Assembly (NCBI GenBank): GCA_021798955.1
Contig: JAJZBK010000005.1
Span: forward strand, 23,993-87,992
Reading direction: 5' to 3'
Source: Actinomycetes bacterium
Lineage (GTDB): Bacteria > Actinomycetota > Acidimicrobiia > Acidimicrobiales > RAAP-2
Length of the DNA: 64,000 nucleotides
Shown: positions 1-64,000 of the stretch, piece after piece
How the letters are laid out: each line of letters begins with the position of its first letter
Position numbering within the stretch: the stretch's first letter is position 1
Translations under genes and position numbers: made by a program
The notes under the pieces: model-generated
Databases searched by the model: none
Seen by the model: only the letters and a program-made list of their open reading frames with translations
What the model was told of the DNA's origin: nothing

Positions 1-144
1 GCCACGGACCCGGCTGCTGCCACGGACCCGGCTGCTGCCACGGACCCGGCTGCTGCCACGGACCCGGCTGCTGCCACGGACCCGGCTGCTGCCACGGACC
101 CGGCTGCTGCCACGGACCCGGCTGCTGCCACGGACCCGGCTGCT
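1..144. repeat. 18-bp tandem repeat, 8 perfect copies, coding
   Basis: The unit gccacggacccggctgct is repeated eight times without a mismatch and is cut by the window edge. 18 bp is six codons, and on the minus strand it keeps the site-2 protease frame open and encodes QQPGPW repeats. Copy number in the genome may be higher. Confidence 0.97.
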
Positions 145-898
145 GTCCTCCCGAGCGGGTGCGTGCCTCCGTCTCCTCGGCACCCGCGCCGACGAGCACG
201 AAGAACCCGATGAGGATGAGCCACAGGTCGTAGAAGAGCCCGACGAGGATCATGGCTAGGGCCAGGGCTCGGGCGATCCGGGCAGCGGTGGTGGTGGCCC
301 GTGCCCGACCTTGCCGACGCGCCAGGAGGGCACGGAGGACCCGCCCGCCGTCCATGGGGAGGGCTGGCACCAGGTTGAACACGCCGAGGATGAGGTTCAC
401 CCAGCCGAAGCGGGCGAACCAGTTGCCGGTGAGCAGGCTGGGTGGCCAGAGCGACGACCCGAAGGCGGCAGCGGCCCCGAGCAAGACCGCCCCGATGGCG
501 AGGCTGGCGAGCGGGCCGGCGATGGCTACCGCGAGCTCGTCGGTTGGGTCTTCGGGCATCGATTCGAGCTGGGACATGCCCCCGATAGGGAGGAGCAGGA
601 TGTCGACGACCACCGAGCCCCGTCGCCGGGCGACGACCGAGTGGGCGAGCTCGTGGGCGACGACGAAGGCGAACAGCGCCACGATCCAGACCAGCCCGGT
701 GACGACCGCGGCTGCTCCAGAGCTCCACTCGACCACTGCCACCAGGGCGAGCAGGACGGGGAACGTCCAGTGCATCCGCAACGGGATGCCGAGGACGCGT
801 CCGAGAGGGATGCTGTGACGGGGAAGACCCGCTTGTGACGGAGGCCCTGACGTGCCGGGCTGGGTGCCCGAATGTTCGTCGCCAGACCACCACGTCAT
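1..898 (-). CDS. Site-2 protease family (M50) membrane metalloprotease, partial at 3' end
   Basis: The reading frame starts at an ATG (complement of 896-898) and stays open to the left edge, so the C-terminus is missing. The zinc motif HELAH lies at about residues 82-86 inside a hydrophobic helix, and the second M50 motif, N-x-V-P-A-L-P-M-D-G-G-R, lies at about 174-186. Several hydrophobic helices flank them, as expected for an intramembrane protease that cleaves membrane-anchored regulators. After about residue 252 the protein becomes a perfect Gln-Gln-Pro-Gly-Pro-Trp hexapeptide repeat, at least eight copies, which is odd for this family. M. tuberculosis Rip3 (Rv2625c), next to the CBS protein Hrp1, is a DosR-regulon relative of this family; here a DosR-like box sits upstream and a CBS gene lies nearby. 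Family call is firm; the substrate is unknown. Confidence 0.9.
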   Translation of the reverse strand, partial: MTWWSGDEHSGTQPGTSGPPSQAGLPRHSIPLGRVLGIPLRMHWTFPVLLALVAVVEWSSGAAAVVTGLVWIVALFAFVVAHELAHSVVARRRGSVVVDILLLPIGGMSQLESMPEDPTDELAVAIAGPLASLAIGAVLLGAAAAFGSSLWPPSLLTGNWFARFGWVNLILGVFNLVPALPMDGGRVLRALLARRQGRARATTTAARIARALALAMILVGLFYDLWLILIGFFVLVGAGAEETEARTRSGGQQPGPWQQPGPWQQPGPWQQPGPWQQPGPWQQPGPWQQPGPWQQPGPW

Positions 899-948
899 GA
901 CAAAAGCATGCACCCAGACGGCAGGGTGTGGGTAGGGTCGAACGGCAC
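899..948 (-). promoter_or_regulatory. DosR-like box and leaderless-type promoter of the site-2 protease gene
   Basis: A -10-like CATGCT ends 6 nt before the ATG at 898. A degenerate DosR-like box lies at 934-948 (minus strand GTGCCGTTCGACCCT), centred 43 bp upstream of the start. It matches only about 11 of 15 consensus positions, but differs by one base from the box in front of the hemerythrin-fused ATPase gene and has the same spacing. Confidence 0.45.
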
Positions 949-996
949 GAGACCGGGTGCGATCCCCTCGGAGGCTGGGCGCGCAGGCTCACTGCA

Positions 997-1047
997 GTGA
1001 CTTCAGGCCCTGTTGGCCGTGGGTGCTGCGTCCCTAGGCTGGGTGGG
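997..1047 (+). promoter_or_regulatory. DosR-like box and promoter of the small acidic protein gene
   Basis: GTGACTTCAGGCCCT at 997-1011 matches the mycobacterial DosR pattern GGGACTTNNGGCCCT at all but one position. A TAGGCT hexamer at 1035-1040 predicts a start near 1047, putting the box centre at -43. The rest of 899-1137 shows no gene. Confidence 0.55.
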
Positions 1048-1137
1048 TGCCCGGTTCGAGCCGGGCGTGCGGCGCGGCGAGGGCAGCGCCGCACCGAGCG
1101 AGCGACGCGGGGTCTCCGCGATGGACGGGAGGACGCG

Positions 1138-1404
1138 ATGAGCAAAGCCAGCGAGGAACGACTGGTGCCCGTGGCCGACGACGCTGACGCTGCCGAGCAG
1201 GAGGCGACCGCCGACGGGTCCGTCACCAGCCCCGGCCGGCGTGCCGTGACCGGGGAGGACCCGGAGGCCGACGTTCTCGAACAGGAGGAGGTCGTCGCCG
1301 AGCGTCGAGCCTTCGTCGAGCGCCCGCGACCCGACGACGTCCCGGAGGCCGACTGGCTCGAGCAGTCAGTGATCGAGGTCGAAGACGAGGACGACGTCCG
1401 CTGA
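1138..1404 (+). CDS. Small acidic protein with paired PEADxLEQ motifs
   Basis: An 88-residue, strongly acidic, soluble protein. The ATG at 1138 is preceded by a GGGAGG ribosome-binding site, so I prefer it to the open frame further upstream. Two related segments, PEADVLEQ and PEADWLEQ, occur in the second half, and the C-terminus is a run of Glu and Asp. Short actinobacterial proteins with PEADxLEQ motifs are, as far as I recall, uncharacterised. No signal peptide or membrane segment is visible. It lies between the site-2 protease (divergent) and the alcohol dehydrogenase (convergent), and a good DosR-like box precedes it, so a role in the same stress response is an inference. I assign no function. 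Confidence 0.75.
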   Translation: MSKASEERLVPVADDADAAEQEATADGSVTSPGRRAVTGEDPEADVLEQEEVVAERRAFVERPRPDDVPEADWLEQSVIEVEDEDDVR

Positions 1405-1482
1405 GCGCGGACCAGCAGGCGGTGGCCGGTCTGTCAGGTCATGTCCCTAGCCGGCGAGGCACGACCCGGAGGACGGTCGCGC

Positions 1483-2490
1483 TCAGTGCTCTTGGACTCG
1501 CAGGACGGCGACGCCGGTGACCCGGTCGGCGGCGATGTCGGCCAATGCTTGGTCGGCCTGCTCGAAGGGGTAGGGGACGACCGCCACCTCGACCGGGATC
1601 CGGGCTGCCGCGTCGAGGAACGCCCGACCATCCTCGCGGGTGTTGGCCGTCACGCTGCGGAGCGTCCGCTCCTCGAAGAGGTGGTGCTCGTAGTCGAGCG
1701 GTGGGACGTCAGTGAGGTGGATGCCCGCCACGGCGAGCGTGCCGCCGCGATCGAGGGCGGCGAGCGCCGGGGGCACGAGGTCACCGACCGGCGCGAAGAG
1801 GATGGCCCCGTCGAGTGGCTCGGGTGGCGGGTCGGCTGCCCCGCCGACACTGGCGGCCCCGAGTCGCACGGCGAGCTGTCGAGCGTCGGCGGAGCGGGTG
1901 AGGACGTGGACGCGGGCACCTTCGGACAGCGCCACCTGGGCCGTCAGGTGGGCAGACGCGCCGAAGCCGTAGATGCCGAGGCTGCCGCCCGGCGGGAGCT
2001 CCGTCCGCCGCAGTGCTCGGTAGCCGATGATCCCGGCGCACAGCAGGGGTGCTGCCTGCTCGTCGGAGAAGGAGTCGGGTAGCGAGTAGCAGTAGCGCTC
2101 GTCGGCCACGAGCACCTCGGCAAAGCCGCCGTCGACGTCCCAGCCGGTGAAGATCGGATCGAGGCAGAGGTTCTCCCTGCCCGACCTGCAGAACCGGCAG
2201 GTGCCGCACGTCCCTGCCAGCCAGGCCACGCCGACCCGGTCGCCGACGGCGAAACGCTCACATCCAGGCCCGACCGCCGACACGGTTCCGACGACCTCGT
2301 GGCCCGGCACCACGCCGGGTCGTTTCGGTGGCAGGTCGCCTTCGGCCAGGTGCAGGTCGGTCCGGCACACGCCGCACACCGACACCGCCACCTGTACCTG
2401 GTGCTCGCCCGGTTCGGGCACCGACCGCTCCTCGAGGTGGAGGGGTGCCGTGGCCATCGGGCCAGGGGTGCGGACCGCCCACGCTCGCAT
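1483..2490 (-). CDS. Zinc-dependent alcohol dehydrogenase family protein (MDR)
   Basis: A 335-residue medium-chain dehydrogenase/reductase, expected to oxidise alcohols or reduce aldehydes with NAD(P). The catalytic zinc site is visible as [10 protein letters not shown] and GHE, and the structural zinc as a four-cysteine run, [15 protein letters not shown]. The nucleotide-binding segment is [11 protein letters not shown], a divergent GxGxxG. The sequence resembles the AdhA-like zinc-binding family rather than classical ethanol dehydrogenases. Its ATG overlaps the stop codon of the CBS gene (ATGA at 2487-2492 region), so it is the third gene of a DUF1918-CBS-dehydrogenase operon. In a hypoxia-type operon it could dispose of reducing equivalents, which is an inference. 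Confidence 0.88.
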
Positions 2491-2936
2491 CAGCGTTCGG
2501 CTGGGACGGCGGCGTCGTGGTGGGCAAAGAACACCTCCCCTTCCACGGGCCGAGTCAGGTCCGCGAGGTCCGCGGTGAGGTCGACCAGCAGGTCGTCGAC
2601 GCTGAGGATGCCGACGAACCGGTCCCCACGGACGACCGCCAGGCGCCGGACGGCATGCGACCGGAAGAGCGCGTACGCGCTGTGGACGTCGGCGTCGGCG
2701 TCGATGGTCACCACCGGCGTGCTCATGACGCTGTCGACCCGTGCGTCCGGAGGAAGCCCCCGGGCGAGGCCTCGGCGGACGAGGTCACGGTCGGTCACCA
2801 TGCCAATCACGTGCTCGCCCTCGACAACGGCGAGACAGCCGACCCCGGCGTGCTCCATCGAGCGCGCCGCGTCGACGATTCCCTGGTGGGGCTCGATGCC
2901 GATCCCCGAACGCCGAAGGTTGTCGATCGTCCTCAT
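2490..2936 (-). CDS. Tandem CBS-domain protein (Hrp1-like)
   Basis: A 148-residue protein made of two CBS domains, about residues 8-65 and 73-130, with typical segments [13 protein letters not shown] and [19 protein letters not shown] pairs bind adenosine nucleotides and sense energy state. A strong GGAGGAG ribosome-binding site precedes the ATG at 2936. The gene lies 15 bp after the DUF1918 gene and overlaps the dehydrogenase by one base. In M. tuberculosis the similar two-CBS protein Hrp1 (Rv2626c) is among the strongest DosR-induced genes and neighbours the site-2 protease Rip3; a related pairing occurs in this window. The ligand cannot be told from sequence. Confidence 0.88.
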
Positions 2937-2951
2937 GGCTCCTCCTCGCTC

Positions 2952-3152
2952 TTACCGCATCGACTGGCCGGCCGAGAGAGCCTCGGCGTCGGGACCAGGA
3001 AAGAACAGCGTCTCGTGGTCGCTGTCCTTCCACCGGACGAGATAGGGCGGGGCGCCGTCGGCGCCATGGACCTCGACCACCAGGCACTCGCGCTCGATCT
3101 GGCCGATGTGGTGGCCCTTCACGATGATTCGATCACCGACGTTGGCGTGCAT
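2952..3152 (-). CDS. DUF1918 small protein
   Basis: A 66-residue protein, starting [17 protein letters not shown], with the features of DUF1918: a small barrel-like fold with a conserved VGD start, a VEV segment, and PPYLVRW near the middle. I chose the ATG at 3152, which has a perfect GAGGAG site 5 nt upstream, over a longer frame with low-complexity arginine-rich sequence. It is the first gene of an operon with the CBS protein and alcohol dehydrogenase, divergent from PEP synthase. The mycobacterial relative Rv0569 is, as I recall, hypoxia/DosR-induced. Molecular role unknown. Confidence 0.85.
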
Positions 3153-3200
3153 CGCTCCTCCTCGCCCCCGACCCGACCGACGACCGGGCCCTTCGGTCCG

Positions 3201-3286
3201 TGTTCCCAGCATGCCCAGTCCCCTCTGGGACGAGTAGGGCCGTTGGGCCCTTGGGCGCTCGAGGCCGATTGCCCACACTGGCACGA
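3201..3286. promoter_or_regulatory. Bidirectional promoter around one DosR-like palindrome
   Basis: A near-perfect palindrome, AGGGCC-GTTG-GGCCCT, spans 3236-3251. On the minus side CATGCT (3208-3213) predicts a start at 3201, and on the plus side CACACT (3274-3279) predicts one at 3286. The box centre (3244) is 43 and 42 bp from these, so one site could activate both the DUF1918 operon and ppsA. A second, weaker box, GGGCCCTTCGGTCCG, lies at 3186-3200 inside the DUF1918 leader. Confidence 0.5.
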
Positions 3287-3349
3287 AGAGCCCTTACGCG
3301 CGGGCGGGGTCGCCGACCTCGGACGCCAGGCGACGAGAGGAGGTCGACG

Positions 3350-5722
3350 ATGCGCTTGCTGGCGTGGTTCGAAGAGTTGGGTGTTGGAGACGCGGCGATC
3401 GCCGGTGGCAAGGGGGCGAACCTCGGGGAGCTGACCGGGGCTGGGCTGCCGGTGCCGCCGGGCTTTGTCGTGACGAGCGAGGCCTACCTGGATGCCATCG
3501 AGCGCAGCGGAGCCCGTTCCCAGCTCGCCGAGGTGCTGGCCGGCCTCGATTCGACCGACGCCGACGGGTTGGCCCGTGCCGCCGAGCGCGCCCAGGGGCT
3601 CATCCGGGCAACGCCGCTCCCACCCGAGCTGGCGAGTGCCGTCCTCGACGCGTACCACAAGCTCGGTGCGGGCAGCGTGGTCGCCGTCCGGTCCTCCGGC
3701 ACGGCCGAGGACACGGCGGGGACCTCGTTCGCCGGCATGAACGCCACCTTCACCAACGTGGTCGGAGACGACGAGCTGCAGGGCCGCATCGTCGACTGCT
3801 GGGCATCCGTCTACGGCCGGCGAGTGATCGCCTACCGGGCCGCCGAGGGCGTCACCGACGAGCCAAGCCTGGCCGTCGTGGTCCAGGTGATGGTCCCCTC
3901 CGAGCGCTCTGGCGTGCTCTTCACCGCCGACCCGGCGACAGACGCCACCGACGTCGTCGTCATCGAGGCCGCCTTCGGACAGGGGGAGGTCGTCGTCTCC
4001 GGCATGGTCGAGCCGGACACCTACCTGGTGGGCAAGGAAGGGCCGACCATCCAGAGCATCCGTCTGGGCCACCAGGCCTTCAAGATCGTCCGGGGTGCTG
4101 ACGGCGCCGACGAGCGCGTCGACCTGTCGGAGGACGAGGGTGCCCAGCGCGTGCTGGCCAACGAGGAGATCATCGAGCTGGCCAAGCTCGGGATGGCCGT
4201 CGAGCGTCACTACGGTGCTCCCCAGGACTGCGAGTGGGCCATGGCGGGCAACCACACCTACCTCGTCCAGGCGCGGCCGATCACCACGCTGCACCGGCGC
4301 GCCGAGGCGGCCCCCGGTGAGCAGCGGGTGCTGGTGAGCGGGCTCGCCGCGTCCTCGGGACGTGCCTCGGGGGCGGTGCGGGTGCTCACCAGCCCCGACG
4401 AGGGCGACCGCCTGAAGGACGGCGAGGTGCTCGTCGCCCCCATGACCAGCCCCGATTGGGTGCCGGCCATGCGTCGAGCCGCCGCGCTGGTCACCGACGG
4501 CGGAGGGATGACCTGCCACGCCGCCATCGTCTCGCGCGAACTGGGCGTGCCGTGCGTGGTCGGTACTCGCGACGCCACCACCGTCCTCCACGACGGACAG
4601 GTCGTCACCGTCGACGGAGCCCGCGGCCAAGTCCTCGAGGGTGTCGTCGAGGAGGCAACCGTCACCGCTGGTCCGGCCAACGTGCGGGCAGCCGCGCCGA
4701 CCGACGGTGCCGCCCGGGCACCGCTCGCCACTCGCCTCTACGTCAACTTGGCCGTAGCCGAGCACGCCGAGGAGGTGGCAGCCATGGACGTCGACGGGGT
4801 CGGGCTGCTGCGGGCCGAGTTCATGGTGGCCGACGCCCTCGGTGGCGTCCACCCCCGCCTCCTGATGCGCCGCGGCCAGGAGCAGAGCTTCGTGGACGCC
4901 ATGTCGGCGTCCCTCCTCCGGATCACCAGGGCCTTCGCCCCGCGTCCGGTCGTCTACCGAAGCATCGACTTCCGCTCCAACGAGTTCCGCGGCCTCGAGG
5001 GAGGCGAGGAGTTCGAGCCGCACGAGGACAACCCGATGATCGGCTACCGGGGCGCCTACCGTGCCGTCGACCAGCCGGACCTGTTCCGCCTCGAGCTCGA
5101 CGTACTAGGCAAGGTGGCCGCCGAGACGCCGAACCTGCGGCTCATGATCCCCTTCGTGCGCACGGCGTGGGAGCTCGAAGCCTGCCTGGCGGTGATCGAC
5201 GACCACCCGCTGGCTCGGTCGCTGCCGGCGTGGGTGATGGCCGAAGTCCCCTCAGTCGCCTACTGGATCCCGACCTACGCGGCGATGGGCATCGAGGGCG
5301 TTTCGATCGGCAGCAACGACCTCACCCAGCTCACCCTGGGCGTCGACCGCGACTCGACAGTGCTGGCCGAGGTCTTCGACGAGGCCGATCCCGCTGTGGT
5401 CGACGCGGTGCGCCGCATCGTCGAAGCGTGCGGTGAGGCGGGGATCACGTCGTCGCTCTGCGGCCAGGCACCTTCCAACCGTCCCGAGTACGCCGAGCTG
5501 CTCGTCCGCCTCGGGATCACGTCGATCTCGGTGAACCCCGACGCCGTCGAGGCCGTCCGGCGGACGATCGCCGCCGCCGAGTGGCGCCTCGTCCTCGAGG
5601 CCGCCGACCCGAGCCGGGCTACTCCGCCCCGCCTGGCGCCCCGCCACGCGGCCGGCGGCCGAGCCGCCCGCCTGCTGGCCCGCTACGGAGGGTCGGGCGT
5701 GTCCTCGGCGAGCGACAGGTAG
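3350..5722 (+). CDS. ppsA: Phosphoenolpyruvate synthase (pyruvate, water dikinase)
   Basis: A 790-residue cytoplasmic enzyme making PEP from pyruvate and ATP (yielding AMP and phosphate), close to the 792 residues of E. coli PpsA. Domain order: N-terminal ATP/pyruvate-binding domain starting with [10 protein letters not shown]; swivelling phosphohistidine domain with [16 protein letters not shown] at about residue 385-400 (catalytic His about 390); C-terminal TIM barrel with [16 protein letters not shown] at about 653-668 and an SLCGQAPS segment. MTCHAAIV and VDRDS favour PEP synthase over pyruvate phosphate dikinase. The ATG at 3350 follows AGAGGAGG. It could support gluconeogenesis or phosphagen-like metabolism in non-growing cells. 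Its last 40 bp overlap the convergent P-type ATPase gene. Confidence 0.93.
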
Positions 5723-8010
5723 CTCTCGTCCTCCTGAGCGGTGTGCAGGGCGAGCACGGCATAGAGCCCGTAGAGGGTGCGCCGGAGCTCGGCGATGTCG
5801 AGGTCGTCGGGCGGTCCGTCGCCGATCTCGTCGAGCAGCCCGGTGAGGCGCCGGACCTGGCGAGCGATCTCGACGTGGGCCCGGCTCATGGTGCCGGTGG
5901 GGTCGCGCCCCCGAAGCACTCGGCCGACCGCAGGATAGAGGGCCTCCTCCTCGGCGGCCTCGTGGGGGACGATGACCTCGACCAGGAAGCGGTGAGCGTC
6001 GCGCACGAGGTCCATCGCCGCAGCGTTGTCTCCGGTCCCGAGGGCGTCGGCGGCCTGGCGGACGCGCACGAGGCCGGCGCGGATAGCTCGGTGCTCGAGG
6101 CGGAACCGCCGGAGGACCGCCTCGTCCTCGACGCTCGGGCGTTCTTCGAGGGCAGCCGGGCGTAGGGCCCGCAGGGCGTTGGCGATGGCAGCTAGGTCGA
6201 TGCCCTCCTGGAGGAGCGCGCCCCAGACAGCGGGAAGCAGGCCGAATCCGGCGGCGGCCATAGCGGCAAGCGAGAGAGACATCCCGAGGACCACGCTCTC
6301 TACGGCGATAGCGCGGCTGCGCCGGGCGAGGACGGCCGCCTCGCCCAGCCGGTCGATGCGGTCGACGGTGAGGACCACGTCGGCGGCCTCGGAGGACGCC
6401 GTGGCGCCGCGGGCCGACAGGGAGACACCGACGTCCGCCAGGGCAAGTGCCGGCGCGTCGTTGATGCCGTCTCCGACCATGGCCGTGGGGGCTCGCCGTT
6501 GCTCCAGTCGCACGGCGGCCACCTTGTCCTCAGGCGTGCACTCGGCCAGGACGTCGTCGACGCCGACCAGCGCTCCGACTGCTTCGGCGACCTCGGGACG
6601 ATCGCCTGTCACGAGCACCACCCGCTCCATACCCGAGCGACGCAGGAGCCGGACTGTGCGGGCGGCGTCGGGACGGACGGGGTCGTCGAAGACGAGGACG
6701 CCGGCCGGGGCGCCGTCCACCGCTACGAACACAGTGAGCGACCCGTCGAGACGTGCCCGTCGCCTGGCCAGGCGGGCCCATGGCGGCAGCCCCTTCACCC
6801 CAGCCCACGACGCGTCGCCCACCGACACCTCGTGTCCGTCGACGACGCCGCGGACCCCCATGCCCGGCTGCTCGTCGACGTGCTCGGGCAGGACCAGCTC
6901 GCACCCGCGTTCGGTGGCCGCCGCCACCACCGCCGACGCGAGGACGTGGGGCGACAGCTGGTCGAGGGAACCGGCGAGGCGCAGCACCTCGTCTGCCATC
7001 AGATCGCCGGCAACGACCACGTCGACGAGCGCCGCTCGGCCGCTGGTGAGGGTCCCCGTCTTGTCGATGAGCAGCGTGGTGCACCGGGCTAGCCGCTCGA
7101 GCGCGCCCCCTCCCTTGACCACCACCCCACGGCGGGCGGCGCGGGACAGCCCGGCGACGAGGGCGATGGGGGCGGCCAGGATGAGCGGACAGGGTGTGGC
7201 GACCACGAGCACGGCGACTGCCCGGCCCGCGCCTCCCGTCGCCCACGCCGCCGCTGCCGCCGCCGTGGTGAGCGGCAGGAACCAGAGCGCCACGCGGTCG
7301 GCGATCCGCACGAAGGGGGCCTGCGATCCCTCGGCCTGGGCCACCAGGCGTACGACCCCGGCAAAGGTGCTCTCTTCGGCGGTGGCCGTCGCCCGGAAGT
7401 CAAAGGCGCCACCGGCGTTGAGCACGCCGCTGCGCACCGGCTCTCCCCGGGTCCGCTCGACCGGCAGGGGCTCGCCGGTCAGGGCTGCCTCGTCGAGGGT
7501 CGCTACCGCCGAGACGACCGTCCCGTCGACGGGGACGACCTCCCCGGGCGCCACCGCCAGGAGGTCACCCCTCGCCACCTGGGCCAGGTCGACAGTGCCG
7601 AGCATGCCGTCCCGGTAGCGGTGGGCGGTCCTCGGTGTCCGCTCGACGAGGGCGTGGAGGTCGCGCCGGGCCCGGCCCTCCGCCCAGTGCTCGAGCGCCC
7701 GGCCCGTGGTGAGCATGACGGCGACCACGGCCGCCGCCAGCACCTCGCTGACGGCGAGCGCGCCGGCGAGGGCGATGAGGGCGATGACGTCGACGCCGAT
7801 CCGGCCTTGGCAGAGCGAGGCCGCCATCGTCCACGCCGCATAGGCGACGCCGGTGGCGCCGGCTGCCGTCCAGACCGCGTCCCCCGCGCTCCCTGCACCG
7901 ACGAGGTGGAGCAGGCCTCCCCCCGCCAGGGCTCCGACCGTGGTGGCGAGGAGGGCGAGCGGGGCGTGGCGCGCCCATCGCCAACGCCGGGGGTGCGAGC
8001 GCTCGACCAT
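5683..8010 (-). CDS. P1B-type metal ATPase fused to a C-terminal hemerythrin domain
   Basis: A 775-residue fusion. Residues 1-615 form a P-type ATPase with membrane helices, the LTGEP actuator loop, an [11 protein letters not shown] membrane motif near 272 (CPL rather than the usual CPC, SPC or TPC), DKTGTLT near 314 and [10 protein letters not shown] near 512. There is no N-terminal metal-binding domain. Residues about 630-765 form a hemerythrin (HHE) domain with EHRAI, a [12 protein letters not shown] segment, AHVEI and ALHTAQEDE supplying candidate His and acidic di-iron ligands. A membrane metal pump carrying an oxygen- or redox-sensing di-iron domain is striking beside a DevRS-like system. 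The open frame extends further upstream, but that part is antisense to the next gene. The transported metal is unknown. Confidence 0.9.
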
Positions 8011-8061
8011 CGTCGCCAGGATGGGCGCCGGGGAGCGTGGCTTCCAGGGTCCAACGGCACT
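8011..8061 (-). promoter_or_regulatory. DosR-like box and leaderless-type promoter of the ATPase-hemerythrin gene
   Basis: The box at 8047-8061 (plus strand GGGTCCAACGGCACT, 13 of 15 to GGGACCNNNGGCCCT) is centred 44 bp upstream of the ATG at 8010. A CATCCT hexamer ends 7 nt before the ATG, and no Shine-Dalgarno is visible. Confidence 0.5.
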
Positions 8062-8093
8062 GGGCCCGACCCGCCACCGGCGCGGCCAGGAGC

Positions 8094-8142
8094 GGGTCTT
8101 TCGACCCTGGTCTAAGGGGGTCCCGAGCCGTAGGCTCGCGCG
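8094..8142 (+). promoter_or_regulatory. DosR-like box and leaderless promoter of the CtpE-like ATPase gene
   Basis: GGGTCTTTCGACCCT (8094-8108) is a 15-bp palindrome centred 42 bp upstream of the GTG at 8143. TAGGCT at 8131-8136 lies 6 nt before the GTG, the usual leaderless arrangement in actinobacteria. Confidence 0.6.
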
Positions 8143-10530
8143 GTGGACGAGGAGGGCGCGTCCCGGGGTCTCGGACCGGGGAAGCCCGCTGCAGCGGGGC
8201 TCGACCCCGACGAAGTCGAGGCCAGACGTGCGGCGGGCCTGGTGAACGTGGCGCCCCCGGCACCCGGCCGGACCGTCGTCGACATCTTGCGAGCCAACGT
8301 GCTCACGCGCTTCAACGCCATCCTCGGCGCCCTGGCTGTCGTGGTCTTCGTCGTCGGCCCGGTGCAGGACGCGCTCTTCGTCGTCGTCCTCGTGGCCAAC
8401 ACCGGCATCGGCATCCTGCAGGAGGCGCGCTCGAAGCGGGCGCTCGACCGCCTCGCCGTGCTGACGGCAGCACGGGCCCGGGTGGTCCGCTCGGGCGCCG
8501 TCGCCGAGGTCGCCCTCGAGGACGTGGTGCTCGACGACGTCGTCGACCTCCGCCCCGGAGACCAGGTGCCCGTCGACGCCACGGTCGTGGCGAGCGACGG
8601 CCTCGAGGTCGACGAGTCGCTCCTGAGCGGCGAGTCGGAGCCGGTCGGGAGGGGGCCCGGCGACCCTGTGCTGTCGGGGAGCTTCGTCGTGGCCGGGTCG
8701 GGCCGTGCCCGGGCGACGGGGGTGGGCCCCGCCGCCTACGCCGCTCGGCTCCAGGCCGAGGCCCGGCGCTTCAGCCTCGTGCGCTCCGAGCTCCAGCAGG
8801 GGACGAACACGATCCTGCGGGCGGTCACCTGGGTCATGGTCCCCGCGGGCATCGCCCTCGTCGTCACCCAGGTGGTGCGCAGCCACCAGGCCCTGGCCGA
8901 CGCCCTGCGCGGGTCGGTGGCGGGCGTCGGGGCGATGGTCCCCGAGGGGCTCGTCCTGCTGACGTCGGTGGCCTTTGCCGCTGGGGCCGTGCGGCTGGCC
9001 CGGCGGCGCGTCCTCATCCAGGAGCTCGCTGCCATCGAGGGCCTGGCTCGGGTCGACGTCCTCTGCATCGACAAGACAGGAACGCTCACCGAGCCCGGGA
9101 TGCACGTGGATGCCCTCGAGCCGTTCGGGCGGTTCGGCGCCAGCGAGGTCACCGCCGTGCTCGCTGCCCTTGCCGCTGCCGATCCGGTGCCCAACGCCAC
9201 CCTCCGAGCGCTCGCCGGCGCGCATGCGCCTGACGAGCCCTGGGAGGTCGTCGGTCGTGTCCCGTTCTCTTCTGCTCGCAGGTGGAGCGCCACGGCCTTC
9301 GCCGGTCACGGTGTCTGGGTGCTGGGCGGTCCCGACGTGCTCGGCGCCGAGGCGGGCGGACTGCTCGACACGGCTGCCGACCGCCACCGCGCCGAGGGCC
9401 AGCGGGTGCTCCTCCTCGCTCAGGCAGCCGCGCTCCCCGACGAGCGTCGAGTGCCCGACGACCTCGAGCCTGCGGCGCTGGTCGTACTGGCCGAACGCGT
9501 CCGGCCTGACGCGTTGGCGACGATCCGCTACTTGCTCGACCAGGGGGTTGCGGTCATCGTGCTGTCGGGCGACGCCCCCGAGACGGTGGCCGCCGTCGCC
9601 CAGCGGGTCGGCTTGGGCGCGACGGGCCCTCCGTGCGACGCCTCGGGGCTCGGGGAGCGAGACGGGTCACTTGCCGCCGCCCTGGCGACGGTGAACGTCC
9701 TCGGCCGGGTGCGCCCGCACCAGAAGCTCGAGGCCGTCGAGGCGCTGCAGGCGGCGGGCCACGTGGTCGCCATGGTCGGGGACGGCGTCAACGACGTCCC
9801 GGCCCTCAAGCAGGCCGATCTGGGCATCGCCATGGGGTCGGGGAGCGAGGCGAGCCGGTCGGTCGCCCGCATCGTCCTGCTCGACAGCTCGTTCGCCGCC
9901 GTCCCCCACGTGCTCCATGAGGGACGGCGGGTGATCGCCAACATCGAGCGGGTGGCCAACCTCTTCGTCACCAAGACGGTCTATGCGGCCGTCCTCGCGG
10001 TGACCGTGGCCGTCGCCGGGATCCCCTACCCGTTCTTCCCACGCCACCTCACCATCGTGAGCACCCTCACCATCGGCGTCCCCGGCCTCGCCCTCGCCCT
10101 CGCCGCAGGCGCGCCGCGGGCGACGCCCGGCTTCGTGGCCAAGGTCGTTGCCTTCACGCTCCCGAGCGGCGTGGTCGCCGCCGTGGCGACGTTCACCGCC
10201 TACGCGCTTGCCCGTGCCGACGACCAGACGGCGCCGACCGTGGCGCGCACCAGTGCCATGCTCGTGCTCTTCGCCGTCGGGCTGTGGGTGCTCGTCATGG
10301 CGGCCCGGCCCCTCAACGTCGGGCGCGTCGTCCTCGTAGCCGCTATGGCGACCGGCCTCGTGCCCCTTTTCGCCATCCCGACGGCGCGGCGAGTGCTTGA
10401 CCTCGCCGTCCCACCGGTCCCGGTCCTCGTCGAGGGCGCGGTGGTGGTCGGCTTCGCTCTCGTCGTCCTCACGCTGGTCCGACGGCGGGAACGGTTGCGG
10501 CTGTTCCAGTCCTCGCCACCCCACCGATGA
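8143..10530 (+). CDS. CtpE-like cation-translocating P-type ATPase
   Basis: A 795-residue P-type ATPase with the SGES loop near 167, [16 protein letters not shown] (a PEGL membrane motif), DKTGTLT near 308 and [21 protein letters not shown] near 545. The N-terminal segment [29 protein letters not shown] and the PEGL region resemble mycobacterial CtpE, reported to import calcium; the ion here is an inference. It starts at a GTG with a leaderless-type promoter. It is divergent from the hemerythrin-fused ATPase with a box for each gene. Its 3' end overlaps the convergent ABC ATPase gene by 62 bp. M. tuberculosis DosR also controls a P-type ATPase (CtpF), an analogous arrangement. Confidence 0.88.
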
Positions 10531-11317
10531 TCCGACCGTCGCGCATCTCGACGATCCGGTCGGCGGCCGCGGCGATGCCGTGGTCGTGGGTGACGAGGAC
10601 GACGGTCATGCCCTCGGCGTGGAACGACTGGAAGAGCTCGAGGACGTGGCGGGCCGACACCGAGTCGAGGGAGCCGGTCGGTTCGTCCGCCAGCAGCAGC
10701 TTGGGCTCGTTGGCAAGTGCCCGGGCGATGGCCACCCGCTGGCGTTCGCCGCCGGAGAGCTGGGCGGGCAGGCGGTGCTCGCGTCCGGCCAGGTCGACGC
10801 GAGCGAGCAGGTCGAGCGCACGCGCACGGCGTTCGTGGGCGCTCCGGTGGGTGCCGAACATGACGACTTCGACGTTGGCCAGCACCGGCTGGTTGGGGAG
10901 CAGGTTGTGCAGCTGGAAGACCAGTCCCACGTAGTTCCGCCGGTAAGCGCTGAGGTCGTGGACGCTGCGGAGGTCCTTCCCGTCGACGAGGACCGCCCCC
11001 GAGGTCGGGGTGTCGAGCGCGGCGATGAGGTGCAGCATGGTGGACTTTCCGCACCCCGAGGGCCCGGTGACGGCCACGAACTCGCCCTGGTCGATGCGTA
11101 GGTCGATGCCGTCGAGGGCCCGGAAGCCACGGTCGTAGGCCTTGACCACCTGGCGCAGCTCGACGACCGGTGGCCGTGGTCCGCGTGGCACTGCCCCGTC
11201 GGGTGCCGCGCGTTGTGGCACTGCCCCGTCGGGTGCCGCCGCGGGGGGTGCCACGCCGGGCGGTACCGTCCCGGGCGCACCCGACGACGAGGTGGGCGGA
11301 TCCGTCCGGTCAGTCAT
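10469..11317 (-). CDS. MacB/LolD-type ABC transporter ATP-binding protein
   Basis: A 282-residue ABC ATPase with GPSGCGKST (Walker A, about 83-91), [15 protein letters not shown] (signature, about 186) and [13 protein letters not shown] (Walker B). FQLHNLLP and the ADEPTGSLD wording are typical of the MacB/LolD/FtsE branch, which works with FtsX-like permeases in lipoprotein or peptide export. The first 50 residues are a low-complexity Ala/Pro/Gly leader containing a duplicated APDGAVP segment, matching a DNA duplication at about 11200-11240. It overlaps the permease gene by 8 bp and its end overlaps the CtpE-like gene on the other strand. It is the last gene of a glycosyltransferase-permease-ATPase operon. 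Confidence 0.9.
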
Positions 11318-12428
11318 AGTTCAGCGCCCGGAGAGGGACGAGGAGCGCGGCGCGCACCGACGGGTACAGACTGCCGAGGATGGTCATGCCCACCGCCGTG
11401 GCCAGGGCCCGGATGAAGGCGCTCGTCGTGTAGTTGGCGTGCAAGATGCCGACGAGGGCAGGCAGCCGTTCGAGGAGGGCTGTGACGGCGAAGGAGAGGC
11501 CGACGCCGACGGCTGCTCCGAGGATGGCCAGTACCAGGCTCTCGCCGACGAGGAGCCCGACGACCCGTCGGCGCGTCCACCCCACCGCCCGGAGCAGGCC
11601 GAGCTCGCGGGTGCGCTCGAAGAGCGACAGGAGCATGGTGTTGCCGACGATCACGGCGCCGATGACGATGGCCAGGATGGTGCTGCCCGTCACGGCCGCC
11701 CGCAGGTAGACGAGGTTGAGGTCGGCCCGGCCGAACTGGCTGGCCGTTTGGATCGTGGTGAGCTCGGGAAGCTCGTGGTCGACGCGTGCCGTGACGGTAT
11801 GGACGCTCACACCGGGGTCGTCCTTCACGAAGGCCAGCGTCACCGTGCCTGGCAGGCGGTTGTACCCCTGGACGGCCGGGAGGGGGAACATGGCGGCGGA
11901 GTCCCCGAACGAGTTGCCGGTCGAGTAGATGCCGGTGACCGTGTTCCACGTCCCATCCGCGTGGAAGCGGCTGCCGACGTGGAGACCGAGGTTCGACGCG
12001 GCGCGCCAGCCCAGCATCACCTGGTCGGTGGCGGTTGGCGCGAAGGGGTGGCCGGCCACGACCGTCACCCCGAAGGCGGCGAGGTCGGCCGGGTTGATCC
12101 CGATCTCGATGAAGACGGGGTTGGCGGCGTTGATGCGCTCGGTGGCCACCAGCACGCCGATGGCTCGTTGCACACCGGGCACCGCACGAAGCCGGGCCAG
12201 CTCACCCCGATCGATGCTCGAGGAGAGCAGGTCGTTGACGCCTTTCTGGGCGACGGTGAAGTCCGCCTTGCCGATCGTGACCACGGCGGCTGCCGACTGC
12301 TCGAGCCCGCTGCTCGTCACCTCGAGGGTGACCACCGTCATGACGGCGAACGTGATGGCGAAGGTCAAGCCGAGCGAGCGGGCCTTCTTCGCCCAGAGCC
12401 CACGCAGCAGGAACCTGCCGAACGCCAC
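11310..12428 (-). CDS. FtsX/MacB-type ABC transporter permease
   Basis: A 372-residue membrane protein with one N-terminal transmembrane helix (about 15-40), a large extracytoplasmic domain and three C-terminal helices, the FtsX/MacB topology. The C-terminal segment NTMLLSLFERTRELGLLRAVGWTRRRVVGLLVGES is the classic FtsX signature. I chose the GTG at 12428 because a perfect GGGAGGAGG lies about 5 nt upstream; the frame upstream is antisense to other genes. It overlaps its ATPase partner by 8 bp and lies 23 bp after the glycosyltransferase gene, suggesting an operon. Substrate unknown. Confidence 0.9.
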   Translation of the reverse strand: MAFGRFLLRGLWAKKARSLGLTFAITFAVMTVVTLEVTSSGLEQSAAAVVTIGKADFTVAQKGVNDLLSSSIDRGELARLRAVPGVQRAIGVLVATERINAANPVFIEIGINPADLAAFGVTVVAGHPFAPTATDQVMLGWRAASNLGLHVGSRFHADGTWNTVTGIYSTGNSFGDSAAMFPLPAVQGYNRLPGTVTLAFVKDDPGVSVHTVTARVDHELPELTTIQTASQFGRADLNLVYLRAAVTGSTILAIVIGAVIVGNTMLLSLFERTRELGLLRAVGWTRRRVVGLLVGESLVLAILGAAVGVGLSFAVTALLERLPALVGILHANYTTSAFIRALATAVGMTILGSLYPSVRAALLVPLRALNYD

Positions 12429-12451
12429 CGTGCCTCCTCCCTTGCGTTCCC

Positions 12452-13663
12452 TCAGCTCCGCCGGAGCCCGCCGACATCGCCCAGGGCCTCGACCCGAGCG
12501 TAGCGGTCGGCGAGCGGCGCCGGCCGCTCCGTGGCACGCGGTCGGAACTGCGTCACGCTGCTGGCGACGGGTGGCGGAGGCCCGCCCCCCGCACCGTCTG
12601 TGCTGCCAGCCAGCGCGGCCCGGTAGAGCGCGACGTGGTCGGCAGCCACCCGTTCCGCCGAGAACCGGGCTTCGACCTCGGTGCGGCACGCCCCCCGGTC
12701 GAGCGCGGCAACCTGGCCGACGGCGTGGACGAGGGCGGGAACATCGGAGGCGAGGAAGCCGGTCCGGCCCGGTTCGACGATCTCCGGCGCCGCGCCGCGT
12801 TCGGTGGCCACCACCGGTGTGCCGCAGGCCAGCGCCTCGATCATCACCATGCCGAACGGCTCGTGCCACCGCACGGGGTTGAGCAGGCAGGTGGCCTCGC
12901 CCATCAGGTCGAACTTGTCGGCGCCGCCCACCTCGCCGACGTACTCGACCTCGCCGCCGAGCAGGGGCTCGATCCGCTCCTCGAAGTAGCGATGCTCGGC
13001 CGGCTCGCGCATCTTGGCGGCGATCTTGAGCGGTATGCCGGCCTGGCGGGCCACCGAGATGGCTACGTCGAGCCCCTTGTCCGGGTGCATCCGCCCCACG
13101 AAGGCCGCGTACCCGCCACCACCCGTCCCGACGGGGATGCGCTCGACGTCCAAGCCATGGTGGATGACGGCCCCGATGCGGACGCCGTCGGCGGTCGAGG
13201 CCTGCTGGTGGGAGATGGCGATCACCGGTACCCGGCTGGAGACGGCCCGGTACAGCGGAGTGAGCACCTGGTTGAAGGGGCCGTGGTTGGTGGTCACGAC
13301 CGTCCGGTTGGCCATGCCCAGGGCGTAGAGCGGGCCGACCAGCGTGTGGTCGTGGACGACGTCGACGTCGCGCAGCTCCTCGTAGGCCTCGACCACGTGG
13401 AGTGCCTCGTCGGCCGCGCCACCCCGCCCGACGCCCAGGGACCGGGCGAACGACCACGACTTCGGCACCGGGCAGGTCGAGTCTCCCGTCGTGTAGAGCA
13501 CGACGTGGTGGCCTGCTCGCTGGAGGGCCCGGGCCAGGACGTCGAGGACGGTCTCGGTGCCGCCGTAGGCCGGGGGAGGCACAGGCAGCCACGGCGGGGC
13601 GATGATCCCCACCCGGAGCGGATGGTCGGAGGACGTGTCGGTCGTGGATCGAGCGGGCGTCAT
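12452..13663 (-). CDS. GT4-family glycosyltransferase
   Basis: A 403-residue GT-B fold enzyme. The N-terminal domain has PPAYGGTETVLDVLARAL and VVHDHTLVGPLYAL; the C-terminal donor domain has YAAFVGRMHPDKGLDVAISVAR and HEPFGMVMIEALACGTPVVAT, whose E-x7-E pattern binds the nucleotide-sugar phosphates. GT4 enzymes of this kind use UDP/ADP/GDP-sugars with retention. The ATG at 13663 fits a leaderless promoter with a strong DosR-like box at -42. It precedes the FtsX-type transporter and is divergent from a GH65 enzyme, so it may serve storage glucan or surface glycan turnover. Donor and acceptor are unknown. Confidence 0.88.
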   Translation of the reverse strand: MTPARSTTDTSSDHPLRVGIIAPPWLPVPPPAYGGTETVLDVLARALQRAGHHVVLYTTGDSTCPVPKSWSFARSLGVGRGGAADEALHVVEAYEELRDVDVVHDHTLVGPLYALGMANRTVVTTNHGPFNQVLTPLYRAVSSRVPVIAISHQQASTADGVRIGAVIHHGLDVERIPVGTGGGGYAAFVGRMHPDKGLDVAISVARQAGIPLKIAAKMREPAEHRYFEERIEPLLGGEVEYVGEVGGADKFDLMGEATCLLNPVRWHEPFGMVMIEALACGTPVVATERGAAPEIVEPGRTGFLASDVPALVHAVGQVAALDRGACRTEVEARFSAERVAADHVALYRAALAGSTDGAGGGPPPPVASSVTQFRPRATERPAPLADRYARVEALGDVGGLRRS

Positions 13664-13712
13664 GGAGCCATGGTGATCCAGCTCGCCTGCTCGCCGTAGG
13701 GCCGAACGTCCC
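13664..13712 (-). promoter_or_regulatory. Strong DosR-like box and promoter of the glycosyltransferase operon
   Basis: Read on the minus strand, GGGACGTTCGGCCCT (13712-13698) differs from the DosR pattern at one of the scored positions and is centred 42 bp upstream of the ATG. CACCAT ends 6 nt before the ATG, exactly as in the divergent GH65 promoter. Confidence 0.6.
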
Positions 13713-13715
13713 GAC

Positions 13716-13775
13716 GGGGCTCGGCAGGTCGGGGCTCGGCAGGTCGGGGCTCGGCAGGTCGGGGCTCGGCAGTTC
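13716..13775. repeat. 15-bp tandem repeat, 4 copies, between divergent promoters
   Basis: ggggctcggcaggtc is repeated four times, the last copy with one change. It lies between the two DosR-like boxes of the divergent glycosyltransferase and GH65 genes, so copy number would alter their distance. Confidence 0.95.
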
Positions 13776-13796
13776 GAGCCGTCGCAGCAGGTGACG

Positions 13797-13846
13797 GGGA
13801 CGTTCGACCCTGGTCCCCGGGTGGCCATCAGGTGCACCATGCGGAC
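13797..13846 (+). promoter_or_regulatory. DosR-like box and promoter of the GH65 gene
   Basis: GGGACGTTCGACCCT at 13797-13811 (13 of 15) is centred 43 bp upstream of the ATG at 13847. CACCAT at 13835-13840 lies 6 nt before that ATG. This geometry favours 13847 over the in-frame GTG at 13832. Confidence 0.55.
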
Positions 13847-15961
13847 ATGGACGCTGTTCGACCAGGGTGCGGGACCGTCGACGAGACCTGGTGCCTGGTC
13901 GTCGAGGACGGCGAGGACCTCGACCGGGTGATCGAGAGCCTGACCTGCGTCGCCGACGGCGTGGTGGGGACCAGGGGCGTCCGCGAGGAACAGCGAGACC
14001 CGGCCATCGCACCGGTGGTGGTCTCGGGCCTCTACGAGCCGGCCACGGGGGTGGGGGAGCAGCTCGTCCAGCTGCCGTCGTGGTGTGTCCTGCCGCTCGG
14101 GCCTGACCTGCCCCGGGGACGGCACGTCCTCGACCTGCGTTCCGGTGTGCTGGTCCGTCAGGTCTCGAGCGGCGATCGGGTCGTCGTCGACGCGCTGCGT
14201 TTTGCCAGCGCGGCCCGCCCCGGCGTCTCGGTCCTGCGGGCGGCGGTGGCGACCTCCGCGCTCGTCGCACCGCCGGCGAGCCGGCCGGCCCTGCTGCGGA
14301 GGACGCCGTCGGGCGGAGGCGTGGTCGCGGTCGAGACGACTGGGGTGCACGGGCTCGGCGAGGGTGATGGGGCCACCACCGTCGTCGAGCGGGTGGTCGT
14401 CCACCAGGTCGAGACGCGACGAGCCCCGAGCGAGGCGTATGCCCGGGCACGGCTTGCCGCCGCGGTGGGCGCCGGCCCCGACCGGCTCCTCGAGGAGCAC
14501 CGCCGGGTGTGGGCCCGACGGTGGGAGGTCGCCGACGTGGAGGTCGACGGGGATCCCGAGGCCACCCTCGCCGTCCGGTTCGCCCTCTTCCACCTCCTCT
14601 CCTCCACGTCGACGCGACGCGCCGAGTCCGCCGTCGGTGCCCGCGGGCTCACCGGTCCGGCCTACGCGGGCCACGTCTTCTGGGACACCGAGGTGTTCGC
14701 GCTCCCGGTGCTTGCCGCCATAGAGCCCGCTGCCGCCCGGGCCGTGCTCGAGTACCGTCTGCGACGGCTCGCCCCGGCCCTGGCCCGGGCCGCAGCCGAG
14801 GGCAGGCGAGGAGCTCGGTTCCCCTGGGAGTCGGCCGGGGACGGGACGGACGTCACTCCCCGCTCGGGTGTCGACCAGCACGGCCACCAGGTGCCCATCC
14901 TGACCGGGGACCTCGAGGAGCACGTCACCGCCGACGTGGCGTGGGCAGTGTGGCGGTACGTCGCCTGGACGCGAGACGACGCCTTCCTGGCCGGGCCGGG
15001 CGGTCGGCTCCTCGTCGAGACGGCCCGCTACTGGCCCAGCCGGGCCCGTGTCGACGAAGCCGGCCGCGCCCACATCGACGGCGTGATCGGGCCCGACGAG
15101 TACCACGAGCGCGTCGACGACGACGCCTTCACCAACCTCATGGCCCGGTGGAACCTCCGCCGCGCCGCCGAGCTGGTCGCCGCGACGACGGGGCGCGACG
15201 AGCGGCGGCGGGGCGCTCCGACCGCTCCGACCGGTCCGACCGGCGGTGGGTGGCGCGTCGACGGCGACGAGGCGGCAGCGTGGACACGGCTGGCGGACGC
15301 CCTCATCGACGGCGTCGACCCATCGACCGGACGCCATGAGCAGTTCGCCGGCTACGACCGGCTCGAACCGCTGCTGGCCACCTCGTTGGGGCCGGTACCG
15401 GTGGCCGCCGACCTCGTGCTCGGTCGCCAACGACTGGAGCACAGTCAGGTGATCAAGCAGGCCGACGTGGTGATGGCCCACATGCTGGTCCCCGACGAGG
15501 CAGGACCCGGATCGCTGGCCGCCGACCTCGACTACTACCTGCCCCGGACGGCCCACGGCAGCTCCCTGTCGCCAGCCGTCCACGCCTACGTGCTGGCGCG
15601 TGCCGGCCGGACTGCTGACGCGCTGGCCATGCTCCGACTGGCGGCTGCCATCGACCTCGAGGACCTGACCGAGACGACGGCCGGTGGTCTCCACCTCGCC
15701 AACCTCGGCGGCATCTGGCAGGCCGTGGTCCACGGCTTCGGCGGCGTGCTGCCCGGGAGCGCGGGCCACGACGAGCTGGTCATCGACCCCCACCTGCCCG
15801 ATGGGTGGGACGAGCTCCGTCTCGGCGTGCGGTGGCGAGGCGTGCCCGTCAGGCTGCGCCTCCGGCGAGACGGTGCCCACGTGGCATGCCCTGCCCCGGT
15901 CGTGGTGGCCGTGGCAGGCGGGCGCCAGCGGATCGAGCCACCGGGGAGGTGGGTGCGATGA
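13847..15961 (+). CDS. Glycoside hydrolase family 65 protein (disaccharide phosphorylase type)
   Basis: A 704-residue GH65 protein with an N-terminal beta-sandwich, a catalytic (alpha/alpha)6 barrel and a small C-terminal domain. The barrel carries GHVFWDTEVFALP and VIGPDEYHERVDDDAFTNLMARWNL; the Glu of GPDEYHE (about residue 415) is the family's general acid. GH65 enzymes phosphorolyse alpha-linked disaccharides such as trehalose, maltose or kojibiose to glucose-1-phosphate plus sugar; the linkage cannot be read here. I prefer the ATG at 13847 to the GTG at 13832 on promoter spacing. Its stop overlaps the next gene's ATG. Phosphorolysis saves ATP, which would suit an energy-limited state (inference). 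Confidence 0.88.
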   Translation: MDAVRPGCGTVDETWCLVVEDGEDLDRVIESLTCVADGVVGTRGVREEQRDPAIAPVVVSGLYEPATGVGEQLVQLPSWCVLPLGPDLPRGRHVLDLRSGVLVRQVSSGDRVVVDALRFASAARPGVSVLRAAVATSALVAPPASRPALLRRTPSGGGVVAVETTGVHGLGEGDGATTVVERVVVHQVETRRAPSEAYARARLAAAVGAGPDRLLEEHRRVWARRWEVADVEVDGDPEATLAVRFALFHLLSSTSTRRAESAVGARGLTGPAYAGHVFWDTEVFALPVLAAIEPAAARAVLEYRLRRLAPALARAAAEGRRGARFPWESAGDGTDVTPRSGVDQHGHQVPILTGDLEEHVTADVAWAVWRYVAWTRDDAFLAGPGGRLLVETARYWPSRARVDEAGRAHIDGVIGPDEYHERVDDDAFTNLMARWNLRRAAELVAATTGRDERRRGAPTAPTGPTGGGWRVDGDEAAAWTRLADALIDGVDPSTGRHEQFAGYDRLEPLLATSLGPVPVAADLVLGRQRLEHSQVIKQADVVMAHMLVPDEAGPGSLAADLDYYLPRTAHGSSLSPAVHAYVLARAGRTADALAMLRLAAAIDLEDLTETTAGGLHLANLGGIWQAVVHGFGGVLPGSAGHDELVIDPHLPDGWDELRLGVRWRGVPVRLRLRRDGAHVACPAPVVVAVAGGRQRIEPPGRWVR

Positions 15962-16629
15962 GCGAGACCGGTGGGCGCAGGCGGCTTCACGTGCTCGTCG
16001 AGGCACCAGACATCCCCGAGCCGTGGTGGCCGCTCGTCGCCGAGGTGGCCGAGGTGGCCGACGCCGACGCGGTAGCCGACCCGTGGCCGGCGTCGCCCGG
16101 TGAGGTCGACGTGGCTCAGGCCATCCTCGGCCGGATCGGGGACCACCTGGCCCTCGTGCTGCCGGGTCCCGACGCCGTGGCCGACAGTACCCCGGTCCAC
16201 CTACGGCATCTCCTGGTGCCCGTTGACCGTTCACCCGAGGAGCGCGCCGTCCTCGACCCGCTTGTCGAGCGGGCCCACGAGCTCGGCCTTGCGGTCGGCC
16301 GCCTCCACGTCCTCACGACTCGGACCTTCCCGATCATCTGGGAGGGGGCGGGGCACCACGCCGAGGCGTGGCTCGACGAGCTGCGGCGCCGGGAGCACGT
16401 CGAGGAAGCCGACCTGACGGTGGCGAGTGGGGACCCGGCGGGAGAGATCCGCCGGGCCGGTCGCCGGTCCGACCTCATCGTCCTGTGCTGGCAGGGAGAC
16501 GCCTCGGCCGGCCGGGCCCGGATCGTCCGTGACGTCCTCGTGGGCGTCCGACCGCCGCTCCTCCTCATCTCGACGGGCCTGCACGGAACGGAGCGGGCGC
16601 CGCTGGCGGACGCCTCCCAGGGCCGGTGA
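15958..16629 (+). CDS. UspA-like universal stress protein
   Basis: A 223-residue soluble protein. The central and C-terminal part has a UspA-like alternating alpha/beta pattern: HLLVPVDRSPEERAVLDPLVERAHELG, then RLHVLTT, a long helical linker, and SDLIVLCWQGD before ARIVRDVLVGVRPPLLLIS. The first 80 residues look like a degenerate Rossmann-like extension. The classical G-2x-G-9x-G(S/T) ATP motif is not clear, so nucleotide binding is doubtful. The ATG overlaps the GH65 stop (ATGA), so the two genes are translationally coupled and share its DosR-like box. Several universal stress proteins are DosR targets in mycobacteria. Confidence 0.7.
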   Translation: MSETGGRRRLHVLVEAPDIPEPWWPLVAEVAEVADADAVADPWPASPGEVDVAQAILGRIGDHLALVLPGPDAVADSTPVHLRHLLVPVDRSPEERAVLDPLVERAHELGLAVGRLHVLTTRTFPIIWEGAGHHAEAWLDELRRREHVEEADLTVASGDPAGEIRRAGRRSDLIVLCWQGDASAGRARIVRDVLVGVRPPLLLISTGLHGTERAPLADASQGR

Positions 16630-16675
16630 CCGGTGTGCCTGCTTCGACGGTGGTCCGTGGGCGCGCCGATGGTCC

Positions 16676-17839
16676 TCAGCGCGGGACGGGCGCGAGCGGG
16701 ACGCTCCAGGTGACCGCCGTGCCACCTTCCGGGGCCGGTGTCGTCGAGAACGAGCCCCCGAAGACCTCGGCGCGTGCCGCCATGTCGGCGAGACCATGCC
16801 CGGGCGAGCGCCTCGTCGGGTCGCCGAGCCCCCTGCCGTCGTCGACGATCCGCAGGGTGAGCTCGTCGTCGATGACGACGACGACCGAGCAGTGCTCGGC
16901 GTCCGCGTGGTGCGCCACGTTGGCGAGCCCTTCGCGGACGGCCGCCAACAGCTCGGCGGCCACGTCTTCGGGCACTGACCGGTCGAGCGGACCGGAGACG
17001 GTGAGCTCCGGTGCGAAGCCCAGGATCGTGCCCGCCTCGGCGCACACCTCGTTGATCCGGCCTCGGAGCCCGACGGGGTGTTGTGGGGCGGGCTCGAGGG
17101 CGAAGACCACCGTTCGGACCTCGCGGATGATGCCGTCGAGCTCGGTGACGGCCGCGTCGACGACCTCGCCGGCGTCACCCGGCACGAGCGGCAGCACCGA
17201 CTGCAGCTCGAGGCCGACGGCGAAGAGGCGTTGGATGACCGTGTCGTGGAGGTCGCGGGCGATGCGTTCTCGGTCGGCCACCACGGTGAGGTCGCGGACC
17301 TGCTCGAGCAGCCGGCTGTGCTCGATGGCACCCACGGTGGTCGCTGCCAGGGCTTCGAGGACGCGTTCGTCGTCGTCGGTGAACGCTCCGTCGAGCTTCT
17401 CTGCGGCGAACAGCGCACCGCGCACGGTTCCGTCGTGGAGGAGTGGGACGACCACGAGGGAGCGTCGCGGTAGGTCCCACGGGGCGGCACCGACGTCCGG
17501 GCCCTGGGCGCGCACGTCATCGAGGCGGAGCGGCCGAGGATCGCGCAGGACCGACTCGAGGAGGCTGGCGCTCCGCCGGTCCCGGCCGGCGGCATCGGAT
17601 CGCTCCGGGTCGCTCCCTACCGTCTCGACGATGTCGATGGCCTGCCCGCTCGGGTCCACGACCCCTGCCGCAGCGTACTGGGCTCCGGCGAGCGACCGGG
17701 CGCCTTCGGCCACCCGTCGGAGGACGGCGGGGACCTCGACGGCGCCGTGGACGCGCACCACGACGCCGAGGAGGGCCCGGAGCTGGGCGGGGTCGGCCAC
17801 CGAGCGGTACGGCACGAGGGCATCTTCCCATGCAGGCAC
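16676..17839 (-). CDS. DevS/DosT-like GAF-domain sensor histidine kinase
   Basis: A 387-residue kinase. Residues about 20-180 form one GAF domain; about 185-255 form a HisKA_3 dimerisation helix with ERIARDLHDTVIQRLFAVGLELQ (phospho-acceptor His near 197); the C-terminus is an HATPase_c domain with EGLANVAHHADAEHC, VDDGRGLG and GHGLADMAARAEVFGG. The H-box is almost identical in wording to M. tuberculosis DevS. DevS and DosT have two GAF domains, with haem in the first; this protein has one, and I cannot confirm a haem ligand, so the signal is unknown. The GTG at 17839 is my choice; no transmembrane helix is present. It is divergent from the response regulator 48 bp away. Confidence 0.85.
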   Translation of the reverse strand: MPAWEDALVPYRSVADPAQLRALLGVVVRVHGAVEVPAVLRRVAEGARSLAGAQYAAAGVVDPSGQAIDIVETVGSDPERSDAAGRDRRSASLLESVLRDPRPLRLDDVRAQGPDVGAAPWDLPRRSLVVVPLLHDGTVRGALFAAEKLDGAFTDDDERVLEALAATTVGAIEHSRLLEQVRDLTVVADRERIARDLHDTVIQRLFAVGLELQSVLPLVPGDAGEVVDAAVTELDGIIREVRTVVFALEPAPQHPVGLRGRINEVCAEAGTILGFAPELTVSGPLDRSVPEDVAAELLAAVREGLANVAHHADAEHCSVVVVIDDELTLRIVDDGRGLGDPTRRSPGHGLADMAARAEVFGGSFSTTPAPEGGTAVTWSVPLAPVPR

Positions 17840-17887
17840 CGCCGGGTCGTCCCCTGGTGCCCGCCGGAACGAAGGAGGACACTGGCC

Positions 17888-18550
17888 ATGAGCATCCGCG
17901 TGTTCCTGCTCGACGACCACCAGGTGGTGCGGGAGGGCCTTCGCAAGCTGTTGGAAGCCGAGGACGACATCGAGGTCGTCGGCGACTCGGGGTCGGCGGT
18001 CGACGCCCCGGCCGTCGCCCAGCTCGTCCGTCCCGACGTCGCCGTCCTCGATGTACGCCTCCCCGACGGCGACGGTGTGCAGGTCTGCCGCGAGATCCGC
18101 GCCGCCCAGCCCGACGTGGCCTGTCTCATGCTCTCGTCGTTCGCCGACGAGGAGGCGCTGGCCCAGGCCGTCCTGGCCGGCGCGTCGGGGTACCTGCTCA
18201 AGCAGATCCACGGCAACGAGCTGGTCAGCTCCATTCGCGCCGTGGCGAACGGACGGTCGCTCATCGACACGACCACGGCACGCCGGGTCGTCGACCGCAT
18301 CCGACGCGACCAGGCCCACGCCGACGACGTCGACCAGTTGACCGACCGAGAGCGGGAGATCCTGGCCCTGATCGCCGACGGCAAGACCAACCGGCAGATC
18401 GGAGCGGAGCTGTTCCTCTCCGAGAAGACGGTCAAGAACTATGTCTCCAACCTCCTGGCCAAGCTGGGCATGAGCCGGCGTTCCCAGGCCGCCGCGCTCG
18501 CCGCCCGGATCGCCGAGCACAAGGCCGATCCCGGGGCCTGGGGGAGCTGA
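17888..18550 (+). CDS. DevR/DosR-like NarL-family response regulator
   Basis: A 220-residue regulator. The receiver domain has the acidic pair D9-D10, the phospho-acceptor Asp in AVLDVRLPDGDG (D55) and a Lys in GYLLKQI. The C-terminal LuxR-type helix-turn-helix, LTDREREILALIADGKTN through TVKNYVSNLLAKLGM, closely resembles DosR, including the recognition-helix wording TVKNYVS-LLAKLGM-RR-QAA. GAAGGAGG lies upstream of the ATG. It is divergent from the GAF kinase. DosR-like recognition plus DosR-like sites across the preceding 17 kb suggest it controls this island. No convincing box was seen in its own 48-bp promoter region, so autoregulation is not supported. Confidence 0.9.
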   Translation: MSIRVFLLDDHQVVREGLRKLLEAEDDIEVVGDSGSAVDAPAVAQLVRPDVAVLDVRLPDGDGVQVCREIRAAQPDVACLMLSSFADEEALAQAVLAGASGYLLKQIHGNELVSSIRAVANGRSLIDTTTARRVVDRIRRDQAHADDVDQLTDREREILALIADGKTNRQIGAELFLSEKTVKNYVSNLLAKLGMSRRSQAAALAARIAEHKADPGAWGS

Positions 18551-18651
18551 GCGACGCCGGCACGAGCACCGGTGCCAGAATCGGGCGACGTCCGAAGCCG
18601 ACCGGACGACGACCGATCCCCGTCGGCACGACCGAGGAGCGCCCCGACCCG

Positions 18652-19701
18652 ATGCAGATCACCACGATGCTCAGCTACGCCGGCGGGTTCCGCCAGTCGG
18701 CCGCCCAGGTCGCCGAGTGGGAGCAGGCCGGCCTCGACATGGTCTGGGTCGCCGAGGCCTACGGCTTCGACGGTCCCAGCTTGATGGGGTACCTGGCCGC
18801 CCTCACCGAGCGCGTCCGGATCGGCTCGGCCATCCTGCCTATCTACACCCGCACACCGACGCTCTTGGCGATGACGGCGGCCGGGCTCGACGCGCTGTCG
18901 GAGGGCCGCTTCGAGCTCGGGCTCGGCGCGTCGGGTCCGCAGGTCATCGAGGGCTTCCACGGCGTCCCCTACACGGCTCCCCTCGGTCGTACCCGCGAGA
19001 TCGTCGAGGTCTGCCGGGCGGTGTGGCGCCGTGAGGAGCCGCTCGTCCACGAGGGTCGCAACTACACCATTCCGCTCCCGCCCGACCAAGGGACCGGTCT
19101 CGGCAAGCCGCTCAAGATCATCAGCCACCCCGTCCGCTCCGACATCCCCGTCTGGATCGCGTCGCTGGGCGAGAAGAACGTGGCGCTGACCGCCGAGATC
19201 GCCGACGGCTGGCTGCCGATGATCTTCGTCCCCGAGAAGGCCAAGCTCGTCTGGGGGAGCGCCCTCGACGCAGGTGCCGCCCGCCGTGACCCGTCGCGGC
19301 CGCCGTTGCAGATCGCCGCCGGCGGTCTGCTCGCCATCGGCGAGAGCCCCGACGTCACAGCGGTGCGCGAGCTGGCTCGCGGCATGCTCGCCCTCTACAT
19401 CGGGGGGATGGGAGCGAGAGGGCGCAACTTCTACAACGACGTGGCGCGTCGTTCGGGCTACGAGGCCGCTGCCGAACGGATCCAAGATCTCTACCTGTCC
19501 GGGAAGCGGGACGAAGCCGCCGCCGCAGTCCCGGACGACCTGCTCGAGCGCACGACCCTGTGCGGCCCGGCAGGCTACGTGGCCGAGCGGATCGCCGCCT
19601 ACGCCGAGGCCGGGGTCACCCACCTGCAGGTGGCACCGGTACCAGTGGGCGACCAGCGCTCGGTCGACCTCATCGCCCAGGTCGCCGAGCTGGCCAGATG
19701 A
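18652..19701 (+). CDS. LLM-class (luciferase-like) F420-dependent-type oxidoreductase
   Basis: A 349-residue TIM-barrel oxidoreductase of the luciferase-like monooxygenase superfamily. The N-terminus, AGLDMVWVAEAYGFDGPSLMGYLAALTERVRIGSAILPIYTRTP, and FELGLGASGPQVIEGFHGVPY are typical of actinobacterial F420-dependent members. FMN use cannot be excluded. The substrate is unknown. It may follow the response regulator (101 bp gap) or have its own promoter. The final codons (IAQVAELAR-stop) form the first copy of a 29-bp tandem repeat that continues after the stop codon. Confidence 0.85.
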   Translation: MQITTMLSYAGGFRQSAAQVAEWEQAGLDMVWVAEAYGFDGPSLMGYLAALTERVRIGSAILPIYTRTPTLLAMTAAGLDALSEGRFELGLGASGPQVIEGFHGVPYTAPLGRTREIVEVCRAVWRREEPLVHEGRNYTIPLPPDQGTGLGKPLKIISHPVRSDIPVWIASLGEKNVALTAEIADGWLPMIFVPEKAKLVWGSALDAGAARRDPSRPPLQIAAGGLLAIGESPDVTAVRELARGMLALYIGGMGARGRNFYNDVARRSGYEAAAERIQDLYLSGKRDEAAAAVPDDLLERTTLCGPAGYVAERIAAYAEAGVTHLQVAPVPVGDQRSVDLIAQVAELAR

Positions 19702-19818
19702 CCGCCCAGGTCGCCGAGCTGGCCAGATGACCGCCCAGGTCGCCGAGCTGGCCAGATGACCGCCCAGGTCGCCGAGCTGGCCGGGTGACCGCCCAGGTCG
19801 CCGAGCTGGCCAGATGGC
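19674..19818. repeat. 29-bp tandem repeat, 5 copies, first copy is the end of a gene
   Basis: The unit begins cgcccaggtcgccgagctgg and ends ccagatgac; copies start at 19674, 19703, 19732, 19761 and 19790, with two or three changes in the last two. Copy 1 contains the last codons and stop of the oxidoreductase gene, so the extra copies appear to be duplications of the gene's 3' end. Confidence 0.97.
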
Positions 19819-19870
19819 ACCGGCGGACGCGGTCGCCCGGACGGTGGTTCGGACCGTGACACCCCACCAC

Positions 19871-19884
19871 TAGCCTCGGCAGCC
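19871..19884 (+). promoter_or_regulatory. Leaderless-type promoter of recCBD
   Basis: TAGCCT at 19871-19876 lies 8 nt before the GTG start of recC. No Shine-Dalgarno is present. Confidence 0.45.
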
Positions 19885-22800
19885 GTGCTCCACCTGTACA
19901 CGGCAGACCGGGTCGAGCCCCTGGCCCGGCACCTGGCCGAGCTGCTTGCCGACGTGCCCGCCGATCCCCTCGCACCGGAGTGGGTTGCCGTCCCCTCCGA
20001 GGGCATGCGGCGGTGGCTCACCCTCGAGCTCGCCCGGACGCTGGGTGCCAGCGCACCCGGACGGCACGACGGCGTCGCCGCCAACATCCATGCCCCGTTC
20101 CCCGGCGCGTTGCGCAGCGCGGTCCTGCAGGCCGGGCTCGACGTAAGCGAGCCGTGGACGGTCGACCGGCTGTCGTGGGCCATCCTCGCCGAGCTCGACG
20201 CCAGCCCCGGCGACCCGGAGCTCGGACCACTGGCCGAGGCCAGCGTGGCCAGCCGGTACGCGCGAGCTCGGCGTGTCGCCGACCTCTTCGACCGATACGA
20301 GGTCCATCGGCCCACCCTGGTGCGTGCGTGGGCAGCGGGCCGCGACGTGGGGCCGTCGGGGGGGGCGCTCGACGAGCGACGTCGTTGGCAGCCGATGTTG
20401 TGGCGCCGGGTCCGCCGCCGGCTCGGGGTGCCGAGCCCGGCCGAGCGTCTCCCCGGGCTGCTCGATCGGCTGGTGGCAGGCGACCTCGAGCTCGGGCTCC
20501 CGGACCGGCTGGTGTTCTTCGGGTTGTCCGTGCTGCCGGGCGGAGCCGACTTCCTTCCTCTCGCTGCTGCCGTCTCGGCCCGTCGCGATGTCCACCTCTA
20601 CCTGCTGGAGCCGTCCCCAGTGGCGGCTCGCCACCTCGCTGGTGCCGCCGTACCGGCAGCCGGCGGGCTCCGGCTGCGCACCGAGGTCGATCTCGGCCGA
20701 GTGCGCCACCCACTGCTGCGCTCGTGGTCTCGTGCCCACGCCGAGACCGCGGTGCTGGTGGCCGACGCGGTCGGCCGTGGGGTCATCCCCGGGCACCCCG
20801 CCCACCTGGGCGGGGCCGTCGACCGACCGGCCACCACCCTGCTCGGCCGTCTGCAGGCGGACCTGGCGGGCGACCGGGCCGGGACGGGCGACTTCCGGCC
20901 CGATCCCGACGACCGGTCGGTGCAGTTCCATGCCTGCCACGGGCCGGCGCGCCAGGTCGAGGTCGCCCGGGACGTCCTCTGCCACCTGCTCGCCGATGAC
21001 CCGACCCTGTCCGAAGACGACATCGTCGTGGTGTGCCCGGCGCTCGACGAGCTCGCCCCGCTGGTCACCGCCGTCCTCGGGCCGCCGGCTGGCGAGGTGG
21101 CGCAAGCGGCCGTCGCCGGTGGTGGACCTCCCGTGCTGCGCTACCGGCTGGCCGACCGGTCCCTGCGTTCCCGGAACCCGTTGCTGGCAGCCGTCGACGC
21201 CGTCCTCGCACTGGCCGGCGGTCGGTTCACCGTCGACGAGGTGCTCGACGTGCTGGCTCTTCCCCCCGTGCGCCTCCGGCTCCATCTCACCGACCTCGAT
21301 CTCGACCAGATCGACGCGTGGGCACGTCGGGCCAACGTCCGCTGGGGGCTCGACAGCGCCCACCGTGCCAGGTTCGGAGTGCCAGCGCCGATCGACACCA
21401 ACTCGTGGCAGGACGCCCTCGACCGGCTGCTGGTCGGTCTCGCCGTCGCCCCGGCGGCAACGGCGTTGGCCGTGGGTGACCTCGCGGCGCTCGAGGTCGA
21501 CGGTGACGACGCCGAACGGGCCGGTCGGCTCGCCGACGCCTTCGACGCGCTGCGTTCCCTGGCCGCCGCGTCGGCCACCGAGCGGCCACTGGAGGCGTGG
21601 CTCGACGAGGTGGAGGCGGCTGCTACTGCCCTCGTGGCTGCCCCGCCCGACGAGCCCTGGCAGGCCGACGGCTTGACGACCCTCCTTGCCGACCTACGCG
21701 AGGAGGCTGCGGCTGCCGCCGAAGACGCCTCGGTCGCCTTGTCCTACACGGACCTTCGCCGACTGCTCGCCGATCGTCTGGCCGGCGAGCCGGAGCGACC
21801 CGGGTTCTTTCGGGGTGGAATGGTGGTCACCTCGCTCCGGCCGTTGCGCTGGGTCCCCACCCGGGTGGTCTGTCTGCTCGGGGCGGACGAGGCGGCGCTG
21901 AAGGGCGTGCTCGGCGGAGGGGACGACCTGCTCGCCCAGCAGCCGGCGGCTGGTGACCCCGACGGACGGGCCGAGGTGCGCCAGGCGCTCCTCGAGACGG
22001 TCCTGGCCGCCCGTGACGTCCTCGTCGTGGTCCGTGACGGCTCCGACGTGCGCACCGGTCGGCCCGTGCCACCGGCCACGCCGGTCGCCGAGCTGCGCGA
22101 CGCCGTCCTTGCCGCCGTCGATCCCGACGACCGCCCGGCGCTGGCCGCCCGGCTGGAGGTCGAGCATCCCCACCACGGCTTCGATCCCGCTTGCTACGAG
22201 GCGGGAGCCATCTTGCCGGGCCGTCCGTTCGGCTTCGACCCCCACGGTCTGGCGGGGGCAGTGGCCTGTCGGCACGACGCGGCTCCCCGGCCGTTCCTCA
22301 CCGGGCCGCTCCCCGAGCGGGTCGAGCGTGTCGTCGACCTGGCCGCGCTCCACCGCTTCCTCGCCGATCCCACCGCGTCGTTCCTGCGTGATCGGCTTCG
22401 TCTCCACCTGCACCGAAGTGCCGAGGTGACCGAGGAGGACCTCCCGGTCGAGGTCACGGCGCTGGTGCGCTGGCAGCTCGGTGAACGGTTGGTGGCTGCG
22501 CTCCTCGCCGGCGCCGATCAAGCCTCGTGGGAGCGCGTGGAGCGGCGGAGTGGCTCCGTGCCTCCGGGCAGCCTGGGCCGGCGAGTCCTCGACGAGGTTG
22601 CCGAACTGGCCACTGCCGTCGTCGCCGACGCCCGGGCGTTCGGTGTGCTCCCGGGCCCGCCCGCGCCCACGCCGGTCGACGTCGAGCTCGACGACGGTAC
22701 CCGGGTCGTCGGGACCGTCGACGTGCGGCTCGGCCCAACCGGTCCCGGGCCAGCCATGGTGGGTTGCTCGCGCCTGTCGCCGCGGTCGTTGCTGCGGGCG

Positions 22801-23409
22801 TGGCTGGACCTCGTTGCGCTCGTCGCCACCGACACCGCAGATCGGGCGGGCGAGGCCATCGGCGACACCGCCGCTACCGACCGGACGAGCGAGGCCACCG
22901 GTGGTGACCAACGGCGAGCGGTGGTGGTCGGCCGGAGCCCGGTGGGGAGCCCGGCGTCCGCTGGCGCGACTGCCGTGGCCGAGCTTCGGGTCCGGACCAC
23001 CGGCGGCGGTGACGAGGCCCGGCGGGTCGCTCGCGCCGGGCTGGCCGTGGCCGTCGACTGCTACCGGCGAGGCCTTCGGGCACCGATCCCGCTCTTCCCA
23101 ACCCTCTCCTACTACGTGCACCGGGGGAGCGCGGCGGACGGGCACTGGCGGGGTAGTCGGCATGGCTCGGCCGGTGACGGCGACGGGCCGGCCCGTCTGG
23201 TCTACGGCGACCTCGACCTGGCAGAGCTCCTAGCCCTCCCGGCCTGGCCGGGTGACCCGGCAGGGCCGGGAGGGCGGGTCGAGCGGTTCGCCCACTACCT
23301 CTGGGGGGCTGTGGACGCGTCTGCCGTCATCGAGGGAGGGACCTTCGGCGCCAGCACGGGAGCTGTCAGCCCCAGCACCAGCACCAGTACCAAGGCTGTC
23401 GACCGGTGA
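19885..23409 (+). CDS. recC: Exodeoxyribonuclease V subunit gamma (RecC)
   Basis: A 1174-residue RecC, of similar size to the E. coli protein (1122). RecC is a catalytically dead helicase/nuclease-like scaffold that splits the DNA duplex and recognises Chi within RecBCD. Recognisable segments are PSEGMRRWLTLELA near the N-terminus, SWAILAEL, and the RERL-like LPDRLVFFGLSVLP region; the C-terminal part contains RPLRWVPTRVVCLLGADEAA. About 23 residues before 1070 form a Thr/Ala-rich low-complexity insertion. It starts at a GTG with a leaderless-type promoter and ends overlapping recB by 4 bp (GTGA). Confidence 0.9.
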   Translation: MLHLYTADRVEPLARHLAELLADVPADPLAPEWVAVPSEGMRRWLTLELARTLGASAPGRHDGVAANIHAPFPGALRSAVLQAGLDVSEPWTVDRLSWAILAELDASPGDPELGPLAEASVASRYARARRVADLFDRYEVHRPTLVRAWAAGRDVGPSGGALDERRRWQPMLWRRVRRRLGVPSPAERLPGLLDRLVAGDLELGLPDRLVFFGLSVLPGGADFLPLAAAVSARRDVHLYLLEPSPVAARHLAGAAVPAAGGLRLRTEVDLGRVRHPLLRSWSRAHAETAVLVADAVGRGVIPGHPAHLGGAVDRPATTLLGRLQADLAGDRAGTGDFRPDPDDRSVQFHACHGPARQVEVARDVLCHLLADDPTLSEDDIVVVCPALDELAPLVTAVLGPPAGEVAQAAVAGGGPPVLRYRLADRSLRSRNPLLAAVDAVLALAGGRFTVDEVLDVLALPPVRLRLHLTDLDLDQIDAWARRANVRWGLDSAHRARFGVPAPIDTNSWQDALDRLLVGLAVAPAATALAVGDLAALEVDGDDAERAGRLADAFDALRSLAAASATERPLEAWLDEVEAAATALVAAPPDEPWQADGLTTLLADLREEAAAAAEDASVALSYTDLRRLLADRLAGEPERPGFFRGGMVVTSLRPLRWVPTRVVCLLGADEAALKGVLGGGDDLLAQQPAAGDPDGRAEVRQALLETVLAARDVLVVVRDGSDVRTGRPVPPATPVAELRDAVLAAVDPDDRPALAARLEVEHPHHGFDPACYEAGAILPGRPFGFDPHGLAGAVACRHDAAPRPFLTGPLPERVERVVDLAALHRFLADPTASFLRDRLRLHLHRSAEVTEEDLPVEVTALVRWQLGERLVAALLAGADQASWERVERRSGSVPPGSLGRRVLDEVAELATAVVADARAFGVLPGPPAPTPVDVELDDGTRVVGTVDVRLGPTGPGPAMVGCSRLSPRSLLRAWLDLVALVATDTADRAGEAIGDTAATDRTSEATGGDQRRAVVVGRSPVGSPASAGATAVAELRVRTTGGGDEARRVARAGLAVAVDCYRRGLRAPIPLFPTLSYYVHRGSAADGHWRGSRHGSAGDGDGPARLVYGDLDLAELLALPAWPGDPAGPGGRVERFAHYLWGAVDASAVIEGGTFGASTGAVSPSTSTSTKAVDR

Positions 23410-26400
23410 CGTCGTTACCGGTTCGCCCTCGCACCTTCGACCTGCTTGGCCCGCTCCCGTCGGGGCGGACGGCCATCGAGGCGAGTGCGGGCACCGGCAA
23501 GACGTTCGCCCTCGCCACTCTCGCCGTGCGGTTCGTGGCCGAGGCCGACGTCCCCGTCTCCGAGCTGCTCTTCGTCACCTTCACCCGGGCGGCGGTCGCC
23601 GAGCTGCGTGATCGGATCCGCGGGCGGTTGGTCGGCGCCGTCGCCTCTTTGCGCGGCGACCAGACTCCGGTCCCCGACGATCCGCTCGGTGCCCATCTGG
23701 CCGCCTGCCATCGGTCGGCGCGCCTCGCCCGCCTCGAGCGGGCGGTCGCCGAGCTCGACGGGGCCTCGGTCCTCACCATCCACGGCTTCGCCACCCAGGT
23801 GCTGCCCACGCTCGGGCTGGGCAGCGGGGTGGACCCGGACCTCGTGCCGACCGGCTCGGCCGAGCGGCTCGTTCGCCAGGTCTGCGCCGAGGTGCTCGCC
23901 ATGGCGTCCGTCGAGGGCGCGCCACCCGAGGACCTGCCTGGGCTGGGGCGGCTCGTGGACGAGACGCTGGCGTGCGCCCGGACCCCTGACACAGCGGTGG
24001 AACCGGCCTCCGACGAGCCCGGTGCGTCGCCGCGCACGCGGCTGCTCGCCGAGCTCGTCCGCCGGAGCCTTGCCGCCGTCGACCTCCGCCAGCGGTCGGC
24101 CGGCGTCCGCAGCTTCGACATGGTCCTCGCCGACCTCCGTGACGCTGTCCACGGCCCGGCCGGGCTCGTCGTGTCCGACGCCCTTCGCTCCCGCTACCGG
24201 GTCGCCTTCGTCGACGAGTTCCAGGACACCGATCCGGTGCAGTGGGACATCTTCTCGACGCTCTTCGGCGGCGAGGGAAGCGGTACGACCCTCGTGCTGG
24301 TAGGTGACCCCAAGCAGGCCGTCTACGGCTTCCGTGGGGCCGACATCCCCACCTACCTGGCTGCTGTCGCCGACGCGTCGGGAGTCGAGCGCGCCTCGCT
24401 CGACACCAACTGGCGCTCGGACGCCCCACTGCTCGCCGGTCTCGAGGCCCTCCTCGACGGGGTGACGTTCGGCGACCCGGCGATCGCCTTCCGGCCGGTC
24501 AGTGCGTGCGAGGCACACCGAGGTGCGCGGCTGGTCACGGCCACCGGCGACCCGGTCGTCCCGGTCGAGGTCCGCCTGGCCATGGGGGGTGGGCTCGTCA
24601 CGACGACCAAGGTCGGTCGGCCGAAGGTGGCGGTCTCCGAGGCGCTGGGCACCGTGCTGGCAGACCTCGTGACCGTCGTGGGAGGGCACCTGGACGGCTC
24701 GAGGATCTCCGCCGGGGACACCCCGTCGGACCCCAGCCGCCCGGTCCGCCCTTCCGACGTCGCCGTGCTGGTCACGACCGCCTCCGTGGCCGAGCAGGTG
24801 CGTGCTGCCCTGGTCGCCGCTGGCATCCCCGCCGCCGTGACCGCCGGCCGGAGCGTGCTCGAGACCGACGCCGCGGACCAGTGGCGGTACCTGCTCGACG
24901 GGGTCGCCCACCCGGCCGACGAGAGCCGGGCTCGGGCGGTTGCCCTGTCGTGGTTCCTTGGCTGGACTGCGGGCGAGCTCGACGCCCGAGGAGACGAGGA
25001 CCTGGTGGCCGTCAACGAGTCCCTCCGCCGTTGGGGCGAGGTGCTGGCTCAGTCGGGCCCGGCGGCGTTCGTGCACCGCGTCCGGTCCGAGACAGCCGTG
25101 GTCGCCCGAGTGCTCGCCCTACCCGACGGCCGCCGGAAGCTGGCCGACCTCGACCACGTCGGCGAGCTGCTGGCCGCTGTGCCGAGCGGCTCGTATGCCG
25201 GGCCAGCCGGACTGCTCGACAGCTTGAGCGGCGACCTCGCCGGCGCTCAAGCCGACGGCGATCGAGGCCGCCCCGACGCCCGCCGGAGCGAGGGCACCGA
25301 AGACGCCGTGCAGGTGCTGACGGTGTGGGCGGCCAAGGGGCTCGAGTTCGGCATCGTCTGCGTGCCCAACCTCTTCCAGTCGGCGACCGCCCGAACACTG
25401 GTCGACTACCACCGGTCCGGCGACGGTGCGCGAGCGCACGACGTGGCCCGGGGAAAGGAGTGGCCCGATCAGGCGGGAGCGGCCGACCGCCTCGAGCTGA
25501 TGGAACGCGAGTGGGTCGGCGAGAGCCTCCGCCTGCTCTACGTGGCACTGACCCGGGCCAAGCACCAGGTCGTCGTGTGGTGGGCGCCGGTGAAGGGCGC
25601 GGAGCAGACCGGTCTGGCCCGGGTGCTCTTCGGGCGTGTCGAAGGGCGTGTCGACCCGGCGTGCCTGGTCGCCGACCCGGTGAGACTTCCTGCCGACGGT
25701 GAGACCGCCCGTGCGGTCCTTGCCCCCGTGGAGCGGCGAGCCGGCGGTCTGGTCCGGGTCGAGGTCATCGGGCCCACCTCGGCGGCTCGCCCGGTGGCGC
25801 GCTCCGGCGACCCGGCGCCCGAGCCGGCCTATGCCCTGGCGGTCGCCACGCTCGATCGGACGCTCGACCGCTCGACCCGGCGCTGGTCGTTCTCGTCGCT
25901 CGTCGCCAGTTCGGGGCGCCAGGGCGATCCCGCTGACCCCTTCGTCGGGGAGCGGGGGGCAGCGGACGAGCCCGACGACGACCACTCGATCCGGGACGGG
26001 CAGCGTGGTCGGCCCGCCGACGCACCCGCTCCGTCAGCCGCCACGGCAGCCCCGCCACCCAACCGCCTTGCCGGCATGCCGGCGGGGACGGCCTTCGGCA
26101 CGCTCGTCCACGCCGTCCTCGAAGGGACCGACTTCGCCGCGGCGGACCGCCGGGCTGCGCTCGAGGCCGCCGCCCGGCGCGAGCTGTCACGGGGCGCCAC
26201 CGTGCCCGGGGGGCCAGTCGAGCTCGTCACCCTGGTCGACGCCCTTCTCGCTGTGGTGGACGCCCCGCTCGGCCCCGTCCTCGGTCACCGCCGACTGGCC
26301 GACCTCACCCGGGGTGACCGCCTGGACGAGCTCTCCTTCGAACTGCACCTGGCCGCTGCCGGTGGAGCCAGGGCATCGCTGGCCCGCATTGGTGCGTTGG

Positions 26401-26954
26401 TGGCCACGTCGGTGGGCGGCGGTGAGGACCACGGACTGGACGCAGCGACGACCGACGCGCTGGTCGGGTGGGGCGACCGACTGGCGGGACGACCGGACGC
26501 CTCGACGTTGCTCGCCGGCCACCTGACCGGGTCGATCGACGTCGTCGTCCGGGTGGCAGGTGATGGCCCGCCGCGCTTCGTCGTCGTCGACTACAAGACG
26601 AACCGGTTGCACGACCCGGACCGGCCGGTGGGGCGCCACGACTACGGGCGGGAGGCACTGACGGCCTCCATGGTGGCTCACGACTACCCGCTGCAGGCGC
26701 TGCTGTACACGGTGGCGCTCCACCGGTACTTGCGGTGGCGGCTGCCTGACTACGACCCGGCGACCCATCTCGGAGGTGTCGCCTACCTGTTCCTGCGTGG
26801 CCTGCTTCCCGATCCTGCCGATCCCGACGACCCCCCCGGGGTCTTCGGCTGGCGAATTGCCCCTCGGCTCGTCGAAGCGACGAGCGAGCTGTTGGCCGGC
26901 CGGGGGCCGGACGTCGCCGGTCACGACGACGGCGTACCCGGAGCTCCGAGGTGA
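23406..26954 (+). CDS. recB: Exodeoxyribonuclease V subunit beta (RecB)
   Basis: A 1182-residue UvrD-family helicase plus nuclease, matching the size of E. coli RecB (1180). Visible motifs: Walker A EASAGTGKTFALATLAVRF (about 25-43), DEFQDTDPVQW (motif II), AVYGFRGAD, DTNWRSD (motif IV), TVWAAKGLEFGIVCVPNLF (motif V) and RLLYVALTRAKHQVVVWW (motif VI). The C-terminal nuclease has GTLVHAVLEG and FVVVDYKTN near 1058-1066, with the catalytic Asp and Lys intact. It is coupled to recC and recD by GTGA overlaps, so the complex is probably made in fixed ratio for double-strand break repair. Confidence 0.95.
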   Translation: MTSLPVRPRTFDLLGPLPSGRTAIEASAGTGKTFALATLAVRFVAEADVPVSELLFVTFTRAAVAELRDRIRGRLVGAVASLRGDQTPVPDDPLGAHLAACHRSARLARLERAVAELDGASVLTIHGFATQVLPTLGLGSGVDPDLVPTGSAERLVRQVCAEVLAMASVEGAPPEDLPGLGRLVDETLACARTPDTAVEPASDEPGASPRTRLLAELVRRSLAAVDLRQRSAGVRSFDMVLADLRDAVHGPAGLVVSDALRSRYRVAFVDEFQDTDPVQWDIFSTLFGGEGSGTTLVLVGDPKQAVYGFRGADIPTYLAAVADASGVERASLDTNWRSDAPLLAGLEALLDGVTFGDPAIAFRPVSACEAHRGARLVTATGDPVVPVEVRLAMGGGLVTTTKVGRPKVAVSEALGTVLADLVTVVGGHLDGSRISAGDTPSDPSRPVRPSDVAVLVTTASVAEQVRAALVAAGIPAAVTAGRSVLETDAADQWRYLLDGVAHPADESRARAVALSWFLGWTAGELDARGDEDLVAVNESLRRWGEVLAQSGPAAFVHRVRSETAVVARVLALPDGRRKLADLDHVGELLAAVPSGSYAGPAGLLDSLSGDLAGAQADGDRGRPDARRSEGTEDAVQVLTVWAAKGLEFGIVCVPNLFQSATARTLVDYHRSGDGARAHDVARGKEWPDQAGAADRLELMEREWVGESLRLLYVALTRAKHQVVVWWAPVKGAEQTGLARVLFGRVEGRVDPACLVADPVRLPADGETARAVLAPVERRAGGLVRVEVIGPTSAARPVARSGDPAPEPAYALAVATLDRTLDRSTRRWSFSSLVASSGRQGDPADPFVGERGAADEPDDDHSIRDGQRGRPADAPAPSAATAAPPPNRLAGMPAGTAFGTLVHAVLEGTDFAAADRRAALEAAARRELSRGATVPGGPVELVTLVDALLAVVDAPLGPVLGHRRLADLTRGDRLDELSFELHLAAAGGARASLARIGALVATSVGGGEDHGLDAATTDALVGWGDRLAGRPDASTLLAGHLTGSIDVVVRVAGDGPPRFVVVDYKTNRLHDPDRPVGRHDYGREALTASMVAHDYPLQALLYTVALHRYLRWRLPDYDPATHLGGVAYLFLRGLLPDPADPDDPPGVFGWRIAPRLVEATSELLAGRGPDVAGHDDGVPGAPR

Positions 26955-28957
26955 CCCCGAGCCCCGAGGTGACGGGCGACCGGCGAGGACGACCCGTGTC
27001 GGCGACCGGCTCGTCGGTCCTCGAGGTGCTCGCCCCCTTCGCGTCGGCAGGACGGCTCTCGTCGACGGCATGCCAGGTGGCGGCGACAGTCGCCCGCCTC
27101 GTGCCCGGCCTCGACGAGTGGTCCGTCCTCGCCCTCGCTGCTGCCACCGAAGCACCGCAGCTCGGCCACGTCCGTCTCGACCTCGACGCCGTCGACGCCC
27201 TCCTCGTCGGTCACGACGGAGGCGGTGAGGACTCGGACGAGCTCCCGTGGCCCGATCCTCGGGCGTGGTCGTCCGTGCTCGCCGAGAGTCCCGTGGTGTC
27301 GAACCCCGAGCGTGCGAACGACGACCCGGTCCGTCCCCTCGTACTCGACGGGCGCTCGCTCTACCTGCACCGCCTGTGGCGAGCCGAGGTCGACGTGGCC
27401 GCGGCACTGCTGGGTCGGGCGTCGTCGGGCGGGGTGCCGACGTCTCCGAGGCAGGACGAGGTGCTCGACGTGCTCTTCCCACCGATCGACGAGCCGGGTG
27501 ACGCCGGGGTGCCAGTGGGACTGGGCGGAGCGCGCGTCACCGAAGACCTCCAGCGCCGGGCCGCCCGCCTCGGCCTGTCCAGCCGGGTGTCGGTGATCGC
27601 CGGTGGTCCGGGCACCGGCAAGACCCGTACGGTGGCGCGCCTGCTGGCTGCCGAGTGGCGGCTGGCCGCCGCCCGAGGACGTGTGGCAACCGTCGCCCTC
27701 GCTGCACCGACGGGCAAGGCCGCCGCGCGTCTCACGGCCGCCCTGCGCACCGCCGTCGACGAGGCAGTCGTCGAGGGGGTCCTCGACACGGCGGCGGCTG
27801 ACGAGCTCGGGCGCGTCGAGGCGACGACCGTCCACCGGCTGGTGGGACGCACCCCAGCTCTGGGGCTCCCCGGGCACGACCGTCTGCTCCCCTATGACCT
27901 GGTGGTGGTCGACGAGACCTCGATGGTGTCGTTGCCCGTGCTGGGGCGCCTGGTGCGAGCTCTGCGGCCCGATGCCCGGCTCGTCCTGGTCGGCGACCCG
28001 TTCCAACTGGCGAGCGTCGAGGCAGGCACGGTCATGCGTGACCTGGTCGGCCCATCGGGGTCGACCGAGCCGACCGACGGGGCACACCGCCTGGGCCGGC
28101 TCCCTGTCACCGTGCTCGAGCGCGTGCACCGTTTCGGCGCCGGATCGGGTATTGCCGCCCTGGCCGCGCTGGTCCGCTGCGGCGATGTCGACGGGGCGCT
28201 TGCTGTCCTGCGTGCCGGCTCGAACGACGTGGACTGGGTCGAGCCCGACGACGGCCCCGGGGTGGCTGCGGTGGTGGCTCGGGCCGCCACTGCCGCGGCC
28301 GAGGTCGTGGACCGAGCGCGTGCCGGGGACGTTCCCGGTGCCCTGGACGCGGCGGGACGGCTCAAGGTCCTCGCGGCCACCCGAGGCGGCCCGTTCGGGT
28401 TGGCCGACTGGAGCCGCCGGATCGAGCAGGCGGTCCTTGCCGCCACCGGCGGCAGGTGGCCCGGCGGCGGGCGGTCCGGGGCCAGCCGGTACCCGGTCGG
28501 GATGCCGGTGCTCGTCACCCGAAACGACCCGTTGACGGGACTGGCCAACGGCGATGCCGGCGTGGTCGTCCTGGCCGGCACGGTGCCGGTGCTGGCGCGC
28601 CCGGTGGGTGCGGGTGTCTCTACCGTGCCCGTCGCCCGGCTGGTCGACGCCGAGCCGTGGTGGGCGATGACCGTCCACAAGAGCCAGGGCTCCGAGTTCG
28701 ACCATGTGGTCGTCTCGCTCCCGCGCCCAGGCTCGCCCGTGCTCACCCGCGAGCTGCTCTACACGGCCCTCACGCGCGCTCGACGGACGGTCACCGTCGT
28801 GGCCGACGAGTCCTCGCTGCGCGCTGCTGTCGACCGGCCGGCCGTGCGGGCTTCGGGCCTCGGCGAACGTTTGTGGGGCCCGGACGACCAACGGGGGCCT
28901 GAGCGCGCCACCGACCGGCGCAGGCCGGCTCCGCCGGTCGACGTCAGCGATCCGTAA
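26951..28957 (+). CDS. recD: Exodeoxyribonuclease V subunit alpha (RecD)
   Basis: A 668-residue SF1B helicase, the 5'-3' motor of RecBCD. Walker A is GGPGTGKTRTVARLL near 218; motif II DETSMVSLPVLGRLV; motif III VGDPFQLASVEAG; motif V AMTVHKSQGSEFDHVVVSLP; motif VI ELLYTALTRARRTVTVV. It starts at a GTG overlapping the recB stop and is the last gene of the operon. Size and motif order match RecD of the RecBCD complex rather than the larger RecD2. Confidence 0.94.
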   Translation: MTPSPEVTGDRRGRPVSATGSSVLEVLAPFASAGRLSSTACQVAATVARLVPGLDEWSVLALAAATEAPQLGHVRLDLDAVDALLVGHDGGGEDSDELPWPDPRAWSSVLAESPVVSNPERANDDPVRPLVLDGRSLYLHRLWRAEVDVAAALLGRASSGGVPTSPRQDEVLDVLFPPIDEPGDAGVPVGLGGARVTEDLQRRAARLGLSSRVSVIAGGPGTGKTRTVARLLAAEWRLAAARGRVATVALAAPTGKAAARLTAALRTAVDEAVVEGVLDTAAADELGRVEATTVHRLVGRTPALGLPGHDRLLPYDLVVVDETSMVSLPVLGRLVRALRPDARLVLVGDPFQLASVEAGTVMRDLVGPSGSTEPTDGAHRLGRLPVTVLERVHRFGAGSGIAALAALVRCGDVDGALAVLRAGSNDVDWVEPDDGPGVAAVVARAATAAAEVVDRARAGDVPGALDAAGRLKVLAATRGGPFGLADWSRRIEQAVLAATGGRWPGGGRSGASRYPVGMPVLVTRNDPLTGLANGDAGVVVLAGTVPVLARPVGAGVSTVPVARLVDAEPWWAMTVHKSQGSEFDHVVVSLPRPGSPVLTRELLYTALTRARRTVTVVADESSLRAAVDRPAVRASGLGERLWGPDDQRGPERATDRRRPAPPVDVSDP

Positions 28958-28992
28958 CGTGTTCGCCAGATGATCGACACGAAACCGTAATG

Positions 28993-29050
28993 GGTCTAGC
29001 CTCCGCAGCGAGGTCCCGAACCAGGCGGGGACCTCTGGCACGGCTAGACC
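28993..29050 (+). other. Nested inverted repeats forming a long hairpin in the leader of the sugar-binding gene
   Basis: The outer arms GGTCTAGCC (28993-29001) and GGCTAGACC (29042-29050) enclose inner arms GAGGTCCC (29010-29017) and GGGACCTC (29028-29035) with a 10-nt loop. Both arm pairs are perfect. The structure ends 20 nt before the ATG and just before the AAGGGGAA ribosome-binding site. It could be a structured mRNA leader or a double operator. It matches no riboswitch class I know. Confidence 0.6.
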
Positions 29051-29070
29051 ACGACTGGGTAAGGGGAACC

Positions 29071-30321
29071 ATGAACCGAACTGACGAACACCGATCCGGG
29101 CGGACCCGGCGATCCTGGTGGGCACTCCCGGTGTCCCTCACGGCGGCCGCGCTCACGCTCGCCGCCTGCAGCTCGTCCTCGAGCTCGTCCACGACCACGA
29201 CGTCTGCTTCCGCCTCGGGCTCGTCGAGCTCGAGCGGCGCTGCCGTCTCGGCGACGTCCTTCACGCGTGACTTCTCGACCATGGCCAGCCTGAAGAGCGT
29301 CGCCGCCAAGGGGAAGGGCAACATCACGGTCATCCTCCCCGACACGGTGACGTCGGCCCGCTACACCGAGTTCGACGCGCCCTACCTCACCAAGGCGTTC
29401 GAGACGGCGGGGCTCAGCTCATCGCAGTTCACCGTCGAGAACGCCCAGGGCAGTGACTCGACCCAGCTCACCGACGCCCAGACCGCCATCACCAACGGCG
29501 CCAGCGTCCTCGTCGTCGACCCGCTCGACTCGGGCGTCGGTGCCCAGATCGAGACGTACGCCAAGGCGCACGGTGTGCCGGTCATCGACTACGACCGTCT
29601 GACCTTGGGTGGAAGCCGCGCCTACTACGTGAGCTTCAACAACGTCCAGGTCGGCAAGCTCATCGGCCAAGGCCTGGTCAGCTGCGTGGCTGCCTGGCAC
29701 GTCACCAAGCCGAACGTGCTCGTCATGCGGGGCGCCCCGACGGACAACAACGCGACGCTCTTCGCCCAGGGGTATGACGGCGTGCTCGCCTCGTACTTCA
29801 GCTCGGGCAAGTGGGTGAAGGCCGGTCAGCCTGCCGGCACCTGGACCCCGACCGTTGCCGAGACGGAGTTCCAGCAGGCCTACACGGCCGACCCGAAGAT
29901 CAACGCCGCCCTCGTGCCCAACGACGAGAACGCCGCGCCGATCATCACCTACCTGAAGAGCCTGCACATCCAGCCCAAGACGTTCCCGATCACCGGGCAG
30001 GACGCCACGCTGCAGGGCCTCCAGAACATCCTGTCGGGCTACCAGTGCGGCACGGCCTACAAGCCGATCTACCTCGAGGCCCAGGCTGCCGCCGCCCTCG
30101 CCCTCTACCTGCGGGCCGGTGAGAAGCCCCCTGCCGGGCTGGTGAACGGCACGACCACGGACACGGTGTCCCACACCCAGGTGCCTTCGGTGCTGCTGAC
30201 CCCCGAGTGGGTCACCCCGGCCAACATGGCGTCCACGGTGATCAAGGACAACTTCGTACCGGCTTCGCAGCTGTGCACCGGCTTGACCGCGGCATGCACG
30301 GCGGCAGGCATCAAGGCCTGA
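29071..30321 (+). CDS. Sugar ABC transporter substrate-binding lipoprotein
   Basis: A 416-residue extracytoplasmic protein. The signal peptide ends in a lipobox, LTLAAC, followed by a Ser/Thr-rich linker of about 30 residues. The body is a periplasmic-binding-protein type I fold (XylF/RbsB-like): ITVILPDTVTSARYTEFDAPYL, a DPLDSGVGAQIETYAKAHGVPVIDYDR segment, and LVPNDENAAPIITYLK. The D-xylose-binding branch is most similar by wording, but the sugar cannot be fixed. The ATG at 29071 follows AAGGGGAA. It heads an operon with a single-domain ATPase and a permease and has an unusual hairpin leader. Confidence 0.87.
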   Translation: MNRTDEHRSGRTRRSWWALPVSLTAAALTLAACSSSSSSSTTTTSASASGSSSSSGAAVSATSFTRDFSTMASLKSVAAKGKGNITVILPDTVTSARYTEFDAPYLTKAFETAGLSSSQFTVENAQGSDSTQLTDAQTAITNGASVLVVDPLDSGVGAQIETYAKAHGVPVIDYDRLTLGGSRAYYVSFNNVQVGKLIGQGLVSCVAAWHVTKPNVLVMRGAPTDNNATLFAQGYDGVLASYFSSGKWVKAGQPAGTWTPTVAETEFQQAYTADPKINAALVPNDENAAPIITYLKSLHIQPKTFPITGQDATLQGLQNILSGYQCGTAYKPIYLEAQAAAALALYLRAGEKPPAGLVNGTTTDTVSHTQVPSVLLTPEWVTPANMASTVIKDNFVPASQLCTGLTAACTAAGIKA

Positions 30322-30333
30322 CCGTGGGTAGCA

Positions 30334-30372
30334 ACGGTCACCTGGGCGGCCGCACCGCCCGGCGGCGACCGT
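30334..30372 (+). other. Intergenic hairpin that includes the ATPase start codon
   Basis: The outer stem ACGGTC (30334-30339) pairs with GACCGT (30367-30372), and the inner stem GGGCGG (30344-30349) pairs with CCGCCC (30355-30360). The GTG start at 30371 lies in the outer stem. Such a stem could stabilise the upstream mRNA and limit ATPase translation, giving excess binding protein. Confidence 0.5.
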
Positions 30373-31252
30373 GACGCCCGCCGACGACGCCTCCCGGCCC
30401 GCAGGAGCGGGCCGGGAGGCCATCGGCGGCGCCGAGGCCCGGCCCGGTGACCGGTCCGTCTCGGCCGCGGGCTCCGGAGGGCCACCGCTCCTCGAGCTGC
30501 GGGGGATCACCAAGCACTTCGGCGCCGTCCAGGCGCTCGATGGCGTCGACCTCGTCGCCGAGGCCGGGAAGGTGACCGCGTTGGTCGGCGACAACGGCGC
30601 GGGCAAGTCGGTCACCATCAAGACCGTCTCGGGCATCTGGGAGCCCGACGACGGACAGATCTTCTGGGAAGGCCGGCCCGTCACGATCGCCCACCCCAAC
30701 GACGCCCGTGACCTGGGGATCACGACCGTCTACCAAGATCTCGCCCTCTGCGACAACCTCGACATCGTCCAGAACATGTTCCTCGGGCGCGAGAAGCTCC
30801 GCCACCGGCTCCTCGACGAGGACGAGATGGAGCGCACGGCCAAGGCCACCCTCGCCGACCTGTCGGTCACCACCATCCGCTCCATCCGCCAGCCGGTCGC
30901 CTCGCTCTCCGGCGGCCAGCGTCAGTCGGTGGCGGTGGCGAAGGCAGTGATGGCCAACTCCAAGCTGGTCATCCTCGACGAGCCGACCGCCGCCCTGGGC
31001 GTCGCGCAGACCGAAATGGTCCTGTCGTTGGTGCGACGGCTCTCCGACCAGGGGGTGGCCGTCCTCATCATCTCGCACAACCTGAACGACGTGTTCGCCG
31101 TGGCCGACATGCTGACGGTGCTCTACCTCGGGCACACAGTGGCGTCCGGTCCGATCGCCGACTTCGACAGCCAGGTCGCCGTCGACTACATGACCACCGG
31201 GCGCTCGGCGCGTGACCACGCTGCTGCTGCCCGTACCACCGGGACGGAGTGA
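30371..31252 (+). CDS. Sugar ABC transporter ATP-binding protein, single domain (FrcA-like)
   Basis: A 293-residue ABC ATPase with GDNGAGKSVTIKTVSG (Walker A), LSGGQRQSVAVAKAVM (signature), LVILDEPTAALG (Walker B) and a switch His in IISHN. Most sugar importers of the ribose/xylose class use ATPases of about 500 residues with two domains; this one has a single domain, like FrcA of fructose systems, so it probably acts as a homodimer. The first 35 residues are low complexity. The GTG start has no clear Shine-Dalgarno and lies in a hairpin. It overlaps the permease gene by 4 bp (GTGA). Confidence 0.88.
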   Translation: MTPADDASRPAGAGREAIGGAEARPGDRSVSAAGSGGPPLLELRGITKHFGAVQALDGVDLVAEAGKVTALVGDNGAGKSVTIKTVSGIWEPDDGQIFWEGRPVTIAHPNDARDLGITTVYQDLALCDNLDIVQNMFLGREKLRHRLLDEDEMERTAKATLADLSVTTIRSIRQPVASLSGGQRQSVAVAKAVMANSKLVILDEPTAALGVAQTEMVLSLVRRLSDQGVAVLIISHNLNDVFAVADMLTVLYLGHTVASGPIADFDSQVAVDYMTTGRSARDHAAAARTTGTE

Positions 31253-32655
31253 GCATGGGACCAGCCGACCGCGAGCCGACCGCCACCACCGCCTCGGGTG
31301 AGCCGACCGCCACCACCGCCTCGGGCGAGCCGACCCAGGTGCCGCCGGGGCTCGCCGGTGGCGGGGCAGCCTCGGCCCGGGTTGACCATCGGGCCAAGGC
31401 CCAGGCGAGCGACGTCCAGCTCCAGGCGGCGACGAGTGTCACGGTCGGCTCGCTCGGCGAGTGGGTCCGGGCGTGGTGGGTCCGGGCTCGCAGCGGCCAG
31501 GCAGGGGCCCTGCCCGTCGTCATCGGCCTCGTCGTCATCGCCCTGATCTTCCAGACCCAGGACACGGTGTTCCTGTCGGCGAGGAACCTCACCAACCTCT
31601 TCGTGCAGGGAACGACCTACGTCCTCCTCGGCATGGCCGAGGTCTTCGTGCTGCTCCTCGGCGAGATCGACCTGTCGGTCGGCTACGTGGCCGGTGTCGG
31701 TGCGGTGGTGATGGCCGAGCTGGTGGGGCCCGCCTACCACTGGCCGTGGTGGGCCGCCATGCTCGCCGGAGCCGGAGCAACAGCGCTGATCGGCCTGGTC
31801 AACGGGGTCATCGTCACCCTGCTCAAGATCCCCTCGTTCATCGTCACCCTGGCCGGCCTCCTCGGCTGGGAGGGCGTGCTCCTCTACCTCGTCGACCACG
31901 CCAAGGACGCCAACGGGGGGACCATCCCCATCACCAACAACGTGGTCTTCGACCTCGTCAACGGCACCATCTCGACCGGCGCCGCCTGGATCGCCGGAGC
32001 GGTGCTCGTCGCCCTCTTTGCCGTCTTCGTCCTCCGACGCGACGGCCGTCGCCGCTCGAGCGGCCTGGCCGCCCCGCCCCTCGGCCTGACCGTGGTGAAG
32101 ATCGTCGCCGTCGCCGTGGCCGGTGCGGCCCTGGTGGCCATCTGCAGCGCCAATCGCAGCACGGTAGGTGTCCTGACGGGCGTGCCCTGGGTCATCCCGG
32201 CGACGCTCGCTGTCTTCGGCCTGTGGACGTTCCTGCTCGGGCGCACCCGCTTCGGCCGCTACATCTACGCCATCGGGGGCAACGCCGAGGCTGCCCGCCG
32301 GGCCGGCATCAGCGTCACCTGGATGTACATCGGCGCGTTCGTCCTGGCCTCGCTCACTTCCGGGCTCGCCGGCATCGTCTACGCCTCGCGCCTTGGCTCG
32401 ATCTCCAACAACATCGACGGGGGCACGTTGGTGCTCTACGCCGTGGCCGCCGCCGTCATCGGCGGTGCCAGCCTCTTCGGTGGGCGGGGCCGGATGATCG
32501 ACGCCTTGCTCGGCGGGGTCGTCATCGCCGCCATCTACAACGGCATGGGGATCCTTGGCATGAGCGCGGCTGCCCAGTACATGGTGACCGCCCTTGTGCT
32601 GCTGGCTGCCGTCACCATCGACCGTCTGGCCCGTCGGGGCGAGCCCGGATCCTGA
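31249..32655 (+). CDS. Sugar ABC transporter permease (XylH/RbsC-like)
   Basis: A 468-residue permease with about 10-12 predicted membrane helices. Family features: DTVFLSARNLTNLFVQGTTYVLLGMAEVFVLLLGEIDLSVGYVAGV, a LKIPSFIVTLAGLLGWEGVLLYL segment, and YIYAIGGNAEAARRAGI near the C-terminus, all typical of ribose/xylose transporters. The cytoplasmic N-terminus of about 70 residues contains duplicated EPTATTASG segments from a short DNA repeat. The GTG at 31249 overlaps the ATPase stop; an ATG 6 nt later is an alternative. Confidence 0.9.
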   Translation: MSMGPADREPTATTASGEPTATTASGEPTQVPPGLAGGGAASARVDHRAKAQASDVQLQAATSVTVGSLGEWVRAWWVRARSGQAGALPVVIGLVVIALIFQTQDTVFLSARNLTNLFVQGTTYVLLGMAEVFVLLLGEIDLSVGYVAGVGAVVMAELVGPAYHWPWWAAMLAGAGATALIGLVNGVIVTLLKIPSFIVTLAGLLGWEGVLLYLVDHAKDANGGTIPITNNVVFDLVNGTISTGAAWIAGAVLVALFAVFVLRRDGRRRSSGLAAPPLGLTVVKIVAVAVAGAALVAICSANRSTVGVLTGVPWVIPATLAVFGLWTFLLGRTRFGRYIYAIGGNAEAARRAGISVTWMYIGAFVLASLTSGLAGIVYASRLGSISNNIDGGTLVLYAVAAAVIGGASLFGGRGRMIDALLGGVVIAAIYNGMGILGMSAAAQYMVTALVLLAAVTIDRLARRGEPGS

Positions 32656-32692
32656 TCTGTCGGTGTCGCCTGGGGGTGTCGTCACCGCCCGG

Positions 32693-32706
32693 TAGGGTGA
32701 GCCGCC
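32693..32706 (+). promoter_or_regulatory. Leaderless-type promoter of the helicase gene
   Basis: TAGGGT at 32693-32698 lies 8 nt before the GTG start at 32707. No ribosome-binding site is visible. Confidence 0.45.
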
Positions 32707-34716
32707 GTGCCCCCGCCGTCCGACCACCGTCCCCTCGACCCGTCCCGGTTCACTGCCGGGCTGAACCCGGCACAGCGCCAGGCCGTCGAGCACGGGGACG
32801 GCCCACTGCTCGTGGTGGCGGGCGCTGGCTCCGGCAAGACGCGCGTGCTCACCAACCGGATCGGGTACCTCGTCGCCACTGGCCGGGCCGACCCGTCGCG
32901 GGTGCTGGCCATCACCTTCACCAACAAGGCGGCGCGGGAGATGCAGGAGCGGCTGCGGACCGCCCTCGGCTCGTTGGCGGGGGACCTGTGGGTGTCGACG
33001 TTCCACAGCGCGTGCGTGCGGATGCTGCGCCCCTATGCCGATCGCGTGGGGCTGACCCGCGCCTTTGCCATCCTGTCCGAGGACGACTGCAAGCGGCTGC
33101 TCCGCGACATTGCCGACGATCTCGACATCGACGTCACCCAGGTCCCTGTCGGGGGGGCCAAGGCGGCGATCAGCGCGGCGAAGAACCGCCTGGTCGACCC
33201 CCGCCGCTTCCGTCTCGAAGCCGCCACCGCCCGCGCCGACGCCCATGCCCGCCTCTACGCGGAGTACGTCGCCCGGCTGCGCCGCGCCGACGCCGTCGAC
33301 TTCGACGACCTGTTGGTCCACGTCGTGACCCTCCTCACCGAGCACGACGACGTGGCCGAGCACTTCCGGTCACGGTTCTCCCACGTGCTCGTCGACGAGT
33401 ACCAGGACACCAACCGGGCCCAGTGCGTGATCGTCGACCAGTTGGTGGCCGGTCATCGGAACCTGTGCTGCGTCGGCGACGGCGACCAGTCCATCTACGG
33501 CTTCCGGGCCGCCGACGTCGGCAACATCCTGGGCTTCCAGCGCACCTACCCGGACGCCGTCACGGTGACCCTCGAGCAGAACTATCGGTCGACGGGGACC
33601 ATCCTCGAGGCGGCGAACGCCGTCATCGCCCGCAACGAGGAGCGGGCCGCCAAGACGTTGTGGACCGCAGCCGGGGGCGGGGCGCCGATCGCACTGCGGG
33701 CAGCCGACGACGACGCCGACGAGGCGTCGTGGCTGGCCGACGAGGTCGCCTCGCTCGTCGCCCGGGGGACGCGGCCTGGCGACGTCGCCGTGCTCTGTCG
33801 GGCCAAGGCGCTGGCTCGACCGATCGAGGCCGAGCTCGTCGCCCGGGGGATCGCCTGTCGGACCGTGGGTGGTACCCCGTTCTTCGAGCGCCGCGAGGTG
33901 AAGGACCTCGTCTCCTACCTGCGTCTCGCCCTCAACCCCGACGACGAGCTGGCCTTCCGTCGGTGCGTCAACACGCCCAGGCGGTCGGTGGGTGACGCCA
34001 GCGTGAAGAAGATCCGGGCCTTCGCTCGTGCCTACGACCTGCCGCTGTCGGAGGCGCTGGCCCGCCGCGACGAGGTCGAGGACCTTCCGCAGCTGGCCTC
34101 GGCCGGTCTCGGCGCCTTCGTGGAGCTGGTGCGGCGGGTGGCCGAGGCGTCGGAACGAGGTGGTCCGGCGGCCGGTCTGGACGAGGTGCTGGCCGACGGT
34201 TGCTACGTCCAGCAGCTTTTGGCCCAAGCGGCCGACGACGAAGAGCGTCAGTACCGCCTGGAGAGCCTCGACCAGCTTCGGGCGGTGGCCTCCGGGCATG
34301 CCACCATCGAGTCGTTCCTCGACCTGGCCAGCCTGGCGACCGACGCCGACGAAGAGGGTGACCCCGGTCGGGTGGTGCTGATGACCGTGCACGCCGCCAA
34401 AGGCCTCGAGTTCCCGGTGGTCTTCGTGGTCGGCCTCGAGGAAGGGATCTTCCCCGACCGTCGGTGCCTCGAAGCCGGCCCGCTCGAGGAGGAGCGACGC
34501 CTGGCCTACGTGGCCATCACCAGGGCGCAGCACCGCCTCTACCTGTCGCACGCCCGACGCCGACGGGTGCTCGGCCAACCGGTCGAGCACGAGCGCAGCC
34601 GCTTCCTCGACGACGTCCCGGTCGACCTGCTCGACGTGCTCGACGAGCCCCTGGCCCCGGGGGACCCTGCCGGCGCCGCCCACCTGGCCGCCATCCGTGC
34701 CTCGCTCCGGGGCTGA
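32707..34716 (+). CDS. UvrD/PcrA/Rep-family ATP-dependent DNA helicase
   Basis: A 669-residue SF1A 3'-5' helicase. Motifs in order: Q motif with LNPAQRQAVEHGDGP, Walker A AGAGSGKT (about 38-45), Ia ITFTNKAAREMQERL, II VDEYQDTNRAQ, III GDGDQSIYGFRAAD, IV LEQNYRSTGTILEAAN, V MTVHAAKGLEFPVVFVVGLEEGIFP, VI LAYVAITRAQHRLYL. It is shorter than typical UvrD/PcrA (about 720-780) because the C-terminal extension after motif VI is brief, closer to Rep in length. Roles in excision repair or replication restart are general to the family. Confidence 0.9.
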   Translation: MPPPSDHRPLDPSRFTAGLNPAQRQAVEHGDGPLLVVAGAGSGKTRVLTNRIGYLVATGRADPSRVLAITFTNKAAREMQERLRTALGSLAGDLWVSTFHSACVRMLRPYADRVGLTRAFAILSEDDCKRLLRDIADDLDIDVTQVPVGGAKAAISAAKNRLVDPRRFRLEAATARADAHARLYAEYVARLRRADAVDFDDLLVHVVTLLTEHDDVAEHFRSRFSHVLVDEYQDTNRAQCVIVDQLVAGHRNLCCVGDGDQSIYGFRAADVGNILGFQRTYPDAVTVTLEQNYRSTGTILEAANAVIARNEERAAKTLWTAAGGGAPIALRAADDDADEASWLADEVASLVARGTRPGDVAVLCRAKALARPIEAELVARGIACRTVGGTPFFERREVKDLVSYLRLALNPDDELAFRRCVNTPRRSVGDASVKKIRAFARAYDLPLSEALARRDEVEDLPQLASAGLGAFVELVRRVAEASERGGPAAGLDEVLADGCYVQQLLAQAADDEERQYRLESLDQLRAVASGHATIESFLDLASLATDADEEGDPGRVVLMTVHAAKGLEFPVVFVVGLEEGIFPDRRCLEAGPLEEERRLAYVAITRAQHRLYLSHARRRRVLGQPVEHERSRFLDDVPVDLLDVLDEPLAPGDPAGAAHLAAIRASLRG

Positions 34717-34801
34717 GCTGCCCCACCGGGGCCTCGGCGCCGGCGCCACCCGGCGGGATGGCCGACGACGGCTGCCTGCCTGGCTAACCTCGGTCGGCAC
34801 G

Positions 34802-36034
34802 ATGAGCGATCGCTCCGACGGTCGTAGGACCGGCTTCCTGCCGCACGCCGGCACCCGAGACGACAGCCGAGCTCCGGCCACCTGGTCGCGCTTCGAGCGC
34901 CGGAGCACCCGGCGCCGCCTGTCCCGGGTCCTCGTGCTGGTGGTCGTGGCGGCCACCACGGGCGGGTGTGCCTTGTTCGCCTCACCGACCCCGCCGCCGG
35001 ACCGGCTCCCCTCGCTGGCCCCGGCCGGGACGATCGGCTACGTCGCCTGTCCGGATGCCCTCACGCCGGTCGAGCTGGCCACCGGCGTCGCCGAGCCCCC
35101 CATCCCGCTCCCCGTGGCCGGCACCCCGGCCCCGGGGGACTTCGCCGTGGCGACGTCGTCGGACGGCCACACCGCGTACGTCGTGACGACGTCGGTGCCG
35201 GGCGGCGCCACCGGACCGGCCGACGGCCACAACGTCCTCGTACCGGTGAACCTCGTGTCGCAGCGGGCCGAGCGGCCCATCGTGCTGCCGGGCACTGGAC
35301 CCGCCCGGGCCGTCCTCGTCCTCCCCGGCGGCCGCACGGTGCTGGCGGCGAGCGGGGACGAAGTGGTCCCGGTCGACGTGGCCGACCGCCAGGTGGGCAC
35401 CCCCATCGTCCTCGGCCACGGGCGCGTGGTGGCGGGTATGGCGCTCGACCCTGCTGGCACCACCGTCTACGTCCTCGTGGCCGGGGCGGTGGTGGTGCTC
35501 GACCCGGCTCGAGGAGCGATCGAGCGGGCCGTGCCGACCGGCCTCACGCTCTCGTCGGCCTTCTCGCCACACGGCATCGTGGTCAGCCCGAACGGCTCGA
35601 CGGTCTACGTGGTCGGCCAGGGGGACGCCAACTACCACGGGCGTGTGGTGTCCGTCACCGCGGCCACCGGAGCGGTCGGGCCCACCGCCTCGTTCGCCAC
35701 CTTCGGCATCACCCAGCCCGCCGCGCTGGCGGTGGTAGACGGGGGGAGCGCCCTGGCGGTCGTCGACGCCGCCAACAACGCCGTCGACCCGCTGCCGTTG
35801 ACCTCGTTCGCGTCACCGCCGTCGCCGGTCGCGATCCCTCCCCAGGCAGGGTCCGCGCCCGGCTCGGGGACCCAGCACCCGAGCGACATCGTGGCCACTC
35901 CGGGGGGCGGCCACGCCTGGATCGTCGACGGCTTCGACAGCGTCGTGCCCTACGACCCGGTGACCCGGACGTTCTCCCACCCGATCACCGTGTGCGCCGG
36001 TGCGTCCTCGATGGCCCTGGCCCCGGCCCCGTGA
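34802..36034 (+). CDS. Lipoprotein with YVTN-type beta-propeller repeats
   Basis: A 410-residue exported protein. An arginine-rich N-terminus is followed by a hydrophobic segment ending in the lipobox-like TTGGC (about residue 59). The rest consists of beta-propeller-like repeats with recurring DG-TAYVVT, GRTVLAAS, GTTVYVLVAG and GSTVYVVG strands, as in YVTN or Lgt-type 7-bladed propellers. No catalytic site is evident, so it is probably a binding or scaffold protein on the cell surface. A TAACCT hexamer 11 nt before the ATG may be its promoter. Its stop overlaps the GTG of the esterase gene. Confidence 0.7.
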   Translation: MSDRSDGRRTGFLPHAGTRDDSRAPATWSRFERRSTRRRLSRVLVLVVVAATTGGCALFASPTPPPDRLPSLAPAGTIGYVACPDALTPVELATGVAEPPIPLPVAGTPAPGDFAVATSSDGHTAYVVTTSVPGGATGPADGHNVLVPVNLVSQRAERPIVLPGTGPARAVLVLPGGRTVLAASGDEVVPVDVADRQVGTPIVLGHGRVVAGMALDPAGTTVYVLVAGAVVVLDPARGAIERAVPTGLTLSSAFSPHGIVVSPNGSTVYVVGQGDANYHGRVVSVTAATGAVGPTASFATFGITQPAALAVVDGGSALAVVDAANNAVDPLPLTSFASPPSPVAIPPQAGSAPGSGTQHPSDIVATPGGGHAWIVDGFDSVVPYDPVTRTFSHPITVCAGASSMALAPAP

Positions 36035-37278
36035 CGAGCCCGGTGCCCTGGGTCCTCTTCGCCCTCGGCCTGGTCGGTGGGGCTGGATCGCTCTCCGCGG
36101 TCCGACCGGCGCGGCACGAGCCGCTCACGGTGGTCAGCCTGGTGCTGGGATGGCTCCCGAGCGAGGCACCCGTGCAGCTGTGGGTGGTGGAGGTGGTCGT
36201 CACCGCCGCACTGGTCGCCGCCGGCGCGCTCGACGCCTGGCCGGGTTGGGTGGGCCTCGCCGTCACTGTGGCGTCGTGGCCTGTCCTGGTCGTGCAGCTG
36301 GCTGCCGGCCGCCGGGCGGCCGGTGCCGTGTCCTCCGCCCTCGAGGACGCCACCGGTGGCCTTGCCGTGCCTGCTGGGTTCGACCCGACGCCCCGCTGGA
36401 ACACCCTGGGGCACGTCGCGTTGGCCGTGCCGGTCCGTCCCCGGTCGCTCCGACGGGTGCGGGGCATCGACTACTGGGGTGACGGCGATCGCCGTCACCG
36501 CCTCGACGTCCTCGCCCGGCGAGACGGGCCACCTGTGGGTGGTCCCGTCCTCGTCTACGTCCACGGGGGCGCCTGGGTCTTCGGCGACAAGCGGGAACAG
36601 GGGCTCCCGTTGCTCTACGAGCTGGCCGAGCGGGGCTGGGTGTGCGTCACCGTCAACTACCGCTTGAGCCCGCACGCCACCTGGCCCGACCACGTTGTGG
36701 ACTGCAAGCGGGCGGTGGCCTGGGTGCGCCAGCACATCGCCGACTACGGGGGCGATCCGTCCTTCGTGGCCATCGCCGGCGGGTCGGCGGGTGGCCACCT
36801 GTGCTCCCTCGTCGCCCTCACACCCGGAGAACGCTCCTGGCAACCTGGCTTCGAGGACGCCGACACCTCGGTGGACGCCTGCGTTCCCTTCTACGGCGTC
36901 TACGACATGACGGCAGACCCCGAGCTGGCCGGCGCCTACGGACCCGGGTTGCGCGGGCTGCTCGAGCGGCGGGTGTTCAAGGCCTCGCTGGAGGGGGACC
37001 GGCGGCGGTTCGAGGAGGCGTCGCCGATCTGCCGGGTCACCGAGGCGGCACCACCCCACTTCGTGCTGCACGGGACGCACGACACCCTGGTGCCCGTGGT
37101 CGTGGCCCGACGGTTCGCCGAGCGCTTGCGCGAGCGCTCGCGTGCTCCGGTTGCCTACGCAGAGCTGCCCTACGCACAGCACGCCTTCGACCTGTTGGCG
37201 TCGATCCGCTGCCGAAGCGCCGTCCTCGGGGTGGTCCAGTTCCTCGAGTCGGTGCGGGCCCGAGCAACGGGCACCTGA
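36031..37278 (+). CDS. Alpha/beta hydrolase (esterase) with N-terminal membrane segments
   Basis: A 415-residue protein. The first 100 residues contain three hydrophobic helices, placing the enzyme at the membrane. The catalytic domain has the oxyanion motif HGGAW, the nucleophile elbow GGSAGGHL (Ser in GxSxG), HDTLVPVVVA with the likely Asp and YAQHAFD with the His, as in hormone-sensitive-lipase/LipQ-like esterases. The GTG at 36031 overlaps the preceding stop (GTGA), so it is coupled to the beta-propeller lipoprotein and the two may act together at the envelope. The substrate is unknown. Confidence 0.85.
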   Translation: MTSPVPWVLFALGLVGGAGSLSAVRPARHEPLTVVSLVLGWLPSEAPVQLWVVEVVVTAALVAAGALDAWPGWVGLAVTVASWPVLVVQLAAGRRAAGAVSSALEDATGGLAVPAGFDPTPRWNTLGHVALAVPVRPRSLRRVRGIDYWGDGDRRHRLDVLARRDGPPVGGPVLVYVHGGAWVFGDKREQGLPLLYELAERGWVCVTVNYRLSPHATWPDHVVDCKRAVAWVRQHIADYGGDPSFVAIAGGSAGGHLCSLVALTPGERSWQPGFEDADTSVDACVPFYGVYDMTADPELAGAYGPGLRGLLERRVFKASLEGDRRRFEEASPICRVTEAAPPHFVLHGTHDTLVPVVVARRFAERLRERSRAPVAYAELPYAQHAFDLLASIRCRSAVLGVVQFLESVRARATGT

Positions 37279-37344
37279 GAGGACCAGTCTGGCCGCCGCC
37301 CGCCTGGCCTCCGGCAGCCAGCGGGTACGGTCGTCGGAGACCAT

Positions 37345-37410
37345 CCGGCGGGGGTCGTCGGGCAGCACCCGGCGAGGGTCGTCGGGCAGCACCCGGCGAG
37401 GAGCGTCGGG
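37345..37410. repeat. 24-bp tandem repeat, 2.75 copies, upstream of a binding-protein gene
   Basis: Units start at 37345, 37369 and 37393 (ccggcgagggtcgtcgggca then gcac). It sits directly before the GTG of the Liv-type binding protein, so it lies in the promoter or leader region. Confidence 0.9.
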
Positions 37411-37416
37411 GGTGCA

Positions 37417-38787
37417 GTGAAGAAGAGCACGGCAGGACAGGGAGACAGCGTGGCGGGCACGGTACCGAAGGGGACGAGGAGGTACCGGGGAGCGACCCGC
37501 CGAGCGGCCGCCGTCGTTGTCGTGGCGAGCGCGCTCGTGGCGACGGCGTGCTCCTCGACGACGTCGCCGACGGCCGCCTCGCCGGCCACGGCGACGACGC
37601 CGGGCATCCCCGCGAGCGCGTTCAGGGACCACACGGGCGTGACGGCCACCTCGGTCTCGATCGGCAACGTGTCCACCCTCAGCTTCGGGCTCTTCAAGGG
37701 AGCGCTGGTCGGCACCGAGGCGTACGCCAGGTACGTCGACTCGACCGGAGGCGTCAACGGCCGGAGGCTGGTGGTGCAGGGGTACGACGACCACTACTCG
37801 GGCGAAGGCAACCGGCAGGCCACCCAGCAGGCCATCGAGCACGACTTCGCGCTGGTGGGGAGCTTCTCGCTCGACGACAGCTACGGGGGGACGCTGCTCG
37901 CCCAGCAACCTGGCATGCCGGACGTCTCCGAGGTCCTTGACCCGAAGACGGCGGCGCTGCGAAACGTCGTCTCGGCCGTCCCGCTCCCCCTCGGCTGGGA
38001 GCTCGGTCCGCTCGCCTTCTTGGCACGGCACGACCCGGCCGACATCCGAGCCGCGGGCGCCCTCGTCGCCGACCAGCCTTCGGCCGAGCGCCAGTGGGCC
38101 GGTGAGAAGGCGGCCATGGAGCATCTCGGCTACCACATCGCCTACGACCAGACCTTCGACGTCACCCAGACGACCTTCGACCAGAACGTCATCGCCATGA
38201 AGCACGCCGGCGTCAAGCTGCTCTTCGTCGAGCAGATGCCGGCCAACTACGCGGCAGCGGTCGTCGAGGCGATGGACGACCAAGACTTCCACCCGGTGCT
38301 GGTCCTCGGCGCGTCGACCTACTCGTCGGCCCTCGTGCCTGATGTGGTCCGGTTGACCGGTTCCGCCCGTGGCCTCGACGGTGCCCTGCTCGAGCAGAAC
38401 GCCTCGCTCTACCTGGGCGAGGACGCTTCGGTCATCCCGGCCGACGCCGCCTTCCTCCACTGGGTGCAGGTCGTCGCACCCGGCTTCACCCCCGATCTGT
38501 TCACCCTCTACGGTTGGCTGTCGGCCGAGTTGTTCACCGAGGCGCTCCGGGCGGCGGGCGCCGACCCCAGTCGGGGGTCGCTGCTCGCCTCGCTCGGGAA
38601 GATCACCTCCTTCGACGGTGGCCACCTGGTGGCGCCTACCGACCCGGCGGCGAAGTCGCTCGGGAACTGCTACCTGCTCGCTCGGGTGGTGAACGGCTCG
38701 ATCGAGCGTTACCGGGACCCGGCGGTGTCGGGGCCCACGCACGGCTACCGTTGCGACGACTCCTTCTACCGGTTGCCGGGTGCCTGA
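37417..38787 (+). CDS. Branched-chain amino acid-type ABC substrate-binding lipoprotein (LivK-like)
   Basis: A 456-residue lipoprotein with a basic N-terminus, a hydrophobic core and the lipobox VATAC, followed by a Ser/Thr/Ala linker. The body is a type I periplasmic-binding fold of the LivK/AmiC family: VSIGNVSTLSFGLFKGALVGTEAYARYVDSTGGVNGRRLVVQGYDD and LRAAGADPSRGSLLASLGKI. The ligand could be a branched-chain amino acid, amide, urea or another small carboxylate. It heads a four-gene operon with fused permeases and two ATPases. The GTG start is preceded by a tandem repeat and no strong ribosome-binding site. Confidence 0.85.
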   Translation: MKKSTAGQGDSVAGTVPKGTRRYRGATRRAAAVVVVASALVATACSSTTSPTAASPATATTPGIPASAFRDHTGVTATSVSIGNVSTLSFGLFKGALVGTEAYARYVDSTGGVNGRRLVVQGYDDHYSGEGNRQATQQAIEHDFALVGSFSLDDSYGGTLLAQQPGMPDVSEVLDPKTAALRNVVSAVPLPLGWELGPLAFLARHDPADIRAAGALVADQPSAERQWAGEKAAMEHLGYHIAYDQTFDVTQTTFDQNVIAMKHAGVKLLFVEQMPANYAAAVVEAMDDQDFHPVLVLGASTYSSALVPDVVRLTGSARGLDGALLEQNASLYLGEDASVIPADAAFLHWVQVVAPGFTPDLFTLYGWLSAELFTEALRAAGADPSRGSLLASLGKITSFDGGHLVAPTDPAAKSLGNCYLLARVVNGSIERYRDPAVSGPTHGYRCDDSFYRLPGA

Positions 38788-38838
38788 CCGGTCCTCCTGG
38801 GTGAGCGCGGGCTCGAGCACCGAGGAGAGGGCCAGAGC

Positions 38839-40797
38839 GTGAGCGACTTTTTGCAGTACACGGTGTTCGGGGTGATGCTCGGTGCCGGTTTCGCCATCGC
38901 CGCCACCGGATTGGTGGTGACCTACGCGGCGTCGGGTGTGTTCAACTTCGCCCACGGGGCTGTCGGGATGGTCTCGGCGTTCCTCTATTGGGAACTGGTC
39001 GTCCACGACCACGTGCCGGTGGTGCTCGCCCTGGCGGTGGTGGTGGCCGTCGTCGCTCCCCTCGGTGGGGCCCTCGTCGAGCGCGTGCTCATGCGTCGGT
39101 TGCACGGGTCCTCCGCCGAGCGGCCCCTGCTCGTGACCCTCGGCCTGCTCGTCGTCGTCACCGGCGTGGCCACGCTGGCGTGGAGCCCGACCGTCACGCG
39201 GATCGTCAACCCGTTGGTTGCCGGTACCGTCCGGGTGGCCGGCGTCAACGTGGAGATCCAGTACGTGGTCACCGTGGGCATCGCCGCCGTGGTGGCCGTG
39301 GGCTTGCGGCTGCTGTTGTTCTCGACCCGGACGGGCCTGGCCCTGCGCGCCGTGGTCGACGACCCCGAGCTGTTGGCCATGGTGGGGGCTTCGCCTGACC
39401 GGGTCAGCCAGCTCGGCTGGATGCTCGGCTTCGCGCTCGCCGCTGTGGCCGGTGTGCTGATCGCCGGAGCACAGAGCACCGGGATCAGCATCGCCGCCCT
39501 CACCCTGCTTGTGGTCAACAGCTACGCCGCTGCTGTCGTCGGGCGACTGCGCAGCATTCCGGCGACCTTTGTCGCCGCCTTGGGCATCGGCGTGCTCGAG
39601 AGCTACGCCAACGGCTACGCCGTGCCTCACCTGGCTGCCAACCTCCAGACGGACGTCCCCCTGGTGCTGCCGATGGTCTTCTTCTTCGTGGCGCTGGCCA
39701 CCGTGCCCGCTGCCCGCCTCAGGGCAACAGGGCGGCTCACCACCGTGCGGGCCCAGCGTGTGGTGGGGTCACACCAGGCTGCCCTGTCGGGGCTCGCCTT
39801 CGCTGCCGTGGTCGTGCTCTTCGCCCTCGCCTTCGCCGGTGCCCAGGCGGACGGCACCACCGTCCTCGACCTGGGCGGCGAGGTGCTGGCGCTTGGCATC
39901 GTCGGGTTGTCGCTGGTACTGGTGACCGGGTTCGCCGGTCAGGTGTCCCTGTCCCCGTTCGCCTTCATGGGGATCGGGGCCTTCGTGATGGGCAAGGTCG
40001 CCGGCGGCGGCTCGTTGCTCGGGCTGGTCGCTGCCGTGGTCGCCTGCGGCCTGCTCGGCGCCGTGGTGGCGCTCCCGACGGTGCGCCTGGGCGACCTCTA
40101 CCTGGCGCTCGCCACCTTTGCCTTCGCCGACGCGGTGGCGAGCGGGTTCTTTGCCGACACCCACGTGTTCGGCAGCGGAGGGCTGGTCGTCGGCCGCCTT
40201 GTCCTGCCCGGTCTCTCCTTCGGGGGCGACCGTGCCGAGCTCCTGCTCGTCGCCGGCTGCTTCCTTGCCTGTGCCTGGCTGGTGCTGGCGGTCCGGCGCT
40301 CCCTGTTCGGGCGGCGTCTGGTGGCGCTCAGCGACTCGCCGGCTGCTTTCGCCACGCTGGGGCTGGACGTCTCGGTCACCCGGGTCGTCGTCTTCGCCGC
40401 CGGAGCGGCGATGGCCGGGCTTGGCGGTGCCCTCTACGGCACGGTCGTGGGCGTGGTGGGGACGTCGGACTTCTCGGTCTTCGCTGGGGTGATCTTCTTC
40501 CTGCTGGTGGCCACCTGGAGCGTCCGGTCGGTGAGCGGGGCGCTGCTGGCCGCCGTTACCTACGTGGTGCTGGCCAACGTGTGGGACAACGGGCTCGGGC
40601 TGGTCGCCGGGGTCGGCGTCATCCTGGTGGCTCGGACGACATCGGGCATCCTGGGTGCGGAGGCGCTCCAGCGCTTGGCGTCGTTCGTGCCGGGCTCGGC
40701 CGGGCCGTCCGGGCCGGCGGGCGAGCCGGGCCGGGTCGACCTGCGAGAACCAGAGGGTTCCTTCAGCCTGGGGGGTGAGTCCGGTGGCGTCGGCTGA
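38839..40797 (+). CDS. Fused LivH-LivM branched-chain amino acid ABC permease
   Basis: A 652-residue fusion of the two permeases that are usually separate. Residues 1-300 are LivH-like: GAGFAIAATGLVVTYAASGVFNFAHGAVGM and a LALRAVVDDPELLAMVGASPDRVSQLGW loop. Residues about 310-620 are LivM-like: GIVGLSLVLVTGFAGQVSLSPFAFMGIGAF and LVALSDSPAAFATLGLDV. About 17-18 membrane helices are expected. A GAGGAGAGG site precedes the GTG. The 3' end overlaps the next ATPase gene. The fusion guarantees a 1:1 heterodimer. Confidence 0.92.
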   Translation: MSDFLQYTVFGVMLGAGFAIAATGLVVTYAASGVFNFAHGAVGMVSAFLYWELVVHDHVPVVLALAVVVAVVAPLGGALVERVLMRRLHGSSAERPLLVTLGLLVVVTGVATLAWSPTVTRIVNPLVAGTVRVAGVNVEIQYVVTVGIAAVVAVGLRLLLFSTRTGLALRAVVDDPELLAMVGASPDRVSQLGWMLGFALAAVAGVLIAGAQSTGISIAALTLLVVNSYAAAVVGRLRSIPATFVAALGIGVLESYANGYAVPHLAANLQTDVPLVLPMVFFFVALATVPAARLRATGRLTTVRAQRVVGSHQAALSGLAFAAVVVLFALAFAGAQADGTTVLDLGGEVLALGIVGLSLVLVTGFAGQVSLSPFAFMGIGAFVMGKVAGGGSLLGLVAAVVACGLLGAVVALPTVRLGDLYLALATFAFADAVASGFFADTHVFGSGGLVVGRLVLPGLSFGGDRAELLLVAGCFLACAWLVLAVRRSLFGRRLVALSDSPAAFATLGLDVSVTRVVVFAAGAAMAGLGGALYGTVVGVVGTSDFSVFAGVIFFLLVATWSVRSVSGALLAAVTYVVLANVWDNGLGLVAGVGVILVARTTSGILGAEALQRLASFVPGSAGPSGPAGEPGRVDLREPEGSFSLGGESGGVG

Positions 40798-41599
40798 CGA
40801 CCGGGTCGCCCTCGCCGTGCGCGGGGTCTCGGCGCGCGTGGGGGGCGTGACCGTGCTCGACGAGGTCTCTCTCGAGGCCGCCGTGGGCCGCGTGACCGGG
40901 CTCATCGGCCCCAACGGTGCCGGCAAGACCACGCTCTTCGACGTGGTGAGCGGTCTGCACCGTCCCGACCGAGGAACTGTCCACCTCTTCGGCGACGACG
41001 TCACCGCACTGGGTCCGGCGCCGCGGGCCCGCCTCGGCCTGGCTCGCACCTTCCAGCGCCTCGAGCTCTTCGGGTCCCTGACTGTCGAGGAGAACATCCT
41101 GGTGGGCCTGGAGTCGGCGGTGGCGTGGTGGCGACGCCTCCTGCCGGGAGCCTCCGACGCAGGGGCTCCTGAGGACGCCGAACGCCGTCGCTCTGCCCGT
41201 GCCGCCGAGCTCCTCTCCGACGTCGGGATCGCCCCGGTGGCCGACGTCCAGGCGAGCACGTTGCCCACCGGCCTGGCCCGTCTGGCCGAGGTGGCTCGTG
41301 CGCTCGCGGTTGGGCCCCGTGTGCTCCTCCTCGACGAGCCTGGCTCGGGGCTTGACCGCGCCGAGTCGAGGGCGCTCGGGGACCTCCTGGTGCGAGTGGC
41401 GTCCTCGGGTGTCGCCGTGGTGCTCGTCGAGCACGACATGGAACTGGTGATGGAGGTGTGCGACCCGGTCCACGTCCTCGACTCGGGGCACGTGATCGCT
41501 TCGGGCACCCCCCTCGAGGTGCGCCGCGACCCTGCCGTGCAGGCCGCCTACCTCGGTGCCGTGCCCGGCGGCACGTCGTCGAACGGGGATGGTCGGTGA
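40784..41599 (+). CDS. livG: Branched-chain amino acid ABC transporter ATP-binding protein (LivG-like)
   Basis: A 271-residue ATPase with GPNGAGKTTLFDVVSGL (Walker A), LGLARTFQRLELFGSLTVEENILVGLE (Q-loop, typical of LivG), VLLLDEPGSGLD (Walker B) and VLVEHDMELVMEVCD. The signature region reads LPTGLARLAEVARAL: the usual LSYG or LSGGQ has become LPTGL, a divergent C-loop. The GTG at 40784 has GGGGGTGAG upstream; a GTG at 40775 is an alternative. It overlaps the permease gene by 14 bp and livF by 4 bp. Confidence 0.87.
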   Translation: MASADDRVALAVRGVSARVGGVTVLDEVSLEAAVGRVTGLIGPNGAGKTTLFDVVSGLHRPDRGTVHLFGDDVTALGPAPRARLGLARTFQRLELFGSLTVEENILVGLESAVAWWRRLLPGASDAGAPEDAERRRSARAAELLSDVGIAPVADVQASTLPTGLARLAEVARALAVGPRVLLLDEPGSGLDRAESRALGDLLVRVASSGVAVVLVEHDMELVMEVCDPVHVLDSGHVIASGTPLEVRRDPAVQAAYLGAVPGGTSSNGDGR

Positions 41600-42345
41600 C
41601 GTCGCTCCGGCTCGGCCGACAGCAACCGGCGACCGTCGGACCGGGCTCGGCGGGCGTCACGGTGACCGGTCTGCGGGCCGGCTACGGGCGCATCGAGGTG
41701 CTCCACGGCATCGACCTCGTCGTCCCCGCGGGGAGCGTGCTCGCCCTGTTCGGTCCCAACGGCGCCGGCAAGTCCACCCTGCTCGCCGTGGTGCGAGGCC
41801 AGCTCCGGCCCACCTGCGGCACGGTGACGGTGGGGGGGCTCGACGCCGTCCGCACGCCGACCGAGCGCTTGGCCCGGGCGGGCGTCTGCGCTGTCCCCGA
41901 AGGACGGGCGGTGTTCCCGAACCTGACCGTGCGCGAGCACCTGCGGCTGTGGACGTACGCCGGCGGTGCGGGGGTGGGGGAAGTCGAAGCCGCCACCTAC
42001 GAGCGCTTCCCCCGGCTTGCCGAACGGCGCCACCAGTTGGCGGGCACGCTCTCGGGTGGGGAACAGCAGATGCTCGCCATCTCGCGGGCGCTGGTCGGCT
42101 CCCCGAAGGTGCTCCTCCTCGACGAGCTGTCGACGGGCCTCGCTCCGCTGGTGGTCGCCGAGCTCTACGAGCTGGTTGCCGCCCTGGCAGCGACCGGTAT
42201 GGCGGTGCTCCTCGTCGAGCAGTTCGTCACCACCGCGCTCGCCGTGGCAACGCAGGCGGCCGTCCTCGTCCACGGTCGGATCGTGCGCGAGGGCCCACCC
42301 TCCCAGGTGGCCGACGCCGCCCTGGGCGACTACCTGTCGGGCTGA
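41596..42345 (+). CDS. livF: Branched-chain amino acid ABC transporter ATP-binding protein (LivF-like)
   Basis: A 249-residue ATPase with GPNGAGKSTLLAVVRGQL (Walker A), ICAVPEGRAVFPNLTVREHL-type Q-loop (here VCAVPEGR), LSGGEQQMLAISRAL (signature) and VLLLDELSTGLAP (Walker B, with ELS instead of EPS or EPT). The VPEGR-FPNLTV wording is diagnostic of LivF. The GTG overlaps the livG stop (GTGA). It is the last gene of the operon and converges on cobT, with a 9-bp tandem repeat between the two. Confidence 0.9.
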   Translation: MTSLRLGRQQPATVGPGSAGVTVTGLRAGYGRIEVLHGIDLVVPAGSVLALFGPNGAGKSTLLAVVRGQLRPTCGTVTVGGLDAVRTPTERLARAGVCAVPEGRAVFPNLTVREHLRLWTYAGGAGVGEVEAATYERFPRLAERRHQLAGTLSGGEQQMLAISRALVGSPKVLLLDELSTGLAPLVVAELYELVAALAATGMAVLLVEQFVTTALAVATQAAVLVHGRIVREGPPSQVADAALGDYLSG

Positions 42346-42351
42346 ACGGCA

Positions 42352-42396
42352 GCCAGCCGAGCCAGCCGAGCCAGCCCAGCCAGCCGAGCCAGCCGT
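42352..42396. repeat. 9-bp tandem repeat, 5 copies
   Basis: gccagccga is repeated five times with changes in the last base or two of copies 3 and 5. It fills most of the 65-bp gap between the convergent livF and cobT genes. Confidence 0.93.
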
Positions 42397-42410
42397 CAGC
42401 CTTCGGCGGG

Positions 42411-43472
42411 TCAGCGGCGCTGCTCGGCGACGCCGGCTGCGTCGAAGGTGGCCATCTCGCGCAGGGCCCGGGCGGCCGCCTGCACGAGCGGCAGGGCCAG
42501 GAGCGCACCGGTCCCCTCGCCGAGGCGCAGGTCGAGGTCGACGAGCGGGCGCAGGCCGAGGTGATCGAGGGCCACGGCGTGGCCGGGCTCGGCCGAGCGG
42601 TGACCGGCGATCCAGGTGCCGACGGCCTCGGGCGCCAGTGCTGCCGCGGCGAGGCCGGCGGCCCCCGCGATCACCCCGTCGAGGATGACGGGCACCCGCA
42701 GCGCGGCCGCTCCGAGGAGCAGTCCGACGAGTGCGGCGTGCTCGAGCCCGCCGACCGCCGCCAGGGCCCCGAGCGGATCGGTGGGGTCGGGTCGGTGCAG
42801 CTCGAGGGCTTGGCGTACGACCTGCACCTTGCGGGCGTAGGTGGCGTCGTCGACCCCGGTTCCTCGGCCGGTAGCGCTGGCCGGGTCGACGCCGCAGAAC
42901 GTGGCGACGAGCGCGGCCGAGGCCGTCGTGTTGGCGATGCCCATGTCGCCGGTGCACAGGCATCGGTTCCCCGCTGCGACGAGCTCATCGGCCACCTCGA
43001 TGCCGACCTCGACGGCCGAGACCACCTCCTCGCCGGTCATGGCCGGCCCGGCGGTCATGTCGCCGGTGGCCGGGCGCACCGATCGGGCCAGCAGGCCCGG
43101 TGCCGGGTCGAGCGGCGCGGCGACCCCGACGTCGACGACGACCACCTCGGCACCGACCTGGGCAGCGAAGGCGTTGACCGCCGCGCCCCCGGCCAGGAAG
43201 TTGGCGACCATCTGTGCCGTGACCTCCTGAGGCCAGGGCGTGACCCCGCGTCGGTGCACACCGTGGTCGGCGGCGAAGATGGCCACGGCAGCCGGCTCGG
43301 GCACCGGCGGCGGACAGGTCCCGCAGATGCCGGCGAGCTGTACGGAGATGTCCTCCAGCACCCCGAGGGCACCGGCGGGCTTGGTGAGCTGCTCGTGGCG
43401 GCGCCGCGCTGCGTCGAGCGCGTCCTGCTCGGGCGGGCGGATGGCCGCCAGGGTGTCGTCGATCAGGCGCAC
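42411..43472 (-). CDS. cobT: Nicotinate-nucleotide-dimethylbenzimidazole phosphoribosyltransferase
   Basis: A 353-residue enzyme that activates the lower ligand of cobalamin by making alpha-ribazole phosphate from nicotinate mononucleotide and dimethylbenzimidazole. Features: LTKPAGALGVLEDISVQLAGI near the N-terminus, IFAADHGVHRRGVTPWPQEVTAQMV, CTGDMGIANTTASAA and the C-terminal LRLGEGTGALLALPLVQAA, whose Glu (near 318) is the catalytic base. Length matches the family (about 350). It starts at a GTG with GGAAGGGGA upstream and lies 150 bp downstream of a cobalamin riboswitch, so expression should fall when cobalamin is plentiful. Confidence 0.95.
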   Translation of the reverse strand: MRLIDDTLAAIRPPEQDALDAARRRHEQLTKPAGALGVLEDISVQLAGICGTCPPPVPEPAAVAIFAADHGVHRRGVTPWPQEVTAQMVANFLAGGAAVNAFAAQVGAEVVVVDVGVAAPLDPAPGLLARSVRPATGDMTAGPAMTGEEVVSAVEVGIEVADELVAAGNRCLCTGDMGIANTTASAALVATFCGVDPASATGRGTGVDDATYARKVQVVRQALELHRPDPTDPLGALAAVGGLEHAALVGLLLGAAALRVPVILDGVIAGAAGLAAAALAPEAVGTWIAGHRSAEPGHAVALDHLGLRPLVDLDLRLGEGTGALLALPLVQAAARALREMATFDAAGVAEQRR

Positions 43473-43619
43473 GAGGTCCCCTTCCGGCCGGAGTCGCCGG
43501 TCGACCGGGCGCGACCCGGCAGGCTGGCGGACGGAGCATCGAGGGTCGAAGAGTCAAGGCACATCCGGCAAGTCTCCCGTTGCCAGGCTGCCGTACCACC
43601 GCCAGCCTCAGTCCTCACC

Positions 43620-43778
43620 GACGAGGCCGGTCTCCTGACTCGCGGATCACCGTCCGCACCCGCCTTCCCGGGCTGGCAGCGCCCAGTGGCCGTAGATGCG
43701 GGCTCCTCGCTCACAGTGGCGGGCCCGTGCCGGACTTGCACCGGCTTCCCGATTCTCCCCCACAGGGGCACCTCGCGG
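43620..43778 (-). promoter_or_regulatory. Cobalamin (B12) riboswitch
   Basis: On the minus strand the element reads from a P1 strand CGAGG, through GGGAAGCCGGTGCAAGTCC and CGGCACGGGCCCGCCACTGT, to the B12 box GAGTCAGGAGACCGGCC and the closing CCTCG. These are the conserved core blocks of the Cobalamin riboswitch class. It lies upstream of cobT in the same orientation; the intervening 43473-43619 contains no gene that I can support. Confidence 0.95.
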
Positions 43779-43846
43779 TCTTAACTGCGCTCGCACGATA
43801 CCGGCGCCATCCCGGTCGGCGCCAGGTCGACCGGCGCCGACGGGCA

Positions 43847-46534
43847 TCACTGATCGGCAGGTGACGGTGGGTGCTCGTCGGGGGCGAGCTCGACGTCCAC
43901 GGCGAGAGGACTGGACGACGAGCCGTCGCGTTCGGTGGTGTCGAGCCGGGCCACCCGCCCCGCCTCGCAGAGGTCGGAGGCAACCAGGGCCACCAGTCCG
44001 AGCTGGGCTGGTGTCCCGGTGACCGTCACCGAGGCGACGTCGGCACGCATCGACTGCTTGGCGGTGGTCTTGGCCCGCCGGATGGCGCCGAGCACCTCGC
44101 TGGCGATGTCGAGCAGCTCGGGGTCCCCGGTGGCGGGCAGGGTGGTGGCGTCAGGCCACGGGGCTCGGTGGACCGAGCCTGTCTGCCACCACGACCACAC
44201 CTCCTCGGTGACGAAGGGCAGCACGGGAGCGAACAGCCGGAGCTGGACTGACAAGGCGACGGTCAGGGCCGCCCGGGCCGACTCGGGCCCCGGGCCCGGC
44301 TCGGGGTCGTACGCCCGTCCCTTGACCAGCTCGAGGTAGTCGTCGCAGAACGCCCAGAAGAACTCCTCGGTCCGCTCGAGGGCCCGGGCGTAGTCGTAGG
44401 TGTCGAAGGCGGCGGTGGCGTCCTCCACGACGCGTCGGAGGCGGGTCAACAGGGCGAGGTCGAGCGGACGGGTGACCGCCGCCAGGGCGGCCTCGGCGTC
44501 GGTGCCGGTTCCGATCAGGGTGGTGCCCTCGAGACGCCCGAGGACGAACCGGGAGGCGTTGAGGACCTTGATGGCGAGACGCCGGCCCACCTTCATCTGG
44601 CCCTCGTCGACGGCCGTGTCGGTGCCGGGCCGGCCCGAGGCGGCCCAGTACCGCACCGCGTCGGCTCCGTGCCGTTCGAGGAGCGGTAGCGGCGTGACCA
44701 CGTTCCCCTTCGACTTGGACATCTTCTTGCGGTCCGGGTCGAGCACCCACCCCGAGATGGCGGCGTTCCGCCAGGGCAGGGTGCCGTGCTCGAGCTCGGA
44801 GCGCGCCACCGTCGAGAAGAGCCACGTCCGGATGATGTCGTGGGCCTGGGGTCGCAGGTCCATGGGGAAGACCCGGGCGAACAGGTCGGGGTCGTCCTCC
44901 CATCCGCCGGCGATCTGGGGCGTGAGCGAGGAGGTGGCCCAAGTGTCGAGGACGTCGGGGTCGCCGACGAAGCCGTTCGGGGCTCCCCGCTGGTGCTCGC
45001 TGTAGCCGGCAGGCGCGTCGGTGGAGGGGTCGACGGGCAGCGTCGCCTCGTCGGGCACGATGGGTCGGTCGTAGTCCACGGTGCCCTCCGCGTCGACCGG
45101 GTACCACACGGGGACCGGCACGCCGAAGAACCGCTGGCGGCTCACGTTCCAGTCGCTCGAGAGGCCCTCCACCCAGGCCCGGTAGCGGTGGGCCATGTAG
45201 CCGGGGTGCCAGGCGAGCTCCTCGCCCCGTTCGAGCAAGCGGTCGCGGAGGGCGAGGGTCCGGATGAACCACTGACGCGACGACACGATCTCGAGGGGTC
45301 GCTCGCCCCGTTCGTAGAACTTGACCGGGTGGGTGATGGCGGTCGGCTCGCCGATGAGCGCGCCCGAGCTGGCCAGCAGCTCCACGATCCGGGTCCGAGC
45401 CTGGGAGACCGTCCGTCCGGCCAGCTCGTCGTAGGCCGACTGGGCGCTGGCGACGTCGACCGACTCCCAGCCGCGACTGCCCCAGGTGACGGGCTGGAGG
45501 CGGCCGTCGCGACCGACGATGGTCCGGGTGGCGAGGTCGAGGTCGCGCCACCACTGGACGTCGGTGGTGTCGCCGAAGGTGCACACCATGGCGATGCCCG
45601 AGCCCTTCTCGGGGTCTGCCAGCGGGTGGGCGAGGACCGGGACCCGGACACCGAACAGCGGCGTGGTGACCTCGGTACCGAACAGGGGGCGGTAGCGGTC
45701 GTCGTCGGGATGGGCGACGAGGGCGACGCAGGCGGGCAGGAGCTCGGGACGGGTGGTCTCGATGTCGACGCCGGCGGTGGCGTCGACCGGTCCCGTCGGG
45801 ATGCCTGCCAGGGGGAACCGGAGGCGGTGGTAGGCGCCGGGTCGCTCGCGGTCCTCGAGCTCGGCTTGGGAGACGGCGGTACGGAAGTCGACGTCCCACA
45901 GCGTGGGGGCCACCCGCTGCTCGGCCTGCCCGGAGGTGAGCAGCCGCAGGAAGCTCCGCTGGGAGGCCCGACGGGCGCGCTCTCCGATGGTGGCGTAGGT
46001 GTGGGACCAGTCGACCGACAGCCCGAGCATGCGCCAGAGGTGCTCGAACGCCTGCTCGTCCTCCGCGGTCAGCCGGAGGCACAGCTCGACGAAGTTCGGT
46101 CGCGAGATGGCCACCGGAGGGTCGGCGGGCGCGGCCGGCGGGGCGAAGTCGGGGTCGTAGGGGAGGGCGGGGTCGCACCGCACCCCGAAGTGGTTCTGCA
46201 CGCGGCGCTCGGTGGGCAGGCCGTTGTCGTCCCAGCCCATGGGGTAGAAGACCGCCTTGCCCCGCATGCGGTGGTAGCGGGCCACGGCGTCGGTGTGGGT
46301 GTAGGAGAAGACGTGGCCCACGTGGAGGGACCCGGAGACGGTCGGCGGTGGGGTGTCGATCGAGAACACGGCGGCACGGTCCGCGGCGCGGTCGAAGGCG
46401 TAGGTGCCCTCGGCGTCCCACTGCGCCGCCCAGCGCTCCTCGAGGCCTTCGAGCCCAGGCCGTTCGGGGACCCCGGTGGGCCCGGTGCGCGCCGGAGGTG
46501 GTGTCGGCTGGCTGGACGCGTCGGCAGGCAGCAT
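43847..46534 (-). CDS. valS: Valine--tRNA ligase
   Basis: An 895-residue class I synthetase. The HIGH-type motif is PPTVSGSLHVGHVFSYTHTDAVARY near 62-86, with GWDDNGLPTERRVQ following; the editing domain has ETTRPELLPACVALVAHPDDDRY; KMSKSKGNVV lies near 601-610; the C-terminal anticodon domain follows, and residues after about 810 form a short tail. Charged tRNA-Val editing residues appear intact. The ATG at 46534 has a TACGGT hexamer 6 nt upstream and no ribosome-binding site, so it is probably leaderless. It is divergent from cysS with only 18 bp between the two start codons. Confidence 0.95.
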   Translation of the reverse strand: MLPADASSQPTPPPARTGPTGVPERPGLEGLEERWAAQWDAEGTYAFDRAADRAAVFSIDTPPPTVSGSLHVGHVFSYTHTDAVARYHRMRGKAVFYPMGWDDNGLPTERRVQNHFGVRCDPALPYDPDFAPPAAPADPPVAISRPNFVELCLRLTAEDEQAFEHLWRMLGLSVDWSHTYATIGERARRASQRSFLRLLTSGQAEQRVAPTLWDVDFRTAVSQAELEDRERPGAYHRLRFPLAGIPTGPVDATAGVDIETTRPELLPACVALVAHPDDDRYRPLFGTEVTTPLFGVRVPVLAHPLADPEKGSGIAMVCTFGDTTDVQWWRDLDLATRTIVGRDGRLQPVTWGSRGWESVDVASAQSAYDELAGRTVSQARTRIVELLASSGALIGEPTAITHPVKFYERGERPLEIVSSRQWFIRTLALRDRLLERGEELAWHPGYMAHRYRAWVEGLSSDWNVSRQRFFGVPVPVWYPVDAEGTVDYDRPIVPDEATLPVDPSTDAPAGYSEHQRGAPNGFVGDPDVLDTWATSSLTPQIAGGWEDDPDLFARVFPMDLRPQAHDIIRTWLFSTVARSELEHGTLPWRNAAISGWVLDPDRKKMSKSKGNVVTPLPLLERHGADAVRYWAASGRPGTDTAVDEGQMKVGRRLAIKVLNASRFVLGRLEGTTLIGTGTDAEAALAAVTRPLDLALLTRLRRVVEDATAAFDTYDYARALERTEEFFWAFCDDYLELVKGRAYDPEPGPGPESARAALTVALSVQLRLFAPVLPFVTEEVWSWWQTGSVHRAPWPDATTLPATGDPELLDIASEVLGAIRRAKTTAKQSMRADVASVTVTGTPAQLGLVALVASDLCEAGRVARLDTTERDGSSSSPLAVDVELAPDEHPPSPADQ

Positions 46535-46552
46535 CGGGTTACCGTACCTTGC
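46535..46552. promoter_or_regulatory. Overlapping divergent leaderless promoters of valS and cysS
   Basis: On the plus strand TACCGT (46540-46545) is 7 nt before the cysS GTG. On the minus strand TACGGT (46546-46541) is 6 nt before the valS ATG. The two -10 hexamers overlap by five bases, so polymerase can occupy only one at a time, and each -35 would lie inside the other gene. Confidence 0.6.
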
Positions 46553-47953
46553 GTGCTCCGGCTCCACGACACGGCGACCGCCCAGGTCTGCCCCCTCGCC
46601 CTGCGACAACCGGGCGCCGTCTCGCTCTACGTGTGCGGCCCGACCGTCTACGACGCGCCCCACCTCGGCCACGGCCGCTTCGCCCTCGTCTTCGACGTCC
46701 TCCGCCGGTACCTGATCGCCTCGGGGCTCGAGGTCACCTACGTGTCGAACATCACCGACGTGGACGACAAGGTGATCGAACGCGCCCACACCGAGGGCGT
46801 CGAACCAGCCGTGCTGGCCCGACGGTACGAGGAGGTGTGGTGGACCGCCATGGACGCCCTCGGCGTCCTTAGGCCCGACCACGTTCCCCATGCCACCGCG
46901 TACGTGGCCAGGATGGTCGAGCTCATCGCCGAGCTGGTCGCCCGGGGCGTCGCCTACGAGACGCCCGACGGGGTGTACCTGTCGACCGAGGCGGTCCCCG
47001 GCTATGGACTACTGGCCCACCAACCCCTCGACACCTTGCGGGCGGGGGCCCGGGTCGAGACGGTCGAGGCCAAGCGTTCGCCCCTCGACTTCGTCCTATG
47101 GAAGAAGGCGAAGCCCGGTGAGCCGACCTGGCCGTCGCCGTGGGGCCCGGGACGACCGGGTTGGCACACCGAGTGCGTCGTGATGTCGCTCGACCTGCTC
47201 GGGGAGGGCTTCGACGTCCACGGCGGGGCGATCGACCTGATCTTCCCCCACCACGAGAACGAGCGGGCCCAGGCGGTCGCCCTGGGTCGTGACTTCGCCC
47301 ACCACTGGGTGCACAACGGGTGGGTGACGGTGGCAGGGGAGAAGATGTCGAAGTCGCTCGGGAACTTCACCTCCCTCGACGACCTGCTCGCTCGCAGCGA
47401 CCCTCGGGCTTACCGCCTGCTCGTGGTGCGTGCCCACTACCGCTCGCCCATCGAGGTCACGCCCGAGACGATCCGCCAGGCCGAGTCGGGGCTGGCCCGT
47501 CTCGACGAGCTGGCACGGCGCTTCGGGCTGGCCGACCTGCTCGCCACCGGGGGACCGGTGACCTCGGTGACGGGAGCCGGAGAGGACGATCTCGACCAGG
47601 CGGCCGTCGCCCGCTTCGTCGAACGCATGGACGACGACCTCGACACCCCCGCCGCCCTGTCGGGGATCTTCGAGCTGGCCAGGGAGGCAAACGCTGCCGC
47701 TGACGCCGGACACGACCAGCCGGCGGCCCGGGCGGCCAGGACGGCGGCTCACCTCGCCGCCGTCCTGGGGCTGTCCTTGCGAGGCGCCCAGCCGACGGTC
47801 GAGGACCCCGAGGTCCTCGACCTCATGGCCCGTCGCGACGTGGCGAGGGCCGAACGCCGCTTCGCCGACGCCGACGCCCTACGGGCCGAGCTCGTCGAGC
47901 GCGGTTGGGTAGTCGAGGACGCTGCCGAGGGGACCCGCGTCCGCCGTCCGTGA
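46553..47953 (+). CDS. cysS: Cysteine--tRNA ligase
   Basis: A 466-residue class I synthetase. LYVCGPTVYDAPHLGHGRFALVFDVLRRYL contains the HIGH-type motif and the first zinc cysteine; GWHTECVVMS and FPHHENERAQ supply the remaining zinc ligands that give cysteine specificity; GEKMSKSLGNF is the KMSKS loop near 262-272. DALRAELVERGWVVEDAAEGTRV at the C-terminus is the usual end. The MshC paralogue (mycothiol ligase) lacks this C-terminal domain, so this is CysS proper. The GTG start fits a leaderless promoter overlapping that of valS. Confidence 0.95.
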   Translation: MLRLHDTATAQVCPLALRQPGAVSLYVCGPTVYDAPHLGHGRFALVFDVLRRYLIASGLEVTYVSNITDVDDKVIERAHTEGVEPAVLARRYEEVWWTAMDALGVLRPDHVPHATAYVARMVELIAELVARGVAYETPDGVYLSTEAVPGYGLLAHQPLDTLRAGARVETVEAKRSPLDFVLWKKAKPGEPTWPSPWGPGRPGWHTECVVMSLDLLGEGFDVHGGAIDLIFPHHENERAQAVALGRDFAHHWVHNGWVTVAGEKMSKSLGNFTSLDDLLARSDPRAYRLLVVRAHYRSPIEVTPETIRQAESGLARLDELARRFGLADLLATGGPVTSVTGAGEDDLDQAAVARFVERMDDDLDTPAALSGIFELAREANAAADAGHDQPAARAARTAAHLAAVLGLSLRGAQPTVEDPEVLDLMARRDVARAERRFADADALRAELVERGWVVEDAAEGTRVRRP

Positions 47954-48040
47954 CAGGCGGCCGACCCCACCCCACCCCGGGGAGACCGTCCATCGGTCGG
48001 CACGATCACCAAGCCGTCTGGCAAGGTCGGAACTGATTGA

Positions 48041-48054
48041 TTACCATTCAGTAA
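48041..48054. promoter_or_regulatory. Possible TetR-type operator upstream of an acyl-CoA dehydrogenase gene
   Basis: TTACCATTCAGTAA has TTAC/GTAA arms around six bases and lies in an AT-rich patch in an otherwise GC-rich gap. The gap 47954-48250 holds no gene that I can support. Fatty-acid genes are often controlled by TetR-family repressors, but the regulator here is unknown. Confidence 0.3.
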
Positions 48055-48250
48055 CCGGCCGTCCCGGCACTCCGCCCACTCGGGGCGGGTGACCGACGGG
48101 TGTGCCCGGATAGCGTTGGGTGTGGTCGTGTGTGCTCGGGGGCGGTTCGGAGCAGATGACCGACGACCGAGCGGGTACCCGGCAGGCAGCGGCCCCGAGG
48201 GGCCGACGGAGGAGACGAGGCCCGACCGGGCCGGAACGGAGCAAGGGCCG

Positions 48251-49465
<1,215 letters not shown>

Positions 49466-49469
49466 CCAG

Positions 49470-49570
49470 CCGGTCGCCGGTCGCCGGTCGCCGGTCGCCG
49501 GTCGCCGGTCGCCGGTCGCCGGTCGCCGGTCGCCGGTCGCCGGTCGCCGGTCGCCGGTCGCCGGTCGCCG
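49470..49570. repeat. 7-bp tandem repeat, about 14 copies
   Basis: ccggtcg is repeated without interruption from just after the acyl-CoA dehydrogenase stop codon. Seven is not a multiple of three. Nothing else is visible in this stretch. Confidence 0.97.
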
Positions 49571-49612
49571 GGGTCAGTCCTCCCCGCGGTGTGTCGGCGG
49601 GTGTCCCGGTAC

Positions 49613-49635
49613 ATACTTTGAACACAAAGTATTGT
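49613..49635 (+). promoter_or_regulatory. Perfect palindromic operator overlapping a -10 element
   Basis: ATACTTTG-aaca-CAAAGTAT (49613-49632) is a perfect 8-bp inverted repeat in AT-rich sequence, 45 bp before the hydroxyacyl-CoA dehydrogenase ATG. TATTGT (49630-49635), a good -10, overlaps its right arm, so a bound dimer would block transcription. MarR-type repressors use such sites; the regulator is not identified. Confidence 0.6.
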
Positions 49636-49677
49636 GGTTCGGGAGGCCCGCGCCGACGGGCCGGCGAGGAGCGCAGG

Positions 49678-50547
49678 ATGGCTGCAGGTGACGTCGCTCG
49701 GGTGGGGGTCGTGGGCTGTGGGTTGATGGGATCGGGCATCACCGAGGCGGCAGCGCGGGCCGGTCTCGAGGTGCACGTCGTGGAGCGGGATGCCGGTGCC
49801 CTGGCTGCCGGCCGCACCCGCGTCGAGACGTCGGTCCAGCGGGCGGTCAAGGCGGGCAAGCTCGCCGACGAAGACGCCGAGCGGGCGCTGGCCCGGATGA
49901 CGTTCGCCACCGAGCTCGAGGCTCTGGCCGACGTCGACCTGGTGGTCGAGGCGGTGGTCGAGTCCGAGCCCGAAAAGGTGGAGGTGTTCGCCCTCCTCGA
50001 CCGGGTGGTGGCCGCACCGGACGCCGTCCTCGCCTCGAACACCTCGTCCATCCCCATCATGAAGTTGGCCATGGCGACGAGCCGACCGTCGCAGGTACTG
50101 GGCATCCACTTCTTCAACCCGGTCCCGGTCCTCCCTCTGGTCGAGCTGGTCACCTCGCTCCTGACGAGCGACGAGACGGCCGAGCGGGCGCGGCACTTCG
50201 CCGAGGACCAACTGGGCAAGTACGTGATCCGGTCGAAGGACCGCGCCGGGTTCATCGTCAATGCCCTGCTGATCCCCTATGTCCTCTCGGCGGTGCGGAT
50301 GCTCGAGTCCGGCTTCGCCACGGCGGAGGACATCGACACCGGGATGGTCAAGGGGTGCGCCCATCCCATGGGCCCTTTGGCCCTCGCCGACCTGATCGGC
50401 CTCGACACGACGGTGGCCGTGGCCAACTCGCTCTACGAGGAGTTCAAGGAGCCGCTGTACGCACCGCCGCCGCTGCTCGCCCGGATGGTCGACGCGGGGC
50501 TCCTCGGCCGCAAGAGCGGCCGAGGTTTCTACGACTACCGGCGCTGA
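49678..50547 (+). CDS. 3-hydroxyacyl-CoA dehydrogenase (3-hydroxybutyryl-CoA type)
   Basis: A 289-residue NAD(P)-dependent dehydrogenase interconverting 3-hydroxyacyl-CoA and 3-oxoacyl-CoA. The N-terminal Rossmann fold begins VGVVGCGLMGSGITEAAARAG; SNTSSIPIMKLA and GIHFFNPVPVLPLVELV contain the catalytic Ser and His; KDRAGFIVNALLIPYVLSAVRML and HPMGPLALADLIGLD mark the C-terminal dimer domain. Length fits the single-function HBD/PaaH family, not the fused FadB. The ATG at 49678 has a GGCGAGGAG site. It has its own promoter with a palindromic operator and belongs with the neighbouring acyl-CoA genes. Confidence 0.92.
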   Translation: MAAGDVARVGVVGCGLMGSGITEAAARAGLEVHVVERDAGALAAGRTRVETSVQRAVKAGKLADEDAERALARMTFATELEALADVDLVVEAVVESEPEKVEVFALLDRVVAAPDAVLASNTSSIPIMKLAMATSRPSQVLGIHFFNPVPVLPLVELVTSLLTSDETAERARHFAEDQLGKYVIRSKDRAGFIVNALLIPYVLSAVRMLESGFATAEDIDTGMVKGCAHPMGPLALADLIGLDTTVAVANSLYEEFKEPLYAPPPLLARMVDAGLLGRKSGRGFYDYRR

Positions 50548-50553
50548 GCGGTG

Positions 50554-50600
50554 GGCCTGCCCACAGCAGGCTGTAGCAGCGGAGCGCCCGGGGGCAGGCC
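50554..50600. terminator. Possible shared hairpin between convergent genes
   Basis: GGCCTGCCC (50554-50562) and GGGCAGGCC (50592-50600) are perfect 9-bp arms with a 29-nt loop in the 104-bp convergent gap. There is no T-tract, so termination is only a possibility. Confidence 0.3.
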
Positions 50601-50651
50601 TTGGCCCGTCCCTTCGGGGTCAGAGCCTGGTGGCTCGTTCCCGTCCCGGGG

Positions 50652-51803
50652 TCAGAGCCCGGTGTCGAGCCCGTCCATGCGGGCGAGGATGCGGAGCATC
50701 ACCTCGTCGGCCCCGCCCCCGATGGAGAGCAGGCGGGCGTCGCGGTAGTAGCGGGACACCCACGTCTCTTCCATGTAGCCGATGCCGCCGTGGAACTGCA
50801 TGCAGGTGTCGGCCACCGAGCGGGCCAGCCGGCCCGCCGTCAGCTTGGCGATCGAGGCCATCCGGGTGATGTCCTCGCCGCGCACGTAGGCCTCGGCACA
50901 GGCGTAGTTGAACTGGCGGAGCAGTTCGACCTCGGCCCGCAGCTCGGCCAGGCGGAACTGGACGGACTGGTTGGCGAGGAGCGGGGCGCCGAACACTCGG
51001 CGCTGGCGCACGTAGGCCTCCGTGCGCTCGAGGGCATACGAGGTCGACCCGACGGCGAGGTACGAGGCGATCATCCGCTCGTTCTGGAACTGGGCCATCT
51101 GCTGCTGGAAGCCCATGCCGACCTGGCCGATGGTGTTGGCGACTGGCACCCGGGCGTCGACGAAGGAAAGTTCGGCGGTGTCGGAGGACCGGTTGCCCAG
51201 CTTGTCGAGCTTGCGGCTCACCGAGAACCCCGGAGTGTCGGTGGGGAAGACGATCTGCGACATGCCGCGGAAGCCGCCTTCGTCGCTCGTGCGCACCAGC
51301 AGGCACAGCCAGTCGGCCTGGGTGCCGTTGGTGATGTAGAGCTTGGTTCCGTTCACCACCCACTCGTCTCCGTCCCGGACCGCCCGGGTCCGCAGGCCGG
51401 CCACGTCGGAACCGGCGTCGGGCTCGGTCACCGCGATGGAGGCGACGTGCTCGCCACGGATGGCAGGCGCCAGATAGCGCTCCTTGAGCTCGTGGCTGCC
51501 GAAGCGGTGGAGGGCGGGCGTCGCCATGTCGGTCTGCACCGAGATGGCCATGGGAACCCCGCCGCAGTCGATCCGTCCGAGCTCCTCGCCGAGCACGGCC
51601 GTGTAGGAGTGGTCGGCCCCCTGGCCGCCATAGGCAGGGTCGTACTCGATCCCGAGCAGCCCCGCCTCTCCGAGGACGCGGAAGACCTGGTGGGCCGGGA
51701 AGCTCCCGGCCTCCTCCCACTCGTCGACGTACGGGGCGATGCTCCGTTCGACGACGCCCCGCACGGTCTGGCGGAACTGCTCGTGCTCCTCGGTGAACTG
51801 CAC
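50652..51803 (-). CDS. Acyl-CoA dehydrogenase (long-chain/isovaleryl-type active site)
   Basis: A 383-residue acyl-CoA dehydrogenase with VTEPDAGSDVAGLRTRA, WVVNGTKLYITNGTQADW, FVDARVPVANTIGQVGMGF and QFHGGIGYMEETWVSRYYRDARLLSIGGGADEVMLRILARM. The usual catalytic Glu (EGT-E) is absent: the loop reads GGGADEV. A Glu in QNERMIAS (about 243) is at the position used by isovaleryl- and long-chain enzymes, so activity is probably kept with a branched or long substrate. The GTG at 51803 starts VQFTEEHEQF, the normal domain start; GAGGAGCG lies upstream. Confidence 0.88.
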   Translation of the reverse strand: MQFTEEHEQFRQTVRGVVERSIAPYVDEWEEAGSFPAHQVFRVLGEAGLLGIEYDPAYGGQGADHSYTAVLGEELGRIDCGGVPMAISVQTDMATPALHRFGSHELKERYLAPAIRGEHVASIAVTEPDAGSDVAGLRTRAVRDGDEWVVNGTKLYITNGTQADWLCLLVRTSDEGGFRGMSQIVFPTDTPGFSVSRKLDKLGNRSSDTAELSFVDARVPVANTIGQVGMGFQQQMAQFQNERMIASYLAVGSTSYALERTEAYVRQRRVFGAPLLANQSVQFRLAELRAEVELLRQFNYACAEAYVRGEDITRMASIAKLTAGRLARSVADTCMQFHGGIGYMEETWVSRYYRDARLLSIGGGADEVMLRILARMDGLDTGL

Positions 51804-51888
51804 GTGGCCACGCTCCTCGCTCGCCGTTCTCGGCAACGCTAAGCCCAGATCGGCCGGTGCCACCACTCGGCCGGTGCCCCCGGCTGGC

Positions 51889-53714
51889 TCAGGCGCGATG
51901 GTCCCCCAAGGGGACGGCGATGGCTGCCGCCCCCGATGCGGCGGGCCGGGCGAGCCCGGTGGCCCGAGCGAGCACCTGGACGGCGAAGAAGTTGCTCTCG
52001 GCCACGGCCCTGGAGGCCTCGCCTGCGCCGTCGTCGAGCGCCTGGCGGGCCCGTCGGGCGAGCAGCCATCCGCCGAGGGTGGTGCCGAGCAGCTCGAGGT
52101 ACGCAGTGGCGCCGGCAACGGCGTCGTCGGGGGACGTCTCCAATCTCGCCAGCATCCACTCGGTGGTGGCCTCGAGCACCCCGAGGACGTCGGCGAGCAC
52201 GTCGAGCGTCGCCGCCAGTGGGTCGTCGTCGGTCATCGGGTGGACCACGAGGTCCGAGACGTCAGCCAACAGCTCGCGTACCCAGCGACCGCCGTCACGG
52301 GGGAGCTTGCGGACGACGAGGTCGAGCGCCTGGATGCCGTTGGTCCCTTCGTAGATGGGGGCGATGCGTCCGTCCCGGAGCCGCTGGGCCATGCCTGCCT
52401 CCTCGACGTAGCCGGCCCCACCGAGCACCTGCACGCCGAGGGACGCTGCCTCGAACCCGCCGTCGGTCGACCACGCCTTGGCGACGGGGGTGAGCAGGTC
52501 GGCGAGCTGCTGGGAGCGCCGGCGGGCGTCGTCGTCCGGAGCGTGCCGGGCCCGGTCGGCGTGGGTGGCGGCAAGGAACAGCAGGGAGCGGGCGGCTTGG
52601 GCGCGGGTCTTCATGACGAGGAGCATCCGTCTGACGTCCGGGTGGTCGACGATGGGCGACCGGGCCGGTGGGGCCACGCCCGGCGCCCTGCCCTGCAGGC
52701 GCATGCCCGCGTAGGAACGGGCGTGCTGGAAAGCCCGCTCGGCCACCGCTGGGCCCTGTGTGCCGATCGAGAGGCGGGCGGCGTTCATCATGGTGAACAT
52801 GGCACGCATGCCGCCGTGGAGCGGGCCCACGAGCTCGCCGACCGCACCGTCGAAGGCCATGGCGCACGTCGGGCTGCCGTGGATGCCGAGCTTGTGCTCG
52901 ACGTGGACGCACGACAGCGCGTTGGCATCCCCGAGGGCGCCATCCGCCGAGACGAGCCGCTTGGGCACGACGAAGAGGGAGAGCCCCTTGGTCCCCGGCG
53001 CTGCCCCCGGTGTCCTGGCGAGCACCAGATGGACCACGTTGTCGGTCAGGTCGTGCTCGCCCCAGGTGATGAAGACCTTGGTGCCGGTGACCCGCCACGT
53101 CGCTCCGTCCGGTTCGGCGAGCGTGCGGATCTCGCCCAGGTCGGAGCCGGCGTCGGGCTCGGTCAGGTTCATCGTGCCCGACCAGGCCCCGGTGAGGAGC
53201 TTCGGCAGGTAGGTGGCCTGCTGCTCGGGAGTGCCCACTGCAGGAGGGCGTGGATCGCCCCTTGGGTCAGCACGGGGTTGAGCGACAGCGCAAGGTTGGC
53301 CGAGGCGAAGAGCTCCTGGAGGGCCAGCGCTACCACCGAGGGGAAGCCTCCGCCGCCGAGGGCCTGGGGGAAGGGCAGCGCTCCGCACCCCCCGTCGACG
53401 TAGTGGCGGTAGGCGACGTGGAAGGCCTCCGGCGTCGTGACCCGGCCGGTGCTGCGGTCGAAGCGTGCCCCGACGACGTCTCCCACTCGGTCGCTCGGGA
53501 CGATGACCTCGGTGGCCAGGCGCCCGAACTCCTCGAGGACGAGGGCGACCGTCTCCCGGTCGACGTGGGCGAAGTCGGGGAGCGCCAGCAGGTCGTCGAG
53601 GCCGGCGACCTCGAGGGCGGCCAGCACGTCGGCGACCGGGGCCTGGTAGGCGTCGTGCCCGGTCCCGCCACCTTCGCCCCCGACGGTTGCCTCGGCTCCC
53701 ACAGTGCTCGTCAC
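51889..53714 (-). pseudogene. Frameshifted large acyl-CoA dehydrogenase (FadE5/DmdC-like)
   Basis: Two frames together make one protein of about 608 residues. The N-terminal part (GTG at 53714, overlapping the icmF stop) runs through FGRLATEVIVPSDRVGD, GGGGFPSVVALALQELF and LTQGAIHALLQ. The C-terminal part continues in another frame with GTPEQQATYLPKLLTG, WSGTMNLTEPDAGSDLG, RIAPIYEGTNGIQALDLV and a C-terminal extension typical of the roughly 600-residue FadE5/3-methylmercaptopropionyl-CoA dehydrogenase group. The break is at 53234-53236, where a G run (plus strand CCC) is one base too short: one extra base would read Gln-Trp-Gly-Thr. Every other active-site feature is intact, so a sequencing error or very recent mutation is likely. 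Confidence 0.85.
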
Positions 53715-56700
53715 ACGTTCCTCCGGTAGGTGCCGCCGACCTCGAAGAGCGTCGCCGTGATGTCCCCGAGGGAGGCGTGGCGGACCGTCTCCATCAGCTC
53801 GGCGAACACGTTCCCGCCCCCGAGGGCCACCTCGCGCAGCCGGCTGAGCGCCGCGGGCCGTTCTGCGGCGTGACGCCGGTGGAACTCGGCGAGCCGGCGG
53901 ATCTGCCCCTGCTTCTCGTCCTCGGTCGCCCGGGACAGCTCGACGGTCTCGGGGATGCCCGGGCTCGTCGGGTCGACGAAGGTGTTCACCCCGACGATGG
54001 GGAGCGAACCGTCGTGCTTGCCGTGCTCGTAGGTCATCGAGTCGTCCTGGATGCGGCCGCGCTGGTAGCCGGTCTCCATGGCGCCGAGGACGCCTCCGCG
54101 CTCGGAGAGCCGGTCGAGCTCGGCGAGGACCGCCTCTTCGACGAGGTCGGTCAGCTCCTCCACCACGAAGCTGCCTTGGAGCGGGTTCTCGTTGGCCGCC
54201 AGTCCCCACTCGCGGTTGATGACGAGCTGGATGGCCAGGGCCCGGCGGACGGACTCGGCGGTGGGCGTGGTCACGGCTTCGTCGTAGGCGTTGGTGTGCA
54301 GGCTGTTGGCGTTGTCGTAGATGGCGCACAGGGCCTGCAGTGTCGTGCGGATGTCGTTGAAGGCCATCTCTTGGGCGTGCAGCGAACGACCCGACGTCTG
54401 GACGTGGTACTTGAGGCGCTGGGAGCGTTCGTTCGCCCCGTAGCGGTCGCGCAGGGCGAGAGCCCAGATGCGCCGGGCCACCCGGCCGATCACCGTGTAC
54501 TCGGGGTCCATCCCGTTGGAGAAGAAGAACGAGAGGTTCGGGGCGAAGTCGTCGACGGCCATGCCTCGGGCGAGGTACGACTCGACGTAGGTGAAGCCGT
54601 TGGCCAAGGTGAAGGCGAGCTGGGTGATCGGGTTCGCCCCGGCCTCGGCGATGTGGTACCCCGAGATGGAGGCCGAGTAGAAGTTCCGCATCTCGTGCTC
54701 GACGAAGTACTGCTGGACATCGGCCATCACCGACAGCGAGAACTCGGTCGAGAAGATGCAGGTGTTCTGACCCTGGTCCTCCTTCAGGATGTCGGCCTGC
54801 ACGGTTCCCCGGACGGTGCGCAAGGTGTGCTCGCGCACCGCCGCGGCCTCGCCCCTGTCGGGGGGTCGGCCGTGCTCGGCGGCGAAGCGCTCGAGCTGCT
54901 GGTCGATCGCCGTGTTCAAGAACATGGCCAGGATGGTCGGGGCGGGGCCGTTGATGGTCATCGACACCGAGGTCGAGGGGTCGCACAGGTCGAACCCGTC
55001 ATAGAGCGCCTTCATGTCGTCGAGGGTCGCTACCGACACCCCCGAGGTGCCGATCTTCCCGTAGACGTCGGGACGGGTGTCGGGGTCCCTCCCGTAGAGG
55101 GTGACCGAGTCGAAGGCGGTGGACAGACGGGTCGCCGGCTGGCCTTGGGCCAGGAGGTGGAAGCGCCGGTTGGTCCGGAACGGGTCCCCTTCGCCGGCGA
55201 ACATCCGGGCTGGCTCCTCGTCGTCCCGCTTGAAGGGGAAGACCCCGGAAGTGAAGGGGAAGTGCCCGGGGAGGTGCTCGGAGCGCAACCAGACGAGCAG
55301 GTCGGCGGGGTCCGTTGCCCGGGGGAGCGCCACCCGGGGGACCCGGGTGCCCGACAGGGACCAGCGGGCGAGCGGGGTCCTCCGCTCGCCGCCGGGACCG
55401 TCGGTGACGAGCTCGTCGCCGGCCAGCACCACGCGCAGCTCGGCCAGCTCGTCGAGGAGCGCACGGCTGTCGGCGTCGACCCCAGCCGCCGCCTCGGCGG
55501 CCACGGCCTCGAGGTCGGCGGGGAGCACCCCCGAGTGCTCGGCGACCAGCTCGGCGGTCGCGGCCACCTGGGTCGCTCGTCGGACGGCGGCAGCTCGACG
55601 AGCGGTTTCGGCGTGGTAGCTGCGGACCGTCTCGGCGATCTCGGCGAGGTAGCGAAGCCGCTCGGGGGGCACGATGGGCGAGACGCTGGTCGACGTCGAG
55701 ACGGCCACCGGGGCGAGCTGGGGATCGCCGAGGGCAAGGCCGTGCTGGCCCAGCAGGTCGCGCACGGACTGGTAGAGGGCGGTGGTGCCGTCGTCGTTGA
55801 AGTGGGCGGCGATGGTGCCGAAGACGGGAAGCGCCCCCGTGCCTCCGGCGCCCGGGCGGCTCCGCGACCACTGGCGGCGGACCGAGCGCAGGGCGTCCTC
55901 TGCTCCCCGACGGTCGAACTTGTTGATCGCCACGAGGTCGGCGAAGTCGAGCATGTCGATCTTTTCGAGCTGGGAGGCGGCGCCGAACTCGGGTGTCATG
56001 ACGTAGAGGGAGACGTCGGCGACGTCGACGACGGCTGCGTCGCCCTGGCCGATCCCCGGCGTCTCGAGGATGACCAGGTCGTAGCCGGCAGCTTTGCAGG
56101 CAGCGATGGCGCCGGGCACCGGCGAGGGGACCTCGGAGGTGCTGCCTCGGGTGGCGAGCGAGCGGAAGAAGACCTGGGGGGTGTCGATGGCGTTCATCCG
56201 GATCCGGTCGCCGAGGAGGGCGCCGCCGCCCCGGCGCTTGGTGGGGTCGACGGCGAGGATGGCGATGCGGAGCTTGTCACCCTGGTCGAGCCGGAAGCGG
56301 CGGACCAGCTCGTCGGTGAGGGACGACTTGCCCGAGCCTCCGGTGCCGGTGACCCCGAGGACGGGAACGGGTCGCCGGGCTGCTGCCCGGTCGAGCTCGG
56401 CGGTCAGTTCGGAGCCGAGGGTGCCGGCCTCGATGGCGGTGACGACCCGGGCGAGGGCCCGCACGTCGCCGACGGCGAGGTCGTCGACACCGTAGGGCTG
56501 GTGGGCGGCGAGGTCGACGTCGCACTCCTCGATGAGGACGTTGACCATGCGCTCGAGACCGAGGCGCTGGCCGTCGGCGGGTGAGAAGATGTGGCGGACA
56601 CCGTGGGCCTCGAGCAGGGCGATCTCGGCGGGCACGATCACCCCGCCGCCCCCGCCGTAGACCTTCACGTCGCCGCGGCCTTCGCTGGCCAGTCGGTCGA

Positions 56701-57028
56701 CCAGGTAGGTGAAGTACTCGACGTGCCCTCCCTGGTAGGAGCTGACCGCCACCCCCTGGACGTCCTCGGCGACGGCGGCTGCCACCACCTCGTCGACCGA
56801 GCGGTTGTGCCCGAGGTGGACCACTTCGGCACCTTGGGCCTGCAGGAGCCGCCGCATGATGTTGATGGCGGCGTCGTGGCCGTCGAAGAGGCTCGAGGCC
56901 GTCACGAACCGGACCGGGTGATGGGGACGGTGGAGCGTCGGGGCTTCGGGGAAGGCCGTCGCGGTACGTGGACGTGCACTCTGGGCGGCCTGATGTCGGC
57001 TAGCAGTGGCGGTTCCCCCGGAGTTCAT
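53711..57028 (-). CDS. icmF: Fused isobutyryl-CoA mutase (IcmF), cobalamin-dependent
   Basis: A 1105-residue fusion that interconverts isobutyryl-CoA and n-butyryl-CoA with adenosylcobalamin. Order: cobalamin-binding domain with SSLFDGHDAAINIMRRLL (lower-ligand His near 50) and SSYQGGHVEYFTYL; MeaB-like GTPase with GVTGTGGSGKSSLTDELV (P-loop near 228-240) and NKFDRRGAEDA; linker; and the mutase barrel with GVFPFKRDDEEPARMFAGEG, ETGYQRGRIQDDSM-type ending (METGYQRGRI). Domain order and VFPFKR favour IcmF over methylmalonyl-CoA mutase. Pivalyl- or isovaleryl-CoA activity is possible. The ATG at 57028 is leaderless, with a MarR-type operator over the promoter. Its end overlaps the frameshifted dehydrogenase gene. 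Confidence 0.94.
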   Translation of the reverse strand: MNSGGTATASRHQAAQSARPRTATAFPEAPTLHRPHHPVRFVTASSLFDGHDAAINIMRRLLQAQGAEVVHLGHNRSVDEVVAAAVAEDVQGVAVSSYQGGHVEYFTYLVDRLASEGRGDVKVYGGGGGVIVPAEIALLEAHGVRHIFSPADGQRLGLERMVNVLIEECDVDLAAHQPYGVDDLAVGDVRALARVVTAIEAGTLGSELTAELDRAAARRPVPVLGVTGTGGSGKSSLTDELVRRFRLDQGDKLRIAILAVDPTKRRGGGALLGDRIRMNAIDTPQVFFRSLATRGSTSEVPSPVPGAIAACKAAGYDLVILETPGIGQGDAAVVDVADVSLYVMTPEFGAASQLEKIDMLDFADLVAINKFDRRGAEDALRSVRRQWSRSRPGAGGTGALPVFGTIAAHFNDDGTTALYQSVRDLLGQHGLALGDPQLAPVAVSTSTSVSPIVPPERLRYLAEIAETVRSYHAETARRAAAVRRATQVAATAELVAEHSGVLPADLEAVAAEAAAGVDADSRALLDELAELRVVLAGDELVTDGPGGERRTPLARWSLSGTRVPRVALPRATDPADLLVWLRSEHLPGHFPFTSGVFPFKRDDEEPARMFAGEGDPFRTNRRFHLLAQGQPATRLSTAFDSVTLYGRDPDTRPDVYGKIGTSGVSVATLDDMKALYDGFDLCDPSTSVSMTINGPAPTILAMFLNTAIDQQLERFAAEHGRPPDRGEAAAVREHTLRTVRGTVQADILKEDQGQNTCIFSTEFSLSVMADVQQYFVEHEMRNFYSASISGYHIAEAGANPITQLAFTLANGFTYVESYLARGMAVDDFAPNLSFFFSNGMDPEYTVIGRVARRIWALALRDRYGANERSQRLKYHVQTSGRSLHAQEMAFNDIRTTLQALCAIYDNANSLHTNAYDEAVTTPTAESVRRALAIQLVINREWGLAANENPLQGSFVVEELTDLVEEAVLAELDRLSERGGVLGAMETGYQRGRIQDDSMTYEHGKHDGSLPIVGVNTFVDPTSPGIPETVELSRATEDEKQGQIRRLAEFHRRHAAERPAALSRLREVALGGGNVFAELMETVRHASLGDITATLFEVGGTYRRNV

Positions 57029-57064
57029 ACGATGCACAATAGTTGAACGTCCACCTATTGTCAC
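57029..57064 (-). promoter_or_regulatory. Leaderless icmF promoter covered by an inverted-repeat operator
   Basis: On the minus strand GTGACA (57064-57059), a 17-nt spacer and TATTGT (57041-57036) form a good housekeeping promoter; the ATG follows 7 nt after the -10. The arms ACAATAG (57036-57042) and CTATTGT (57055-57061) lie on the -10 and next to the -35. The divergent MarR gene is the obvious candidate repressor. Confidence 0.65.
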
Positions 57065-57216
57065 GCCGGCCAGGGCCGGCGGACCCACGTGCGTCACGTG
57101 CGTCACGTGACCTTCCGCGCCGACCCGAGCCAACGGTCCACGCGGCGTTCGCTGGTAGGGTCGGCCCGTTCGACGGTGCCCTCGTGGCACCCGGTGTCGG
57201 AGACGGGAGGGGATCG

Positions 57217-57729
57217 TTGGCTGCGGCGAAGGCGCTGTCCTTCGACCCCATCGAGGAGGCCCATCGACAGTGGGTCGACCACGGGTGGGTCGAGGCGGCC
57301 GACGGAATGGCCGTCGTGACCTCCATCATGCGGGCCCAGCAGATCTACCTGGCGCGCATCGACGCCACCCTGCGACCCTTCGACCTCACCTTCGCCCGGT
57401 TCGAGCTCCTCACGCTGTTGAGCTTCACCCGGAGCGGCTCGCTTCCGCTCTCCAAGGCCGGGGCGCGGCTCCAGGTCCACCCGGCGAGCATCACCAACGC
57501 CGTGGACCGGCTCGAGGCCCAGGGGTTCGTCCAGCGGACGCCTCACCAGACCGACCGGCGCACGACGCTCGTGGAGCTCCTGCCCGCGGGGCGAAAGGTG
57601 CTGGCCAAGGCCACCGCCGACATCAACGAACTGGTCTTTGCCGCTCCCGGACTGTCGGCGACGGAGTCCCGTCGGCTGTTCGCCCTCCTGCGCAGGGTGC
57701 GGGCCGCCGCAGGTGACTTCGCTCCCTGA
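57217..57729 (+). CDS. MarR-family transcriptional regulator
   Basis: A 170-residue winged-helix regulator. SIMRAQQIYLARIDATLRPFDLTFARFELLTLLSF leads into the HTH, with GARLQVHPASITNAVDRLEAQGFVQRTPHQTDRRTTLVELLPAGRKVL as recognition helix and wing (the DRR of the wing is intact). I chose TTG at 57217 because GGGAGGGG lies 4-5 nt upstream; a GTG at 57184 is possible. It is divergent from icmF, whose promoter carries a matching inverted repeat. The effector may be an acyl-CoA or its acid, by context. Confidence 0.9.
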   Translation: MAAAKALSFDPIEEAHRQWVDHGWVEAADGMAVVTSIMRAQQIYLARIDATLRPFDLTFARFELLTLLSFTRSGSLPLSKAGARLQVHPASITNAVDRLEAQGFVQRTPHQTDRRTTLVELLPAGRKVLAKATADINELVFAAPGLSATESRRLFALLRRVRAAAGDFAP

Positions 57730-57816
57730 GCGTCGCCCGTCATCCCTCACCCACCCAGCTGGCCCCTGCCCATGGTCGCTCCCGAGGCGGCCTGTCGCGA
57801 CCTCGCCCCGCCGTCG

Positions 57817-58494
57817 CTACCCGCTGCTCCCGTCGAGCACGGCAGCCAGGCGGGCGATGGCGTCCGCCGTGCGGGCTCCCCACCAGAACAGGTCCTTTCC
57901 GTCGACGAAGACGGTGGGTCCGACCGCCTCGAGCTCGGGAAGCTGGCGATCGGTGAAGGGGTAGGGCTCGCTCGGAGCGAGGACCACGTCAGGGTGGCGT
58001 GCCGTCGCCTCGTCGAGCGTGGTCGTGGCGTACGGGCCGTCGTCGGCGAAGACGGGCTCGATGCCCAGGTGCCGGAGGAGCGATCCGCCGTAGGTGGGCA
58101 GACCGAGGGCCATCCACGGCCGGCGCCAGATGGGCACGAAGGCGCGTCGCGAGACGGGGACCGAGGGCGGGAGCCGGGGTGCGGTCCAGTCGACCCCCAC
58201 CCGCTCGGCCAAGCCGTCGAGCTCGGAGCCGACGTCGGCGAGCGAGCGAACGTGGAGCACGTAGACGGCGAGCCCGGCGTCCACGAGAGCGGTGTAGTCC
58301 TCGCGCCGGTTCTCCTCGACGTCGACGACCACCAGGTCGGGGCCGAGGGCGGCGATCGCACCGACGTCGGGGTCCTTCGTCCCTCCGACGGCGACCAGGT
58401 CGTCCCGCTCGCAGAACCGGGTGCAGGCCACGGGGTCGACACCCCAGGCGGTGAGGGTCTCGGTGACCGAGGGCACCAGGCTGACCACCCTCAT
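57817..58494 (-). CDS. Helical-backbone metal receptor (BtuF-like) without signal peptide
   Basis: A 225-residue protein of the BtuF/TroA-like class: RVVSLVPSVTETLTAWGV at the start, KDPDVGAIAALGPDLVVVDVEENRREDY, and APSEPYPFTDRQLPEL near the end. This fold binds cobalamin or metal chelates. No signal peptide or lipobox is present, and no transporter genes are adjacent, so it may be cytosolic or a divergent family member. The ATG at 58494 lies within a 17-bp repeat that duplicates the start codon. A cobalamin link is plausible given icmF and cobT nearby but unproven. Confidence 0.75.
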   Translation of the reverse strand: MRVVSLVPSVTETLTAWGVDPVACTRFCERDDLVAVGGTKDPDVGAIAALGPDLVVVDVEENRREDYTALVDAGLAVYVLHVRSLADVGSELDGLAERVGVDWTAPRLPPSVPVSRRAFVPIWRRPWMALGLPTYGGSLLRHLGIEPVFADDGPYATTTLDEATARHPDVVLAPSEPYPFTDRQLPELEAVGPTVFVDGKDLFWWGARTADAIARLAAVLDGSSG

Positions 58495-58531
58495 GGGCGG
58501 ACGGGCGTCATGGGCGGACGGGCGTCATGGG
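58492..58531. repeat. 17-bp repeat duplicating a start codon
   Basis: catgggcggacgggcgt occurs at 58492-58508 and 58509-58525, then a partial copy. Each copy carries a minus-strand ATG; only the one at 58494 opens the BtuF-like gene. Confidence 0.9.
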
Positions 58532-58668
58532 CTGGTCGTCGACACTGCCCGAGCCGGTGTCGGAGGCTGGTGGCCCACCATGGGCCGAGCGTACCGGGAG
58601 GGCTGCCCCGGTGACAGAGGCGCTTCCCCCGACCGCCGTGTCGGTCGGGGGAAGGCCGCTGTCGAGGG

Positions 58669-58680
58669 TAGGTTGGCCTG
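58669..58680 (+). promoter_or_regulatory. Leaderless-type promoter of the phosphatase gene
   Basis: TAGGTT at 58669-58674 lies exactly 6 nt before the GTG at 58681, with no ribosome-binding site. Confidence 0.5.
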
Positions 58681-59241
58681 GTGTCGGACCGGGGCAAGCT
58701 CCGCATCGTGACCCTGTGCACGGGCAACGCCGCCCGGTCGGTGATGGCCGGAGCCCTGCTCGTGAGGCTGGCCGCAGAGGTGAGGCTCGACGTGCGCACG
58801 GCCGGGACCCATGTGGTGGAGGGGCAGCCGATGAGCCGGCGGACGCGCGACGCGCTCGCTGCCGCAGGGGCTCGGGCGGACGGTCACCGGAGCCACCAGG
58901 TGACCGACGAGGACCTCGTCGGCGCCGATCTCGTGGTCGCGCTGGCGGGTGAGCACGTCGCCTACGTCCGACGCGTCCACCCCGGAGCGGCCGACCGGAC
59001 GGGCACCCTCAAGCGGCTCTGTCGCGACCTTCCACCCGCCCCGGGCCCGCTCGCTCAGCGGGTCGGCGCCCTTCGGCTCGACGCGGTCGAGCTCGAGCCC
59101 TGGGAGGACGTCCCTGATCCGGCCGGGGGTGAGGACGCGGACTACCTCGCCTGCGTGCTCGAGCTAGAGCGCCTCACGGCCGAGCTGGCCAGGCGTCTGG
59201 GGCTCGGCGCCGGACCGGCCTCGGCAGCCGTGCCGGCCTGA
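58681..59241 (+). CDS. Low-molecular-weight protein-tyrosine-phosphatase-like protein
   Basis: A 186-residue protein with the LMW-PTP fold. The P-loop CTGNAARS (Cys13 to Arg19, C-x5-R-S) is at the expected N-terminal place; ADLVVALAGEHVAYVRR and the acidic DVPDPAGGEDADY, with the general-acid DP motif, complete the active site. It could act on phosphotyrosine or, like arsenate reductases of this fold, on other oxyanions; the latter need extra Cys residues that I do not see. It is leaderless. Confidence 0.87.
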   Translation: MSDRGKLRIVTLCTGNAARSVMAGALLVRLAAEVRLDVRTAGTHVVEGQPMSRRTRDALAAAGARADGHRSHQVTDEDLVGADLVVALAGEHVAYVRRVHPGAADRTGTLKRLCRDLPPAPGPLAQRVGALRLDAVELEPWEDVPDPAGGEDADYLACVLELERLTAELARRLGLGAGPASAAVPA

Positions 59242-59250
59242 CTAGTTGCG

Positions 59251-59290
59251 CCGTTGCAGCAGTCGCCGTTGCAGCAGTCGCCGTTGCAGC
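59251..59290. repeat. 15-bp tandem repeat, 2.7 copies
   Basis: ccgttgcagcagtcg is repeated at 59251 and 59266, with a partial copy at 59281. On the minus strand one frame reads a Cys-rich CNGDC repeat, but without a start codon that I can support. It sits after the DUF4395 stop. Confidence 0.9.
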
Positions 59291-59341
59291 TGCCGGGGTT
59301 GGGAGTCGGGCCAGCCCCGGCCTTCCGGGGACCGGGCGAGG

Positions 59342-59857
59342 TCAGTTGGCCGATCGGGCGAGCTCGGGATGTCGCAGGGTGAGGTCGGCGCAGGATGCGC
59401 ACGCTGATTCCGGCACCAGCCCGACCCGGATCAGGAGACCGAACGTCTTGCAGCCGAGGCACAGCCCGAAGGCGGCCTCGAGGAAGGCGGCAGCAGCCAG
59501 TGCCACCAGCACCGCCTTGCCGGCCGGGCCGAAACCGAGGCCGGTCCACAGCACGGCAGCCGTGGTGGAGAAGACGACGCCCACGCCCTGGGCGAACCGC
59601 TTGGGCGGCCCGTCCACCAGGCGGGGTTCGAGAGGGAGACGGGGGGCAACCACCCGGGTGGCCAGTTGGCCGAGTGGGCTGAGGGTCGGGCCGGTGAGCA
59701 CTCGGGCCCAGAACCCGAGGCAGACGACGACGACCAACCACGGCAGGTCGAGGGAGACGGCGGCGATGCACATGGTCACGACGCCGGTCGCCACCGTACG
59801 GGCGGCGTACTCGTTCACCGGGTTCGGGAAGGTGAACAGCGATCGTGCGGTGCGCAT
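59342..59857 (-). CDS. DUF4395 membrane protein
   Basis: A 171-residue protein with about four membrane helices, beginning FPNPVNEYAARTVA (the conserved N-P-x-N-E start of DUF4395) and containing PKRFAQGVGVVFS and a C-terminal cysteine cluster, LCLGCKTFGLL followed by ACASC. DUF4395 proteins often neighbour thioredoxin or sulfur-transfer genes, so a thiol or redox role is possible; the function is unknown. GAGGAGG precedes the ATG. Two palindromic half-site clusters lie further upstream. Confidence 0.85.
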   Translation of the reverse strand: MRTARSLFTFPNPVNEYAARTVATGVVTMCIAAVSLDLPWLVVVVCLGFWARVLTGPTLSPLGQLATRVVAPRLPLEPRLVDGPPKRFAQGVGVVFSTTAAVLWTGLGFGPAGKAVLVALAAAAFLEAAFGLCLGCKTFGLLIRVGLVPESACASCADLTLRHPELARSAN

Positions 59858-59917
59858 GGGTCCTCCTCGCTGGCACCCGCCGCTGGTTGCGCCCGGTGCC
59901 GTCCTAGACCGAAACCT

Positions 59918-59957
59918 TACCAGATCGGTCAGATATGTACTTTACCAATTTGGTCGG
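59918..59957 (-). promoter_or_regulatory. Two spaced palindromic sites upstream of the DUF4395 gene
   Basis: TACCAgatcGGTCA (59918-59931) and TACCAatttGGTCG (59943-59956) share the pattern TACCA-N4-GGTC at 25-bp spacing in an AT-rich patch. They look like two binding sites for one dimeric regulator. The remainder of 59858-60091 is repeat. Confidence 0.5.
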
Positions 59958-59970
59958 GTATTGGCCCGCA

Positions 59971-60070
59971 GGTGCCAGCGGGTGCCAGCGGGTGCCAGCG
60001 GGTGCCAGCGGGTGCCAGCGGGTGCCAGCGGGTGCCAGCGGGTGCCAGCGGGTGCCAGCGGGTGCCAGCG
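59971..60070. repeat. 10-bp tandem repeat, 10 perfect copies
   Basis: ggtgccagcg is repeated ten times between the DUF4395 control region and the end of a ferritin-like gene. The unit is close to one helical turn. Confidence 0.98.
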
Positions 60071-60091
60071 GGTCGCTAGGAGCCAGGCCGC

Positions 60092-60934
60092 TCAGGCAGC
60101 GAGCTCGGTCGTCCCGGCCCGAGGGGCCGGCCGGCCGCCTGTCTCGGCACCGCCCACGCCGCCGCCGGTGGCTCCGGCCAGGAGCCGGAGCCCAGCCAGA
60201 CTGGGCAGCTGGTCCACCCGCCGGTCGATCCGGGCGGCAGCAGCGGCACCGTCAGTACCGCTGAAGAGGTAGCCGGCCAGGAAGCGGACCTCCGAGTCGG
60301 GCATGACGCCGCTCCCCACCGGCGCCCACCACCGGCGCAGGGCCCACCGCGTCAGGCGTCGAGCCGTCGCCGAGCTGTCCAGCCGCTGGCGGGCCCGCGA
60401 CGCGTAGAAGTCGATGTGCCGGCCTTCCTGACGCATGATCCGCCGGAGGAGCTCGGTGAGCACGGGATGTCCGGCCAGGGCCGCCAACCGCGCGTAGGCG
60501 GCCTGGGTCGTCCATTCGTTGACCGCTCCCCACGCCAGGTGGACGGTGACGATGTGCGGGGTGGCCGCCGAGGCCAGCTGGAAGGCGACGGGGCGGAGGC
60601 TGTCACGGCGGGGGAGACGGGCCCGGGTGGCGGCGACTCGGGACGCGCCGGACGGTTCGGCGTGGGCGTCGAGGACCCGGGCGATGGCCTCGCCGTGCCA
60701 GTGCTCCTCGTAGTTCCAGAAAGTGAGGAAGGAGGTGATCTCCGGATCGCGATGGGCCCGGGTCACGAGCACGTCGCGCAGATAGCAGACGGTGTGGCTC
60801 TCGACGTCGTGCATGTACCGCAGGCACCGGAGGGCGTCGGGATCGAGCGGGGTGTCGCGGAACGAGTCGAAGTCGAGGCCGTCGCAGTCGAGACGCGCCG
60901 AGCGCCGGGCGAAGGTGTCGAGGTCGGTGTGCAT
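60092..60934 (-). CDS. Ferritin-like di-iron protein (desaturase-like)
   Basis: A 280-residue soluble protein. TFWNYEEHWHGEAIARVL (about 71-88) and IMRQEGRHIDFYASRA (about 165-180) give paired E-x-x-H ligand motifs, as in ferritin-like di-iron oxygenases and acyl-ACP desaturase relatives. The intervening helices are long and the C-terminal 30 residues are Gly/Ala-rich. Substrate unknown. The ATG at 60934 fits a SigK-like, leaderless promoter identical in layout to that of the cupredoxin gene. Length is near that of desaturase-like proteins (about 280-330). Confidence 0.78.
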   Translation of the reverse strand: MHTDLDTFARRSARLDCDGLDFDSFRDTPLDPDALRCLRYMHDVESHTVCYLRDVLVTRAHRDPEITSFLTFWNYEEHWHGEAIARVLDAHAEPSGASRVAATRARLPRRDSLRPVAFQLASAATPHIVTVHLAWGAVNEWTTQAAYARLAALAGHPVLTELLRRIMRQEGRHIDFYASRARQRLDSSATARRLTRWALRRWWAPVGSGVMPDSEVRFLAGYLFSGTDGAAAAARIDRRVDQLPSLAGLRLLAGATGGGVGGAETGGRPAPRAGTTELAA

Positions 60935-60968
60935 GCAAGGTGTTCGTCGCCGTCGAGGTCCCGGATGG
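60935..60968 (-). promoter_or_regulatory. SigK-like ECF promoter of the di-iron protein gene
   Basis: On the minus strand CCATCC (60968-60963), 16 nt, CGAACA (60946-60941), 6 nt, then ATG. The mycobacterial SigK consensus is CCATCC...CCGAAT. The same layout precedes the cupredoxin gene; the two regions agree at 33 of 40 positions. Confidence 0.65.
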
Positions 60969-61065
60969 CCATCGTCAACCCGTTCTCGATCGAGTGCGCG
61001 GACGCACCACGACCGGCCCGAGCGGGCCGGTCGTGGCGCGATGCCCGGTTGCCCGGGGCCGTGGG

Positions 61066-61860
61066 TCAGCCCTTCAGGTCGGAGACGGGCCGGGCACCGG
61101 AAGTCGGGCTGAACGCGTTGGGCACGGGGTATTGGCCCAGGGCGAACAAGAGGATGGCTGCATGCTGCAGCTCGACCGGCTGGATGCTGGCTGCCACCTT
61201 GACAGCGGACGTCGACGACAGGCTGCCGATCCCTGCTTGGTAGGTGGCGGCTGCCACGTCCTCGAGCGACAGTGCCAGCTTGGCCAGGCCGACGACGTCG
61301 TGGACCTGGCCGAGCTGCTGGGTGATCATCGGTCCGAGGACGGGGTCGGGCGCGGTGATGGCCTTGTGGCCGGCTGCGGTGAGGATCGAGTTCCACGCCT
61401 GGCCGTGCTGGGCGTGCTGGCTCCTCGCCGTGGTGGCGAAGGTGACGACCGCGGGTGGCACGGTGCCGAGCTTTCCGGCCGTTGCCGCCCGGATGCCGGC
61501 GTCGTACGCACCGACGGCCAGGTTCTCGAGGCTGGCGGCCAGGCCGGCGACGGCCAGGTCGCCGGTCAGCGTGGCCGGGGAGGACGTCGCGTGGGGGGAG
61601 CCGACGGCCTTGGAGGAACCGACGGCTCCCGACGAGCACGCGGCCAGCAGCGCCCCACCGGCCACCGCCCCGGCGCCGACGAGGAAGCCCCGCCGGCTGG
61701 TGCGGACGTGCTCGGTCCACTCGCCCACGGCCTGGTGCAGCCGAGGCAGGGACACCTCGTGGTGGATGGCCTCGAGGTCTCGGGTCATGGCGGTCAGCTC
61801 GACCTCGGTCCCGGCGAAGGACCCGTCTGCGGGCCTGGTGGTCGTGCGGCGGAATCTCAT
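61066..61860 (-). CDS. Tat-exported ferritin-like lipoprotein
   Basis: A 264-residue protein. About 50 cytoplasmic residues precede a twin-arginine signal, TSRRGFLVGAGAVAGG, which ends in the lipobox LLAAC, so a folded, cofactor-loaded lipoprotein is expected outside. The mature part is a four-helix ferritin-like domain with SLENLAVGAYDAG, SQHAQHGQAWNSIL, SLEDVAAATYQAG and QPVELQHAAILL, the Glu and His being candidate di-iron ligands. It overlaps the preceding paralogue by 4 bp (ATGA). The function could be metal or peroxide handling; unproven. Confidence 0.82.
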   Translation of the reverse strand: MRFRRTTTRPADGSFAGTEVELTAMTRDLEAIHHEVSLPRLHQAVGEWTEHVRTSRRGFLVGAGAVAGGALLAACSSGAVGSSKAVGSPHATSSPATLTGDLAVAGLAASLENLAVGAYDAGIRAATAGKLGTVPPAVVTFATTARSQHAQHGQAWNSILTAAGHKAITAPDPVLGPMITQQLGQVHDVVGLAKLALSLEDVAAATYQAGIGSLSSTSAVKVAASIQPVELQHAAILLFALGQYPVPNAFSPTSGARPVSDLKG

Positions 61861-62741
61861 GACCGTGCTCCTTCGGTTGCGGGTCGCGCCTGGTTGGTCG
61901 GGAAGAAGGCTGCAGGGAAGCCGACGGAGCCGGCAGCGGCCGGCAGGTTGGCCACGTTCCCCGGGGCCAGCGTGACGAGCTGGGGAGAGTTGGCCTGCAG
62001 GAGGGCCTGTACGGCGCGGAGGACAGCGGCGTGCTGGGCCTCGACACCCATGATCGACGCCGTCGTCTTCTTGGCGTTGGCGTCGTGAAGCGCGGCGACG
62101 TTTGCCACGTAGGTCTCGGCGGCGGTCTGCTCGAGCTCCAGGGCGAGTGCCACCACGGGGGCCGGCGAGGTGAGGCCGGGCACGGCCGCGTTGACCACCT
62201 TGACGAGAGCCGGGTCGGGGCTGTTCTGGGGCGCCCCGCCGAGGGTGGTGATGGCGGCGTTGAAGGCCTGGGCGTGCTCCTGGTGCTGCTTCTTGGTCGT
62301 GGTGACGAAGGCTTTGATCACCGGGTTGGCGGACGACCCGCCGATGAACGGCAGGGTGAGGGCGGTCGTGTAGGTGCTGACCGCCAGGGCTTCGATCGAC
62401 GCCGCCGTCTGGAGGACCTGGACGTCGGTCGGGGAAGCGGCGAACGCCGGCGTGGACAGCGCCGCCTGGAGGGCGGCGCCGATCCCGGCAGCGGCCAGCA
62501 GCCCGCCCCCGAAGGCGGCGCCGGTGAGGCCGGACACCCTCGTGGCCGCCAGCGCGACGGTGTCCTCCGGGTCGCTGCTCACCTCACGCTCGCCCGAGGT
62601 CTCGACCAGCTCGTCGAGCGCGCCTGCAGTGGTTCGCATGGCGTCGGCGTGGAGATCCTGCGACTCCTCGAGGAGCAGGCGCATCTCGCGCTGGTCGACG
62701 TCGACGGGCGGTGCCGCACCGGGGGGGACGGGTGTGGACAT
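61857..62741 (-). CDS. Exported ferritin-like protein, paralogue of the downstream gene
   Basis: A 294-residue protein. About 70 N-terminal residues precede a hydrophobic segment (GAAFGGGLLAAAGIGAALQAAL) ending at a signal-peptidase-like AFAA; no twin arginine is seen. The ferritin-like domain has SIEALAVSTYTTAL, KKQHQEHAQAFNAAI, LELEQTAAETYVANV and GVEAQHAAVLRAV, in register with the downstream gene, so the two probably arose by duplication and may form a hetero-oligomer. CCAGGAGGAG precedes the ATG at 62741. Confidence 0.82.
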   Translation of the reverse strand: MSTPVPPGAAPPVDVDQREMRLLLEESQDLHADAMRTTAGALDELVETSGEREVSSDPEDTVALAATRVSGLTGAAFGGGLLAAAGIGAALQAALSTPAFAASPTDVQVLQTAASIEALAVSTYTTALTLPFIGGSSANPVIKAFVTTTKKQHQEHAQAFNAAITTLGGAPQNSPDPALVKVVNAAVPGLTSPAPVVALALELEQTAAETYVANVAALHDANAKKTTASIMGVEAQHAAVLRAVQALLQANSPQLVTLAPGNVANLPAAAGSVGFPAAFFPTNQARPATEGARS

Positions 62742-62830
62742 GGTGCTCCTCCTGGTTGGTTTCTGTCGGGTGTGGACGAGTCGGTTCGTTCGGGTGGGAC
62801 GCCAGAGCAGTCCTCGGTGGCGGGCGTCCG

Positions 62831-63262
62831 TCACCCGGAGACGACGAGGGTCCCGGTCATGAACTGGTGGACGGTGCAGTAATAGGGGTACGTGCCGTCC
62901 TTGGTGGGGGCGACGATGGTGACCGACTGGCCCGGCTGGATGAGACCGGTGTTGAACGCTCCCGACCGCGACGTGAGGGTGTGGGCGACGGCGTCGGTGT
63001 TCGTCACCGTCACGTGGGCGCCGGGCCGGACCGTCAGCGTCGCCGGGTGGTAGGCGAAGCTCGAGATGGTGATGGTCGGCCTCCCGGACCCGGCGGCCGC
63101 ATCGCGTGCCGGCGACGACGAGCAGGCGGTGGCCAGGATCCCGACGGTGGCCAGGGCAGCCGCGGCGGCGACCCGGTGGTGCGTGTGCCGGCCGGATTGC
63201 CGACGGCGCTGGTGGCGGCCGGTCTGGTTGGCGGGGGCGGTGGCGGCTTCGGTGACGTGCAT
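62831..63262 (-). CDS. Cupredoxin (plastocyanin-like) lipoprotein
   Basis: A 143-residue blue-copper protein. The N-terminus is rich in His and Arg (HQRRRQSGRHTHHR), followed by a hydrophobic segment and the lipobox ATAC. The cupredoxin domain has ISSFAYHPATLTVRPGAHVTVTNTDAVAHTL and YPYYCTVHQFMTGTLVV: the type-1 copper ligands are His (VAHT), Cys, His and Met (CTVHQFM). It is expected to carry electrons outside the membrane. The ATG at 63262 fits a SigK-like leaderless promoter. It is divergent from the sigma factor gene and next to the ferritin-like pair. Confidence 0.88.
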   Translation of the reverse strand: MHVTEAATAPANQTGRHQRRRQSGRHTHHRVAAAAALATVGILATACSSSPARDAAAGSGRPTITISSFAYHPATLTVRPGAHVTVTNTDAVAHTLTSRSGAFNTGLIQPGQSVTIVAPTKDGTYPYYCTVHQFMTGTLVVSG

Positions 63263-63296
63263 GCCCGGTGTTCGAAGCCGGCGGCGTCCCGGATGA
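63263..63296 (-). promoter_or_regulatory. SigK-like ECF promoter of the cupredoxin gene
   Basis: On the minus strand TCATCC (63296-63291), 16 nt, CGAACA (63274-63269), 6 nt, then ATG. The spacing is identical to the promoter at 60935-60968. Confidence 0.65.
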
Positions 63297-63363
63297 CGGC
63301 CTGATGCGGCAACCCCCGGGAGACGGAGTCCTCCTTGGCGGTCGTGGGGCGCGATGCTGGCAC

Positions 63364-63375
63364 TACGGTGTGCCC
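63364..63375 (+). promoter_or_regulatory. Leaderless-type promoter of the ECF sigma factor gene
   Basis: TACGGT (63364-63369) lies 6 nt before the ATG at 63376. It looks like a housekeeping promoter, not a SigK-like one. Confidence 0.45.
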
Positions 63376-64000
63376 ATGCCCGGGAGCGCCGGCGGCGACG
63401 CGCGGCCCACCCCACCCTCATCCGGACCGGGTCCCGGTTCCGAAGGACGGGGCATGGAGCCCGACCTGCAGCAGGTGAGCGATGCCGCCCTGGTCGTCTC
63501 GATCGGTCGCTGGAGCGAGGCGGCGCTGGCCGAGGCCTACCGACGTCATGGCGGGGCCGTCCTGGCGCTTGCCCGGCGGGTCATCCGCAACCAGCAGGCT
63601 GCCGAGGAGGTCGTGCAAGAGGTCTTCCTCGACCTGTGGCGCAGCCCGGAGCGTTTCGACGCCCAGCGGGGGACGCTGCGATCGTTCCTCTTGGCGAGGA
63701 CCCACGGCAAGTCGGTCGACGTGGTGCGCTCCGAGAGCTCGCGCCGGGCCCGCGAGGACCGAACCGCCCGTGAGACGGCCACGGCCGGCTACGACCTCGA
63801 GCACCAGGTGTGGGACCTGGCCGTCGCCGGATCCGTGCGCGAGGCCCTGGACGACCTCCCACCGGAGGTGCGCCAGCCGATCGAGCTGGCCTACTTCGGT
63901 GGTCACACGTACAAAGAGGTGGCAGCGATGCTCGAGACCCCCGAGGGGACCGTGAAGAGCCGCATCCGGGCCGGTCTGGGCCGCCTGCGCAGCACGCTGG
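63376..64000 (+). CDS. ECF sigma factor, SigK-like, partial at right edge
   Basis: 208 codons are present and no stop is reached. After a 25-residue Gly/Pro-rich start, region 2 reads LAEAYRRHGGAVLALARRVIRNQQAAEEVVQEVFLDLW and RGTLRSFLLARTHGKSVDVVRSESSRRAREDR; region 4 reads ALDDLPPEVRQPIELAYFGGHTYKEVAAMLETPEGTVKSRIRAGLGRLR. This is the SigK/ECF19-like pattern, whose members are usually held by a membrane anti-sigma factor (RskA) encoded just downstream, here beyond the window. The ATG at 63376 is leaderless; an in-frame ATG at 63454 is an alternative. Two nearby genes have SigK-like promoters. Confidence 0.88.
   Translation, partial: MPGSAGGDARPTPPSSGPGPGSEGRGMEPDLQQVSDAALVVSIGRWSEAALAEAYRRHGGAVLALARRVIRNQQAAEEVVQEVFLDLWRSPERFDAQRGTLRSFLLARTHGKSVDVVRSESSRRAREDRTARETATAGYDLEHQVWDLAVAGSVREALDDLPPEVRQPIELAYFGGHTYKEVAAMLETPEGTVKSRIRAGLGRLRSTL

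Follow-up and report, generated by a model that had tools for sequence, protein, structure and literature searches.

The locus studied here raises the question of whether a SigK-like ECF sigma factor of an uncultured Acidimicrobiales lineage controls the cupredoxin, ferritin-like and di-iron protein genes located beside it, and by means of which promoters. The source genome is an Acidimicrobiales MAG of 2.52 Mb (92% complete) from a soil-type bacterium, and the window is the whole 64,000-nucleotide stretch that was analysed. A preliminary description had proposed two SigK-like promoters with the layout YCATCC-N16-CGAACA, 6 nt, ATG. Both were located as described on the minus strand, one before the di-iron gene (60941..60968, CCATCC-N16-CGAACA) and the other before the cupredoxin unit (63269..63296, TCATCC-N16-CGAACA), with the ATG 8 nt past the CGAA in each case and a conserved G, discussed below, at about 60950 and 63278, respectively. 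The agreement between the two 40-mers, given as 33 of 40 bases, was 32 of 40 on recounting. The motif is not frequent, since YCATCC-N16-CGAACA had four exact matches in the 2.52 Mb genome and none in the backwards control, and the chance expectation within the window with at most one mismatch was 0.39. The other two exact copies are located within long coding frames: a membrane protein of 648 aa contains one, and a frame of 477 aa resembling glycyl-tRNA synthetase contains the other. A search for YCATCC-N16/17-CGAA before gene starts gave only three matches in the genome, all of them at the SigK-type locus, and all other genome matches of the loose and refined patterns fell in coding frames. 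Two identical coding stretches 2.2 kb apart (G000:C36:28352 and 30580), each with a chance promoter match, suggest a recent gene duplication.

The third match, absent from the preliminary description, precedes the sigma gene itself (63418..63444, plus strand) and consists of TCATCC-N17-CGAA, 9 nt and the ATG at 63454. The locus scan thus confirmed the two promoters already described and raised their number to three. The sigma gene had also been placed 114 bp from one of them; it is indeed adjacent, but this figure is the distance from the ATG at 63262 to an ATG at 63376, which should not be the start. The ATG at 63454 was preferred because the resulting 194-aa product fits the conserved N-terminus, while a start at 63376 would enclose the promoter in the gene. 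The correction puts 191 nt between the divergent ATGs, so that the intergenic region carries two divergent promoters, and the promoter before the sigma gene implies that the system would be autoregulated. The CGAAGGA before the sigma ATG could double as a weak Shine-Dalgarno sequence.

Leftward from the intergenic region, a unit opens with the gene of a cupredoxin lipoprotein (PF13473; 62831..63262, minus strand) and continues with two genes encoding Ferritin_2 (PF13668) proteins, one with a hydrophobic N-terminal segment (61857..62741, minus strand) and the other with a Tat-like lipoprotein signal, RRGFL...LAAC (61066..61860, minus strand), the gene of the latter sharing 4 nt with the preceding one. 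A strong hairpin with 18-nt arms and a 2-nt loop (61003..61040) lies between the second Ferritin_2 gene and the promoter of the di-iron gene (60092..60934, minus strand), and probably splits two transcription units. Rightward, the gene of the SigK-type ECF sigma factor (63454..64000, plus strand) exits the window, with its stop at window-equivalent position 64038, and is followed by an anti-sigma gene that overlaps it via ATGA. Most named relatives of the sigma gene belong to Acidimicrobiales MAGs. FK5.bin72 (L143, 97%) and JA4.bin61 (L144, 90%) are the closest, and both the hairpin and all three promoters are kept in these two MAGs. Two other features of the window were recorded: a perfect tandem array with the 10-bp unit GGTGCCAGCG in 10.3 copies (59971-60073), located between the gene at 59342-59857 (minus strand) and the di-iron gene, and a 1159-aa frame (53711-57190, minus strand) that by eye resembles a methylmalonyl/isobutyryl-CoA mutase fused to its GTPase chaperone.

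The sigma factor is of the two-domain type (regions 2 and 4 only) and nearest to SigK, as had been anticipated. Among solved structures, M. tuberculosis SigK (4nqw) scores best (E 1.7e-25, with the next at 1.9e-14), and among the NCBIfam models SigK ranks first (3e-43). The curated cut-off of this model was not reached (147.8 versus 226 bits for the 208-aa in-window part), and the protein is therefore called SigK-type rather than a strict SigK by that model. Only two other matches to the sigma protein, both weak (31% and 28% identity), were found in the genome. The RskA-like gene expected to the right of the window was present, with a 4-nt overlap with the sigma gene. It encodes zf-HC2 and RskA_C domains (62.7 bits), with a hydrophobic segment between them as read from the sequence, and is the only RskA_C gene of the genome.

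Conservation of the promoters was analysed across the order. The motif was found before the sigma gene in 64 of the 81 loci, when column-shuffled motifs gave a mean of 0.67 (maximum 6) and the backwards motif none; the spacer is mostly 17 and the start codon lies 8-12 nt past CGAA. It also precedes 14 of 28 cupredoxin homologues and 9 of 14 di-iron homologues. Many relatives fit nine of the ten motif positions, the variation being in the first base of the -35 element or as CGTA. No promoter was found before rskA (0/85), and a separate motif is rare at the Ferritin_2 genes (2/22, and 0/19 for the second Ferritin_2 gene). Absence at rskA and at the second Ferritin_2 gene is as expected for operon-internal genes, and the regulon membership of the Ferritin_2 proteins rests, therefore, on co-transcription. 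Among the di-iron genes with neither sigma nor rskA within 1.5 kb, 14 of 21 carry the promoter (shuffled mean 0.1), which argues for action in trans and against hitch-hiking of neighbouring DNA. The di-iron gene and the sigma gene co-occur in 39 of 41 genomes, compared with 142 of 298 overall (Fisher p 4e-12, uncorrected for shared ancestry). A SigK-like reading of these promoters is thus supported by sequence conservation, both with the sigma gene and on unlinked targets.

Some further matches were inspected individually. A metE-like target (C37, L132) was discarded because its motif extends into the end of the preceding gene and its natural ATG falls on the -10 element, and a match in L214 near the start of a thiamine-diphosphate-enzyme-like frame was rejected because it leaves only 4 nt to a TTG. 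In two other genomes, lipoproteins are encoded behind a matching promoter near the sigma gene (L048:1197-1949, minus strand; L096:3301-4566, plus strand), one of them with a duplicated helical His-containing domain; these are possible further regulon members, and by eye they have no fasciclin character. Related small membrane proteins with an HLREWLD motif are also found behind a matching promoter (L053:8958-9470, plus strand; L091:2545-3072, minus strand).

The base count of the 64 sigma promoters revealed conservation of CATCC, of CGWA and of a G four bases ahead of the latter, found in 62 of the 64. This G, which was not used for site selection, is present in 100 of 109 promoters overall, distributed as 62/66 for sigma, 25/27 for di-iron and 13/16 for cupredoxin genes, and all three promoters of the window hold it (CGG at -6 to -4). 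When the G was added to the pattern, with the start codon at 7-12 nt, 81 sites were obtained in 913 kb and none backwards; sigma, cupredoxin and di-iron genes account for 73 of the 81.

The two targets had been described as looking leaderless, which was considered unusual for ECF promoters. The layout was found throughout the order on sigma and target promoters. "Unusual" was an overstatement, as transcripts without a leader make up about a quarter of the total in mycobacteria and about 24% in M. smegmatis (PMC6448022), so that the property is not foreign to the phylum. If CCGAAC is placed at -12 to -7, transcription is predicted to start at a distance of about 0-4 nt from the start codon. Since the start codon is 8-12 nt past CGAA, the mRNAs transcribed from the sigma and target promoters of the order should be leaderless.

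The 280-aa target is a well-supported di-iron protein, cytosolic and ferritin-like. Residues E45, E77xxH80, E140 and E170xxH173 are invariant in 28 orthologues, and the AlphaFold model has a pLDDT of 90. No Pfam family reached its cut-off in the window protein. Foldseek retrieved acyl-ACP desaturases and R2-like oxidases with probability 1.0 and TM 0.5-0.6, with an E of only about 0.005. The target shares the di-iron helical fold of acyl-ACP desaturases and R2-like ligand-binding oxidases and carries two EXXH motifs and two further Glu residues, but it differs from them in its identity of about 15% and in lying below Pfam cut-offs.

The sigma/anti-sigma switch is of a known kind. The M. tuberculosis SigK-RskA pair (ECF18/ECF19, class I anti-sigma) resembles the Acidimicrobiales locus in having an adjacent anti-sigma factor with RskA_C, and the established behaviour of the family is that RskA restrains SigK until a signal arrives, with regulated proteolysis by Rip1 in M. 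tuberculosis (PMC7509140). The CCATCC consensus of SigK was not found in open-access literature, and the mycobacterial comparison was therefore done on genomes. The proposed likeness to the SigK-type elements CCATCC and CCGAAT was borne out, as four genomes whose SigK is 67-73% identical to that of M. tuberculosis carry (C/T)CATCC...GCTCCGAAT at a distance of about 0.9 kb upstream of sigK, where a start codon follows after 6-8 nt. Within 1.5 kb, no site was found at three SigK loci (L184-L186) that are still closer to M. tuberculosis. M. tuberculosis SigK needs C133 and C183 (PMC7509140), whereas the window sigma factor has no cysteine and none occurs in either column across the 81 loci; as no more than 56% of ECF19 members and 94% of ECF18 members have this pair (PMC7509140), its absence does not by itself argue against ECF18/ECF19. 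The zinc-type HX3CX2C motif is found in the anti-sigma factor of at least 68 of the 81 loci, several of the misses being wrong reading frames, and M. tuberculosis RskA does not depend on it (PMC7406223). A sigma factor lacking redox cysteines and an anti-sigma factor with HX3CX2C indicate that signal sensing probably differs from that of M. tuberculosis. The targets are also different, with cupredoxin, Ferritin_2 and di-iron proteins in place of the fasciclin proteins MPT83/MPT70; no fasciclin domain was found in the genome (92% complete), and a fasciclin target of the M. tuberculosis type was accordingly discarded. The mpt83-sigK-rskA cassette of Yersinia enterocolitica (PMC7509140) is similarly compact, with a SigK site before a target beside sigK-rskA, but its target is of the fasciclin-type MPT83 and its host is Gram-negative. 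No description of an Acidimicrobiales ECF regulon was found in the literature, nor of this regulon content, the order-wide leaderless layout or the extra G, with few subscription papers covered.

Very probably, therefore, the locus encodes an autoregulated switch of a SigK-type sigma factor and an RskA-type anti-sigma factor, together with a core regulon predicted to be expressed from leaderless promoters. From the sequences we infer the promoter recognition by the SigK-type sigma factor, the transcription start, the restraint by RskA, the operon structure and the kind of signal, as follows. A membrane-bound RskA-like protein, with zf-HC2 in the cytoplasm and RskA_C as the outer domain, would keep the sigma factor inactive until an envelope signal, probably redox or metal related, frees it. 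The freed sigma factor would steer RNA polymerase to three YCATCC-N(12-13)-G-N3-CG(A/T)A promoters, which would drive the sigma gene and rskA, the cupredoxin and two Ferritin_2 envelope proteins, and the cytosolic di-iron oxidase-like protein, respectively. Transcription would begin at, or a few bases from, the start codon and yield leaderless mRNAs. The combination of cupredoxin, ferritin-like and di-iron targets suggests a metal or redox stress response.

It is unlikely that the promoters are real and the mRNAs nevertheless carry leaders, with translation from downstream codons. The start codons are predictions and the CGAAGGA of the sigma gene looks like a Shine-Dalgarno sequence, but the homology of the di-iron proteins extends to within a few residues of the start codon, which makes a hidden leader improbable, and the spacing from CGAA to the start codon, 8-9 nt in most of 27 di-iron genes, leaves no room for one. 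It is also quite unlikely that a different sigma factor chiefly reads the promoters and that the adjacent SigK-like protein is only one member of a network, as might be argued from the two weak paralogous matches in the genome and from the cross-regulation among M. tuberculosis sigma factors (PMC4821874). Against such a network stand the presence of the motif before the SigK-type sigma gene in most of the order and the occurrence of the di-iron gene with this sigma factor in 39 of 41 genomes. ECF sigma factors, moreover, commonly read their own promoter.

The resemblance of the two promoters first described could also reflect a recent local duplication of upstream DNA with no regulatory meaning, because spacer bases beyond the hexamers are common to both sites (CATCCGGGAC; 32 of 40 positions agree) and the cupredoxin and di-iron proteins both start with Met-His. 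This is extremely improbable and largely refuted by the conservation data: conservation across the order is limited to the hexamers, the G and the spacing, with a variable spacer sequence, the spacer of the sigma promoter differs in sequence and length, and the motif occurs on unlinked genes in other genera.

Beyond the autoregulated SigK-type switch, a broader proposal is put forward tentatively, with a little less than even confidence: Acidimicrobiales SigK may have exchanged its fasciclin antigen targets for a copper/iron redox-protein regulon, with a cysteine-free sigma factor and a zinc-type RskA, and with all core promoters leaderless and read via an additional invariant G located about 15 nt before the start of transcription, which would be a new extended -10 contact for this sigma group. 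The SigK-type switch provides the uncultured lineage with a stress regulon that is well supported and has a short list of targets open to testing, and an unnamed di-iron family and paired Ferritin_2 proteins become tied to a known signalling switch. The predicted leaderless layout constitutes a natural promoter series for studying how ECF sigma factors set start sites without a 5' leader. The conserved G, for its part, makes a specific prediction about promoter recognition, one that may also apply to mycobacterial SigK.
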